Positions 1-64,000 of a DNA stretch of 64,000 nucleotides are shown piece after piece. The notes below the pieces were generated by a model that did no database searches, was not told where the DNA came from, and saw nothing but the letters and a program-made list of their open reading frames with translations. The translations under genes were made by a program, and so were the position numbers. Source of the DNA: Polyodon spathula (Eukaryota > Chordata > Actinopteri > Acipenseriformes > Polyodontidae); assembly GCF_017654505.1 (NCBI RefSeq), contig NC_054547.1, positions 22,678,823 through 22,742,822 on the forward strand, read 5' to 3'. How positions within the stretch are numbered: position 1 is the first letter of the stretch; each line of letters starts with the position of its first letter.

Positions 1-238
1 CCTTCACTGGATTCACAAATACAAAAAACCACAAACACCAACCTGCTTCCTCAGCTCCCTCCTCTTTAATGGGAAGCAGAGGTCTCCTTTTATGTCAGGT
101 GGCTGGTTGCCGATTGATCGTTAATTAAACTAATCATCTAATCAACCCCAGCCACCTGAACACAATGAACCCAGGCAGGTAGGGGAATTTAACCCCATCC
201 CTGCCAATTTCTAAAGAGCAGAGCTGTGCTTTGCCACA
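1..238 (-). repeat. 3' LTR of element A, family 1, truncated by window edge
   Basis: On the minus strand it begins TGTGGCAAAGCACAGC. It matches 53051-53421 and 56623-57038, which are fuller copies, through the shared tract of the AATTAACGATCAATC type and the tract encoding the TATA box. The portion holding the poly(A) signal and the CA terminus lies beyond the window start. Confidence 0.88.
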
Positions 239-663
239 TACCTCCCCCCATGTACAACGTACACCGGCCGCAATCGGCCAACTCCCCCCTTCCCCCCCCT
301 CCCCAAGAGTCCAATTATGTCCCTTGGGTGGGCTGTTTTGGTGGGTGGTGGTGGGCGGGGTTGATGTCGGAGCCCCCAAGACTTCTTTGGTTGAGGGGGC
401 CCCGAATCTCCAAGGTAGCACGGCGACGATGGCGGCCCGGCTCCCTCTCGTGGAGGTGGCGGCGACGGCGGCCTGGCTCCCTCTCGTGGTGGAGGCGGTG
501 GCCTGGCTCCCTCTCGTGGCGGAGGCGGCGACGGCGGCAACGGACCCTCGGAAACAGGCGACCCCAGGCGATGCGGAGCAGCAGGTGACCCCAGGCAATG
601 CGGATGTGTCATCCCTGAGCGGAGCAGGCGTGGCATCCCTAATGGGCGGTGCAAGGCAGGCAT
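211..663 (-). CDS. Proline-rich repeat region of element A
   Basis: A 150-residue open frame with degenerate repeats of the PPPPREGA type and an SEGPLPP motif. The same EGPLL-type repeat recurs in frame in elements B and C, which argues that this frame was translated. The overlapping frames in this GC-rich stretch are also open and are taken as shadows. The Gag-like frame is upstream on the same strand; a frameshift or spliced fusion may join them. I recognise no enzyme or known domain. Confidence 0.45.
   Translation of the reverse strand: MPALHRPLGMPRLLRSGMTHPHCLGSPAAPHRLGSPVSEGPLPPSPPPPREGARPPPPPREGARPPSPPPPREGAGPPSSPCYLGDSGPPQPKKSWGLRHQPRPPPPTKTAHPRDIIGLLGRGGKGGVGRLRPVYVVHGGRYVAKHSSAL
239..250 (-). 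promoter_or_regulatory. Polypurine tract of element A
   Basis: The minus strand reads GGGGGGAGGTA directly before the TG of the 3' LTR, the place where plus-strand DNA synthesis is primed in LTR retrotransposons. Position and composition are seen; function is inferred. Confidence 0.65.
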
Positions 664-903
664 TCTTGGGCCATAGCTTGGGCCATAGCTCCTCCCCTCT
701 GGGCTCTGGGAGCGGCGGCTCCTCCCCTCTCTGGGCTCTGGGAGCGGCGGCTCCCCCTCTCTCTGGCTCTGGGAGCGGCAGCTCCTCCTCCCTCTCTGGC
801 TCTGGGAGGCGGCTCTCGGGAAGGCCTCCTCCCCCTCTGGCTCTCGGGAAGGCGGCTCACCCCTCTCTGGCTCTCGGGACGGCGGCTCACCCCTCTCTGG
901 CTC

Positions 904-1431
904 TCAGGAAGGCGGCTCACCCCTCTTTACTGGAGTGACCGGGGCATCTCCCATGTCTACCGCCAGGTAATTAACCACCATGAGGGCAACCTCTGGGAAG
1001 GACGCCAGGTGGTGTTGTTCCTTCCACTGTTCCCACCTCTCCCCATCTCGACGCCACAGCGTGTTGATAACTATGGGGAGATCGTGGACGAGGTCTGCCT
1101 CAGGGTGCATCAACCAGTCCCGGATGTCCTGGGACGGTGGTGAAGGTGGTGGTGCTGGAGGTAGTGGGGTGGCCCCTGATGCCCGGGGTGAACACTGCAC
1201 CTCTTCCTGGGCCTGGTTGCATCCTGCCCAGTTGTGGCCGTCCTCCTCACACTGGCCACACCAGTTTGCCGGTGGCACATCTGGGCAGGACCGCCAACGA
1301 TGGTCCTCCTTCCCGCACCAGGAACACCAGGGGAAAAGGCTGACCAGGTCCTCCAGCGGTGGCTGCAGCAGCTTACATTTCTTCAGCTGCTGCTTGTCTT
1401 GCTTTTGCTGCTGTCTGCTCTTCTTTCCCAT
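904..1431 (-). CDS. Gag-like protein with two CCHC zinc knuckles (element A)
   Basis: A protein of about 175 residues, started at the methionine of MGKKSRQQQ because element B opens with a similar MGRSGRRKQQQ; an upstream in-frame ATG at 1461 would add ten residues. The N-terminus is basic and glutamine-rich. Two CX2CX4HX4C knuckles follow in tandem (CSWCGKEDH and CGQCEEDGH starts), a fold used by Gag nucleocapsids to bind RNA. After a proline-rich linker comes a domain of about 58 residues with LPIVIN, RRDGERWEQW and YLAVDMGD. Element B carries the same domain as LPDVIN, ARDGEQWEAW and YLAADMAD. Knuckles N-terminal to the conserved domain are the reverse of the usual Gag order. Function beyond nucleic-acid binding is unknown. 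Confidence 0.7.
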   Translation of the reverse strand: MGKKSRQQQKQDKQQLKKCKLLQPPLEDLVSLFPWCSWCGKEDHRWRSCPDVPPANWCGQCEEDGHNWAGCNQAQEEVQCSPRASGATPLPPAPPPSPPSQDIRDWLMHPEADLVHDLPIVINTLWRRDGERWEQWKEQHHLASFPEVALMVVNYLAVDMGDAPVTPVKRGEPPS

Positions 1432-1502
1432 GTTAAAAAAAAAAGATCCCAAAAATTCCACAAAAAAAAAATATATACTGCTCTGAGCCTCTAGGTGGCG
1501 CT

Positions 1503-1520
1503 ATCCCACTTCTGACACCA
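1503..1520 (-). promoter_or_regulatory. Primer-binding site (tRNA-Leu), element A
   Basis: The minus strand reads TGGTGTCAGAAGTGGGAT two bases inside the 5' LTR. From general knowledge the 3' end of vertebrate tRNA-Leu is complementary to TGGTGTCAGGAGTGGGAT, so there is one mismatch. The gypsy element at 57700-61830 has the same kind of site. Confidence 0.8.
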
Positions 1521-1522
1521 AA

Positions 1523-1745
1523 TGTGGCAGGCTGGTGAGTGGGTAGAGGCCCAGAGACAGTCTGTATTTCAAAAAAATAACTATTTTATTATAAATAAAC
1601 ACAAAATAAATGTGCACAAGGGCAAAATAAAGGGATTTAAACACAAATAAAGCAATACAAAAACAAAACTTGCAAAATTAAGGTTTCCAGGCCTTTTAAC
1701 CCCATCCCTGCCAATTTCTAAAGAGCAGAGCTGTGCTCTGCCACA
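1523..1745 (-). repeat. 5' LTR of element A, family 1, internally deleted
   Basis: Runs TGTGGCAG...TGCCACA. Against 53051-53421 it lacks the middle, including the TATA region; the join is near 1698, where the GGTTTCCAGG tract meets the TTAACCCCATCCCTGCC tract. The copy has therefore probably lost its promoter. Confidence 0.85.
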
Positions 1746-2654
1746 TTCACACAGAGTTCACCATTTACGGATCATGCACAAAAGTGCCTTCTTTGTCCAC
1801 AACATTTCATCTTGACGAAAACTAATCCACGTCTGGGAGGTTACTTGACATCCTCTGCTTTTGACCAACTCTGAGGACACCTAATCTTTAGTTCTGTATG
1901 AATCATGCTTAAGAATAATATGCAGTAGGAGCCCAATGATCCGAACAGCTTGGAGGACATAGAAATGGTTCATATTAAGGAGCTTTCAGATTAATAAAAA
2001 CAGTTTACAAAAAACAGCAATGCATGTACATATGTGCTCTTAATGTTTATTTCAAAATTTGCATTTTTTTCTTATAGCCCAAAACACTGTGTTTTCTGAG
2101 TATTACAGTGTATGTAACGTCTCTCTGCAAAACACATCTGACAGCGGTACTGAAACGTTCTTTACAAGTACAATAAATGTACAAATTATTCAAATAATAT
2201 ATGTTATATATTGGTAAGACTAGTGAACATATATTAACTAAAAGGTCTTACATACTGTAACAGTTACATCCCTGCTGTTTTGATTTATTTATTGTTAATA
2301 AATACATTAATATGGACATTTAACTTGCATGTCAAGGTTGTTTTTAGGTTTCTTGTTAACGACAGAAAAGTAGGAGTGTATCTCACTGCACTTTTTTTTT
2401 TTTTTTTTTTTTTTTTTTATCAGACATTACAGATATGGAGATGCAAATCAAGAGAAAAAAAGTTGTCTTTTCCAACAAGCACACAGAGAGGTTGACGGTC
2501 CATGACGTGACGGTTAACGCGAGTCTGTGACCAGGCTTCTTTTTAAAAGGTGCAACACGCTGATGTGCCCACTTAGTAGACCAAAATACACTTGCTAATT
2601 AAGAAAACCTTTCTTGTGTCTTATTTAACTGCGGCTAATGGTCTGTAATCGACA
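1746..2654. other. AT-rich DNA, no gene seen
   Basis: No coding or transposon signature found. It holds a T tract at about 2392-2419. Confidence 0.6.
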
Positions 2655-2840
2655 ATGGAGGATATCAAACCAGATCCAATTCTCCGACTGCAGCACGAGA
2701 GGGAAGAGAGGAGGAAAAAACAACCCTACCTTAAACCCAGAATAGTTCGTCCCTGTCAGACATTTCTAGCTCTATCTCCAATACAAGTTATGCGTAGTGT
2801 AAACGATTCCCGCCACTCACACGGTTCGTTGCCTCTTTAA
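2655..2840 (+). CDS. Small hypothetical ORF
   Basis: A 61-residue open frame, rich in charged residues in its first half (ILRLQHEREERRKKQPY). No homology recognised, no splice or promoter context. It could be the start of an exon or chance. Confidence 0.15.
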   Translation: MEDIKPDPILRLQHEREERRKKQPYLKPRIVRPCQTFLALSPIQVMRSVNDSRHSHGSLPL

Positions 2841-3149
2841 CTCAGGACCCAGGACACAAGAAATTTAATTTTAAGCGCTTACGCGCTATTTTTAAGACAC
2901 ACAAAGAGAAACAAAATACAAACGAAATAAACAAAACAAACACCTAGCTCTTTCTTGAGCAATAACTACAACACACAGAAACCTAACTACACAGACCGGA
3001 CAGCTAACCCATTTACTGGTTCACAAAAAGACGTATACACACACATACGCACACCCACGTACCTTTTCGGCACCACGACACTTTACGGTTGCCTTGCCGC
3101 AACCAGGCTCTTCACTCACAACAGCCCTGAACAGACTGGCTGTTCTCTA
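2841..3149. other. Unassigned sequence next to gypsy relic
   Basis: No clear gene. It lies downstream (in element sense) of the integrase fragment and could include decayed element end, but I found no matching LTR. Confidence 0.3.
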
Positions 3150-4180
3150 TAAGTTGTGTGTTTGATGGCCCAGAAATGTAGGAGTGTCTGAAGAAGGGCG
3201 GTGTCAGACTGGTGGCCCTCATAGAGATATGCGCTAATACCATCCTTCAGGGTTTTGTTCAAACGTTCCACTCCCCATTAGCCTGTGGATGGCACACAGC
3301 CATCCTGATGTGAGTGATAGCATGCTCCTTTAAGAAGGTGTTAAACTCCGCTGAAACAAACTGACAAACCCATTGTCTGTGGTGATTCTGTTCGAGAAGC
3401 CCCACTGTGTGAATAGGGTGTCATGGCTGCGTGTAATGGCCTGGGTGGTGGTAGAGCTCAAAGGCAGCGCATCTGGCCACTTGGAGTGGAGGTCATAAAT
3501 CACTAAAGGAAACGAGCATGAGCAGGAGCTCCATGTAATTCTCTGCAGATATCAACCTGCAGATGCTCCCATGGCCCAGCTGGGAACAATGGTGCTGGTG
3601 TTGGCTGGCTGGCCTTACCACTAAGGAGGCACACTGTGCAGTCCTTCACTAATAGCTCCACATCCTGGTCATCTCTACAGCGTTGTTTGAGGTTTACAAT
3701 GCCCAGGTGTCCTTCATGTGCCATGCGTAGCACCGGGGCTCTCAGTGTCTCTGAGATCAGCGTGTGATGGCCCCTTGCAATGCATACATCCTCCCAGCAG
3801 GACAGTTTGTCACAAACTCTATAGAATGGGAGCAGCCTCCCATCCACCCTGGGCTGCCATCCCTCTCTGATGTAAGTGCGTAATAGTCCAAACAGCTCGT
3901 CTTCCTTTGATGCTTGCCGCAGCTCTGGCATGGAGACAACTGTGAAAAAATGACATCTGTGACATGACATACTGGGGTTGGACACACTACAGCTGGCTAC
4001 AGGAGATCAGCCACAGTGTTGTGGCATCCTGGGGTGAACTCCAGCTTGAAGTGGTACTGGTTGAGGCGGTCGGTCCATCTATAGAGCCGAAGTGGTTTGT
4101 GTCCTGATCCCTGCGTGTCCAGCAATGCGGTGAGAGCCTGATGATCAGTCTTCAGAGTAAAGGCTCGACAATAGAGTTAT
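3150..4180 (-). pseudogene. pol: Gypsy-type pol remnant: RNase H end and integrase
   Basis: Read on the minus strand from 4180 leftwards. First comes an RNase H C-terminus (KTDHQALTALL, RWTDRL, TPGCHNTVADLL), then the integrase zinc-binding region (HEGHLGIVNLKQR followed by CTVCLLSGK at about 3720-3610), then GPWEHLQVDI and the start of the catalytic core with a TTDNG motif near 3385. The integrase zinc part is open for 160 residues (3503-3985); frameshifts and stops break the rest. No reverse transcriptase is attached: the fragment starts abruptly near 4180. Confidence 0.82.
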
Positions 4181-4689
4181 AGATGCCATTGCTCACATGC
4201 CCAGATGCATGCCAGCCCCCCTCTCCCCCACGGAATACTGCTTGTGTGATGGCACGAGAAGCAAAGGCCACAGACAGGACAGTGCCAACCCCAAAACAGT
4301 CTCAGCAGCAATACTCAGTCCCAGTCGCCTTTGGCTTGAACCGTCCTTTGTCCTTCAGGAACCCCTCCAGTGAATCTGAAAAACTCCAGTCAGCTGAATC
4401 CTTTTTCACAGCCCTGTCTCCTGGCTGGCTTGCTTTTACTCTACTGGCACACTTCCAAATGGCTCCACTTCCTGTTGTCACAGTCTTCTCTGGCGGGTCC
4501 AGCTCCACCTGGTGGCGCAGCCTATGCTGGAACAGAGGGAAAAGCACGGACCTTAGTGCAGGTTCTGTACATTTTCATCTTCATAAACAGTTACACGTCA
4601 GTTTGGCTACAGCCCCAGTCAAACACAAATCTGCTTGCCTGGCAAACAATAGCACTTAAATTCTGGGGCTTATAGCCCAGCCTTGAGGT
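4181..4689. other. Unassigned, possibly part of a decayed LTR element
   Basis: Upstream in sense of the integrase relic. Several open frames on both strands (4183-4659, 4302-4547) show no recognisable domain and look like chance. Confidence 0.3.
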
Positions 4690-5238
4690 GCAACACACCG
4701 CTCCTCCTCCCAAGGGCTGTCTTCTTCCCCCTGGTCGTCAGCGGCACACACCCAGAGGAGCTGAAAAATGAAAACACACTGTGCAGCACACAAGATTACG
4801 GTCTGCACACTTCAATATGCACTTTACTTCAGTCGTCAATACACACACAAAAACACACAAATGCTTCCTCTTTGGCACTGTGCACCAAAGAATATTTATT
4901 TTCAAACATATAAAACTACTTTCCATGTCTCTTTGTAGTACAGCCAGTGGCACCCTGTTCTCGGACGCCTCATCTGCCTCCCTGTCTTCACTCCTGCCGT
5001 CTTCCACGCTTCTCCGATCTCCTATTGACTTTGAATTGCTTGCTTGCTTGGGTTTTTTTGCTTGCTTGCTCCCTGCTCCCTGCTTCCTGGCACCGGGCAC
5101 TCCCTTCACTGCTGACCAATTCCCTTCTTATAGTCCCACCCTTAATTGATCCCCCTTCAGTTCTTAAAGGTACAGGCTTCGGGGGTAGATCCAGAACCAA
5201 TACCTATCAAAAAAAACCAAACATTTTAACCCCTTACA
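4690..5238 (-). repeat. Putative LTR, minus orientation
   Basis: On the minus strand it begins TGTAAGGGGTTAAAATG at 5238, has a TATAAG box (near 5129) and an AATAAAT signal near 4900. These suit an LTR promoter and poly(A) region. The left border is not defined and no second copy is in the window. It may be the 5' LTR of the gypsy relic at 3150-4180. Confidence 0.35.
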
Positions 5239-5539
5239 TGACAACAGGGGATTTTTAGTAGGCCCAAACATTTGATTGGTATTTATGAGGCAAGTTGCCC
5301 CATCCCATATTAGGGAACACAACCCTGGAGGCATCTTGCCCCAAATTGTGTATTGTACCCTCATTGGGCACTTAATAAGGCTAATAATCAGAAGAAATTA
5401 TTTACATTCATAATTTATGTTTGAAAACAGGTAATGTCAATACATTATAAGAGGCAGACCTGGATATGTCTGTTATGAATGGATGAATGCATGGATAATA
5501 GGCTATATGCATGCATGTATTTTATATATTTTTTTGACA

Positions 5540-5806
5540 AACGTGGATGTGTAAAATCAAAATGATGCAACCCAGAAGAATCAAAAGAAACATCAAAGAA
5601 AGGAAAACAAATACAAACCAATGCTAGAACAGACAACTGCCAGGGTAGACGATGATGCTGAATGCTTATACTGCACAGAAGTATATTCTGTTAGTGGTGG
5701 AGAATGGATCCAGTGTGAAACATGTCATAGATGGACACATGTGGACTGTGCTGTTGTCTCTGGTGATTGTTTCATATGTGAATTATGCGAAGTAAGAAGC
5801 ATTTGA
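5540..5806 (+). CDS. PHD-like zinc-finger tail of a transposase (pogo/Jerky type)
   Basis: The frame is open from upstream of the first ATG (5621) through a lysine-rich stretch, then CLYC, EWIQCETCHRWTHVDC and CFICELC before the stop at 5806. This is the cysteine/histidine pattern of a PHD-like zinc finger. From general knowledge, such a finger ends many pogo/Tigger-related transposases of animals, with the same WIQC-C-W-H-C arrangement. The DDE domain expected upstream is not visible, so this is a 3' fragment, though an unrecognised host exon cannot be ruled out. Confidence 0.5.
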
Positions 5807-5840
5807 TGGCCTACTTTTAAATTACAAAAAACTTAACACT

Positions 5841-6165
5841 AATTCCTAAATGCTTAAAACATTTTAAATATTTTAAATACATTTGTGATTTATATACAGT
5901 TCAAGTTGAGACTTGGTCTACCACTCTAATTCCTAAATGTTTCAAATGTTAAATTTTTTTAAGAACATTTGAGATTTAAATACAGTTCATTTTGAGACCT
6001 AGGATACCACTGTAATTTCTAAATGCTTAAAATGTTAAAATGTTTGAAGAACATTTGTGATTTAAATTCAATTCATGAGACTTGGCCAACCATTGTAATT
6101 CCTAAATGCTTAAAATGTTTTAAGAATATTTGTCATTTAAATGAAGTTCTCTATTTTTCATTTGG
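5841..6165. repeat. Tandem repeat, four copies of about 85 bp
   Basis: The unit begins AATTCCTAAATGCTTAAAA, with copies starting at 5841, 5928, 6014 and 6097 (spacing 87, 86, 83). Each contains a TTTGTGATTTAAA-type core and a GAGACTTGG segment. It directly follows the zinc-finger fragment and may be its 3' UTR expanded. Confidence 0.85.
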
Positions 6166-7091
6166 GGGGCCCTTGAAAAAAATCATATTTTGTTAAATGA
6201 CAAGAATAGCAATTTATTTTATTTCATGGCATTTGTACATTGATTTATGAACATTACTTTGATACTGCTTTCAATTAAAATTTCCATCATTTTCCGTCCA
6301 TATTACCCTACTGCCTGGACCTCTTGCAATGTTATGAAGTTTTAAACTATATATTTTAGTGTGTTTTTTTTTTTTTTTTTTATAACTGGACAGTTTTTAT
6401 TCACGATTATATAATGACTGCAGGGTAACTAAGGGCTGAGGTCCACGGGGTTGTCAGAGTCACGTCTCCTGGAGGGGGGCGGGGGGGAGGATGCGTGTAT
6501 GATTTGGTCAGTTGGTGTTCTCTCATTTGTGAATAATTTTCCAAATTGTGGGAACAGGAAGCACTGGGACTCTGACACTAGTGATCCCCAGACAGTAAGG
6601 TAAGCAGTCACAGATTTTAAGAGTTTTCTACTGTGCTTTTTAAATAAAAACTATAAAATATAAAACCTGGTCTGTGTCCTTGTCCTGGTCCTGGGTGTAT
6701 GGTGGGTTGATGGGTAGACTCCCTTTCACAATAATTAGTGAACCTGTGTAGCTTATATATCCTGTTTACAATCTTGACATTCAGAAATACTTAACCACTT
6801 CAACACCAAGACATACGCATGTACGTCAAATGAAAACCCACTTATAGCACCATGCTGTACATGCGTACGTCAAGTTTCCCATTCTATTCTATGATCGGTT
6901 TCTGAGTCTAGAATTTCAGGTTTCATTCCGTAAGGCAGTCCTAGTACTGTGGAGCGTGCACTGAAAGTCGAGGGAGGGTCAGGTGACATTTGTATCCAAT
7001 TGTGTGTCATGCAGAGATTCCAATTTACCTGTGGCCAAATTTACCTGTGGCCATTTAGAAGACAGATACTGTATATTGCGGGAAGCCATTC

Positions 7092-7094
<3 letters not shown>
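6166..7094. other. Intergenic; T tract and a piggyBac-like terminus
   Basis: A T tract lies at about 6363-6380. At 6793 TTAACCACTTCAACACCAAG is followed by paired GTACGTCAA motifs (6822 and 6865), resembling the end of a piggyBac-type element with its TTAA target; no partner end was found. No gene seen. Confidence 0.35.

Positions 7095-7184
<90 letters not shown>
7095..7184. repeat. (TA)n microsatellite
   Basis: Uninterrupted TA repeats. Open frames of alternating Ile-Tyr here are artefacts. The following 7185-7394 holds a GAAACATTGG-type motif on the minus strand and no gene. Confidence 0.97.
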
Positions 7185-7185
<1 letters not shown>

Positions 7186-7391
7186 CTCAAAGAGCCAGCT
7201 GCCCAATGTTTCGATATGTTGTACATATCTTTCTCAAGGGAGCCTGTGTTTGAATCAAAACATTGGAGGTATTTATAGGTGTTTGACAGCATGACAACTA
7301 CTTGTTATTGTTTATATTCAAATCCATGATTTATTCTTACATGATGTAATGGTGTTCTATATGTGACATCACTTTTACTTATATCTTTAAA

Positions 7392-7394
<3 letters not shown>

Positions 7395-7453
<59 letters not shown>
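7395..7453. repeat. (TA)n microsatellite, left flank of Tc1
   Basis: TA repeats running straight into the Tc1 terminal repeat; with 9087-9147 it looks like one array split by the transposon. Confidence 0.95.
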
Positions 7454-7457
<4 letters not shown>

Positions 7458-9080
7458 CAGTCAAAAGTTTGAGTACACTTGCTGGAAACTAGGTTTTTTT
7501 TCATAATTGACAATGTCGTATATTTTTCTGTAAATACTTGAAAATGAAAATGAAACAATAAACAAAACATAAGGATTATCAAAGCAATGTTCAAGAAAAT
7601 TGAAAATTGTCTCTAAATCTTGGATTCCTCAAAATAGCCAACCTTTGCATTAATAACAGCCTCACAAACACGAGGCATTTGGTTAACAAGTTTCAGCAGG
7701 AAATCACCCGACATGTCTTCACAGCTCTTCTACAGCAATTCCCAGAGATGTAGGGCACTTGAGGGTAGCTTTGCTTTGACTCTTCTGTCGAGTTCGTACC
7801 ATACAAGTTCTATGTGATTGCGGTCTGGAGACTGGGCAGGCCAGATCATTAGATTGAGTTGTCCTTCACTTTCCTTCTTCGCCAGATAGTTCTTGCACAA
7901 CTTTTTGGTGTGTTTTGGGTAAGTATCTTTCTGAAGAATGAAGGACTGCCCAACTAGCCATTATCCTGATGGAATGGCATGCCTCTGATTTATGCTATGA
8001 TAGCCATGCTGGTTAAACTTGCCATGGACTTGGTAAAGATCACCAACTCTGTCAACAGCAAAGCAACCCCAGACCATGACACTGCCTCCTCCATGCTTGA
8101 CAGTGGGAACCACATAGGCAGAACTCATGCGCTCACCCTCTCTGCCTCTTACAAATACTTGGCGGTTGGACCCAAATATTTCAAATTTTGATTCATCAGT
8201 CCATAAGACCGACATCCACTCCTCAACGTCCAGTTTCTGAGTTTTATGGCCCAGGCAAGTCTCTTCCTCTTATTCTGCACACTTAACAATATTTTCTTTG
8301 CAGCAATTCTTCCAGTTAGGCCAGCTTCATGCAATATCCTCTGAACAGTTGATGTTGAAACATCTGTACTTCTAGTAGCATTTAGCTGAGCTTGTATTTC
8401 AAGGGCAGTTAATCTTTGGTTTCGCAGACTTGTAACTTGAATGAATTTGTTCTCTGATTCTGAGGTCACCCTTGGCCTGCCTGACCTTGTTCAGTTCTCA
8501 TGAGTGCCAGTTTTTTCAAATCGTTTGATGGTCTTGGCTAGAGCAATTACATACATTTGCAAAGTTCTTGCGAATTGTTAAAGATGTCCTTCATTTCTTA
8601 AAGTTATTCCAGACTGTCTTTTTTCTTTGCTTAACTGACTGTATTTTGTTATTTTCTGCTCCCTTACATTCAGGAATGACAAAGGTGTGCCTATGCTACC
8701 TATATTTATAGTAATCATGGACCCTCACGTGTAACAATAATTGGTGCCAAAAGGTTAATTAGGTAACATGCTAGTTAACTCAGAGAACATCTAACAAAGA
8801 CACTTTTATACTTAGGGCAGTGTTCTAACGCCGTGTTATACACATTTCAGACTTTTAACTGACTTGGGCTTCAGACTGAAATCCCCTTGCTTTGGGTGAC
8901 TATTTCATTGAAATTGACAAGGTTTACATTTTCATTTAAAAATTAAATTTTTGAATGCAATTCACTTATGAGTATCATAAGTACACATATCATATAATGA
9001 AATATTATGTGTATATAGAGAAGTTTATACAGTTAAAAGCATAGATAATCATGAAATACCTGGTCTCAAACTTTTGACTG

Positions 9081-9087
<7 letters not shown>
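7452..9087 (-). mobile_element. Tc1-like DNA transposon
   Basis: Terminal inverted repeats match: TAGTACCAGTCAAAAGTTTG at the left and its reverse complement at 9064-9086. The 1.63-kb length and TA target suit the Tc1 family. It sits inside a TA microsatellite, which supplies its TA target. The transposase gene is on the minus strand. Confidence 0.93.
7961..8500 (-). pseudogene. Tc1 transposase, broken
   Basis: The N-terminal helix-turn-helix part (SLRNQRLTALEIQAQLN, TSTVQRILHEAGL) lies at 8469-8250. The catalytic part follows in another frame with WTDESKFEIFG and VKHGGGSVMVWGCF, which carry the first aspartates and the glycine-rich region of the DDE fold. A frame change near 8200-8150 and loss of the C-terminus make it inactive. 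Confidence 0.88.

Positions 9088-9147
<60 letters not shown>
9087..9147. repeat. (TA)n microsatellite
   Basis: TA repeats between the Tc1 element and the LTR-like unit. Confidence 0.95.
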
Positions 9148-9151
<4 letters not shown>

Positions 9152-9628
9152 AGACAGCAGGGGAGGGGGTTAAAATCGTTCCCTGCAGAGAACATGTGAG
9201 AATGCACATTTGGGTGTTAATGGTTTAATGGTTTTATTGTTTAGTAATCCCCTGCACCTGGTGTTAATTGTAAATTAGAGCCAGGTGCAGGGTATTTAAA
9301 GAATGCAGCCAGTCTGTTCAGGACTGCTGAGGGGTAGGAAGCAGAAAGTTTGCTCTGGTTCTGAGCAGTCAGAAAAGGTATTTATGATAAACTGTGGGGT
9401 TTTGTGTTTTTGGTGTACTGCTAAACAGCTTAGCTGTCTGGGATGTTAGTTATGGCGATCCTGACTGTATAGTTAGTGCTCCAGTGGGAGCTAGGTGTTT
9501 ATTTTGTGTTTTGTTTGTTTCCTTTTGTTTATTAAAAATAGCACGCAAGCACTTTAAATTCCATTTCTGGTGTCCTGGGTCTGTCTTAAAGGGGCAATGA
9601 GCTGTGAGAATGGCATTGATCTTTCACT

Positions 9629-9631
<3 letters not shown>
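9148..9631 (+). repeat. LTR-like unit, family 4
   Basis: Shares long tracts with 44700-45060: the CCCCTGCACCTGG tract, TAAATTAGAGCCAGGTGC, GGGTATTTAAAGAA and CAGCCAGTCTGTTCAGGACT. The TATTTAA box followed by a conserved start region and a late AATA/AAAGGGGCAA tract suit a promoter-bearing LTR. Both copies abut TA microsatellites. No internal genes accompany either, so they would be solo LTRs. Confidence 0.5.

Positions 9632-9705
<74 letters not shown>
9632..9705. repeat. (TA)n microsatellite
   Basis: TA repeats on the right of the LTR-like unit. Confidence 0.95.
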
Positions 9706-9711
<6 letters not shown>

Positions 9712-9766
9712 CTTATTATTTTATTATTAGCTGTACTTGTTTAGTTGTAATTTTATAGTTTGGCAA

Positions 9767-10108
9767 CATGGCACCGTACGTGAAGAGTGACAACGGGAGT
9801 GATGAAGATTTGAAAGTTGATTTGGAGGATTTCGATGCCAGCGACAGTGATGCTGATTTATCAATCAGCAATGATGATGAAGAGGTTGTGGAGCCAAGAA
9901 AAGCAGGGGACTAAATATTTATTACTGATACCTACCATGATGCCAGTCCTCCATCATTTGATTTTCCACCTGTTTACACAGATGTGCACCCCGCCGTGGA
10001 ACTTGAGTTTGCATTTTCCATTGGATTGCTTTTTGGCGCTTGTTCCCGAAAAGCTAATCGCTTACCTTTCTGACTGTACAAACAAGATTATGCAACTACT
10101 TTACAGGT
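9767..10108 (+). pseudogene. piggyBac-type transposase, N-terminal part
   Basis: The first 45 codons from ATG 9768 are strongly acidic (SDNGSDEDLKVDLEDFDASD), typical of piggyBac N-termini. After a stop and frame change the frame at 9817-10110 gives PLDCFLALVPEKLIAYL and TNK, the start of the conserved piggyBac domain. The catalytic core is missing, so the sequence jumps from here to the C-terminal finger at 10140. Confidence 0.62.
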
Positions 10109-10139
10109 AAGTCAGCTGCAAACAGGCAGGTGTTTGATT

Positions 10140-10430
10140 TGAAATGGCAGTGCTGTGGCGAAATACTATAAAAACACAGTAGTGGGTACAAGGCAATGAA
10201 GCAGGCATCCATCACAATGCCTGCGCAAACAGCCCTGTACATGCATTTGTGACTGTCCATCCAACACAAGGGAAGCAGAGAATGCAAAAAAAAAAGGTGC
10301 AGGGTCTGCTACGAAAATGAAAACAAAAGAAAGGACAAGTAAAATGTGCAGTGGTTGCGAAGGTAAGCCCAGGTTCTGTCGTATTGAACATTTCAATAAA
10401 TGGCACTATCAAGTTAATAATGGCACTTTT
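10140..10430 (+). pseudogene. piggyBac-type transposase, C-terminal cysteine finger
   Basis: In one frame RCRVCYENENKRKDK, in the next MCSGCEGKPRFCRIEHFNKWH, together the C-terminal cysteine-rich finger of piggyBac transposases, broken by a one-base shift near 10340. With the N-terminal part just upstream, it is an internally deleted copy. A GGGTTAA at 10550-10556 may mark its right end with the TTAA target. Confidence 0.6.
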
Positions 10431-10629
10431 TTGATAATTATTGTTTACTGATTATTGTTATTAGCAGCATTTTTGTTTTCATTGTTCAAACAATGTTTAC
10501 TTGTTTTTATCTCTATATTGAACATGGGTATGTGGTACAGAGTAGCATAAAGGGTTAATGAAACACAGTTTAGGTCATTTGTTTTATTTATCATATGTTA
10601 ACATTTTATAGCAATTACAGGTTTGAAAA

Positions 10630-10631
<2 letters not shown>

Positions 10632-10684
<53 letters not shown>
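10632..10684. repeat. (ATT)n microsatellite
   Basis: About 17 ATT units. Confidence 0.95.
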
Positions 10685-11442
10685 TTAAAAATCTGGTACC
10701 TGGGAAGGCGGTTCATTTTTACAACTGGAGTTGAAGTGGTTGAGAACCGCGTGTTTATTTATTTTTTGTACAAGGTAATACTTGTGTTGGCTTAGTTGGC
10801 ACTACAAATTATAAAATATCAACCACAGTGTTGAGTGATAGCGTAGGCCCAGAGTAGGATTGCTAGCGGAAACCTTGTGACACTGTCACATTTCTACTAC
10901 TGTGCCTATGGGGTACAGTTTGACATGTTACTCGGACAACTGTCTTTTTCTATCAATGTCTGCATTTTTCCTGGCTGTTCTGCATTTTGTACATAGTTTA
11001 ATTTTTGTTTCTTTGCTAAAGGTTCGCCATCTGGTGTAGATATGTCCCTTTGTGTTTGGGTTACCTGTGATGTTTTATAAACAGAGAGTAGATATATACT
11101 TTTGTAGAAAAAATTTATTTAAAGATGTGAATGTGTGTTAGTGAGTTAACCCTATCCCCAAACTGATTGCAGTGCCTGACCAGATGCGATTCAATTATAG
11201 AAAGCAAGATGTTTGTTTTTGATTGTGTGTCAATTTGAAGCTAGTTTCTTTTCAGAATTTGATTACTAAATATCTAAATTGATGCACATGTCAGCACTGT
11301 CATCATTGCAATGGTCAGGATAAGTAACATCCTGACTAGTGAGATGATGCCATTAATTGTATTCAGTGCCCATCCTTCAGTTTGCTCCTACAGAGTGGGT
11401 TTCTCCAGGTTTCCTGAAACAAACAAATCCGTTTAAGTTAGT
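10685..11442. other. No gene seen
   Basis: AT-rich sequence without recognisable coding or repeat structure. Confidence 0.5.
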
Positions 11443-11745
11443 GTGGCAAAGTGGTTTGTCAGTTTGCAGGTGAAGAGGTGATGCAATAATAGCAATCCAA
11501 CAAACAGTGCAATAGTGAAAACAAAGCTTAATTATTTGCTTAAATAATAATAATGGCTATACACAGCAAAATGTAAAGCCAGTCAAACCACAGGGTTCAG
11601 TCCCACAATAACAGTAATCACACAAACAAGACACACACAAATACATTCACAAGTCCACAGTGAGTGCTACAAGGGTGAAGTGTAGTTTGGTTGTGTTTGC
11701 TGCCTGTTTAGCTACAGCTCCCAGAGTTTAGCCTTCTACAAAGGA
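11443..11745 (+). repeat. Repeat family 3, TGTGGCAAAGTGG start
   Basis: Begins TGTGGCAAAGTGGTTTGT and contains CACAGGGTTCAGTCCCA-AATAACA. The reverse complement of 17234-16900 begins the same and has the matching AGGGTTTCAGTCCCAAAATAACA. This looks like an LTR or the terminal repeat of the tyrosine-recombinase element that follows; which is undecided. Confidence 0.5.
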
Positions 11746-12369
11746 CAAACGTGACAGTTTAATAGAGACAAAACAAAACACCAGCAGGCCCCAGTAGTGG
11801 TCCCTTCTCATTCCCCCCTCACTGCAAGTGTCCAGCAGGCCCATGCAGTGACATATCTGGCCATTATGGGCATCCAGCTGGTCCCCATGGTGGCCCCTTC
11901 TCCTCCAAATATAACCTTTCAGCTTCCCTCCCCTCACTGCAGGCCTCATAGTGGCCCCTTCTCTGTGAGATGCTTTTCTTGTTTCAGCTCATCAGCAGTT
12001 TATTCAAAACACTTAACGTTTCCGAGTTCATTCAAGCTCTCGGCCATTTCAGGGACATCATCACGAGTTTCCTCCTGACCGCCGGCGTGAGTTGGTTATT
12101 GTAGGGCGATCATTTTAGACTGCTCAGTTAGATTCGGAGGTTCCCATTTCTTTGACTACTACAAAGTATTTTCTGCCAAAGCCACTGCCCATCTCCAACA
12201 ATGGAACCAGAGCATCTACTGGGGCGCACTGGACAAATACATATTCTTCTGTTTTTCACAGGTCTTCGGCTTCTAGTAAGCTTGGCAGGCGGTTCAACTG
12301 CTCACTGCACTGACCCTCCACCCCTTCCCCTTATGTCCCTTTCTCGCAATCCTCCTCATCTTTTCATCC

Positions 12370-12550
12370 CCTCCAGATCAAAAGATGGTCATGGTTGCAA
12401 TACTGCATACTCTGGAGGCTGCCAGATTTGTAATAACTTCAAAGGAACCTGTACTATTCCGCATGTAACTTCCTTCATTTCCATACACCATAACTCCACC
12501 ACACCCAGTATAAATAGTTTTAATCCCTCTCAAAGATTTCTCCCTGCAAT
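12370..12550 (+). pseudogene. Gag cysteine region of YR element
   Basis: GGCQICNNFKGTCTIPH matches the start of the cysteine-rich motif at the Gag end in Ngaro/DIRS elements; the downstream cysteines are lost. Confidence 0.5.
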
Positions 12551-12753
12551 ATGCAAAATCGACCATGCCATATTAATCAAAATTGCTGGGAAAGCCAGTC
12601 ATAGGTTTAAAGCTGATATATCAAACACATTTTTTTTAAGTATGCCCATTGAGCCTGCCCTCAGGCACCTCTTCAGAGTACAGTGGCTTTTCAAATACAT
12701 TTTTTGTTCACTTGAAGTTTGGCTGCAAAAGCAGCCCATAGATATTCAATACC

Positions 12754-12993
12754 TTGTCAGAAGCGCTGTGCTGGATCCTCCTTAATAACTGCTGTATTCC
12801 TTTTGTGCTGAACCTCCTAGATGATTTTCTTCAATTTGATTTTCCCCATGCTTCCCCTGCTCGGAAAATAACAATCCTCATATCATTATTTTCAAATCTC
12901 GGCATCCCCCTAGTATCAGTGCAGACCTTGGGTCCTCTCACTTCCATCAAGTTTCTAGGCTTCACCCTGGATTCCCAATCTTTTTCAGCCTAA
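12754..12993 (+). pseudogene. Reverse transcriptase fragment of YR element
   Basis: Contains LNLLDDFLQF, the altered (Y/V)xDDFL catalytic box, followed by LGIPLVSVQT and IKFLGFTLDSQ, the usual spacing in YR-element reverse transcriptases. The frame ends at a stop at about 12993. Confidence 0.8.
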
Positions 12994-13379
12994 TGGGGGC
13001 AATTGTATTGTTTCTATTTCCACTTTTCTGTCCAGTCGCTCTCCTATGAAAAGCAATCTTCTGTCTCTCCTAGGCAATTTAAACTACACAATGATGATAA
13101 TTCCTCAAGAAAGAGCTTTCATCTACTACCTTCTCTTGATCTCTTCTGTTGATTTCCTCAATGTCATACTTGTGGATCCTTTTTGCCGTAAGGAACTCTG
13201 CCTGTGGGAGCTCCTACTGAAAGTCTGGAATGGCATTCTACTTTTTTTTACATAGAGTGCCTCCTGCTGCACGAAGACATTCAACTGTTCACAGATGCAG
13301 CTCCCTCTCTCAGCTTTGGTGGCTACTACAAGGGAAAATGATTTTCTGCTCCATGGCCCGAAGAATTAATCAGCTTTCC

Positions 13380-13715
13380 TACCCCCAATCACTCCTCGTC
13401 ATTGCACAAAATGTATCCAGTTGCTGTAGCCGCATTCCTTTGGGGGGTCTTCCTGGGACCAAAAAATCCATTCTTCTCTATTCAGATAATTCAGCTACAG
13501 TCCAAATTAACAAAGGTCATTCATCCTCCCACCATATAATGATAATATTCAGAAGGATTATTTGGTTACCTGTTATTCATCAGTTTATTCTCAGAGTTCA
13601 ACACATTCTTTGCCACCTGAATTGCCGATTTTTCTTTCTCGTTTCCAAATGCAGAGATTCAGATAACCTCCTGCCAACTCGGTTTCCTCCCTTTTCAGAC
13701 CTGATATTCATGTGA
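13380..13715 (+). pseudogene. RNase H fragment of YR element
   Basis: LLYSDNSATVQINKGHSSS carries the catalytic aspartate and the DNSATV(Q)-INKG motif of YR-element RNase H; further on come RVQHI, HLN and a degenerate SR-x-MQR tract before the recombinase. Confidence 0.8.
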
Positions 13716-13799
13716 GCCACCCACTGCATTCCCTAATTCTGCAGGCTCAAGAAACAACTTCTCTGCATCACTCCCTGCTCACTGCAAATATACTGGTCA

Positions 13800-14620
13800 T
13801 CTTGGAATTGCATTCAGTTCCCTTCATTTTCAATGCCTGTAGTATATATTATGTCTCAAGATTGGAGCTATAAGAGTTTCCTCCATCAATATTTCAATTT
13901 CTGGCATCCAGTTTTTCTACAAACTCATTTTCGGCATCCCAGCTCTACACTCGGCAACTCGCACATTTCTCTAACCCTGAAAGAGCTTCAACGACCAATA
14001 TCTTTCTCCCCCTGCTTGCTTACCTATCACCATCAATGTACTCTCTTGGTGCCTCTCATCTGCTCCAGCTACTCCTCCCAGTTTTTAGATAAACCTTAAA
14101 GCCCTTTTCTCTTAGCCTTCTTGGGTTCCGTAGGCGATCCAGACTACATCGCTCTCAAATTCAACCCCCAGATTCACCCCTGTATCTCTGACCTCACAAT
14201 CGATACTTTTTCCTTCCTGCTCAAAAGAAGTAAAACTGTCCAGGAAGATTAGGGAACCATTTCTATTTTGTTTATAACCCATGTTAGCCCATATGACCCC
14301 TTTCTCTCTTATCCATCTCCATCTTTCTCTGGGTGCATCACCCTCAGACCCGCTGTTTTTATTAACGAAAATTAAACAATGGTCACCCACCATTGGTTCT
14401 TCTTTCACCTTTGCCAGATTCTTTCCAGGTCCATATTCACAGCTGAGCAGTTCTCTGGTCAATCCTTCAGAATCGTAGCAGCTTCTTGCCAATGAGTTCC
14501 AGGCTCCCTTATCAAATGGTTAGGTTGTTGGTCGTTCAGTGCTTACCAAGTTATGGATCTTAAAAATGCTTTTACAAAAATGTACTCTTAAGCATTAGTA
14601 GCCTGCCCGGAGGAAGGGCA
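13800..14620 (+). pseudogene. Tyrosine recombinase of YR element
   Basis: A degenerate core-binding part starts near 13800. LLAFLGSVGD (14112) matches the FFGFLR-type box that carries the first catalytic arginine, here lost. Near 14440 FSGQSFRIVAAS matches the GHSFRIGAA box; the histidine has become glutamine and the arginine is kept. The region of the final tyrosine (LPYQMVRLL...SYGS) follows. It splices no DNA now. Confidence 0.75.
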
Positions 14621-14640
14621 AATGAATCAGCCATGGATTC

Positions 14641-15947
14641 TCAGAGGTTTATTTTCCAAAAGTGGGTTTTGTTTTCCTCTTCTGTGTGCTGATGATCATT
14701 TGTTAAAGGTTGGCTAAACCTTCAAGTGGGCTATATTTAATACTAATTGCAGCATTGAGACCAGCTTGTTCTTTCTGGGGGTCTCTGCCTCATCCATTCG
14801 GCCAGGCAGCGAGCCCTCAAACCAAGTTAGGTTTAATGCCAAATGAAAGCGTATATACAACATAATTCTCTGTAAAATTTGCATACTCCGCATTCTCCAC
14901 AATAAATGGTTGTACTAAAACATTTCGTGATTGGTGTTTGTCCCGAAATACTGAAATACATTTTATCTTCAGGAAATTTCTCACTGCATTTTAGTTTTTG
15001 TTAACAAATAAATATGCATTGTTAAAATCACAAATGTATTTCCTTTCAAAAATGTCGCTCGTGGACATACATACTGTGGTGTAAGCAAATAAGTGTTTAA
15101 TAAGTGTTTATGTAGGCTCACTTTAACAAATATATTATTTCCACTGTAAATTGCTTGGTGACTTTGAACCTTTTCAATAAATTGAGTGGGAAAGTGAGTA
15201 CAAACACTTTTCTTCATGTAGAGAATACTATTTTTGATGTGTTAATCAAGTCTACATGTGATATCTAAACCTGTTTTAGAAAACGTACATGTTTTTAGTG
15301 GATGTGGTGTTTTGAGGTGTATATATAATTTGAGAAATGCACAAAACGATTGGCTTCCTATACATACTGTCCTAAAGTGCAGTTACATTATTTGAACATC
15401 TGTAATCCTAGTTGACATGGTGGATGTACTTGCACACCACCAAATACTGTACTAATAATTCAGATAGCTGAACACATTTTAATACAAATATAATTGCACA
15501 TCAAAATAAATCGCAAGACAAATGCATAATGGTTTCTGATAAAGAATGTCAACACATACAAATTATACTTTATTTATTTCTCTTTCGCTGTATTATTTGT
15601 ACAAAGAAAACCTGATAAATATGCCCGGCGATTACAAATTTAAAAGGATAATTGTGGTGAGTTTGCCACGTCTTTGTAAACTGGCAATTAAACTTAACAC
15701 CTATTATTAAATAACAGATAATGTCGTATTAGAAACTGTTAGTATTACATTTTAAACACAAATATAATTGTGCATAAAAATAAATTGCAAGACAAATTTT
15801 ACACTAGTTCTGCGTATGTCATAACCCATATACAAAATAATGCATGTATTGTATTTATTTCACTTTTGCTATATTTGCAAATATATTGCAAGTACATGTA
15901 TGAAGAAAAACCATAATATAAAGTAGCAGGTGATTAAATTAAATCTT
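14641..15947. other. No gene seen
   Basis: AT-rich sequence. 15480-15545 and 15750-15805 share the ACAAATATAATTG-CA and AAATAAATTGCAAGACAAAT tracts, so a partial duplication is likely. Confidence 0.5.
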
Positions 15948-16568
15948 TGTAATCTACGTAGCCTAAAGTTAGATTTATGTTTATTAAGTGTTTTCTGTTA
16001 TGTAGTGTGTTAATCTTGGTGTTTATGTATAAAATACAAAGGATATAAATATGGGTTGCGAACACAAGTGTTTAAAATGTATATTTTGTATTTAAGCATG
16101 AGGATTGCACAGCACTTCACGTGCAAGTAAAATAAAATGTGAGCACAGGGAATTACACTTTTATTAATTCATGTGCAGTTGTACCGAGACTTCAATTGAA
16201 TGATTGATTAGCAATCGAGTCTCTGTACAACTGCATAAAAGCTGCATGTTTTCACTCACTTGGGGTTGTGTGTTCGAAGAGTGGAGAACGGGTCTCGAGA
16301 GGAGAAAGTAAATAATTTGTTTAAACTCGCCGTGTTTGTCTGTTTGTTCGTTGTTTGCTTCGTGTAGTGTTAATCTGTTTTGTTTGTCTGTTTGTTTGGC
16401 CAATGCGCCCTTTGTTTTGTGTGTTTTGTTTTAAACCTTTTGTTTGTGATTTTTATTATTTAATAAAACTCTGGATGCCGTAGGGTCACAGGATTCACCG
16501 CCATTCCTAATTCTTTGGAGTCTACATTTCTGGTCTGACGTCACCCCTACAAAGCCATCCTGTTCACA
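15948..16568 (+). repeat. Solo LTR, family 2 (copy E)
   Basis: Aligned throughout with 39567-40175 and 48786-49369: GCATGAGGATTGCACAGCA, TGATTGATTAGCAATCGAG, TGCATAAAAGCTGCA with its TATA-type box, TTAATAAAACTCTGG poly(A) signal and GGTCTGACGTCACCC near the end. Ends GTTCACA. The first bases are diverged from TGTGGC. No interior follows, so it is a solo LTR. Confidence 0.85.
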
Positions 16569-16639
16569 ACAACCTTCTATGTTTATAATAAGTTCAAACA
16601 TTTTATTTTTTAGTCATACAAATACAGTATCTCCAGGCC

Positions 16640-17234
16640 ATTTTAATAAATCTCCCTCCTGACCTGTGAGGGTGCTGTGTAAAGGGAACAGTTTGCCCCA
16701 GGTTGGATGGTTTGACAGTTCGTTCCCGGTTCAGCTGGAAGTCGGTCATCCAGGAAGGGGGTGGGGCCACAATACCAGAAGTCAGTGCCTTAATGCGGTA
16801 GGCGATGTGTCAGTCATGGATTGGAGGATAAGGGATTTGGCCAAGCAACCTGTTCCTTTGTTATGGTTCCAAACAAAGCACTGAGAAACCATAAAACTGA
16901 CCGTGTGTGTTGTATTTGTTTTGTGTTATTCACTGTGTTTGATTTCTGTTTATTAGATGGCTAAACACCCGGGAGCTGTCGTTGTTAAGCCAGCATTCAA
17001 GCCGATTACAATACTGCACTGGTCACTTGTTATTGTATATTCAGCACTGGCACTCTAGCACTGTGGAAAGGACACGGAGCTGTGCCTGTACATTTTTTAG
17101 TACTAGTTGTTATTTTGGGACTGAAACCCTGTATTGTTTATCCATGTAAATACACAGCAGCACAAGTTTGAACCGTTTCTGTTGTGCCCTGCATCTCATC
17201 TGCACCTACACACTACAAACCACTTTGCCACAAA
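16640..17234 (-). repeat. Repeat family 3, minus copy
   Basis: On the minus strand begins TGTGGCAAAGTGGTTTGT at 17234 and shares several tracts with 11443-11745. The left border is approximate. No gene seen between 16640 and 17490 otherwise. Confidence 0.4.
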
Positions 17235-17487
17235 CCTGAATTTGGATTTTCTATGCAAGCTTTTACTTTTTGTTTGCGGGCCACTATCTGAGCAATTGTT
17301 ATTCTCCATTACAAACAGCATCGTTAGACGCGTAAACTGTCATTAACAAAGGTATGTGGGATCAATAAATAAGTGGAATTCAATGTTAATTAGCCAATGA
17401 TAGGGTGTTCCCGTGGGGAAATAAGTGATTCATTACAGCCCTTTACAAAAGCAATTCTTATTTTATGCTATGTTTTACACAATGTTG

Positions 17488-17490
<3 letters not shown>

Positions 17491-17535
<45 letters not shown>
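17491..17535. repeat. (TA)n microsatellite
   Basis: TA repeats; 17536-18408 beyond it has no recognised gene. Confidence 0.95.
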
Positions 17536-17538
<3 letters not shown>

Positions 17539-18408
17539 CATGGTCTAACATTTTCATGATTAATAATCATGGCAAGGATGTATGTTACTGGCACTTGTCA
17601 GTGAGTAGGGTGGAAGTGGCTTATTATGGGCAACACATGTCCCACTAAAGCTGCATGCATGTATGAATCTGTCTAGGTACATGTTGGAAGATAGTATATG
17701 TATTTTTAGACTTATGAGTGACTGTTCCACCGCATCTGAACTAAATATACATTTGTATCAAACAGAAAGTCACTGGTGTTTCCATGCCTACTACAATTTC
17801 AATTCCACCAACTTCAAAGCCTACTTTGATTCTGTTTCTTTGAGATTCACTTATTTTTTTTTTTTGGCCTAACGGAGAGAGAGAGGAGTGTCACTCAGAA
17901 TATCAACAACTGCTCAAAACTTTGGAGATCATATAAAGTTTGCATGACTGCCTGCAGTTAACTACTTTGCCCTTCTGTGACTATAAGGGAATAAGAAAAA
18001 CACAGTACGTGGAAAAAGTAGAATCCTATAAGGCACTATTCAGAAATGCGTTTGCTATCTTAAAGTGGCTGTAGCTAGCAAAACGATTCCATACATATTA
18101 CCTCTCATGGACTTCCAGTCACTATATGGGTTTCAAATGTGCAGAATTTAAACTTCATATCTAGTACTAGGTTAAAGAAAGTTCTTAGTTTGCTTGTTTC
18201 ACTTTGAAGTAATCTGTTATTGTTGCAGGTGTTCATTTCAGCTAAACAATGTCTTGTCACTGGCTGCAAGCAATACAGTCACTAGGGAAGCTGCTGGTTG
18301 GTTGAAGATAGGAAAGAAGGGCCTGAAGGAGTGGGGACATGTGAAATGATTAAGTGCAAGACTAGTTACGTAAAGAAGGCTTGCAAACACATTTCTTTAA
18401 CTTAGTGT

Positions 18409-19648
18409 AATAATAATAATAATAAACCTTTATAGAGCAATTCATGTACAATACAATTCAAAGTGCTTTACATACAGAAAAAATACAATAATAAACAGTA
18501 AGAAAAGAGTACAGTTATTAAAAACAAGTAACAATAAAATTCAGAATAAAACATAAAAATGTTATGGAAAAGCTATATTAAAAAGGTATGGTTTTAATCG
18601 AGATTTGAAGATTGCAATTGAAGGTGAATCTCTGATAAAAGGGGCTAAGGAGTTTCAGAGTGTGGGGGCATTAAAACAGAAAGCAGCCTCTCCCATCCTT
18701 TTACCATTCACCCTCGGAATACATAAGGCCACCATTTGCAGATCTCAGAGTGTGTTCAGGCTGATAGGGAATTAGTATATCATTTAGATTCAGTGCTTTA
18801 AAAACTAGTAATATAATTATAAAATCAATTCTGTAATGCAGAGGAAGCCAATGCAATGATGCCAAAACAGGCGTAATGTGAGCCCTTTTTTTGTTCTAGT
18901 TAGCATTCGAGCAGCAGCATTTTGCACTAGCTGTAGGCGTGATATAGCATGACTTGTAAGTCCAGAAAATAAAGCATTACAGTAATCTAACCTAGAAAAA
19001 ATAAAGGCATGTACTAATTTCTTTGCATCATTCAAGGACAAGAATGATCTAACTTTTGCAATGTTTCTTAAATGATAGAAGGACACTATAGTAATGTATT
19101 TTATATGTGGTTCAAAGGAAAGTACAGAATCAAAAATAACCACCAGGTTTTTCACTTCAGATTTTACATTTGATTTTAGTATACCTAGATCAATATTTGT
19201 CACATCCATCTGTTGATTAGAGCTAAAAGTAAGACTTCTGTCATCGGAATTTAACTGTAAGAAATCCAGAGACATCCATCTTCTAATATCTGCTAGGCAT
19301 TTGAAAAGGGCATTGATAGCTGTTGTGTCACCTGGTTTAACAGATATATAAATCTGTGTGCATAGCTGTGGAAATTCACCCCATGTTTACAAATAACCTC
19401 CCCGAGTGGCAGCATGTATAAAGAAAATAACATGGACCAAGAATGGAGCCCTGCGGAACACCACATGTAATATTAGCTAGTCCAGATGTAGATTCTCCTA
19501 AGGCAACAAAATACTGCCTATTCATTAAATAGGATATGAACCAGTTTAGGACACTACCAGAAAGGCTCACCCATTCTCTGAGACAATTAAAATCTTGTGA
19601 TCCACAGTATCAAAAGCAATACTCAGATCTAAAAGGATCAGTACAGAT
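18409..19648 (-). mobile_element. L2-type LINE, 3' part
   Basis: The element's 3' end is the TAA-rich run at 18409-18425, preceded in sense by AAAGCACTTTG-type L2 tail sequence. Coding sense is minus. 19570-19376 gives [11 protein letters not shown], the reverse transcriptase motif before the catalytic box. 19275-18817 gives LNFLQLNSDDR-like, VIFDSVLSFEPHIK and RLDYCNALFSGL-RLQLVQNAAARML, the C-terminal part of L2 ORF2. Stops and deletions are present. The element continues at 21281-21420 after an insertion. Confidence 0.9.
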
Positions 19649-21286
19649 GTCACGGGTGACAAAGGTGTATGTGATTTATTGAATTATGTTTTTGTGATTT
19701 TTCGAATGTTTTATTTATTTTCCTTTTTTTTCACTGTTGGAATGATTTATTTAATTTAAGCACGTTATTGATGTATCGATTTGTTTTGCTTTTACGTTTT
19801 GGTACATGCGCTGTTACCTGTTCCTATGGCAACGCCACCTGTGTCTACCGCTTGAAATCACTGTTTGGATCGCAGATGTGGATAATAATATAATCAGCTG
19901 TGCACTATAAATTAAAGAACGATGGCGGGACGGAGGGGGGGGAGTTCAGAAAACGAGGTGGAACGGAAAGAAAAATAGGCAGAAACAAGATAGAGAGAAA
20001 GCAGAACACGAGGATAGAGAAAAGAATAAAACAGATAGAAGACTAAAGAAAGCAAAGGGATCGGAGTGTTGCAGGTAGCGGCACGGGACACTTGGCGTAC
20101 TGGGAACGAGACTAAAGAGAAATCGGGACGTGAGGAACTAAAGACGACCAGCTGAGTGGCGTTAACTGGAGAGAAGTAAAAAGCACGAGCACTTTGAGAG
20201 AGAGAGAGAGCTGCCCAAGATGCTGAACTGCGAGTTGTGGGTCGTTATCCACCAGCTAAGTGTTTTGCTGTGGTGCATTATGCTTAAATTGCAGGGGTCA
20301 CACACCTTCTCAATGAGTTATTGTTATTTTTTATTATAACTTATCAACGGGGTCTGTTCCCTGCCTTACATTACAGCCAGAATTAAATTGATGCCGGATT
20401 GTATTTTACTGCTAACAAATGCTGTAGATTATACTTGGCTGCTGCACTAGACAATGCTGCTCAATTGTATCTGCTGCTAAAACTATATACTGCTTCTAGA
20501 CTGTATCTGTTGCTAGGTTATATCTATTACTAGATTATACTGTGTATTTATATATAGATCTAGATATATGTGTATTGATGGTTATAGATATGTGTTTGTG
20601 ATTAATTTTAATTAGCAATTCGATTAAGTGATCTCTTTGGTTTTACTATACTATTTAAATTTGTTGTGTAAACTAATAGATGAATTGAAATGTCTTGAAG
20701 TGCACTGATCCTTTGCCTTATCAGAAAACCTATGTCGTGTGCAATATCTTAATTTAGATCGAAAATGGAGGTTTGGTGCTGTTGCAGATTGAAACGTTTC
20801 TTTCTCCACTCAATTGACTCTGGGGAAGGCTAAGTGTTATTAGTCTGTTGGCTTGGACTCAGTGGTGGAGTGGCGCCCCCTGTTGGGGGGGAAAGGGATA
20901 ATTGAGCAGTTTTGAAATTTGGGGTAGCAGGAGACTGGAACCACGTCCCCTACTAACAATCCAGCTAGGGCAAGTGCAATATTGAATAAGGACTGGTCAT
21001 GCACATTATCTTACTGTGCTACTTTGACTTTGCTTGTTAGTGACGAGGTGTGCTATACTAATGCCAAGTTTTGAATATAACCTGTCTAAAGAATTGCATA
21101 TTACTTATTGTCTGTGCTCCTTGCTGTAGGATGTGGACTAGTTGCTGTCCCCCTTTGATTTGAACCTGTGTCAATGAAAGTAGAAGGTAATTATAATAGA
21201 ACAGAATTCCTTATTGTCTTTTAAACAAGGTGACGTAGTCTGGCTATATTATTCATTTCGGGGGCGCGACACAGACTCTGTACTTA
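19649..21286 (+). mobile_element. LTR-like insertion splitting the L2
   Basis: L2 coding sense is interrupted exactly here: the reverse transcriptase text ...DLSIAFDTVDH continues across to ...FQSAFRANHSTETALV on the far side. The insert of about 1.6 kb begins near TGTCACGGGTGACAAAGG and ends near GGGGGCGCGACA. It has a CTATAAATTAAAG promoter-like box at about 19906 and a purine-rich stretch after it. It holds no recognisable gene. A long solo LTR fits best; the exact target duplication is unclear. Confidence 0.6.
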
Positions 21287-21420
21287 TACGTAGATCATTT
21301 ACCACTTTGACAAGTGCAGTCTCAGTACTATGGTTAGCACGAAATGCTGATTGAAATTTCTCAAAGATGTTATTTCCAAGGAAGCTATTTGTTTAAAAAT
21401 TACATTTAAGTACCTTTGCT
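21281..21420 (-). mobile_element. L2-type LINE, continuation
   Basis: The minus strand encodes SFLGNNIFEKFQSAFR and STETALVKVVNDL, the part of L2 ORF2 just upstream of the piece at 18409-19648. Confidence 0.85.
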
Positions 21421-21519
21421 AAAAAAAAAAGTGTAGTACCAGATATCTTTTTTTGAGCTTGAAATATACACATATGCACATCCTGAAGTTTTTCATTTAT
21501 ATAATAAAACCTGTTTTTC

Positions 21520-21521
<2 letters not shown>

Positions 21522-21551
<30 letters not shown>
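21522..21551 (+). repeat. A tract after AATAAA
   Basis: About 30 A after an AATAAAACCTG signal (21503), which looks like the tail of a retrotransposed transcript. I could not identify the source. Confidence 0.5.
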
Positions 21552-21553
<2 letters not shown>

Positions 21554-22324
21554 ACTGCAGACCCTACCAACTCTGTACTGGATCTTAATTCCCAGGATCT
21601 TAAACTGGAGACAGATCTGGTGTTTTTGCTAGATTTTTTTTATTTTTATATAGCTCCTACATAAGGTCAAACTTAAGTTTTAATCAATTATATAAATTGA
21701 TATAAAATAACTTATGCTAAAGTACGTTGCTAATGTATTTAAGTTAAACTACTTTCACTTTTGTGTTCCAATCCTAAACAATTTATTACATCTGAGCTCC
21801 TGAAGATCTCTGATGGTGGCATATTTACAAAAACAAGCTTCAGTGTTGGAATAATACCAATCTGAGTAACACAAGTTAATTTACTGTACATTGGATTGAA
21901 GAGTTTTTAGTCAACACTACTGGGATTACAAGTGACATGTGGCAGTAGAAAAAAATATTATGAAATAAGAAAACTGCATACAGTAGACACCATTTAGCAT
22001 TCACACTTCCCCTGTAGCATCTAATCTGTGCCTTTGTAAACCTGAATGACTTTGCATAATGTGACCTTAACTGCACAAAAGGATAAGAACAACATTTTGC
22101 TACCATTAAAGCTCTAAGCCAAAGAGATAGCACAGTGTACAGCAACAATATGTATTTAAAGTTCTTTTAATGTCAGACGCATCCCAAAACACTTCACAAT
22201 AGGGTTATGTTATGCTGAGTTTCAACCAATCGGGAAATGGCACTTTCATTTACCCAGCTTCTGTACTGTCATTAGAAAACAAAGCACAGAGATATTTCTG
22301 GATTGTTTTATTATTTTAAAACAA
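21552..22324. other. No gene seen
   Basis: Small open frames only, including 21876-22148 (minus), without recognisable features. Confidence 0.5.
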
Positions 22325-22510
22325 AGGAACGTTATGATTTACGTGGTTACGTAAGAAGCCAATCGGCCCATCGGTGCTCATCCAGTTCCTAGTGCGGGTG
22401 AATCTAAAAACCTTGTCAAGTCTGGTCTTAAAGGATCCCAATGATTCAGCATCAACAACATGTCTAGCGAAGTGTCTCCTACCTTCTGTCCAGGGTCTGT
22501 CGCCTTGTTC
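22325..22510 (-). mobile_element. Diverged CR1-like LINE 3' end
   Basis: Carries GAAGCCAATCGGCCCATC, a match to the GAAGCCATTCGGCCCATCTTG tract of 30690-30720, and AAAGGATCCCAATG-TTCAGCATCAACAACATG matching the coding end of that copy. Orientation is minus. Older or a different subfamily than the other CR1 copies here. Confidence 0.6.
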
Positions 22511-23261
22511 ATTTTCTAATTGTTTCCTGTAGTATTAGTTTCAGTGCTATGCTTAAAGTATTGTGAAACACAATCATTTTACCTCTTTTACTTTTTGTTT
22601 TTATTTTAGCTATTGTTTTAATGTGTGTGTGTGTGTGGCAAATTCATATGGTGTTCCTTGTTTGTTTGAACTATTGCCTTTTTACTCGGTAAATGAGGAA
22701 AAGTAACTGTCGAGCTGTGCTGAAGGATTTAACATAGGATTCAGTTTTTTCTGGCTTTATTCTAAAATTTATTTAGCACATCCCCTATACAGTTTAATTT
22801 TCTGTCAGATTCATTTCGTTGTTCATAATAACGTAAAACTGAGAATTGTACTTGTTGTAAGATGGTGGAAGTCTAGTTATAAAGGCTATAATGTATCTAG
22901 AGGTGTGTGTGTGCATATATAGCCTATAGGAAGTATTCATCCCCCTTTGGATGTTTTCAGAGTTTGTTACAACCTGAAATTTACACAACCTACTCAAGAC
23001 TTTCAATGTGTGAAAAAAATGGGGGGGGGGGGGGGGGGGGGCATGAAAAAACAAATTAAAAAAGAACCTTAAAAGTCTTCATTAGATAAGTATTCACCCC
23101 CTTTGCTATGACACTCCTAAATAAACTCAGGTGCAACCCATTACCTTCAGAATTCACACAATAAGTTAAATGGAGTCCATCTGTGTGGTTCACATGATTC
23201 AGATTAAGTACACCTGTCTCTGTAAGGTTCCACAGTTGAGTAGTGCATTCAAAGCAAAGAT

Positions 23262-23625
23262 ACTACCATGAAGACCAAGGAGCTTTCCAAAAATAACTCG
23301 AATAAAGTTGTGGAAATACACAGATCAGGAGAGGGGTATAAAAAGATTTCAAAGACTTTGAATATCCCTTGGAGCATAGTCAAATCGATCATTAAGAAGT
23401 GATCACCCAGAATTTGCTTAGAGCAGGCCATCCTCCCAAACTGAGCAGCAGAGTAAGAAGGGCATTGGTCAGAGAAGCCACCAAGAGGCCAGTGACAACA
23501 GATGGGAGAAACTGTCCATATGTCAACAATAGCTGAGGTACACCACAAATCTGGCCTGTATGGAAGACTGGCAAGCAGGAAGCCATTTCTGAAAAAGCCC
23601 ATGTAAAATCCCACTTCGAATTTGA
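23262..23625 (+). pseudogene. Tc1 transposase N-terminal part
   Basis: From ATG 23269: KELSKNNSNKVVEIHRSG, GYKKISKTLNIPWSIVKSI, the N-terminal helix-turn-helix of Tc1 transposases. Stops follow and the DDE domain is absent. Confidence 0.85.
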
Positions 23626-23973
23626 GTAGTGTGTTCTAAAATGCACTGCCGAACCTACAGGAGTGAGTTTTTTTTTTTTTTTTCTGTCTACTGCATGCAC
23701 TTGATTATTATGAGTACAGCTGAATGTTATATGTTTGTATGAATATTGATGAAATACAGACATTGTTTTTACCGTAAATAAATAAAACCAATAAATTTTT
23801 TTATTTAGTCATAAGGAAAGATTTTGACTAAAAAATAAACAAAGGGGTGGAACAACCACAACATGTCCTAACAAAACAAAGGCTGAACTAGGAGAGAGAG
23901 AGAGAGATGAATAAATCATAACTAGGTACACCGGTTGTGGTGCCGGAAGGAGTGAGAGTGTCTAAACTTCAGC

Positions 23974-24207
23974 TTATGATTTTCCTTGAACCATGGAGCA
24001 ATGCACAGAGCTTGGCGGAGCCTCTTCGCTGTCACTTGATGTTGATAGTAAATGTTCTTTGTTTATGTCTTCACTGACACACACTCTGACATCTGATTCA
24101 GTGGAAGAATTGTAGCTATTTGAATTTAAATAGGAATCTGAATTCAGTATTCTAACTAATACTTTCTCACTGAGCAATTTTCGCTGGTTTACAAACACTG
24201 TTGACAT
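23974..24207 (-). pseudogene. piggyBac-like N-terminal ORF inside the Tc1
   Basis: Seventy-seven residues, rich in Ser, Asp and Glu (NSDSYLNSNSYNSSTESDV, STSSDSEEAPPSS), as in N-termini of piggyBac-like transposases. Behind the start codon, near 24460-24475, the minus strand has CCTTCAACACTTAAG, comparable with CCACTTCAACACCAAG at 6797. Assignment rests on composition and this terminus only. Confidence 0.4.
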
Positions 24208-24574
24208 TTTTGTGACTGGGATAATTATATGTAATTCAGTCAGTATCTAGCAGAGGGTGCAAGGGACCAATGAAAGGTGTTGCAGAAACCTAGTGTTATA
24301 ATATGCGATCAGGGATTTTTTTTAAGCTCAGTAATTCAAGTTTAAAGTTGCAGAAAGTACAGGTATGTTAATACTCCCTGGGGACCAGAGAGCAGAGAAC
24401 GTACCGGTACGTTCATGCTACTCGAAGGGTTGTTTCACAATAAAAATGATCTTGCCTCTTAAGTGTTGAAGGTTGTGTAAATCGAAGGAAAACAAATCCT
24501 ATTTAAATGCATTTCAGGTTATACACAAACTGTGAAAACATCCAATGGGGTAAATACTTACCATAGGCACTGTA

Positions 24575-25062
24575 TGTATGTTTGTATGTATGTGTGGATG
24601 TGTGTGCGTGTGTGGCTGGCTATCTGTAGAGGAGGGGGGGGGGGAGTGTATGCTTGGCTAGGGCCAAGTGATGGGTTAATCTGGCCCTGCATATATCTGG
24701 CATGTCCTTAGGCACTGACAGCTCTTTATCTGCAGGTCTGTAATAGCATGCATTACTCATCATGTTGAAGGTAAATGACTGCAAAAGACAAACACCTACA
24801 GGGGCTAGACTAAATATTAGAAACTGTTGTCAATAGGGTGCAGGGCTTCAAGGTGTTGACATTTCTGGAGGGATACATGACCATTCCTGAGTTATTACTG
24901 CCTCTAAAGCCGGATATGCTTTGACCTTATTAACAGCACTGAGGCGAAATGAGCTAGGAGCTGAAAACAGGTTATGGGTCTAGAAGTTTTTGTCTCATGA
25001 CCACAAGACAATGTACTGACAGAAAAAATGTGGGCAATTAGGTTTACAAACAGTGACTAATC
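24575..25062. other. No gene seen; TG-rich stretch
   Basis: TGTATG/TGTG-rich at 24573-24620 and a G tract at 24634. Nothing else identified. Confidence 0.5.
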
Positions 25063-26826
25063 ACACTAGAACCACTGATGTGTCAATATGATTTGTTTTA
25101 AAAACATTTGATGAAATCCACTAAACTGGATACAACTCTATGATGTTTTCTTTAAGGTATAGTCTTATCAGATTATACTCTTACCCTTGTAACATCTGGT
25201 ATTTTTGACAATTTTAGCATTTGTGACATTTATTGCTGAGAACTGAGCTAGTTCAACACACAATGACTGCTGGGGGGTGGTTGTTTCCCTCTGTCTGTCT
25301 CTCTCTGACTTACCTTAAGAGCTCATCTGAGGAATGAGTTTGGGGGTTACAGAATGTATCTTTTAGGAACAATTCAATAATTGATAATTTAATGTTTATC
25401 TGGGTTGATTAGTTCTCCACTAACAATATTTAAAATTGACATGTTCCAAAGATCGAGGATTTACTATGAATAAGCATTCACGCACAGACCAGGAATGTTA
25501 AATCAATAATAGTATTTTATTAAGTACACAAAAAAATGGAAATCAGAAAAAAGTTAAAGTAAATCTTAATCTCTAAGCATAAACACAATTCAAAACTCTC
25601 ACTGCCTTAACTTATTTTGCAATTGAAATATGACAGTCTGTCTCCTCACACACCAGCAAGCAAGCAGGCTGTGATTAGTAGCTTGCTCTAACACACACAC
25701 ACGCCCACACCCAAGCACACAGCCTCAACTAAGATTATCTGCATCATCTCAGAATATATCACATTAAGCTTATTAATGGTATATAGATTACGTATTTGGC
25801 AAGTTTACTTTTAAAGAAATTCTTCATACAGCAATATGAGGTAGATTATTAACAGTTACTTCATCAAGGTTCACTAAAAGTTATTTCACACGCAACGTGT
25901 CCAAACTAAACAGTTCAATTCTAAGCGAATGTGTTGCAATTAATTAATTTAGTTCCATGAAAGGAAAATGCAACTGGAATTCCGGTTCCTTGAAGCTTAG
26001 ACTTTTGAGCCGCTGGTTTTGCCATAAAAATAAAATATACTACTTCCGGCTTGACGACTGCATTGTACTCTATGGAGGAGCGTATGCATCTGTCAGCTGA
26101 CTGTCTGCATCCAAGAGCTGTGTTGGAAACACAGACGCAGTTTCATTGAACACGATTATGTAAACATGTGTAAACTGGTACATACAAACCTGAAAAAACT
26201 AAATTGTTTTTTTTTTTTTCTAAAAGTAATATAAAAAAAGAATATATAATGCCTCATGTTAGGCACAAGTTGTTTTCCTACCTGTCATTTCAGTTTGTTG
26301 TATGTATCAGAGTGCAGCTTGCCGTATTCCAATCAAAATGGGACTTCTTTCAAGATTAAATATTTCCTTCTGAAATATTCCAATTTGCATTTGTGGAACA
26401 AAATGAAAGATTGTTGTCTTCCAGGTACATTGAAAAATAAGCAACTAGGCTTTCACTGAGCTGGCATCTGACAAATCCACAATCATAACAATCTCTGTCT
26501 CCTAGTCAGTCTACAAACAAAGGCTTAAACAAAAAAAAAGTGCTAGGAGGAGGGGGCATGTCTTGTTTGTTGCATTTACAGAAAGAATAGAATCTTACAT
26601 TATATTAAAAAAAGACTAACATTGACCCACATGGCGGTTCTTGGTAGAACTGTTTATAACTTTATAATTTTTGCGATTCTGGCGATCAAACACCATCAGG
26701 ATATTTAAATCATATGTAGGAAAAGTCAAAAAAGGACATGCACATACGATTTACGACGGAAGAGTAATTAACATTTTAAATGCAAAATGGGTCAAACTGA
26801 CCTGCATAGTGGTTCTAGTGTTAAAG
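25063..26826. mobile_element. Possible non-autonomous piggyBac-like element
   Basis: Begins CACTAGAACCACTGATGTGTCAA and ends TAGTGGTTCTAGTGTTAA, an inverted pair with the TTAA-bearing terminus seen also at 30280-30297 after a real piggyBac transposase. A further end-like copy (GACCCACATGGCGGTTCTT) at 26624 may mean two nested units. No transposase inside. The left TTAA is degraded. Confidence 0.4.
25914..26020 (+). repeat. Dispersed repeat, copy 1
   Basis: Near-identical to 32606-32714: GTTCAATTCTAAG-GAATGTGTT, TTTAGTTCCATGAAAGGAAA, GTTCCTTGAAGCTTAGACTT. Family not recognised; both lie in piggyBac-like surroundings. Confidence 0.85.
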
Positions 26827-28473
26827 TACATGGAGAACTGTAAATGTATGTGTGCAATTTTATTGTATTGTTTTTAAACTTTTTCAGGCAAACCTGTCCG
26901 GATTAGCGAGGGGCTACTGGATGATTATGAAAAGTTTTTTTGGGGGTGAAGGTTGGGGCCCTACTACAGTATGTGGTAGGATTAACCTGCCTTTAAAACA
27001 TAGAACAGTATTAAAATAGGTAAAATGAAGACTGATCAGAATGTATTGTACAGATGACATTTACAGTAAACATGTATAGACGTTATCCTTTGGGCTGCAG
27101 CTATTTTATTTAAATGTGGCACAACTCTCGCTAGAGAGCTCACTAAGATGACGCGAATAATATTTAAATTAGTATATTGCGGCTGTTTTCATTAACATTT
27201 TTTTCTAAGTACCTACGACAAAATGTGCACTTTGCGAATTGTGGCAATGAAAATACAAATTGCAATATGTTTGCACTGCGACTGGTCTATCTTAGTACAT
27301 CTTGCCATTTATGTATTGTTACAATTCATAAACTCTAGAAGTAGTGAATTTCTCTGTATAATTTTACCTGTATCTTGATGATAAAACCTGATTACTGTGA
27401 TTTGAAATTGTTAGTTGTGTCTAGTAATTTTCACTCATGTTTCAATAAATATTAAGAAAATATTAGGCCTTGTTTTCTTGCACCCTCTATTTTACCAAGA
27501 GGTCATTTTGGATGCTAACGGTATTCTTATCTTTGAATAGCATTTGAAAATGAGTGCAGGTGAAAAACATCCAAGACGGTGATTCAGATTACTGGCATTT
27601 CTTGTAATTCCCTGACTTTATAGCACCCAATGCTGATCAGGTGTCGGACAGCTTTGAAAGTGATAAGTCTGCATAGTTTGTTCATGCAATCCACTTCTGC
27701 TGTGCAAGATGACAGTGTGGGTAAGTGTATTACTGGGTAAAGAGAACCACATGCTGCTGGACAGAATGTGCTAAAAGACAGCTCACCTGGTAAGAGCACG
27801 ACCAAGGACTGCTTCTCCTTATGCTACAGCCCCCTACTGGCCAGGTGCCTGGTGAGATTAAGCGGATATCTGCAGGTCTGGCTTTTGTCCCCAAGAGGCT
27901 GGTAGTTTGTTGACATTTGTTCTTGGTAATTGTCTTGGTCATGTGAAGGTAGTGAAAGATAGTACTTGAGAAATCTGTTATGTCAGCATCCAAATTATTT
28001 GTGTGAGCCAGTAGACTTTTTATAGACCGATAGACTGGTAGCTTGCAGAGGTTATTTATCTTTCCATGTTGGCATATTTTCAGTTAGTTCTTGTGTGAAT
28101 ATCATCAGCTCTATAGTTTTAACATTAAATAATCACTATACAAATGACACACTTGTATAACAAACAATTGGGTCAATGGAATACGTTCACCTTTGTTTTT
28201 TCTGTGTCAGCACAATTCATTGAAAGTATAAAGTTAACAGCGTTAAAACTAGAAAAGTTGTGTTAATGCGAATAGGATCTGATACTAGTATTTGCTGACA
28301 CTTCATATCAGATAATACCTTTTCAACAACTTTAACTATAATCAATTACTGTCCTATGCTTAAAGAAGGGGGATGAGAGGCTCAACTTCTCATTATCATG
28401 ATAAAAAGAAAATCCTGATCTCTTGTACTTTTATGATACTAATTGATTAAGATGACAAGATCTAAAGATTCTC

Positions 28474-28519
<46 letters not shown>

Positions 28520-29149
28520 TCTGTCAACCATAACTGGGGTGTCTTGGGGGACGTCACATGTGTACACAAGAAAAACATTGCTTTTCATAAATTTTGTAAC
28601 ATAATCATACTACCTTCTGGTAACTTAATCTGTATTGACATTAATAATTCTGCTTTACCATTTCAAGAAAACACGATTTATTAAACTTCATGAATAGTGT
28701 ATATTCAAGCCGATTTATTATCATACAATTTTCTATTTATTTTTAATGGAAAATCTCTTGTCAAACATGAAATTGGCCTTGCAATGTGCACAGCTGTGGG
28801 TACTACAATTTAAAGTCAGGGAATGAACTAGAGATCTGGAATAGCTAATTCCTGATTGCTGATATGGTAAGAAAACTTAAGTGCACAAGTATCTACACAC
28901 TAAAGCCATCACACACATATATCACTCGTGCAAAGCAATGTCCCAAACAAATCAAGTCCAAAAATAATTCAAGTAATCCAACAAAGCAAAAAAGAAACAA
29001 ATCCAAACTGCAAGAAAGTCCAGCAGGAAAAAAAAAAAAATGGGGGGGGGGGACCCAGAATGATCTCGCACGAATGTTTGTTTTTTCTTGTTAATAAAAT
29101 CCTGGAAGCTAACTGGAACCCATTCAGTACCTGCACACAACCCACACTG
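26827..29149. other. No gene seen; A tract
   Basis: A tract at 28481-28517. ORFs at 27584-27993 and 28864-29167 show no domain. A G run at 29042-29051 makes a spurious glycine stretch. Confidence 0.5.
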
Positions 29150-29418
29150 CCATACATAAATAAATGATTCTAACAAACAAAAACAGGACACGGCACATTC
29201 GCCAAAATAAACAGACAAACAAAACAGACTAAACAAAACACTGCGAGCAGATATTTAACTACGATTATTATTACCTCAGTCTCCAATCCCGTTCTCCACT
29301 CGCTGAACAAACAACCCTGACTGCACATGAATTAATAAAGTGCAATTCCCCGTGCTCACATATTACATTTTACTTGCACATAACACAAAATACACACAGG
29401 GGAGGGCACTTTGCCACA
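29150..29418 (-). repeat. LTR fragment, family 2
   Basis: Minus-strand start TGTGGCAAAGTGCCCTCCCC at 29418, then family-2 tracts; the other side is recognisable to about 29150 (AACAAACAAAAACAGGACACGGCAC, shared with 34800-34830) where it is truncated. Confidence 0.75.
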
Positions 29419-29439
29419 ACATATTATTATTATTTACAC

Positions 29440-30297
29440 TACATTTCTGTTGCATTTTACAACAGAACGAAGTACGTTGTGGATCTACTGGATTAAATGG
29501 CACATCTGTATTCTGTCAAAAGTGGTACTCGCAGGGCCTGTGGCTGTTTTTTATAATGTTTTGGATCTGCCAGCCACCAATGCTTTGGTTTTTTACAAGG
29601 AGTGCAAGGGCAACACAATCACTCAGAGGGACTTCATTTTGCAGCTAGCACTGGAGCTACGGCAGAAACATTTTGATAAGAGACACAAGTCGGCTGGCAA
29701 ATGCCCCTCAACCTTCAGCCAGTGCTGCGCCTACTGGCACACATAAGACACTGCCAGGTTACTAAATGCAATAAAAACAGATCTTTTGATGTCTGCAACC
29801 GTTGTGAAAAAGCAGACTGTGGCAAATACACTGGTACAGTTGAAAAGTGTGTTTTCTGTGTAGATTATACTTAGAAAGCTGTAGCAGAACTCTGCACAGA
29901 CAGACTTTGAACTCTGTTTCATTCAAAGCACTTTCAAGCTGCATACGTTATGTTATTTTTATTTTATTCTATTTTTATAACTAGTTCTATTTACTATTTG
30001 TTTTATAATGTTATATATGCATACAGCTTTCTACGCCTATTTACACTATTGCCTATTTTTTTTATTGCAGTTTTTCATGTTTATGTATTTCTGCTCTTTG
30101 AAGTTTTATTTTCAATTTAAATATGGTATTTCTGCTCTGTAAATGTTATGTATGATGATCACAAATAAAAATATTAAGTTCTATCCGATTGTTTTTCATT
30201 TTCATATCAAAGCCGTTTTAAAATGGAGCCGCAGATTTTGCGGGTGCGGCGGTTGCATGTAGTGCGAAATCTCAGTGGTTCTAGTGTTGACCAATCA
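29440..30297 (+). pseudogene. piggyBac transposase C-terminal part and 3' end
   Basis: The open frame 29411-29746 gives PVAVFYNVLDL, NALVFYKEC and TQRDFILQLALELRQKH, the end of the piggyBac DDE domain (N-x-Y/FYKE and R-x-FILQLA boxes). After a stop, CQVTKCNKN-RSFDVCNRCEKADCGKYT gives the cysteine-rich finger. About 400 bp further the end reads CAGTGGTTCTAGTGTTGA, the same terminus as at 26811. The N-terminal two thirds are missing: the LTR fragment ends 20 bp upstream. Confidence 0.8.
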
Positions 30298-30667
30298 CAG
30301 GCCAGGATTTCCAAGCACTGACGCACACACACACATTATATATATCTTGAATTATGCATGCAATCATGAGGTTTCGTAAAATGACAAGCAGTTATACTGC
30401 AGGGTCTGTCTGTTCCACATGGCTGTGAAAATGGTAAGGCACAAGTACTGTTACAATTCCTGCCTCAAGTCATTTTCTGCTGACAAGCTAATGTATTTGC
30501 CTTTTAACTCTTGAGTATTTTGGACACAAGAAAAAAAGTTTGGACGAAGCACAAACCCCACATGAGTTACTAAGAATATTCACAAGCTTGTGACCCATTT
30601 TCTCAACCCACCTGGTGGCTTCAGAAGGATCTACAACAGCATTCCAGCATATCTTATTTTATTTAAT
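30298..30667. other. No gene seen
   Basis: Unassigned single-copy-like sequence. Confidence 0.5.
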
Positions 30668-31590
30668 TTTGACTTAGAACATAAAGTTTACAAACGAGAG
30701 GAAGCCATTCGGCCCATCTTGCTCGTTTGGTTGTTAGTAGCTTATTGATCCCAAAATATCATCAAGCAGCTTCTTGAAGGATCCCAGGGTGGCAGCTTCA
30801 ACAACATTACTGGGGAGTTGATTCCAGACCCTCACAATTCTCTGTGTAAAAAAGTGCCTCCTATTTTCTGTTCTGAATGCCCCTTTGCTTACACTCCATT
30901 TGTGACCCCTGGTCCTTGTTTCTTTTTTCAGGCTGAAGAAGTCCCTTGGGTCGACACTGTCAATACCTTTTAGAATTTTAAATGCTTGAATTAGGTCGCC
31001 ACGTAGTCTTTGTTCAAGACTGAACAGATTCAATTCTTTTAGCCTGTCTGCATATGACATGCCTTTTAAGCCCGGAATAAGTCTGGTCGCTCTTCTTTGC
31101 ACTCTTTCTAGAGCAGCAATATCTTTTTTTATAGGGAGGTGACCAGAACTGCACACAATATTCAAGATGAGGTCTTACTAGTGCATTGTACAGTTTTAAC
31201 ATTACTTCCCTTGATTTAAATTCAACACTTTTCACAATGTATCCGAGCATCTTGTTAGCTTTTTTTATAGCTTCCTTACATTGTCTAGATGAAGACATTT
31301 CTGAGTCAACAAAAACTCCTAGGTCTTTTTCATAGATTCCTTCTCCAATTTCAATATCTCCCATATGATATTTATAATGTACATTTTTATTTCCTGCGTG
31401 CAGTACCTTACACTTTTCTCTATTAAATGTCATTTGCCATGTGTCTGCCCAGTTCTGAATCTTGTCTAGATCATTTTGAATGACCTTTGCTGCTGCAACA
31501 GTGTTTTCCACTCCTCCTATTTTTGTGTCGTCTGTAAATTTAACAAGTTTGCTTACTATACCAGAATCTAAATCATTAATTCTGTTACTG
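30668..31590 (-). mobile_element. CR1-like LINE, 5' truncated
   Basis: Minus sense. 31511-31014 encodes the end of the reverse transcriptase (KIQNWADTWQMTFNREKC, YEKDLGVFVDSEMS, NALVRPHLEYCVQFWSP). After one frameshift near 31130, 31110-30734 encodes the typical tail (DIAALERVQRRATRLIPG, LNLFSLEQRRLRGDLI-like, FFTQRIVRVWNQLPSNVVEA, SFKKLLDD). The 3' UTR carries GCCATTCGGCCCATCTTG. The catalytic YADD region is beyond the truncation. It is the best-preserved LINE in the window. Confidence 0.92.
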
Positions 31591-34500
31591 TGGAACCTTT
31601 ACTGTTAATCATAATGAACGATTAGTATAACAGTTGTTAAAATTAAAAGGCAGAAACTGCCTTTGTGTCATTTTTTTATAGTTTTTTGCAATTCTTGCTT
31701 TAGCACCAGGTCATCTTTCATCCTTCCAGGCAAACATTATTGAGGAAAACAACAAACCATACAAAAAAACCCAAAACAAATAAACAAAAAAAAAGTACAG
31801 CTGTTTTCAAGTAGTCTTAACCCTTCAACCAACTTGTGCACCTGTTTTTTGTCAGCAGACATCACCATTATGGCAAAGGCAGGGGGAAAACCACCATCAA
31901 CCATTTATTTTGAAACTCTAACCCAGTATCTTTAGGAAGGTAGTATTCTCTAATAAAACTGTTTTAAATAGCAACAGTTGCCCTGACTGAATAATCTTAA
32001 CATAACTTTTTGAAAATGCAAAGTTCCTATTGTCTTTTTAACTAAGTTGTTGCAAGGTGCCAGCTTTATCATTTCTTCAAGGACTGGGGGGAGGTGTAAG
32101 TAAAGTGCAGGTAAATGGTTCTGTCTGCAGTCCATAGTTAGTTCTAGTGATACTGCAAAACAGCTCTGGAGTCTTGCTGTAAGGACAGGCTGTTTGGGGA
32201 TCTGAAGTTCTAAAGGTCTGGCCGATCTCATGTGAATTATATTTCAGTCGTAAAGAGTATTTCTTTGTTGTGGAAAAGAAAGCGGCTGAAACTGATTCCT
32301 TGCCTGGGGATGCCAACAGGATAGGAGCTCTGTGACACTCCTGTTTTCAGTTGACTAGTTTGCTCTGGCAACTCTAAGGCAACTCGGAGAACCTCCTTGA
32401 TCAATATGTACAGCATACAGTTAAGTCAAATGATTGAGATGCTACGGGGTGTTGAGGTGTGATCTCTGAAACTAGGACCAATGAACCTTGCAGTATTTGT
32501 AAGCCTTCACCCACCCAGGAAGTGCTGTATTTTCTTAACACTAGAAGTCATGTGGTGGTTATTTTGGTGGGTTTTGGTTTCAAAATGTAATTTTCTCCAG
32601 TCATTAAAAGTTCAATTCTAAGTGAATGTGTTACAATTAATTTAGTTCCATGAAAGGAAAATGCAACTGGAATTATACTCAACAGTTCCTTGAAGCTTAG
32701 ACTTTTGATCCTCTGTTTTGGAAACTTAATCCGTTGAAGTGTCCAGTACAAAAAGCTCTCCTCTCACAACAGTCATCAATCCCACGTTGGATCAAACTTG
32801 AAAACAAAGCTTTCAATTCTCGCTAGAATCAGCAAACGGCTGCAACAAAGTCTTCAGTTCGTGACAGTCCATGACATATTAGACAGGGTAGGTAGATGAA
32901 ACCAGCCATGTTGAAAGGCTATTGTGTCACATTAATTTAATGAAATGAGGAAGTCTTTTTAATCCTGGGCAGTTAGAATTCTCCCAAGGTAAAAGCAAGA
33001 CCGGTGAGACAGAAATAATTCTAATAACCCAATATTGGCTCAACAGAACTCAGAACCACTCACATAAGTGAAAAAATCATAAGACAAAAAAGGAGGATGA
33101 ATAAATAAAACTCAATTGAAGCTACCTGCTCTTGAACTGTGTGGTATTTATATTAGTTTGTTTATTTTATCTCTCCTATTGTTTTCATAATTGTTGCGAA
33201 AAGGATATTTTAAAAGTAAAGTATCTATCTTTCTATATATTGCTATCTACTAGTCTATCTGCCCCTCTATCAGTCTATCTGTCCCTCTACTAGTCTATCT
33301 TTTTTTTTTTTTTTACTGCTCAATTAATGCGTATGTTCTAGATTTATCATCCTTAGCTCGATCTGTTTAGTCTATCACACTAACCATCTGTATCCATCTA
33401 AGTAATATGTGTATACCAACTAATATATTTATATAAGTATCTGCCTACCCATGTAACTACCTCTGTATCTATCCAACCGGTGACCTCACTGCAGGAAAAC
33501 AAGTCCAGCCAGCTATTTTTCAGTTGACCTTACCCAAGCAACAATTTACTGCACACAAAGAACAAAACAAAGGCAAAACATGACAACTGTTTTTCATTTC
33601 TACAAGTAGACATAACCCTCCTCAACCCACCTTTCCTCCCTCTCTCAACACAAGGTGTATGAATAGCTCAGTGACAATCAGCGAGCCCGAATGTCAGAGA
33701 GAGAGAGAGCGCGAGAGTGAGAGAGCTCTCTGCTTCAAGAGAAACACCGCCAGAGGATTGACACACTCATTATCATTAAACTCAGCTTGTCAGTAAAACC
33801 CTGGTTAATAATTACAAATGTGAATTCTACATGCTGATTCCAGGTTGCTGGTGGCTTGCCTGTCCTTCATGGAACACTTAGCATCTGTATTGGTTCTGAT
33901 TGGGATGAAAGTGACTAAGCCTTATTGCAGGGGGGGGAGTAAATGTGTTTGACCTTCCCAGTCAGGTCCCGGCTGACTCTTTTCTATTCTCTGTGCCTGT
34001 TCAAGCTGCCATCTTTTCAATTAAAACATGCTAGTCTTTTTTGAGCTAGTGTGTGCACGTTTTTCTTTCTATCCAGGGAGAGGGAAGTCATGAGTGACTG
34101 CACTCGCTTTACGGAGCCTGAAAATTAGGACTGAATGTAATGTAAATCGTCTTACTTGAGAGGGGAAAAGGTCTGATTATGTTGGGCCTGTGGTTGTCGA
34201 CTTCTTCTGTTGAAAAATTAATCAGTTTCTCTTCACGGCTCATCAAACAACTGACACTGCAGCTAACAGTATGGGAATTCTAAGGGTGTTATTTGAGAAG
34301 GAGATATCAGGATTTTCATAGGAAATTCTGTATTAATTGTTTTAAGTTTGACAAAACATTGTTGCAAAACAATTGCTTTTGAAAATGTAAGACTGAAGCC
34401 CTTGTTCAGGTTTAGGGATTTTGAGATCCACTTCTCTCCAAGATGAATACTTGCTGAGCGACTCGGGGTGGAGCATTTATCTCACTTGGTCTTTTGTGCA

Positions 34501-34658
34501 TTTACTTCCAATGCAGAATGACTGACTGGGTGAGACATTTTGTTTTACCAAAAGACTTCAAAAACTGGTTAAAATCAATAAAATACCAATCACCAGTAAA
34601 CAAACCCATTATTCTGTAATTTTTTTTTTATATATATTTTTTAAAGTATGTTAAGGTG
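31591..34658. other. No gene seen; scattered repeats
   Basis: TTAACACTAGAAGTCATGTGG at 32536 resembles the piggyBac-like terminus; a CTATCT-rich microsatellite lies at 33220-33480 and GA repeats at 33698-33730. No exon recognised. Confidence 0.45.
32606..32714 (+). repeat. Dispersed repeat, copy 2
   Basis: Matches 25914-26020 apart from a few substitutions and a short insertion (ATACTCAACA against CCG). Confidence 0.85.
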
Positions 34659-34999
34659 TGTCACAAAGACGGCCAGAGTGGGGGACGTCAGACCAGAACC
34701 AGGAAATAAACAACAGAGAGATAGAGTTGGGTGGAGCTGAGCACTTGCTTGCGCTCAGCATTTAATGAATAAGCAGAACAGTAAATAAAAAGGTTGTAAC
34801 AAACAAAAACACAGGACACGGCACTGGGAGCCAAAACAAAACAGACAAACAAAACGGACTAACACTAAACAAACACGGTGATCTGATATTTTACTTATTA
34901 TTACTATTATTATTATTACCTGTCTCCAATCCCGTTCTGCACTCAAGGAACACACAACATACAACACAAAAAACACTCAGGAGCGGGCACTTTGCCACA
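34659..34999 (-). repeat. Solo LTR, family 2, short variant
   Basis: Minus strand TGTGGCAAAGTGCCCGCTCC...CTTTGTGACA, with proper TG/CA ends and the GACGTC tract near the 3' end. At 341 bp it lacks the TATA part present in longer copies. Flanks do not give a clean duplication. Confidence 0.82.
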
Positions 35000-35377
35000 G
35001 GTACTTTCACATGAGTAAAGGAGTTGCTTTCAGTAAAGTTAGGTCAGTGTTTTTATAAAAGTAAAAGCCTGTGCCATTTAGCTATTTGCCACTTTGGATC
35101 AAACGGTTGTGGTGCTTACTAATACAAAAACACGTTGGCTGATCCAGCCTCATTACATTGATCTATGAAGGCAATTTAGAAGTGAACTTATAAAAAACAA
35201 AGTTATTTAAGTGGAATGGCAGCACCAGACTTTCCCTGAAGTGGATACTAAGAGTTGCAGAACAAAACATTAAGGGGGCTAGACCCCAGTTTGTACAGGC
35301 ACGCATAAAATACATTTGAATCATTTTATGTTTTTTCCCTCGAAAAGGATAACAAGCAAGTAAAATTGTCATGACAT
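35000..35377. other. No gene seen
   Basis: Short open frames only. Confidence 0.5.
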
Positions 35378-36745
35378 TTTCCTGAAAGAGAAGACCACCA
35401 ATACATTATGTATAGGATATGCCTGCCTATTGGTTGATATTTTCTGAACTCTCTATACCAGAGCTGCCGATAGGCCCCTTCCTGGGATGACGCCCTCGGT
35501 TCCGCCTACCGAGTGGTTAAAGCCATCATTTCATGGAAGCCATAACTCTTTCTGCATCGAAGCCGTGAGGGCGACCGATGTAACCTCGCTAGTTGGTGGA
35601 CATCTTCTCTTTCAGGGAACCAGGGTTACGGTAAATAACCTAACGTTCCCTTTCAATTCGAAGATGACCACCAAAACATTACGTATGGGAAATGTATACC
35701 AGAGCCGTTGCGAGGGAGAAGGAACGGAAGCTTACAAGGGATGCATCGGAACCGCTTAACCCTAGGTTAGCGGTGCGAGCGTGCAACTTCAAGGACCCTC
35801 GTGCCTATTGAAGGCAAAGAAGGATCTACTGCATTCAAACGGTAGAACCTGGAGAATGTATGCGGTGTAGACCAGCGAGCCGCCGTACATATATTGGAAG
35901 AGGGCCCAAGATTTAGACAACCCTCTAGTGGAGTGCGCAGCTACTCTCCCAAGCATGGGTAAGCCAGTACTGTCATATGCCGCAGAGACTGTATCAACAA
36001 TCCAGTGGGACAGTTGCTTTTTTAAGAGGGGCTGTCCTAGGGTACGCAAACTGTGACAAACAAAGAGCTGATCAGAATGACGCAGAGCTCTTGTTCTATC
36101 CACGTAATATCTCAGCGCCCGCACTGGGCAGAGGAAGTTTTTTTTAACCTAGCTGCTGCACCACACAGGCAAGCGGGTATATCACGTGTTCACTACAGAT
36201 GTTCCAGCAAGGGTATTTAGTCAACAACAACAACCATGTATATATATGCCACATGGCAGCTAGTTTAGTTGCTCAACAGTGAGTGAAGGCATAAGTGAAG
36301 GCTGGAAAAAAAAACAACAACACTTACTCCTTTAAATCAATACTGTACAGGCAGTCGACACATGTACCACAGATAGGAAAGCAGCAGTCTTTGCTGAGGA
36401 AAGATAGAAAGACAAATGCCTGATCAGCAGTAACTGATTCCGTAAAAGCGGCAAGCCAGCTTTCAGCCTGAAAGGAAAGGGAACTGCAGTAGACTCAAAG
36501 CTCTTTTTCAATATATGCTCAGATAGCAACACAGAGGGTTTTACCTTACCATCTTGAGAGGGGAAAAAGAGAAATGACTTCCATGGAATGACAGCTTTAA
36601 CCCCTCGGTAGACGGGACCAAGGGCGTCATCCCAGGAAGGGGCCTATTGGTAACTTTGGTATAGAGATCAGAAAATACCTACCAATAGGCAGGCATATCC
36701 CATACGTATTGGTTGGTGGTTGTCTTCGAATTGAAAGGGAACCAG
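35378..36745 (-). mobile_element. Internally deleted DIRS-like element with inverted terminal repeats
   Basis: Arms of about 180 bp at 35378-35570 and 36560-36745 are inverted copies (ATGCCTGCCTATTGGT, ATAGGCCCCTTCCTGGGATG, CATGGAAG). Between them at 35615-35700 is a third copy of the arm's outer edge (GTTCCCTTTCAATTCGAAGA), as expected of the internal complementary region of DIRS elements. The only gene remnant is the recombinase end at 35789-36124. Gag, reverse transcriptase and RNase H are gone. Confidence 0.75.
35789..36160 (-). pseudogene. DIRS tyrosine recombinase, C-terminal part
   Basis: MRALRYYVDRTRALRHSDQ, KKQLSHWIVDTVSAAY and AHSTRGLSKSWALF match the C-terminal catalytic domain of fish DIRS recombinases; AHSTRG holds the second catalytic H-x-x-R box. 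The frame stays open to 35789 but drifts after that box, before the tyrosine. Confidence 0.78.
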
Positions 36746-39566
36746 CATACACAAGAACATCTTGTACCTAAACGGGGACTGGGATTGTTCAATACAGACA
36801 TGGCATTTTTGGAACATTGACTCAAACACAAATAGAGATGCGAGAGTATGTGCAATGCATTTAAACATGAAGAGAATTTTGAATAAGCAATATACCATGA
36901 TTAATTTAGTATAATAACTGTGCAAAAAGTGCTTGGTAAAGTTATAAACTCAAGAATACAAATTTATCCAGTAAATAATTTAGTAGTAATGTTAAAAATT
37001 ATGATACAAGGATCTTTGTTCTAAGGTAAGGTACAGGTGCATCAATATATCTTCACAAGTGAAAAGTTGGCCCTCTCGTTGCTTGCTTAGGTTAAGGTAA
37101 GACAGTGTGTAACTTCGTATGACTTTGTTTATTTAAAAACAGCAGTAGAAAAGAAGCCTGATTTAGTAATTTCACTAGGGGGGCTATAAGAGGGGATAAG
37201 GTAAAATCTGGTAAAACTCAAGCCCTCCCTTGCCACCTCCCCTCTTTAAGTGCAACAGGAAACAGCAAAGAAATATTGCAAACATAATGCAAAGATAAAG
37301 TAAACAAATAAAGAAAATGTAATTTTAAGATATTTCAAAGAACACGTGTCCCACACTGTCACTGTGCAATTACACTAACTCTGTGGGACAAACTGCTCCT
37401 TGTTATCATTGGCATATATTTAAAGAGGGAATTATTGATTTAACCATTACCTATGATATGTAGTAAGCAAGGGGTCTAAGTGGAGAAAATGGGCAACAAA
37501 TTCCTCACCCTGGATCGTTCAGGGTTTATTAATAATTATTGTTAGATTTTCAGTATATTAACATAGAAGAAATATGTTCATGTGTCCAGAACTGTTCGTT
37601 GTGTGAAGGGATATATTTGAATGGAAAAATTCTAAACTCCTTTTAAACCCCTCGTGACAGGGAGCCGAGTCGCTGGTTCCAGTGCAAGTGGATGTGCCTG
37701 TGATAAGTCAGCTACGACGTGCAGCCTAAGATACGTTGCTAAACAACCAGCTGAGTGGCAGGCTTGCTTTGAGCTAAGATGACCAGGAGGTCCTGATTGG
37801 AGGCGGGGGGTGGGGTGTGTGTGCCTGAGGATGCTGCACAGAACTCAAAAAGTGGCTACGCTACAGCTCGTGGAGGTTGCAGAATCATTTGCACACAGAC
37901 AGGCGCTGTGTGTTTGTTTATATCCAGGAGGGAAGCATCCGCTCTGCAGGAACTACTAACATGGAACCCTTTAACTGCCATATGGGGCCTGTGAAGGCGA
38001 TTGTCCAGACAGGACCATCGGAATGGCCCGGAGTTGCTGAGAGGCCAGGACTTCGGAAGCAATAGAACAGAAGTAGGTCAACTTAGGGGATGTGGATCCC
38101 AAAACAGTCCAGAGAGGCTTACGTAGAGTAGTAGGTTCCTGGAGCTGGACGTTCCTTTTAGTGGGACTAGCACTAACCACAGATGAGTGATTTGTGCAAT
38201 GCAGGACGATTATACATTGTTGTAAACTGATCTGTCTAGTTGTGTTTTATCATGGTGGGTTCAAGACAAACCCTGTAGTTTATTGTGGATGCAAAATAGA
38301 AGACCTCTGTATTTTGTAACGTGCAGACCTTTACAAACTTCCATAAACACACCATGAATACATACCCACAACAAATAATCAATGCCAGTAATGTCAGTTT
38401 GCCCATCATTTATTTGATTTCCATATAAATTGGGACCTGTCTTATTTGCATGATAACTGTTTTAATTTAAAAAGCAACAAGGCTTGGGAACTGCAGCTTA
38501 AATCACAAGATGACTACATAATTATTCTTTAGACATCCTGTTTTTCCCTCTAACTTCTTCAAATAAATGAGCTTCAGACGGTGCCAGCTGGGTTTATTTA
38601 TGCCTACTACCATAATTCCTTAATGTTGAACCTGGCCATGTTTAAATTAAATCGGTAAACTGGCAGCTCATTTAGAAACATTTCCCTCGCAGGCTTTTGC
38701 CCTGGCTGGATTTTCCCTATACTGAGCAGGAGCTGTTGGGTATTAAAACATACAATCCATGAGGTGGTACAAAACTGAAAAGCCAGAGCACTTGTTATGT
38801 TTTTTATCACTTTTTCTGCAGTGATTTAGAGGACAGATCTCAAACCCCAATGCACAAGCGTGGACATTTTGAAAAGAGCTTTGAAACAGCCTTTAACGTT
38901 CTACGTGTAAATAGTTGTCAGGATGTTAAAAAAAAAAAAAAAAAAATTACAGGTAGGTTACTTAAACAGTTGTAGCAACACATGGGGACGTATAAAGCTA
39001 TATTTTTTGGAACCCTGCTATTTAGTCTTTAAGTGGAATAATGGAAACTAGGACTAGTTTCGAATGTGTCTTTGCTTACATTCCAATCCAGTTGTGTACT
39101 GCTAAAGTTCAGGACTGGGTATGTGATTTATACAACTTTAAAATGCCTGAAAAAAATTCAGATTTTATTGTTGTTTTGATTTGGACCCCGATTTCCTTGA
39201 GAACAAGTTTTGTAAAGAAATGTCAGTTACCGATGTGACAGCTACCATCTGACTTATCTGAACAGCATGCATTCCCTTCTTTTCATTAACACTGGTAATA
39301 GTAGGAAACGAAAGAGACCTGTCTGTTAGTGCCACTTATTTTTGGAGCCCTCCCAAATGTAAATAAAACTAAACACCCTGGTTCGAACAGCTGAGTGTAA
39401 AGTGTATTAACTTGTATCCACATTGTGCTGTTTGGGAACTACAGATGTATTTCGAGTTGCCATATGCTCACGCAAAAATACATGCTCTATCTTTGCATAG
39501 AAAAGTGGTGGTTTTGAAAGCGTTGGATAATGCACTATTGCACAACAAAATTCAGAAAAAAGAGAT
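36746..39566. other. No gene seen
   Basis: 37640-38180 is richer in GC than its surroundings and has two short frames (37797-37994, 37877-38065) without domains; a distant regulatory or transcribed function cannot be judged. A tract at 38930-38946. Confidence 0.4.
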
Positions 39567-40175
39567 TGTGGTGACGATTTCTGTCCCTTTATGTTTATTA
39601 AGTGTTTTATGTTGTTTGTAGTATGTTAATCTTGGTGTTTATGTATAAAATACATGGGATATAAATATGGGTTACAAACACAAGTGTTTAAAATGTATAT
39701 TTGTATTTAGGCATGAGGATTGCACAGCACTTCACGTGCAGGTAAAACAATATGTGATCACAGGGATTTGCACTTTTATTAATTCACGTGCTGTTGTACC
39801 AAGACTCCAATTGAATGATTGATTAGCAATCGAGTCTCAGTACAGCTGCATAAAAGCTGCAGGTTTTCACACACTCGGGGTTGTGTGTTCGTGAGTGGAG
39901 AATGGGAGAGAGGAGAGTATATTAACAATTGCTATTTCATGCTGGAAGCTCTAGCACAGTACATGTTGGTTTCGTCCATGTTTGTTTTGTCTGTATGTTT
40001 GTTTGGCCAACACACCCTTTGTTTTGTGTGTCTTTTGTTTTGTTTAAATCTTTTGTTTATTTGTTATTTAATAAAACTCTGGATGCCATTGCATCACAGA
40101 TTCACCGCCCTACCTTTGTTTTTCTTCGTCCTTCTTCTGGTCTGACGTCACCCCTGCAAAGCCATCCCGTGGTTC
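39567..40175 (+). repeat. 5' LTR of element B, family 2
   Basis: Starts TGTGGTGACG, has TGCATAAAAGCTGCA (promoter region), TTAATAAAACTCTGG (poly(A) signal, near 40070) and GGTCTGACGTCACCCC. The final bases are changed from the TTCACA seen in copy E. Confidence 0.82.
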
Positions 40176-40210
40176 AGAAATGGGACATCACAAGTGGTTC
40201 GGAAATGGGA
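40168..40210 (+). promoter_or_regulatory. Duplicated primer-site-like sequence, element B
   Basis: TGGTTCAGAAATGGGACA and TGGTTCGGAAATGGGACA stand 25 bp apart directly after the LTR. The position is that of a primer-binding site. It differs from the tRNA-Leu site of element A and the donor tRNA is unclear. Confidence 0.45.
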
Positions 40211-40290
40211 CAACAGCGCCGCCAAGCGTCAGACCAGGAGTGTATTTTTTGCTTGTGTTTGAGGGGAAAAAATAAATAAAAATCAAAGAA

Positions 40291-40745
40291 ATGGGGAGAA
40301 GTGGCAGGAGAAAGCAGCAGCAACAGCAGCAGCAGGAGGTGCAGCAACAGCAGCGCAGGACCCGTCGCATCTCTACCACGCCGGATGTTTGCCTCGCCTG
40401 TCTGGATGAGGAAGGGTGGTGCTTCCTGCGTGGCGAGGTCAGGTACCGCCCACTCAGTCAGAGCCACGCATGGCAGGAGTTGGAGGAGCCTGAGCATCCA
40501 GTGTCAGGGGGAGAGGTCCCACTGGCTCAGAAGCAGACAAATTCCCTGTCTTCTGAGGGAATCTGGGGATGGCTGGTAGAGCCTGGGAGGAATGCTGAAG
40601 AGGCCCTCCCTGATGTGATCAACCTTGTGTGGGCCAGAGATGGAGAGCAATGGGAAGCCTGGGAAAAGCAACACTGCCCAGTGTCCCTCCCAGACATTGC
40701 AGACATGGTAATCCGCTACCTGGCTGCAGATATGGCAGATCTCCA
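40291..40745 (+). CDS. Gag-like protein of element B
   Basis: Starts MGRSGRRKQQQ, a basic glutamine-rich N-terminus as in element A. Only one CLAC half-knuckle remains of the two knuckles seen there. The domain with WGWLVEPG, LPDVIN, ARDGEQWEAW and YLAADMAD (residues about 93-150) matches element A. Beyond 40745 this frame turns into arginine/cysteine/histidine-rich repeat; the conserved PMPAGEEPSLPS-type repeat is in the +2 frame (40629-41231), so a frameshift, natural or mutational, joins the two. Confidence 0.65.
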
Positions 40746-42193
40746 GCTCCATCGGGAAAAGCCCTGCCGCTGCCATCTCCAATGCCAGCGGGAGAGGAGC
40801 CATCGCTGCCATCTCCAATGCCAGCGGGAGAGGAGCCATCGCTGCCGTCTCCAGCGCCAGCAGGAGAGGAGCCATCGCTGCCGTCTCCAGCGCCAGCAGG
40901 AGAGGAGCCATTGCTGCCGTCTCCAGCGCCAGAGGGAGAATGCCTACTGGTTTTGCATCCACAGCCTGGGGGGCAGGAGCACGAACGTCCACAGCCCAAG
41001 CGGGAAAATGCAGAGTGTCCGCAGCCCAAGAAAGGGGGAGCCCCCAGGTCCACAGCCCAGGATGAGAACAGAGGTGCCTGCTGTTCCCACCTCCGCCAGC
41101 AGAGGGTGAATGCCTGCTGGTTCCACCTCCACCACTGTGGGAGGACTACATGCCATTCCCACCACCACCAGCAGAGAGAGAATACTTGCTGGTTTCACCA
41201 CCACCCTCACGAGGTGAGGAGCAGGAGCTGACTCTGCCTCCAACCCTACCACACAGGGAAGAGAACCAGGAGCTGCCGCCACAGAGCCAGCAATACCCCC
41301 TGAGCACTATCTTCCCTGCACAGCCGAGCACTGACACAGGCACCACTTTCCATGGATTAGAGAGAGAGCCACACCAGTCCCCCCGCAAGTGAGGGTGAGC
41401 TGCACCAGTCTCCTGCAACAGGGGGAGACTAAACGCCACTCCCACCTCTGTCGCCAGGAGACTACACGCCGCTCCCGCCTCCATTGCCAGTAGACTACAC
41501 ACTGCCTCTGCCTCCGCCACCTCCACCGCCAGGAGTAGAGCAGCAGGAGCTGCCTCTGCTTCCGCCACCACCATGGGAGAACAAATTGCAGCTCCCACCT
41601 CCACCAGCAGAAGGTGAATTCCTGCTGGTTCCGCCTCCACCGCAATGGGAGGACTACTTGCAGCTCCCACCTCCACCAGCAGAGGGTGAATTCCTGCTGG
41701 TTCTGCCTCCACCGCAATGGGATGACTGCTTGCAGCTCCCCCATCGCCTGGGGTTGCCCGCTGCTCCGCATCACCGGTTACAGGGTACGAGGGAGAAGTT
41801 GGGCTCCCGCTGCAATCTCTATGGCCATGGGCTCCCCTCCCGAGTTTGCCTCCCGAGGGTCCGTTGCTGCCGTTGCTTCCCGAGGGTCCGCTGCTGCGGT
41901 CGTCGCCTCCCAAGGTTCAGCTGCTGCTGCCGTCGCCTTCCGAGCGTCCGCTGCTGCTACTGTCACCTTGGATTGGCGGAACTACTTTGCCGGAGGTTAG
42001 TGTCAGCCCTGCATTTCCGCAGGAAAACAAGCCCAACAAGAGGGAGCTGCCGGCTATGAAGAAGGGGGGGTGGGTCAGGAGACCACCTCCCCCCGCAGCA
42101 CTTTCGCTGCAGGGAATTCGGTGGTCAAAGCCTCACAAGGGGGAGCTGCCAGCTACAAAGAAAGGGGAGAAGATAAGGAGACCACCCCCATAG
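40746..42193 (+). CDS. Proline-rich repeat region of element B
   Basis: Three repeat types in order. Near 40760-40930: about five copies of a 30-bp unit coding PSPMPAGEEPSL. At 41484-41760: PPPPAEGEFLLVPPPPQW units. At 41846-42193: PEGPLL units, then two copies of KGELPAMKKGG-RRPP-AALSLQ. The last two types recur in element C. Frames change between blocks, so the region is either decayed or read by several frames. No enzyme motif is present. Confidence 0.45.
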
Positions 42194-42374
42194 ACAGCCA
42201 GTGGTGGCCAGGAGTGCCTTGGCCGGAGGAGCCGGCCTGGGTACAGTCGGCCTGGCCGCTACAGCTGTTGGGGTGGGAGGAGGACCTCCCACTGCGGCCA
42301 CCACCTTTGGCCTGTTGTTGCCCCTGTTCCTGGGCTGGGACTATAAACCGGGACTTTGGGACTGACAAAAAGCC

Positions 42375-43600
42375 TAAAATGTTATATAATCAGTGATAAA
42401 ATTATTGTAAAAAGCCATTTTATAAAAATGGGTTTTTAATACTGTGTTAAAAATAGAAAGATGCCCTGCTTTTTTTGACTGAAGACATTAGAGCATTCCA
42501 CAGTATTGGGCTTTACAAGAGAAGGTTCTTCCTCCATCACAATGTGTATTCACTCTTGGAACAATCAACAGCCACACATCGATCTTGACTTAGATTGTCA
42601 ATCCATTGAGGGATTTATAAGTTAAAAGTTAAAACTTATAGTCAATTCTAAAATGCACAGGAAGCCAGTGCAAAGAGGCTTGAACTAGCTGTAAACAAGA
42701 CACCACATTTTTAGGAATACCAGAAAACAGCATTACAATAATCCATTCTGGATGAAACAAAGGCATGCATTAGCTTTTCAGTCAGGTACTGAGAGAATGG
42801 GTCTAAGTTTGGCTATATTCCTCAAATGATAAAAATAAACTTCAGTATTTATTTATTTATTTATTTTTTTAATATGAGACTCAAATGATAAATTTGGATC
42901 AAAAGTGTCCCCCAAATTCTTAATTTCCAGTTTTAGATTTGATGAAAAACTGCTGAACCCTAACTCATCTTAGTCAATATTTTTTATTTGGTTCAGCACT
43001 TTTATGTCATCAAGACATGTAACTACTAGAGCCCCAATAGCGGGGTTGCCTGGATATACAAAGTACAGTTGTGTGTATTCGACGCAACAATGGTAGTTAA
43101 CTCCATGTCTGTGAATAATGTCACCTAATGGTAACATATATAAAGAAAATAACAAGGGGCCTAAAATAGAACCCTGAGGAACACCGCAGATAACTTCCGA
43201 TAATACCAATTATTCTCCCCAGTGGTATTACCTAAACCATGAAAGGACAACACCTGAGAGACCTACCAAGCTTCCAAGATGATTCAATAAAATGGAGTGG
43301 TCAACATTATGAAATACAGCACTTAGATAGCCAGAGTCAGAGCTTATCAACAGATCATTTAATACTCTAACTAGGGCTGTGTTATGTACAGCTCAAAATC
43401 TAGACTGGAAAGGAAAATGATTCATTTATAATTTATTTTATGTGTGTATTGAGAACACAAAGTACTTCTATTAATAATGTAGTAGGGATGGGATCAAGAG
43501 AACATGTCGTGGGTCTCATATGCAGAACTAGCACCGTCAGGTCCTCTAAGGTAATCATTGAAAAAGACTCAATCATAATCTAAAATTTTAACCGGTCTAG
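42375..43600 (-). mobile_element. L2-type LINE fragment
   Basis: Minus sense: LDPIPTTLL near 43500, [22 protein letters not shown] at 43190-43125, then [17 protein letters not shown], where the catalytic YADDTQLY has decayed, and CLDDIKVL. The remainder to 42375 matches the coding tail and 3' UTR of the L2 at 18409-19648. Many stops. Confidence 0.88.
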
Positions 43601-43714
43601 ATGAATTGGTTAAGCAAGGTTCATCCATAATAGGATGAGTCTGTATGATTTTATTTCTAATATCTATAATTTTGAAAAAACATTAAAGCAGCAGGCAGAG
43701 GCAAAAGGAGGCAG

Positions 43715-43895
43715 TTTAAGCTAGGGTTGACCATGCTCCGACTCCAGAGCCCTGGAGCCATCTCAGGAGCCTGGAGCCAGAGCGGAGGTTGACAATCTTC
43801 TGAGCTGAGGAAGCCATAGCTGAAGCGGAGCTGGAGCTGGGTCATTGGAGCACTCCGGAGCATGGAACCGAAGCTGAGGTTCTGGAGCAGATCCA
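43715..43895. repeat. GGAGC-rich degenerate minisatellite
   Basis: Irregular reiteration of (C)TGGAGC/CCGGAGC/GAGCTG motifs. The open frame across it (43657-43896, minus) is a by-product. Confidence 0.6.
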
Positions 43896-43899
43896 CTGT

Positions 43900-44699
43900 A
43901 ATATTTAATACTTGTAAGACAGTGTGGTAACCTCATTTAATTTTCTCTTATTTTGTACTTTCTCTCAGTCTTTGCAATACTGTCATTTTGGTAGACGAGC
44001 CGTCATTTTGCATTGCAGTTACACCCACTTTCTGAGAACAAAAGCAGGATCGGGTTTGATCATCAATGTGTCGGTCCCACTATTAAGTCACCAATCTCTG
44101 AGACAAACATGACTCAATTTACAACTTATCAATAGGACTTTCATGGGGTAAAATAGCTTTCTCTTGCAAATTAGTCTTCAGGAGCTATGAACTGTTGTAT
44201 AAACTGTATAATGTAAAATGTGTATGTGCATATTTTTAAAATAAATAAAATATGTGCATATTTTTCTTCATGGTAAATCAAGATAATTAATTTGCAAATC
44301 CTGCAAATGACTCAAATTACTCATTTCATATTTGCTTTTGTAACAGAGTGAAATGTTCCAGACAGTAAGAGAATACAATTGTCTACTAACCTATCCACCG
44401 AGAACACCCAGTCTGTGCTGTAGTTAGGAAGGTATTAACTTGAGCACACAAGATAGTATCTGGCGAGCATGAGATAGTATTTTTTATCATCCTGTCCCTT
44501 TAGGAGTTACATACAGTTCAAACATTTCAATGAACAAAATAAATAAGTATATAAAATACCTAATACATTTAATAAATACCATGATGGCGTCTGAAAGGCA
44601 GGATCACAAAAATAAGGACGTTATAATCCCGCCCATCTAGAACCGCCAAAGCAGCCTTTTACATGTTTTTATTTTGAATATAACACACACACACACACA
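43900..44699. other. No gene seen
   Basis: AT-rich, with CTAGAACCGCCAAAGCAGCC at 44638 that faintly recalls the piggyBac-like terminus. Confidence 0.45.
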
Positions 44700-45060
44700 G
44701 TGAAGTAGCAGGGAGAGGGACAGATTCCTCCCTGTCTAAAACAGGTGGAAACGTACGTTTTGTTTGAAGTTAGTTCTGGTGATTTGTTAATTGGTAATTG
44801 TTTAATTGTTAATTAGCCCCTGCACCTGGCTATCATTGTAAATTAGAGCCAGGTGCTGGGTATTTAAAGAAAGCAGCCAGTCTGTTCAGGACTGCTGCTG
44901 GTGTGTGAGGATCCCGGTTGATGGTGATTCCAACCGAAACAAAAAGGTTGTGTGAAAAGCGCTTGAAAAAGCAATTTCTGTGACCTGGGTCTTGAAATAA
45001 AGGGGCAAAGAACCTTTAATTACAGAATTCATCACTACATAAATATAGAACCTTTATTAC
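44700..45060 (+). repeat. LTR-like unit, family 4, copy 2
   Basis: Same tracts as 9148-9631 (see there), 120 bp shorter in the second half, followed by an AT-rich join to a TA microsatellite. Confidence 0.5.
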
Positions 45061-45063
45061 AGA

Positions 45064-45067
<4 letters not shown>

Positions 45068-45100
<33 letters not shown>
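45068..45100. repeat. (TA)n microsatellite
   Basis: TA repeats directly followed by a Tc1 terminal repeat. Confidence 0.95.
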
Positions 45101-45105
<5 letters not shown>

Positions 45106-45600
45106 GTGCAAAAGTTTTAGGCAGGTGTGAAAAAATGCTGTAAAGTAACAATGCTTTCAAAAATAGATTATATTTATCAATTAACTAAATGCAAAGTGAA
45201 TGAACAGAAGAAAAATCTAAATCAAATCCATATTTGGTGTGACAACCCTTTGCCTTCAAAACTGCATCAATCCTTCTAGGTACACTTGCACAAAGTCAGG
45301 GATTTTGTAGGCATATAGTCAGGTGTATGATTAAACAATTATACCAAACAGGTGCTAATGATCATCAATTCAACATGTAGGTTGAAACACAATCATTAAT
45401 TGAAACAAACAGCTGTGTAGGAGGAATAAAACTAGGTGTGGAACAGCCAAACTCAGCTAACAAGGTGAGGTTGCTGAAGACAGTTTACTGTCAAAAGTCA
45501 TACACCATGGCAAGACTGAGCACAGCAACAAGATACAAGGTAGTTGTACTGCATCGGCAAGGTCTAGGAACGTGGCATGCAGATATAGCTGCCAGATACA
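45099..45600 (+). mobile_element. Tc1-like transposon, 5' part only
   Basis: Starts TAGTACTGTGCAAAAGTTTT, a fish Tc1 family terminus distinct from the other two here. The transposase start follows at 45507 (MARLSTATRYKVVVLHRQGLG). It breaks off at about 45600 where DIRS sequence begins. Confidence 0.78.
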
Positions 45601-47510
45601 CTTTCAGCAGAGAGGGGGATCTGCCCGTCTCTAGCAGAAACTGTAAAATAATTTCTATGGGGTAGTAGATGAGGTCTTGACCTCTGGCCATATACCACTT
45701 TTGAAAATACCTCCACTTATAAGCATATAGTGCTGTTGTGGAAGAAGCCCTTGCGGTCCCTTTCAGGGGCCAGACCCACAGTTGGGAGCCACCAGGAAAA
45801 CTGTCACTTTGTCTCTTCTGACCTTCTTGAGGAAGGCAGGAAGCAGCGGTATCGGTGGGAAAGCATACAATAAAACTATGGCCATTCATTGGCTACGGCA
45901 TTGACGCCTAGTGGACATCCGCAACGGTGGAGGGAGAACCACAGGGGGCAATGAGTAGTCGCTGCCAAGGCAAAGAGATTCTCCGAGTCGCCAAAAGGCA
46001 TCTAGCCTTAACCGTGTGTAGTCAACACAATCTGGGGTCATGCATAGCGTACTCCAGGGTGGATACACATCCTTGAGTGGCTACGGTAGGCAATCAGGAG
46101 AGCAGTACAGAGAAGCGCATAGTGTTGGTGCAGCGCGGTTATAACCTGGTTCTGGACCGTGGGCAGTCACACAACAGGGCAGCACGTAGCGTATACCGGA
46201 GTAGAGCACAGGATCAAGGAGCTGTGGCGTGTCAGGCAAGAAGAAACGGTGTACTGCTTCTTTTTTTTTTTTTTAGGAAGAAATGCAGGCTCACATACAC
46301 AGCAGTTAAGCTATGGGGGAAAAACAGTCCACACGCCAAGCGAGTGAGCTGTAAAAAAGCATTATTATTGTTATTATGAAGTGCGCCGAGTAGGCGGGCT
46401 GAAACAAGCCAGCGGATTCAGCTCAACAGAAGGGCACAGCAGAGCTGGGTCCCGTTGAAGGAATAAGGCTTTTTCGTGGCAGTAAAAGAAAAAAACACAT
46501 GCTCACACACAACTGCAAGGTGTGAGGGTAAAAAAACAGTCACAATGGCAACACGGGTAACTGAATTTTTTTTTTTTTTTTTTTTTTTTTTTATCAAGTG
46601 CCAAGTAAGCTGGGTGAAACAGGCCAGCGGATTCAACTCAATAGAGGGGCTCAGCAGAGCTTGGTCCAGGTGGAGGAATCATGCTTATCTCTCTTTTTTT
46701 TTTTTTAAGTAAAGAAAAAAACACATACATGCAAAACCTCAAGATGTGAGGGTAAATAGAACGGTCAACATGGTAACGTAGGTGAACTGGATTTTTAAGC
46801 ACACCGAGAGGGCAGGCCGAGACAACCCAGTGGAGTCAACTCCACTTTTTTTTCGCTGCAATAGCCTAGGAAAAAACACAAAACAGCAAGCACTGCAAGG
46901 TTAGAAAAGCAGACTACAATCGCAAATTGATGTAGGTTATTGAAAAGAAAAATATTAAACACAGTTGAGCAGCGATTATATCTGAGTTCACACAAGTGGA
47001 GTTTCTGATTTCAGGGAAGTGGCAGCTGGCTTCCAGCAATAAAAATTTGAAGGAGAACACCAGAAAACACAACAAGGGTGTCTAGCCTGGACTGCATGCA
47101 GTCACACAACTGGGGCATCACATAGCCTACAGTGGGGTGGAATACTGTCTACAGGCAGAATGTATCGGGGCACCGAAGGTACTGAGGCCACCAATGCAGG
47201 GGAGTTCTTGATCATCGGCACCGTGCTCACCGAGCACAGCGAGCACTGAGGCGCTATGTGCACCGAGGCACCGTGCACACCAAGAATACCATATGCACCG
47301 AGGCGCTGTGCACACAGAGGCACACCAAGTGCACCACATGCACCGAGGCCCCAAAGTACCGTGCATCGAGTACTTTGTACCTTGAGTGCACTGAGCAGTG
47401 CGTGATCCGAGGCATTATGAGCACTGCCGCACCGAGCGCAGCTCAGCAGTCAATATATAAAATAACTAAGGAGATGGTAATTAGAATGCTACAGCATTTG
47501 AGGTGAATCC
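45600..47510 (-). mobile_element. DIRS-like element, internal part
   Basis: Minus sense. 45889-45600 encodes the recombinase N-terminus (YAYKWRYFQKWYMARGQDL, LLKVYLAAISACH). Upstream, 46068-45830 gives the preceding polyprotein segment (LYAFPPIPLLPAFLKKVRRD). Beyond 46240 come tandem repeats and then a Gag-like region (47030-47460) with many CACCGAGGC-type repeats. No terminal repeats found, so borders are approximate. Confidence 0.65.
46260..47000. repeat. Tandem repeats of about 200 bp in the DIRS element
   Basis: Three to four degenerate copies, each with an AAGTGC(C)-GAG/AAGT-GGC(T)G, AACA(A)GCCAGCGGATTCA, TGTGAGGGTAAA-ACAGTCA and a T-rich stretch (46259, 46568, 46691). One more related copy is at 56330-56560. 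Confidence 0.6.
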
Positions 47511-47540
47511 AGAAATAAAGTAACGTCAGGGAGCTTAATG

Positions 47541-47541
<1 letters not shown>

Positions 47542-47570
<29 letters not shown>
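47542..47570. repeat. A tract
   Basis: About 29 A; nothing else seen to 47678. Confidence 0.9.
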
Positions 47571-47573
<3 letters not shown>

Positions 47574-47678
47574 CTGTAAAGATCTTTTACATACTTGGGT
47601 AAATTAACTTCGACATCACTTCTTGTAATATTAATAATAAATGTATTTAGCAGAGACCATGTATTAATGTTTTGTCCT

Positions 47679-48235
47679 TGTCACAGATGGCTTGAGTGGT
47701 GCGTGTGAGTGGTGACGTCAGGCTCAGGAAGCAGTAGTAAACAGCAACGATACGCGGCTAAAACGGCCGTTATTAAATAACAAAAATAAACAGTTTAAAT
47801 AAAAAACACACAATAAACAAAAGGGCACACGGGCCAAAGTAAATCAAACACAAAACTATAATTATGTTCTATAACAACGGGTACATTTGTTCACAGGCTA
47901 GTAACATTCATTCTTACTCTCTTTAACTCTCCTCACAACTCTCTCCTTGTCTGAGCCTAGAGTGGGTCTTTTATACTGTGGCTGGAGTCTTAATTACCTA
48001 TTTAAACAATTACCTTATTAAGGCTCCAGGCACATTCTCACGGGCTTTATTAGGACGTGGATTTAACCCCATCCACGCCAGTTACCCTTTATGAGACCGG
48101 CTTCTCTATAATAATAATTAATATTGTCGGACGGCTTTCGTCCGTCCGCACACACAATCATAATAATCATCATAATAATAATAGAAATAATATATTCATA
48201 AATAAATAGGCACAAGTGGAGAGCATTCTGTCACA
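47679..48235 (-). mobile_element. Solo LTR, family 5, with intact target duplication
   Basis: Minus strand TGTGACAGAATGC...GCCATCTGTGACA, 557 bp. Flanked on both sides by GTCCT (47674-47678 and 48236-48240), a perfect 5-bp duplication of the LTR-integrase kind. It has a TATAAAAG box (minus, near 47972) and AATAA signals toward 47770. The internal region was lost by recombination between LTRs. Confidence 0.93.
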
Positions 48236-48313
48236 GTCCTATATACAGACATGATTACAGACAGATTGCTGGTTTTACTTCTAACGATTTTATCCCCCTT
48301 GTCTTTCTCTTTA

Positions 48314-48352
<39 letters not shown>

Positions 48353-48612
48353 ACTTTCCCGATTTTATTTTAAATCAAAATTTACCACAGGGCAAACATT
48401 AGGCATGGTAATAATGACATCTCTTTGGCAAAACCCATGCCTCTACTAAATGTGATTTAGTATTATTTACACCCCAGGGAATTATGCACAGATAAAATCA
48501 AAATTATGCTGTATCTCTATTCAAATATGTATGTATTGGGGTCTTCTCTCATGCTGGATATCAAAATACTAGCATAAGTTAAACAAAACAAAAAAACAAA
48601 GTAGAAAGCAAA

Positions 48613-48646
<34 letters not shown>

Positions 48647-48785
48647 CAGTGTTTTCTAAATTCCAATACTGAAATAATGGAAAACCAGCGCTTTCAGTTT
48701 GTCTTCTGACAGAGAACGATCGGACAGGACGAGATTATAGAGCAAGTTGCTGCGCTCAGCATCAGCTGTATTTATTACTGCATTC
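48236..48785. other. No gene; A and T tracts
   Basis: A tract 48318-48350 and T tract 48617-48643. Confidence 0.6.
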
Positions 48786-49369
48786 TGTGGCAAAGTGCCC
48801 GCCCCTGTGTGTATTTTGTGTTATCTGTTGTGTTTTAATGTTGGTGTATAGTCATTGGTACACAGGATATAAACGGGTCTGTGTAACACGAGTGTCTAAA
48901 ATGTATATTTATATTTAGGCACGAGGATTGCACAGCATTTCACATGCAAGTAAAATGTAATAATATGTGAGCACGGGGAATTGCACTTTATTAATTCACG
49001 TGCGACTCCAGTTGAATGATTGATTAGCAGTCGGCACAGCTGCATAAAAGCTGCACGTTTTCACCCATTCGGGGTTGTGTGTTCGGTGAGTGGAGAACGG
49101 GATTGGAGATGGAGGTAATTGTAAACGATAAGAAAAATAGACGCTTACCTTGTTTTGTTTAGTGATAGTCCGTTTTTGTTTGTCTCTTTTGTTTTGGCGA
49201 ATGTGCAGTGTTCTGTGTTTTTGTTTGTTACAACATTTTTATTTTCTGTTCTATTTATTTATTAAATGCTGAGCGAAACCATTCGCTCATCTCCACCAAA
49301 CTCCACCCCTCTCTGTCATTTATTTCCTGTTTCTGGTCTGACGTCACCCACTCCGGCAGTCTTTGTGAC
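48786..49369 (+). mobile_element. Solo LTR, family 2 (copy D)
   Basis: TGTGGCAAAGTGCCC...CTTTGTGAC(C). All family-2 landmarks are present, including TGCATAAAAGCTGCA and GGTCTGACGTCACCC. Flanks CATTC (48781-48785) and CATTT (from 49370) give a nearly perfect 5-bp duplication if the last A of the LTR was lost. Confidence 0.88.
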
Positions 49370-50741
49370 CATTTATGTATCTGAAAGCTAATGTTTTCAA
49401 ATTAGGAAGGAGGTCAGCTGGCGATGACCAAAACAAGTCGATGTCAATTTCCCCTGGCGGTAGAACGCTGGATCGCATCGGGTGCCACTTAAGTGTACAA
49501 AGCAAAACAAAAAACATATTTTTTACTCTCTCTTTAGCTTATATATTTGCAAGGTGGGACCTTTGTCGTGGCATTTTCTGTCAAAATCGATCAATGTTCC
49601 CTTTATCTTCAGGCGGATCCAACATTTTTTCCAATATTATATGTATGCACGGTGATAGATTTTAGCGTAAAATTATGCCGGTGCATATATGTGTAATTTT
49701 CCAGGGTGTACTTGAACTCATTAAGTACATGCATGTTTTGCATTTCAGTGAGAATCATACTGTGTGCTACGTCATTTTGCCGGCAAAATATTATTTTGTT
49801 TTGTTGTTGCCAGACTATAATTGTGGATGTAAGACCGTTTACTACCTTAGTTATTTTAAACAGTGACCACTGAACTGGTAAATCTATAGAATTACCGATT
49901 TTACACATGAACTGTAACACACACACACACAGATATATATGGTTTGATGATTACCTATTTGATTCTGTGGTGGATTCTTATATCAGAAATACAACAGTTT
50001 CCAAAAATTGATATATGTAATAAATACACCTGTTTAAAAAAAAAAAAAAAACTTTATACAAGAGATGTGGCATTCTTACTTCATTTTAATAAATACAGTA
50101 TTACAATTCCAGTAGTTTCCAAATAAAGTTTCCATCCTTGATATTATATAATATTAATCAGAAAATAATAACTACAAATACTATTTGAGATTAAAGTTTT
50201 GTTGAAGACTCAAAAAGAGTCCCCCCTTCTTCAAAGCTAAGCTCAATCATTCGATGGTAACTAGATAATACTTATAGGGTCCCAGCTATTTTTGCCTGTT
50301 TTTTTTACCATTGTTAGATTAGTGGCTACAACTCTTTAACTATAAAGGTTACTGGTAACATGAAATTAATGTGTCTGAAACTCACCATGTTCAATACAGA
50401 TAACAAAAAACATATAAATAAATACATGAATAAAACATTTATTGTTTTCAGTATGTATTTTAGCAAGGTCAACTCAAATCTGACAATGTATAATGAAACT
50501 TCAACATGTAGGGAACATGAGAAAATGCTTTTTAACAAATTGGATAATAAATAAGGGAATTATGGCAAAATATACAAAAGGGACCAAAGCAACCAAAAAA
50601 GAAACAATTGAAAAATGTGCAAAAGAAAAAAAAAACACATTCAAATTATTCGACCCAGCGACACTGATCATGTGGTACAAAATGGGGCTGTTCACTGTGG
50701 CTTGAATGGCCAGCAGGGTGGCGACCAGGGCAACTTAAAGT
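49370..50741. other. No gene seen
   Basis: AT-rich; ORFs at 49609-49926 (minus) and 50326-50705 lack domains. A tract 50036-50050. Confidence 0.5.
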
Positions 50742-51289
50742 TTTGAATTCAAATCAAGGGAAGTAATGTTAAAACTACAATTCATTAGTAAGACCTCATC
50801 TAGAATATTGTGTTAAGTTCTGGTCAACTTGCTACAAAAAGGATATTGCTGCTCTAGAAAGAGTGCAAAGAAGAATGACCAGAATTATTCTGGATGTAAA
50901 AACCATGTCATATGCCGACAGGCTAAAGAATCAAATGTATTCAGTCTTGAACAAAGAAGACTACTCGGCAATCTGATTCAAACTTTGAAAATTGTAAAAG
51001 GCATCGACAATGTCAACCCAAGGGACTTTTTCAACCTGAAAAAAAGAAACAAGGACCAGGGATCACAAATGGAGATTAGATAAAGGGGCATTCAGAACAG
51101 AAAATAGGAGGCGCTTTTTTAACAGAGAATCAGTGGTCTGGAACCAATTCCCCAGTAATGTTGTTGAAGCTGACACCCTGGGATCCTTCAAGAAGCTGCT
51201 TAATGAGATTCTGGTAACAATAAATACTAACGACTAAATGAGCAAGATGGGCCGAATGGCCTCCTCTCATTTGTAAACTTGTTCTTATG
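50742..51289 (+). mobile_element. CR1-like LINE 3' part
   Basis: Same family as 30668-31590, plus sense: LRPHLEYCV-like start, KDIAALERVQRRMTR, coding tail and a 3' UTR with GAGCAAGATGGGCCGAATGG and final CTTGTTCTTATGTA. Several stops. Confidence 0.9.
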
Positions 51290-51639
51290 TAATTGTAGCA
51301 GCTGTTGCCTCATGCATCTGATCCACAAACACAAAAAAAAAGAAAAAATGTAAAATATGTATACATCATCGAAAAGACGTAAAGCACAGGTCTCTAGTCG
51401 TTTTTCTCTGGAAAAAGCAGAGAAAACCATTCAATGGCCGAATGAAACCGAAAAAAATAAAATAAAAAAGGGGTGTGTGAGCAGTAGCCCTAGCAGATTC
51501 ACCACACAGAAATAAGCGGACATAAACAAGGAGGTAGCTGTTTCTGCATCCAGCGCTCAAAGAATATCACAGACATTTGCAGATCTTTTTGAGATGTTAT
51601 AGTAGTAAAATAATGACTTGGATCGCATTATTGAGGAGT

Positions 51640-52401
51640 TTAGTGATAAAATGAGTGATTAGGAGAGGATTTATCAGTATGCCCGTCTACAAAGAGGTAT
51701 GTGAAAAATACAGCAAACACGGGGTGGGTCTTGGCTGGAGATGCAGTACTGATGTCGCTTAGCATTGCAATGCCTTTTAAACCGGTTTTACTCTGAAAAA
51801 ATATATATTTTAAACAGTACGTGTAAAATAAATAGCGCATATGAAAATAAATTGGATGCTGCAACAGTGAGCAGATCTGAAGAGGGATTCGAGATTTGCT
51901 GTAGTGAGGAGTAATTAACAGTAGGTGGCAAAATCTGCTGAACAGGCAGAGATCCGAGGGAGTAATGCTGTCAGTAGTGTGCAGAGATCTGCTGAATGCA
52001 TGGATATTGGTATATGAAACTAGTTTTAGATGATGTCGAGATGGGGCTGTCTTTGGGCAGAGATGAAGAATGCACAGTTCTAAGGCTGCTGCAGAACCTG
52101 AGAGGATGAGAATGCATTGCTCTGAGGCTGCTGCAAAACCTATTGATTTGATCGGGAGCAATCTATGAGTATATTGACTGTTGCGGTGTAGAAGGACACT
52201 TTGACTGAAATGTTGATAATCATAGGACATGGTTTCCGAGCCTGACTGGCAGCTCATATTGAATGAAATAGTGACTTTTATAAAGTGCCTTGATGAAATT
52301 GGGGACAGATGAAGTGCGAATCTAGGAACGAGAAGGTTGTAGTAATGGTCTGAAATTAATGTGAGAGGAATTCTTAGTGGAGTGAATTCACAGTTATGCA
52401 T
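51640..52401 (-). CDS. Unrecognised 253-codon ORF
   Basis: The longest open frame outside GC-rich repeats. It is rich in Ser, His, Leu and Tyr. I recognise no domain, signal peptide, regular membrane segment or transposon motif. The plus strand is purine-rich here with many TGA/TAG but few TCA/CTA/TTA in the matching frame, a bias that could keep the frame open by chance. Treat as hypothetical. Confidence 0.2.
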   Translation of the reverse strand: MHNCEFTPLRIPLTLISDHYYNLLVPRFALHLSPISSRHFIKVTISFNMSCQSGSETMSYDYQHFSQSVLLHRNSQYTHRLLPIKSIGFAAASEQCILILSGSAAALELCILHLCPKTAPSRHHLKLVSYTNIHAFSRSLHTTDSITPSDLCLFSRFCHLLLITPHYSKSRIPLQICSLLQHPIYFHMRYLFYTYCLKYIFFQSKTGLKGIAMLSDISTASPAKTHPVFAVFFTYLFVDGHTDKSSPNHSFYH

Positions 52402-52689
52402 ATCTAAAAATTAATCAAAAGGTTATGCGAATAATGAAAAGGTGTTTCCATTAAAATCCATTTTTTACAAAAAACACCAGCTAAGATGCAGACTTCAACC
52501 ATATGAGAAAGAGCCAGCAGCCGTGGTTGCTATTATTCTCATTACACATCCCTCTCCCCTTGTACATCTTGCTGTTAGTTTCATGAGTTCTAGTAATTCA
52601 TATTTGTTTTCTTTTATGGGTCTATTGTCTTATTTGATAGAGTTTGTTGAACAATTAAAAGGGAAAAAAAGGTATTCGTAATGAGTATG

Positions 52690-53050
52690 GCCATAAACTT
52701 TAAGTAACCCTGGTTCCCTGAAAGAAAAGACAACCAACAACCAATACTTTATCAATCAATGAGGCTCCTCTAAAGGGGACTTATGACGTAGCCACTCCTC
52801 GCATAGAGTGTGCGGCCGGCATTAGTATATGCAGTTGGAACTGTGTCCACAATCCAGTGACAGGGCCGCTGCTTCGAGAGGGCTTGACCCAGGGTCCTCA
52901 TCCTATCCACATAACCTCTCAATTTCCAGTCCATCTCTGATCCTTCTCCAAAGAATAAGGACAGGGATGGAAAGCCTCTAATTCCATCGATTGATCTCCA
53001 GTATTCCAGGGGACCCATTATCATGGGGGCAAGCCCCCAGAAAGGGAAGG
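52690..53050 (-). pseudogene. DIRS recombinase fragment
   Basis: Minus sense: LRGYVDRMRTLGQALSKQR and HWIVDTVPTAYTNAG, homologous to the recombinase at 35789-36160 (HWIVDTVSAAY). The left side includes CCCTGGTTCCCTGAAAGAAAAGAC, the arm edge of the same family. A family-1 LTR cuts in at 53051. Confidence 0.72.
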
Positions 53051-53421
53051 TGTGGCAGGCTGGCGAGTGGATATAGGCCCAGAGACAGTCTGCAGTTAAA
53101 AAAAAAAAAAATAATTTTATTATAAATAACACAAAAATAAAAGTGCACAAGGTTTCCAGGCTGGGCAATGCCTTCACTGGATTCAAATTTACCAAACCAA
53201 AACCAACAAACAAACAAACACCAACCTGCTTCCTCAGCTCCCTCCTCCTAAATGAGAAGCAGAGGCCTCCTTTTATGTCAGGTGGCTGGGCGCTGATTGA
53301 TCGTTAATTAACCTAATCAACTAATCAACCCCAGCCACCTGAACATAGTAAACCCAGGCAGGTAGAAGAAATTAACCCCATCCCTGCCATTTTAAAAAGG
53401 GCAGAGCTTTGCTCTGCCACA
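53051..53421 (-). mobile_element. Solo LTR, family 1
   Basis: Minus strand TGTGGCAGAGCAAAGCTCTGCCC...CAGCCTGCCACA, 371 bp, inserted in DIRS sequence. Flanks GAAGG and AAAGG form a target duplication with one mismatch. It holds a TATA region (ACATAAAAGG on the minus strand) and poly(A) signal. Confidence 0.88.
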
Positions 53422-53899
53422 AAAGGGGAGGGGGTCGAATTTTCTATGAGTTTGCAGAGAGACAGCCAGGGTGACAGTAGCAGACTCACAGAGCTCCAGA
53501 CCCCTAATGCATAGAATCTAAATTCTCCCTTTTGTTATTATTTCAGCTCGAGAATAAATCTGATGATTTCTGAGAAATTGAGTGCCTCATTCATACAGTA
53601 TTGCATCACAACACAACACATATTCCACCCACTACCACTGATGTGCAGATTATAATGGTTGCATATGCATCACCTGTATTTGTAAAACAAGTATATTGGA
53701 CTTTAATACAGCTCTGCAGTGTTTATTTTTACCATATAAAGCATTTCAAATATCTCAAACTTCATTTATCTACAACAGTGGCGGGAGCAGCATTACAATT
53801 TTTTTGGCGGGGCTAGGCTAGTCGGTCTAAAACTTAACTGAAAAAAATAAATAAATAACATAACCTTAGTCAGGTTTACAGACATGTGTGTTATACAAA

Positions 53900-53958
<59 letters not shown>

Positions 53959-54835
53959 TTTGGTTTACTTTTGCCAGTCTTACTTGACTTGAACAATGTC
54001 TTAAATGATGCAAGCAAATTACTACTTGGTTTGATTGAATGAGCTAAATCTGAAAATGAACTTTAATAAAGAACGACACATTTTTAATAATAAAACCATT
54101 CTAGCATACTTCACTAAAGTGAAACCATGATTTTGTTATTTTGAAATACCGCTGCTTCAGATTATTACTAGTGCTTAATAACAGTAACAACATTTTATTT
54201 AGAGTTGGTTCTGAACTTAAATCCATTTATGGCCCCGCAGCAACACAAACCTACTTCCTTGTTATAAAAAAAAAAAAAAAAAAAAAGCCATCACAAAAAC
54301 AAAAAGTCTGGTTCTCTCATCTTTTGTCAATGAATATAACTGAATTAATACATAATAAAAACAAACTAAACTAACAACTACCTAGCCTATATTTATTTAT
54401 TTGTTTTGTAGTCTCCAAACCAAAACTGCCCAGCATCTTGTTGCAGACACGCAGCTGATAACGTCAGCTGTAAACAGTGCAGTGTTGGTGGATCAAACCA
54501 ATGTTCGTGTATGGTGAACTATTATTGTGTTTTGTTTAGTTTTTTTCTTCTTTTACCAATGGCAGACTTCTGGCGTCTTCTGAATGACTTTTGTGTTTTT
54601 TTTTTTTTTTTTTATTACTACACTTTAAGACTTTTAAAGGCAAAACCATAAACATAATAATAGTGTTTACTGAGCAAAAAAGTAAAGGGGCAAAATGTAT
54701 ACCGGTATTGCCTCCCCTGTGCTCTATGGGTTAGGCGCCTACAGTCTCAATCAAGTTACAGTCACAAAAATCAAGTGCCTGCAAAAAACATTTTTACAGT
54801 TTTCCATGATAAAAAATATATACCCCTGTCACAAG
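53422..54835. other. No gene seen; microsatellites
   Basis: (AAT)n at 53901-53958, A tract 54266-54285, T tract 54597-54614. Nothing coding recognised. Confidence 0.55.
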
Positions 54836-54927
54836 GCTGGAACAGGGACAACAATGGGCCATGGGTGTTGGCCATAGTGGGAGGTCCTCCTCCCACCCCA
54901 ACAGCTGTAGTGGCCAAGGCAATCCTG

Positions 54928-55695
54928 TCAACCGCAGGGCTGTCTGTGGGCATGGTTCCCCCCCCCCCCCCCCTCTCTGTAGCCAGCAGCTCCCCTCTTG
55001 TGGGGCTCTGGCCACCAAATTCTCTGCAGCGAAAGTGCTGCGTGGGAAGGTGGTCTCCTGACCTCTCCCCCCTTCTTCAAAGCCGGCAGCTCCCCCTTGT
55101 TGGGCTCTGGCCACCAAATTCCCTGCAGCGAAAGTGCTGCAGGGGAAGGTGGTCTCCTGACCAATCCCCCCTTCTTCATAGCCGGCAGCTCCCCCTTGTT
55201 GGGCTCCGGCCACAGTATTTCCTGTGGAAAAGCAGGGCTGACAGCAACCCCAGGCAAAGCAGTTCTGGCGACCCCAGGCAAAGCAGAGCTGGCAACGCCA
55301 GGCAAAGGCAGTAGCGGAACCCCAGGAGATGGCAGCAGTGGACCCTCGGGAGGCAATGGCAGCAGCAGCAGCGGACCCTCGGGAGGCAGGAGCAGCAGCG
55401 GACCCTCGGGAGGTGAACTTGGGAGGGGAGCCCCTGGCCATAGAGGAGGCAGCAGGAGCTCCACTTGTCCCTCGTACCCTGTAACTGGTAGCTCCACAGG
55501 CAATGCGGAGCAGCAGACAACCCCGGGCGAAGCGAGGCAGGCATCCTTGGGCGAAGCCAGACAGGCATCCTTGGGTGAAGCGAGGCAGGCATCCCTGAGT
55601 GATGACATGAAGGCGTTGTGTAGGCATCCCCGAGCAATGATGTGCAGGGAGTCAGGACAAGCTGGGGTGCGGGTTTTGGCCCTCTTCTTGGCCAC
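54928..55695 (-). CDS. Proline-rich repeat protein of element C
   Basis: A 255-codon frame. In order: three copies of a 13-residue unit (SPKDACLA type), four PPEGPLLLL units, SPAFPQE, then KGELPAMKKGG-RRPPSPAALSLQ twice and a third partial copy. The last blocks match 41846-42193 of element B in the same frame, strong evidence that this of the several open frames here was selected. No catalytic or membrane motif. Other overlapping frames (54794-55627, 54998-55840) are shadows. Confidence 0.5.
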   Translation of the reverse strand: MAKKRAKTRTPACPDSLHIIARGCLHNAFMSSLRDACLASPKDACLASPKDACLASPGVVCCSALPVELPVTGYEGQVELLLPPLWPGAPLPSSPPEGPLLLLPPEGPLLLLPLPPEGPLLPSPGVPLLPLPGVASSALPGVARTALPGVAVSPAFPQEILWPEPNKGELPAMKKGGLVRRPPSPAALSLQGIWWPEPNKGELPALKKGGEVRRPPSHAALSLQRIWWPEPHKRGAAGYREGGGGGNHAHRQPCG

Positions 55696-55774
55696 TGCGG
55701 CCAGGCGGTTCTTCCCCGTGCTTCCCTCAGCAGCCTATGCAAGGGCTGCTGAGGATTGCCAGGACCGTTGCAGC

Positions 55775-56055
55775 TGTATCGAGACTCGATTGCTAATAAA
55801 TCATTCAATTGGAATATCTGTACAGCTGCACGTGAATTAATGAAGTGCAATTCCCCATGCTTACATATTATTACATTTTACCTGCACGTGAAGTGCTATG
55901 CAATCCTTGTGCCTAAATACAAATTACACTCTATAACACTTGTGCTCATAACCCATATTTATATCCTGTGTACTTTATACATAAACACCAACATTAACAC
56001 ACTACATACAACATAAAACACTAATAAACACAAATCGCTGGGACACTCTGCCACA
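55775..56055 (-). repeat. LTR of element C, family 2, partial
   Basis: Minus strand TGTGGCAGAGTGTCCC...GAGTCTCGATACAGCTGCA, where it meets interior sequence; the promoter and poly(A) half is missing. Confidence 0.82.
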
Positions 56056-56329
56056 ACCCCCTTGGCTTTTCTGGCAATTGTTAAGCAATGACTTATATGC
56101 CTTCGTTGCCAAGTTCGTGTCTTAGCAACTACAGAAAATACAAATAAAATCTGTGGAAACAGCCAAGGAAACAGACAGAGACAGAAAAAACAAAATGGTA
56201 GTCTTAAACACCATATAGTGCAAACTTTTTATAAGCAATTTTTTCATGATTTTTTACAATACTTCGTCCATGACTAGAAATCGTTGTTTTAAAATTCTAT
56301 GTGTTTTCCATGATTTCCATGACCGTACA

Positions 56330-56560
56330 AACCTGACATTATTAATGGTTGTCAGCCAGTTCAAGCTAGGGGTAAGACAGTCACCATGCCAGGTGGGTGA
56401 GCAGTCAAAAGCCTTTTTAATTATTTATTTTTTTCAAGCTTTGTAAGGTTAGAAAGCAGACCACAAGGCTGTTGAAAAGAAAGATTAAACAGAGCGCAGT
56501 TGTGCAGCGTTTATAGCTCAGTCTTCAGAAGCCGAGTTTCTGATTCGCCCTTGATCTTTT
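56330..56560. repeat. DIRS-related repeat copy
   Basis: AAGGTTAGAAAGCAGAC, TTGAAAAGAAAGATTAAAC and GAGTTTCTGATTC match 46895-47015 in order. 56056-56329 before it shows no gene. Confidence 0.55.
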
Positions 56561-56622
56561 AGTAAAACTCATCGAGAGAGCTCGTGTCACACAGAGTCAC
56601 TCGTTGCAACTGGATAGGGTAG

Positions 56623-57038
56623 TGTGGCAGAGCAAAGCTCTGCCCTTTAAATTGGCAGAGATGGGGTTAACTTCCCCTACCTGCCTGGGTTTATTATGTT
56701 CAGGTGGCTGGGGTTGATTAGTTGATTAGGTTGATTAACGATCAATCAGCGCCCAGCCACCTGATATAAAAGGAGGCCTCTGCTTCTCATTTGGGGGAGA
56801 GGGAGCTGAGGAAGCAGGTTGGTGTTTGTTTTGTGGTTTTTTGAATTTTCTAAATCCAGTGAAGGCATTGCCCAGCCTGGAAACTTTATTTTTGTGAGTT
56901 TTGTTTTTGCTTTATTTGTGTTTGAGTATCTGTTATTTTGCCCTTGTGCACTTTATTTTTGTTTATTTATAATAAAATAGTTATTTTTTTGAACTGCAGT
57001 CTGTCTCTGGGCCTCTATCCACTCACCAGCCTGCCACA
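56623..57038 (+). mobile_element. Solo LTR, family 1, full length
   Basis: TGTGGCAGAGCAAAGC...CAGCCTGCCACA, 416 bp, the most complete family-1 copy. TATAAAAGG at 56765 and AATAAAATAG at 56971 give promoter and poly(A) signals, so U3, R and U5 can be placed. Flanks GGTAG and AGAGC do not match; the right flank is in a segment that appears complemented, which may hide a duplication. Confidence 0.9.
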
Positions 57039-57255
57039 AGAGCACTCTGAGAGTTTTAAAGTCGGTATCTCATAGAGTTCACCCCGGGGTTAGCTATATA
57101 TTCAGAGAGACGTGTTCCGGAATGGGGGAACCCTTTCCGACCCATGGCGTAGCGCATTGGTCAGTTGACAAATATATACTTGTGTAACAATGTTCCGTTC
57201 GTCGGGACATGTCATAACAAATAATTCTTACCCCCAAGGGGGACGGGAACATGAC
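57039..57255. other. Probable complemented-in-place segment 1
   Basis: Complementing each base without reversing gives, at 57243-57255, TGCCCTTGTACTG, identical to the normal sequence at 57257-57269 one base later. The 60 bases before the junction are rich in CpG with hardly any GpC, the reverse of the surrounding DNA. The left border is placed at the LTR end for want of a better marker. Confidence 0.55.
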
Positions 57256-57256
57256 A

Positions 57257-57699
57257 TGCCCTTGTACTGTATTTTGTAACATGTATTTGTATATCTATGT
57301 CGCTTTACGGTATAGATGACAGCGAACCACTGCCATGCATTTTGTTTTGTTTGGTGTTGTATTTTGCAGCGTGGATGGGAAGCCCCATCCACATTAAAAA
57401 CCCATGCAGAAGGTGGCCATTTCCGAATTAAGTGATTCATTTTTTGCTAATCGGGAGATGGCCACCTGTATAAAAAAGCCTGCAGCTCTCCATGTTCGGG
57501 CCTGGTGTTGAGTGGCGGAACTAGATCGGAGAGAGAGAAGAGAGATTAACTTTACAAAAAAGACCAAGGAACAGTGAAGGCACTTGTTCAGCCTAACTTG
57601 GGTTTTGTTATTATTGTGTTCTAGATTTATTTTGTTAATATTTATTTTTGCTCTGTGAGCAGTGTTTTGTGTTTAAACATTTTATTTATTTTGTTTTTT
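57257..57699 (+). repeat. LTR-like sequence, normal orientation
   Basis: A TGTATAAAAAAGCC box at 57471 and T-rich, TTTAT-rich sequence to a CATAAATGG at 57702 suggest LTR promoter and R/U5 parts on the plus strand. No second copy in the window. Its 5' end may continue into the complemented segment 57039-57255. Confidence 0.4.
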
Positions 57700-58971
57700 T
57701 TCATAAATGGCACATCAGATTCCTTAAGGACATCGAGAACGTCTTGACCATGATGGGGGTCAGGCCCCAACTTGAACAAATTTATTAATGCCCAACCAAA
57801 ATGCCCTCTCTGAGAACGATTGTCCAAGACAGAGTACTTCGCAGGCTGAAGCTTCGAGCCGAAATCCGGTATCGAGGACCTCAGCGATGTTCTGACGGTC
57901 TACAGACTCCGACCCCAGATGGGGTAATGATGATATCATACTACTAGATCAAAGTCCTGTCAGTGTTCACAGACAGTGACATCCTAGGAGATTCCTGTAG
58001 GATCATCCATATTTCGTGACAAATGCAGTTTTGCCAGGTATAAAGCACTTCGATTACGCCAATAGCGGTGCCCGGGTGACCAGGTGAAGCTAAACGGTTA
58101 TCGGTGTAACTTCCAGATTCTAAATCTTTTGTCACCGTGGTGGGTTCCATAGGTCCATCAGAAGTCAGAATCACTCACCTATCAGTAGACGGTCCCAGTC
58201 GAGTACCCAACTGCCATCCTTTATGTGGTAGCATGGGGTGGTAGGAAAAAAAGGTCTGATCAGGCTGACCTCTACGGGTAAGTCTGTCTCCACCTCCCAC
58301 ACTGTTGTGGACGTAGGTCGTACCATACTTCTACAACGAGAAGAAGGGAACTTTAGAATTACAGTGGCCACAGAGTCACCGACGACGTGTCCGGAAGGAA
58401 CCGGTGTATAGTCACGCCACACACTGTGTCTTTTTACCGGATCAAGTCACAGTGAGTAACGTTTCTAACTGACCATGAGATGATAAGCCCCCAATACATA
58501 GACGAGAAACGACCAGACGTCATTCGGGGAGTGTGAATTGTATCGCTTTTACTAGAACGTCCCAATCGACCGTCCAGGTTAAGCGAGTGTCAAGCGTTAG
58601 CGGGATACGTTTTACCAACCCACACCCCCCACCGATTGAGAGAGTTGCAGAAGTGGCTAACGACTACAACGTACAAACGGAGGTAGTCACGAAGACCTTG
58701 ACATGGATTTCCAGACCTATCCAAAAATGTTCTTGTGGTAAGGCTGTTCGTACTTGGAACACCATTCCGACAAGGTTGTCTCCTTTACAATGTCTGGGAC
58801 TCCAGAGTGCTGAGGTAACAGACTTCTAAGAGGTAGCCGATTCCAGGTCAGTCAAGGTAAGTCACCATGGGAAGAGATTTCAAAAAGATCCCTAGGGGTG
58901 GCGTTCACAAGTGTGGGGGTACCATGTGACTTAAAAAGAACAGCATATGTGAGAACTTGACACATCTTGTT
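57700..58971. other. Complemented-in-place segment 2: gypsy reverse transcriptase
   Basis: Neither strand read normally gives sense. Read from right to left without complementing, 58273-58243 gives SPVGLVWKKR, then YPLTKTEDYLDTLGGA, then GYWQIEVDQ at 58104-58078, then RLQELW and ELQEFLRLHGKY at the left end. These are successive motifs of a gypsy-type reverse transcriptase running toward the RNase H. Stops and small shifts show it is a pseudogene. It continues the minus-sense element that starts at 61830. Frames such as 58171-58422 in the normal readings are spurious. Confidence 0.8.
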
Positions 58972-59182
58972 AGAACAGAAAATAGAAAATAGGAGGCACT
59001 TTTTTACACAGAGAATTGTGAGGGTCTGGAATAAACTCCCCAGTAATGTTGTTGAAGCTGACACCCTGGGATCCTTCAAGAAGCTGCTTGATGAGATTTT
59101 GGGATCAATAAGCTACTAACAACCAAACGAGCAAGATGGGCCGAATGGCCTCCTCTCGTTTGTAAACTTTCTTATGTTCTTA
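58972..59182 (+). mobile_element. CR1-like LINE 3' end, normal orientation
   Basis: AACAGAAAATAG-AAAATAGGAGGCAC, coding tail and 3' UTR with GAGCAAGATGGGCCGAATGG, ending CTTATGTTCTTA. Close to 50742-51289 and 30668-31590. It reads normally although both flanks need complementing. Confidence 0.9.
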
Positions 59183-60715
59183 TCTTCTTGATATCCAGTT
59201 ATACTCAATATGAACACCCATGTTCAAGCAGTGGATATTTGTGGAACCCCACACATGTACAGGTGTCCGTCTTGGGCTATAGGAGTCCGGTTTCTCCAGC
59301 AGGGCTCCAAGGACTCCCCTGGCCCCTTAGGTTGTGTCCACAGGATTAGATGTACATAAAGGGTTAATTTCTGGGAAGACGGTTCACAGTGCCACTTGAG
59401 GCGGTTATCGTCGGCCAAAGAAAGAAACTAAGACGTAACGCTTCGGTTTGCGAAGAACTACGAGTCACCCAGGGGTTCGAAGTGTTCGACAAGTATGTTC
59501 AGTAGACCTCTCTTACCACACCGAAGACGAGGACACAGTTGATGTCGGAGTTGTAATTCACAAAGTGTATTAACCCTAAACGGTCTGATCCAGGTGCCTC
59601 CCGACGAGAGGGATGTTGTTAACTCTGTTCCCACTACGAGACAAGGACAAGGTGAGTATAAGGAGACCACTAGGGTTGAACCAGGCTCATCCCAAAACCA
59701 CCGACTTCCCCGATACCCTCAGGAAGGGGCCAGGGACGAGTCCTTCTTAGCCCTGCTGGAGAAACCGGACTCCTAGCCCACCCGATAATGGGGATGATTG
59801 TTGTAACAGTATCCAGTCGATGTTAAATAGGTGGAAGAGATTTTGTAAAACGTCGACGAGCCAAACATCGTATACTGCCGTAGACCTGAGCGGCACTACG
59901 GCGTCCGTGTAACACGAAGGGGTGATAGTTGTGAAAGTAAACGGGTTCGTTGGCCCGTAACGTTGGAAGGAAATCGAAGCTCCAGAGCCGGTTCACAACG
60001 AGCTATTACACGAGTACGTGGAGGAGATAAAAGATACGAAGTGTTCGCAACAACCTAGGAACAAGTACTAGAGTATTCGGTGTAAAACTAAAGATTCAGG
60101 AAACTCCTTCTTTAGTTGTCGATCAACTACAACATCGAGGTTGATAGGACTATCCGGTTCTAATCCTGGATCGCTACGTGGAGGAGGTGTTTGATTCGAT
60201 TGCTGAGGAATAAGACTACGTCAAGCGGTTCCAGGACGTCTGACACCAACCCCCCAGGAGACTGTGCTTGGGGGGTCCTCTGACAAAGATGATTTTCTCT
60301 CTCAGGAGAGATTGTAGGAGACCTTCACTTCCTGTACATAGACTAACGTCGGGGAGAGTCGCAAGTGCCATCGAACAGGTGTTCAGAGTCGCGGTCGGGT
60401 CGGTACAGAGGTACGATGAGCGAGTTTCTCCTTGTTTTTTACTTAGGGACAGAAGAAACGATAGTATCCTATGATCGAACTGTAACCTTGTCGTACTTAA
60501 ACGTCTCACTAAACTTGACATTCTGACCATCAACAATTCAGAGTGACGACGGGGTACCATACAATGATGGAGCCAGTTGGTCATGACATCCCCACATTTT
60601 TCATGACCGGGGGGACGGGTTAAGTACCACCCACACCTGAACAAGTCCCGGGTACAGGTCTTGATAGTCAGGGCCTCTTTCAACTGACAGCCGGGAGGAC
60701 AGACCTTGTGGCGTC
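59183..60715. other. Complemented-in-place segment 3: gypsy gag and protease
   Basis: Right-to-left reading without complementing gives FLKGLRNQNVAYE (60115-60077), a Gag capsid-type helix region, then a degenerate zinc knuckle (KCFREGG, about 59850) and then a retropepsin with VDTGAE at 59541-59524 followed by the usual hydrophobic stretch. This order and direction continue from the normal gag start at 61136-60716 and on to the reverse transcriptase at 58273. The last 26 bases (60691-60716), complemented, repeat the next 27 normal bases. Confidence 0.85.
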
Positions 60716-61136
60716 GGCCCTCCTGTCTGGAAGTACCGCAGCATGTGGATGGTTCATGTACAAGGTAAAGTTCTGAGACTGTGGGGCTGAGCTGCTGGAT
60801 CTCTGACTTATAACTTCCAGCTCGGGAGCAAAATATTGTTCTGGGCTGGTGGAGGCAGATCTGGGCGTGGCACCATACAATGACAGAGCTGGGGTCGGTG
60901 GACTGGGTGTGACATTGTGAGCAGCAGTCAAGCTATTTGATCATTGTTTATCCTCTGCACTAGAGCTGGCACCCTTAGTAATGCATTTCACAGCTGATTC
61001 AATTTGCTGTAGAGCTGGTCACAATACCTGTAGTTGTTTTATCTGGTGATTCAAGTAAAGCTTGAAGCCAAATTGAAGGTTGTTCAGTGTGGCTAGCTTC
61101 TGCAGCATTCTCTGAAATTGCTCCTGTCTGTTCCAT
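60716..61136 (-). pseudogene. gag: Gypsy gag, N-terminal part, normal orientation
   Basis: Minus sense from ATG 61136: MEQTGAISENAAEASHTEQP, then WLQALLESPDKTT, a stop near 61003, a shift, and an open frame to 60716 (PEQYFAPELEV, LYMNHPHAAVLPD). The protein continues only in the complemented segment to the left. The stop and shift show it is no longer active. Confidence 0.72.
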
Positions 61137-61538
61137 TTTAATACATATAGTATTACTAATTTATTCACAGTTTTGCTTATATGTCCATAAGAATGAAAAG
61201 GCAGCTAGATGTTGTACAGTGATTAATGCAGAAACAAAAAGTCCCGATGCTCGCCGTTTTTTTTTTTTAGCTGCCTTCCCGGTCTTACTTGATACAGTAG
61301 TAGGCTTGCACTGTGTGATTATTTGGCTGCGTTCCAACTCTCAATTGATACAATGGCACAGCTGCACTGGTGATTGTTTGGCTGTTTGCCAACTTTTCAT
61401 TCCTGCAGCGACAGCCTTGGTTAACTGCACAGTACATCAATGAGACGAGCACACCACTCCATCGCAAAAAGTCACAGTTTTTACAATTCCTCCGTTTTAA
61501 AGAAAGTCTCTTAGTTGACAAGTTTAAATTAACAAACG
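61137..61538 (-). other. Leader of the gypsy element
   Basis: Between primer site and gag start; no gene on either strand that I can support. Confidence 0.5.
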
Positions 61539-61554
61539 TCCCATTGCTGACACC
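61539..61554 (-). promoter_or_regulatory. Primer-binding site (tRNA-Leu) of the gypsy element
   Basis: Minus strand TGGTGTCAGCAATGGGAC, two to three bases inside the LTR, one or two mismatches from the tRNA-Leu complement used by element A. Confidence 0.78.
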
Positions 61555-61557
61555 ATT

Positions 61558-61830
61558 TGTTGTGCGTGTTTTTTTATGCAGCGTGGGTTAAATGGAGTTT
61601 ATAGCAATTCCAACACATTTATTGCATACCAATGCAAGGTACACAGTGTCAGCACTCACCGAAAAACAGACAAAGGCAATTGTTATTATTAACTGGATAT
61701 TTCCTCAGTTGCAGAACTCACAACGTGGTGCTTTAGCTCCAGCACGAACATCAGCAGGATGTCCATACCATGAGCATTCAAGCAACCAACTAACTAACAC
61801 AAACAATAACTGGTTCTAACTTGTTTGTCA
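61558..61830 (-). repeat. 5' LTR of the gypsy element
   Basis: Minus strand TGACAAACAAG...CACGCACAACA, 273 bp, with an AATAAATGTG signal near 61625. The right border is set by the TG and is tentative. No matching 3' LTR is present at the left end. Confidence 0.55.
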
Positions 61831-61906
61831 CGTCTGGCGGTGCAGCCTTTCTATTGGCTAGCCAGCAGATGGAATAGAACACTGAAACTGCAGCAAGCAT
61901 TCATTA

Positions 61907-61931
61907 TGTTATATATATATATATATATATG

Positions 61932-61981
<50 letters not shown>

Positions 61982-61983
61982 TA

Positions 61984-62028
<45 letters not shown>
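61907..62028. repeat. (TA)n and (CA)n microsatellites
   Basis: TA repeats with one GACAA interruption to 61977, then CA repeats 61985-62029, ending at the Tc1 terminus. Confidence 0.95.
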
Positions 62029-62031
<3 letters not shown>

Positions 62032-62398
62032 GCCTATAGAAAGTCTACACCCCCTTTTAAAATTTTCACCTTTTGTTGCCTTATAGCCTGGAATTAAAAT
62101 GCATTGAAATAGTTTTTTTTTTTTTTTTTTTTCATTTATCTACACATCATACCTCACAACTTCCAAGCGAAAAAAATATTCTAGAAATTTGTAGAAAATA
62201 AATTAAAAATAAAATAATACCCTGTCCTTGTAATAGCAATCCTAAATTAGCTCAGGTGTAACCAATCACCTTCAAAATCACACACCAAGTTAAGAATCCT
62301 CCACCTGTGTTAAATTGTATTGATTCACATGATTTCAGGATAAATTCAACAGTTCCTGTAGGTTCCAACTGCTTTGATTTCAAAGCAAAGACTCAGCC

Positions 62399-62774
62399 AT
62401 GAACACCAATGCACTTTCAAAAGAACTCTGGGACAAAGTTGTTGAAAGGCACAGATCAGGGGATGGGTATAAAAAAAATATTAAAGGCCTTGAATATCCC
62501 TTGGAGCGCAGTCAAGACGATAATTAAGAATTGAAAGATGTATCGCATCACCAAGACCCTGCCTAGATCAGGCTGTCCCTCCAAAGTGGATTACCGAGCA
62601 TTAAGGCGATTGAAAAGATGCTATCGCATCAGGTCAATGACAACTTTGCCTAGATACAGGCTTTTGTGGCCAAGACTGGTCAAACTGTGCATGTGACAAG
62701 CATAGAAGGAGACTGATCAAATCAGGCATGTATGGTAGGGTGGCAATAAGGAAGCTTTGCTCAAGAAAGCCCAA
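62399..62774 (+). pseudogene. Tc1 transposase, N-terminal part
   Basis: From ATG 62399: LSKELWDKVVERHRSGDGYKK and later the second helix-turn-helix region, broken by shifts and substitutions. It runs to KKA-like sequence at 62770, then is followed by a complemented copy of an earlier part. Confidence 0.75.
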
Positions 62775-62940
62775 TACGTCCGACCCCGGTTTTTTTTTCC
62801 TACTGGCTCGTTCTTCCTATATGACTAGTTTCTCACATGGTTCTCCGGTTGTTTGTTGAAAACGTTTTTGATGTCCGAAAACACCCGATATGTTCACACG
62901 TGTGGTCTAGGGTTTTGACGTGGTGTTTAGACCGAAAGTG
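62775..62940. other. Complemented-in-place segment 4: Tc1 fragment
   Basis: Base-by-base complement gives GGATGACCGAGCAAGAAGG, then AAGAGGCCAAC, CTACAGGCTTTTGTGG and CCACAAATCTGGC, in the right order and spacing for the Tc1 gene in which it lies (compare 62582-62660 and 62940-62982). The last 40-odd bases, complemented, correspond to the normal sequence that follows at once. Confidence 0.85.
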
Positions 62941-63492
62941 TGCATGTGTCAACAATATCCCAAACACTCCACAAATCTGGCCTGTGTGGTAGGGTGGCAA
63001 GAAGGAAGCCATTACTCAAGAAAGCCCATTACTCAAATATGCAAAAAACATGCAGGAGATTCTGTAGCCATGTGGCAAAAAGTTTTGTGGTCTGACGAAA
63101 CTAAAATGGAACTTTTTGGTCTAAATACAAAGCGTTATGTTTGGCTCAAACCTAACACACCGCATCACCAAACGAACACATTCCCTTCTGTGAAGCACGG
63201 TGGTGGCAGCATCATGTTATGGGGATGGTTCTCATCGGCAGGGACTGGGACACTTATCGGGATAGAAGGGAAAATGAATGGAACAAAGTACAGAGAAGTC
63301 ATTGAGGAAAACCTGCTGCCCAGTGCAAGAAAGCTGAAACTGGGACAGATGTTCACCTTTCAGCATGACAACGACCCACAGAACACAACCAAAGCTACAC
63401 TGCAGTGGCTAAGGAACATAAAGGTAAATGTCCCTGAGTGTCCCAGTCAGAGCCCTGACCTAAATCCAATAAAAATGTGTGGCATTATTTGA
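62920..63492 (+). pseudogene. Tc1 transposase, catalytic part
   Basis: An open frame of which the portion from about 62960 is genuine: KVLWSDETKMELFG (first aspartate), VKHGGGSIMLWGWFS, HDNDPQNTTKAT (second aspartate) and CPSQSPDLNPI (the third acidic position lies just beyond, near ENLW/MCGI, here lost to a frameshift). Nearly intact catalytic core but no complete N-terminus in frame. Confidence 0.85.
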
Positions 63493-63660
63493 AGATTTCT
63501 ATCCATCAGTGCTCCCCAAGGAACTTGACAGAGCTTGAACAGTTTGTAAGAAGAATGGTCAAATATTGTCAAATCTAGGTGTGCAAAGTTGGTAGAGACT
63601 TACCCCAACAGACTCATAGTTGTGTTTGCTGCCAAATGTGCTTCCACCAAGTATTAACTC

Positions 63661-64000
63661 AGGATAAGGGTTGTGGAGAAATGTGAGGAGAACTTGCTGT
63701 GAGCCTGAGTGGAGGTGGTGAAATGCAAAGAAAAGAAAAGAAAGAAATAGGTTTTTGGTGTGTGTAATTCGGAGTAAACAGGAGTAGCCTGTCCCCGTTT
63801 AAAGAGGGACACCTTTAGTGTTTAGTTACACCCAAAAAGGGTTTAGGCCTTTCTTTTGTTTTGTTTGCAAATAAAGCCACGCCCTGGCTTGTTTCATTAT
63901 AAGTACGGTTTTTGCTTGGAATTATTTATATATTCTGCAACACACAAAATCATTATCCTGGAAGGCAAATGCATTCCTCTCTCTCTCTCTCTCTCTCTCT
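63661..64000. other. Unassigned, ending in (CT)n
   Basis: No gene. An AATAAAGCCACGCC signal at 63871 after TAGGCC-TTTTG-rich sequence hints at an LTR end. CT repeats from 63979 run past the window edge. Confidence 0.4.

What the first reader, a model, noticed from the sequence alone, without database searches (positions are those of the whole stretch)
57700..60715. A 2.8-kb gypsy gag-protease-RT block written as a parallel complement
Seen: neither strand read normally codes here, but right-to-left reading without complementing gives, in correct order, FLKGLRNQNVAYE (Gag, 60115-60077), VDTGAE (protease, 59541-59524), SPVGLVWKKR (RT, 58273-58243), GYWQIEVDQ (RT, 58104-58078) and ELQEFLRLHGKY (57750-57700). 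Known: these motifs and their order define Ty3/gypsy pol. The normal-orientation LTR, tRNA-Leu primer site and gag start of the same minus-sense element stand directly to the right (61830-60716). Known inversion reverses and complements; nothing known only complements. So this is either an assembly fault of an unusual kind or a truly undescribed process. I judge the fault more likely.
Basis: partly seen in the sequence, partly recalled or inferred. Interest (0 to 1): 0.97.

Follow-up and report, generated by a model that had tools for sequence, protein, structure and literature searches.

The report
Assembly patch with missing complement step
About 3.6 kb of this animal-like sequence holds a broken retrotransposon whose letters are in the right order but, in patches, on the wrong strand, most likely because software reversed the letters without swapping A/T and C/G, so it is a curious data error and not a new biological process.

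Summary
The five motifs occur in the window only in the right-to-left, uncomplemented reading. A 70-residue RT frame in that reading has Ty3 reverse transcriptase as its best match among 177,635 PDB sequences (E 0.00051); the three normal minus frames match no RT. Apart from protein, CpG exceeds GpC in 3 of 64 1-kb windows, all here, and a 'reversed DNA' 5-mer score is 70.4 against 10.7 for the next segment.

But it is not one block. It is a mosaic (about 57.06-60.71 kb) of uncomplemented and normal pieces: a normal CR1-like repeat lies inside, and a normal-reading RT motif lies some 45 bases from an uncomplemented one. Five joints carry a short word followed by its plain complement, offsets 14-30; one such pair arose in 100 shuffles. 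This fits a patch of partly corrected long-read sequence whose uncorrected (perhaps lower-case) bases were reversed but not complemented; LoRDEC writes such bases in lower case (PMC4253826, passages). Artefact of this class: 0.87. The software step is inferred. Against: stop counts and open frames do not favour the reversed reading, and no raw reads could be seen.

The parts
57059..57257 (.). probable uncomplemented piece, left end of the mosaic
   Evidence: LLR -7.1 (1 of 2329 equal-length outside stretches as low), CpG 11 vs GpC 4; but without CG/GC words 53 of 2329 are as low, so tentative. Sequence up to 57038 matches two other places of the window in ordinary (inverted) orientation.
57243..57271 (.). 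joint 1: 15-nt word followed at offset 14 by its plain complement
   Evidence: 15 of 15
57258..57699 (+). normal-phase stretch, possibly an LTR in plus sense (by eye)
   Evidence: LLR +16.9, outside median 16.1; LTR call is inference
57700..58005 (-). unclear phase; holds ELQEFLRLHGKY in reversed reading (57737-57702)
   Evidence: LLR -0.65, 27 of 2320 as low; motif
58006..58049 (-). joint 2 (offset 30): normal minus reading KTAFVTKYG 58032-58006 beside the uncomplemented copy
   Evidence: 14-nt exact core; 23 of 27 columns, 69 columns at 73.9%
58036..58750 (-). uncomplemented piece, RT region (SPVGLVWKKR, GYWQIEVDQ)
   Evidence: LLR -27.9, 0 of 2288 outside stretches as low; without CG/GC words 0 of 2288; Ty3 RT hit
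58732..58774 (.). joint 3: 18-nt word and its plain complement at offset 25
   Evidence: 18 of 18
58757..58982 (.). perhaps normal-phase, weak call
   Evidence: LLR 0.89; 102 of 2326 outside stretches as low
58983..59185 (+). CR1-like 3' end in ordinary orientation inside the mosaic (family name recalled)
   Evidence: 96.4% over 197 nt to 30869-30676, 88.8% to 51099-51290, 70.4% over 108 to 22461-22355
59186..59353 (.). probably normal-phase; carries an inverted copy of 59724-59780
   Evidence: LLR 3.9, 707 of 2332 as low; inverted repeat 88% over 59 columns
59354..60238 (-). uncomplemented piece: protease (VDTGAE) and Gag (FLKGLRNQNVAYE)
   Evidence: LLR -35.4, 0 of 2274; without CG/GC words 0 of 2274; motifs
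60239..60285 (.). joint 4: 27-nt word and its plain complement at offset 20; suggests a short normal island
   Evidence: 26 of 27; phase of 60239-60262 not resolvable by composition (LLR 0.29)
60263..60712 (-). uncomplemented piece, Gag
   Evidence: LLR -15.4, 0 of 2308; 4 of 2308 without CG/GC words; against: a normal minus open frame crosses it
60688..60742 (.). joint 5 (right edge): word and its plain complement at offset 25
   Evidence: 28 of 30 columns
60716..61136 (-). normal-phase gag start of the same element (by position and frame, no family hit)
   Evidence: 60716-61137 LLR +35.2; ATG at 61136; minus frames; no gag family, piece 8
61540..61555 (-). primer-binding-site-like sequence
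   Evidence: tRNA assignment recalled

Best explanation
In silico artefact. A gap or low-confidence stretch in a repeat (a decayed minus-sense Ty3/gypsy element) was patched with long-read sequence, partly corrected and partly raw, lying in the opposite orientation. When the patch was turned round, every letter was put in reverse order but only part of the letters were complemented. The parts that escaped are best explained as uncorrected bases, for example kept in lower case and skipped by an upper-case-only complement table. Corrected pieces (the CR1-like repeat, short islands) came out normal. The word|plain-complement joints are overlapping ends of neighbouring pieces, or corrected and raw copies of the same bases, that could no longer be recognised as duplicates once one had lost its complement. 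Shown: the missing complement, the mosaic, the joints. Inferred: the patching, the lower-case route, the kind of reads. The confidence given is for 'the complement step was lost in software on a patch'; it includes the contig variant listed first among the rivals.
For: Uncomplemented signal by protein and by composition. CR1-like repeat in ordinary orientation inside. RT passes from the reversed reading (58104-58078) to the normal minus reading (58032-58006) in element order (that KTAFVTKYG is an RT motif is recalled). Five word|plain-complement joints at offsets 14, 30, 25, 20 and 25; at score 14 and offset below 60, 5 observed against 1 in total over 100 first-order Markov shuffles. Some copies differ by gaps as well as substitutions (joints 2 and 5). 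The RT motifs SPVGLVWKKR, GYWQIEVDQ and ELQEFLRLHGKY lie in three different frames of the reversed reading. [quoted passage not shown] CONSENT also reports uncorrected bases in lower case (PMC7804095, passages). One fish assembly combined LoRDEC reads, a custom gap filler and a final conversion to upper case (PMC7595290, section 7), so such a chain of steps exists in practice.
Against: No raw reads, letter case, species or assembly record could be seen; the window's own genome could not be searched. Stop counts do not favour the reversed reading (57700-58750: reversed 30/11/14, minus 13/22/15; 59354-60712: reversed 23/15/26, minus 23/16/13), and the longest open frame of the region is on the normal minus strand across the right joint, though it has no relatives and 35 of 1000 shuffles reach its length inside the block. 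Recalled salmonid repeats are absent, so the sockeye pipeline is an analogy only. The LR_Gapcloser paper has no word on reverse, complement or lowercase (PMC6324547, word counts and passages). I found no paper describing this fault. Frame breaks could also be natural decay. The inverted pair 59273-59328 / 59724-59780 is not explained. The island at 60239-60262 is inferred from its joint alone. Four of five joints match at 93-100%, better than raw long reads usually do (recalled), though only good matches would have been found.
Confidence: 0.87

Rival explanations
1. Variant of the same fault: whole small contigs placed in minus orientation were reversed but not complemented by a scaffolder or gap closer working with short overlaps, with no role for letter case. 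(This 0.3 is a share within the 0.87 above.)
For: Explains overlap-sized joints and alternating phases. GapCloser was used on two fish genomes looked at (PMC8042750, passages; PMC6739705, passages).
Against: Needs several contigs in 3.6 kb, with islands of some 20-30 bases, and none elsewhere in the 64 kb.
Confidence: 0.3
2. A soft-masked (lower-case) repeat in a finished scaffold failed to be complemented when the whole scaffold was turned round.
For: The affected sequence is mainly repeat.
Against: The CR1-like copy inside the block is in the same form as the other copies of the window, and no other block of this kind exists in the window; it does not give word|plain-complement joints.
Confidence: 0.05
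3. Real DNA made by a polymerase or reverse transcriptase that repeatedly changed to the other strand without turning round, that is, copied a parallel template after slipping back 14-30 bases.
For: The joints look formally like slip-back template switches.
Against: Requires hundreds of bases of parallel-template synthesis, for which I know of no enzyme; confined to one gap-sized stretch of the window.
Confidence: 0.02
4. A deliberate edit of the window (planted control).
For: Only one such block in 64 kb.
Against: A simple edit would have complemented the inner CR1-like repeat too and would not give imperfect overlaps.
Confidence: 0.03
5. Chance: motifs picked out of noise.
For: Most single pieces have no significant hit; stop counts and open frames do not single out the reversed reading.
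Confidence: 0.005

Closest known systems
Ty3/gypsy LTR retrotransposon, decayed copy
   Same: Gag, DTGA protease and RT motifs in Ty3 order (order recalled); nearest solved relatives Ty3 RT 4ol8 and Gag-Pol 7q5b; primer-site-like sequence and gag start in normal minus sense to the right
   Different: Most of gag-protease-RT is written without complement and in patches; RNase H and integrase were not looked for separately; frames are broken
Gap-filling and hybrid long-read assembly errors
   Same: Confined to a repeat, gap-sized, mosaic of two kinds of sequence with short overlaps at the joints
   Different: The usual errors are indels, chimeras and true inversions (recalled); a lost complement was not found described in my phrase searches

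Membership tests
Ty3/gypsy LTR retrotransposon | RT domain nearest to Ty3 | tested here: met
   reversed frame: 4ol8 E 0.00051, 42 residues matched; Pfam RVT_1 only E 0.12, below cut-off
Ty3/gypsy LTR retrotransposon | aspartic protease between Gag and RT | tested here: inconclusive
   VDTGAE in the right place; Pfam gag-asp_proteas E 0.096, below cut-off; no PDB protease
Ty3/gypsy LTR retrotransposon | RNase H then integrase after RT (Ty3 order) | not tested
   the block ends in RT at about 57700; no separate search was made
Ty3/gypsy LTR retrotransposon | two LTRs | tested here: not met
   no long direct repeat pairs the two flanks within 50000-64000 or 56800-61950; one LTR on the right by eye only
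Ty3/gypsy LTR retrotransposon | tRNA primer-binding site next to the LTR | tested here: inconclusive
   TGGTGTCAGCAATGGG at 61555-61540; tRNA identity recalled, not tested
Reversed-without-complement artefact | strand-asymmetric composition mirrored | tested here: met
Reversed-without-complement artefact | raw reads disagree with the assembly | not testable with these tools
   no reads available

The most novel reading that the evidence does not exclude
The genome really holds this sequence: an enzyme, perhaps the element's own reverse transcriptase, copied a parallel-oriented strand for hundreds of bases at a time, switching five or more times with 14-30-base slip-backs.
Probability: 0.02. 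Interest if true: 0.98.

Novelty: not a real feature. Interest (0 to 1): 0.27.

Why it matters
As biology it is almost surely nothing. As a warning it is useful: an assembly can hold stretches that ordinary aligners would not match to anything, because they are uncomplemented, and that hide real elements. CpG above GpC in a CpG-depleted genome, or word|plain-complement joints, would flag such stretches and could be run on published animal assemblies. If it were real, it would overturn the rule that strands are copied antiparallel.

Tried and rejected
Chance resemblance: rejected, which do not help the reversed reading. A single 2.8-3.0-kb block: rejected, it is a mosaic. Colour-space (SOLiD) decoding fault: considered because complement is invisible in colour space; the other two letter swaps were tested as joint types in 57000-61000 and gave one weak pair (A-C swap, score 12) and none (A-G swap), so not supported. 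Soft-mask fault: see rivals. Salmonid origin: recalled SINE, HpaI and Tc1 pieces had no hit at E 0.1. No tRNA (ARAGORN, bacterial code) and no Rfam family at gathering threshold in the window. Homologue searches: one protein search found 4 candidates and no hit; one scan of viral contigs found 3 pattern matches, none confirmed. Literature, by listing unless said: one paper for 'reversed but not complemented' (not opened, about regulatory elements); 6 for LR_Gapcloser with LoRDEC (one opened); 3 for lowercase with gap filling (none opened); 1 for LoRDEC with lowercase (passages); 0; 14 for sterlet assembly (10 listed, two opened for passages); 6 for further phrases (one opened: in PMC4776415 the phrase is about a figure, passage). 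Paddlefish and sterlet methods were looked at only because the CR1-like repeat reminded me of such fishes; the species was not identified.

Full report
Observation. In 12 frames (plus, minus, plain complement, plain reversal) of the whole 64-kb window each of the five quoted motifs occurs once, in the reversed reading only, in the order Gag, protease, RT. Two coordinates needed small corrections. In 58000-58210 a 70-residue reversed frame has four PDB hits at E up to 10, the best three being Ty3 RT 4ol8 (E 0.00051), Ty3 Gag-Pol 7q5b (0.0021) and 8r0s (0.016). The three minus frames give none, one and four hits, none an RT; plus and complement frames were not sent to PDB. Of ten frames given to Pfam (nine of the other readings and this one) only this one has a hit: RVT_1, E 0.12, below the curated cut-off. 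A shorter piece picked by eye behaves alike. Other pieces do not reach significance: protease piece E 0.096 in Pfam and no protease in PDB; Gag, SPVGLVWKKR and ELQEF pieces nothing relevant; six long X-marked frames nothing.

Results that do not help. Stops per frame do not favour the reversed reading: in 57700-58750 reversed 30, 11, 14 and minus 13, 22, 15; in 59354-60712 reversed 23, 15, 26 and minus 23, 16, 13. The longest open stretch of 57000-61900 is on the normal minus strand, 238 codons, 60932-60219, 164 codons of it inside the uncomplemented piece. It has no Pfam hit and two unrelated weak PDB hits; 35 of 1000 shuffles of 59354-60712 hold as long a run. I take it as chance, in a broken element, but it is not for the reading.

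Protein-independent test. In this CpG-depleted DNA, reversal without complement turns CpG into GpC. CpG o/e exceeds GpC o/e in 3 of 64 1-kb windows, 58001-61000; the lowest GpC outside 57001-61000 is 0.71, against 0.45-0.59 in those three windows. A 5-mer log ratio (normal against reversed), trained on the window outside 57001-61000, gives a best reversed-like segment 57852-60667 with score 70.4; the next scores 10.7. By segment (trained outside 56501-61900): 58036-58750 scores -27.9, 59354-60238 -35.4 and 60263-60712 -15.4, each lower than every equal-length stretch sampled outside (0 of 2288, 0 of 2274, 0 of 2308). With words holding CG or GC left out, 0 of 2288, 0 of 2274 and 4 of 2308 are as low, so the signal is not CpG alone.

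Mosaic. 58983-59185 is a CR1-like 3' end (name recalled) in ordinary orientation, 96.4% over 197 bases to 30869-30676, 88.8% to 51099-51290 and 70.4% over 108 to 22461-22355. 57258-57699 is ordinary (+16.9); 57059-57257 is probably uncomplemented (-7.1, 1 of 2329, but 53 of 2329 without CG/GC words); 57700-58005 and 58757-58982 are unclear. Within RT, GYWQIEVDQ stands in the reversed reading at 58104-58078 and KTAFVTKYG (a gypsy RT motif by recall) in the normal minus reading at 58032-58006: the coding sense seems to pass from one phase to the other in element order.

Joints. Looking for a word followed at short distance by its plain complement in the same direction, 57000-61000 holds five ungapped pairs of score 12 or more, at 57243, 58006, 58732, 60239 and 60688, offsets 14, 30, 25, 20 and 25. 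At score 14 and offset below 60, five were counted in 57200-60760 against a total of one in 100 first-order Markov shuffles. In 14 other 4-kb windows (up to offset 400; two best pairs shown per window, words of one or two letter kinds left out) two windows showed AT microsatellites with higher scores, four showed pairs of score 12-13 and eight none. Aligned, four joints match at 93-100%; the fifth (58006) has a two-base gap and two mismatches in 27 columns, or 73.9% over 69 columns. The right joint sits where the normal gag start ends, and the reversed reading takes over from there.

Mechanism. Overlapping ends, alternation of phases, short islands, motifs in changing frames and confinement to one repeat-filled stretch fit a patch from long-read sequence with good and poor parts, in which the turning step reversed all letters but complemented only some. 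[quoted passage not shown] The sockeye salmon assembly used LoRDEC reads (k 21), a custom gap filler and a final conversion to upper case (PMC7595290, section 7). I do not claim the window is from that assembly: recalled salmonid repeats are absent and the species is unknown. The LR_Gapcloser paper does not mention reverse, complement or lowercase (PMC6324547). Paddlefish and sterlet pipelines (DBG2OLC and GapCloser; SOAPdenovo and GapCloser) were seen in passages only (PMC8042750; PMC6739705). Whether letter case or a wrong contig turn is to blame cannot be told here.

Limits. The inverted pair 59273-59328 / 59724-59780, one arm in normal-looking and one in uncomplemented-looking sequence, is not explained. 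My phrase searches found no description of such a fault (mostly judged by listing), in open-licence papers only.

Verdict. Observation confirmed and refined; interpretation as an unusual assembly fault supported. A real parallel-template copying process is not excluded by sequence alone, but I give it 2%.

Noticed in passing
59273-59328 and 59724-59780: Ordinary inverted repeat (88% over 59 columns, differences mostly gaps) with one arm in normal-looking and one in uncomplemented-looking sequence; not explained.
   Followed up: partly
60932-60219, minus strand: 238-codon open frame across the right joint, no Pfam family and no relevant PDB match; probably chance.
   Followed up: yes
53051-53396 and 56646-57038: Inverted repeats, longest arm pair 150 nt at 94%, about 3.2 kb apart, with tandem repeats between; looks like ordinary mobile-element structure.
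   Followed up: no
22355-22461, 30676-30869, 51099-51290, 58983-59185: Four CR1-like 3' ends in the window, three of them 70-96% alike to the one in the block.
   Followed up: partly
62040-62500: Resembles a Tc1/mariner-type transposon end by recall; not tested.
   Followed up: no
62774-62935 and 35555-35726: Weak reversed-like composition (scores 10.7 and 7.5), far below the block; may be chance.
   Followed up: no
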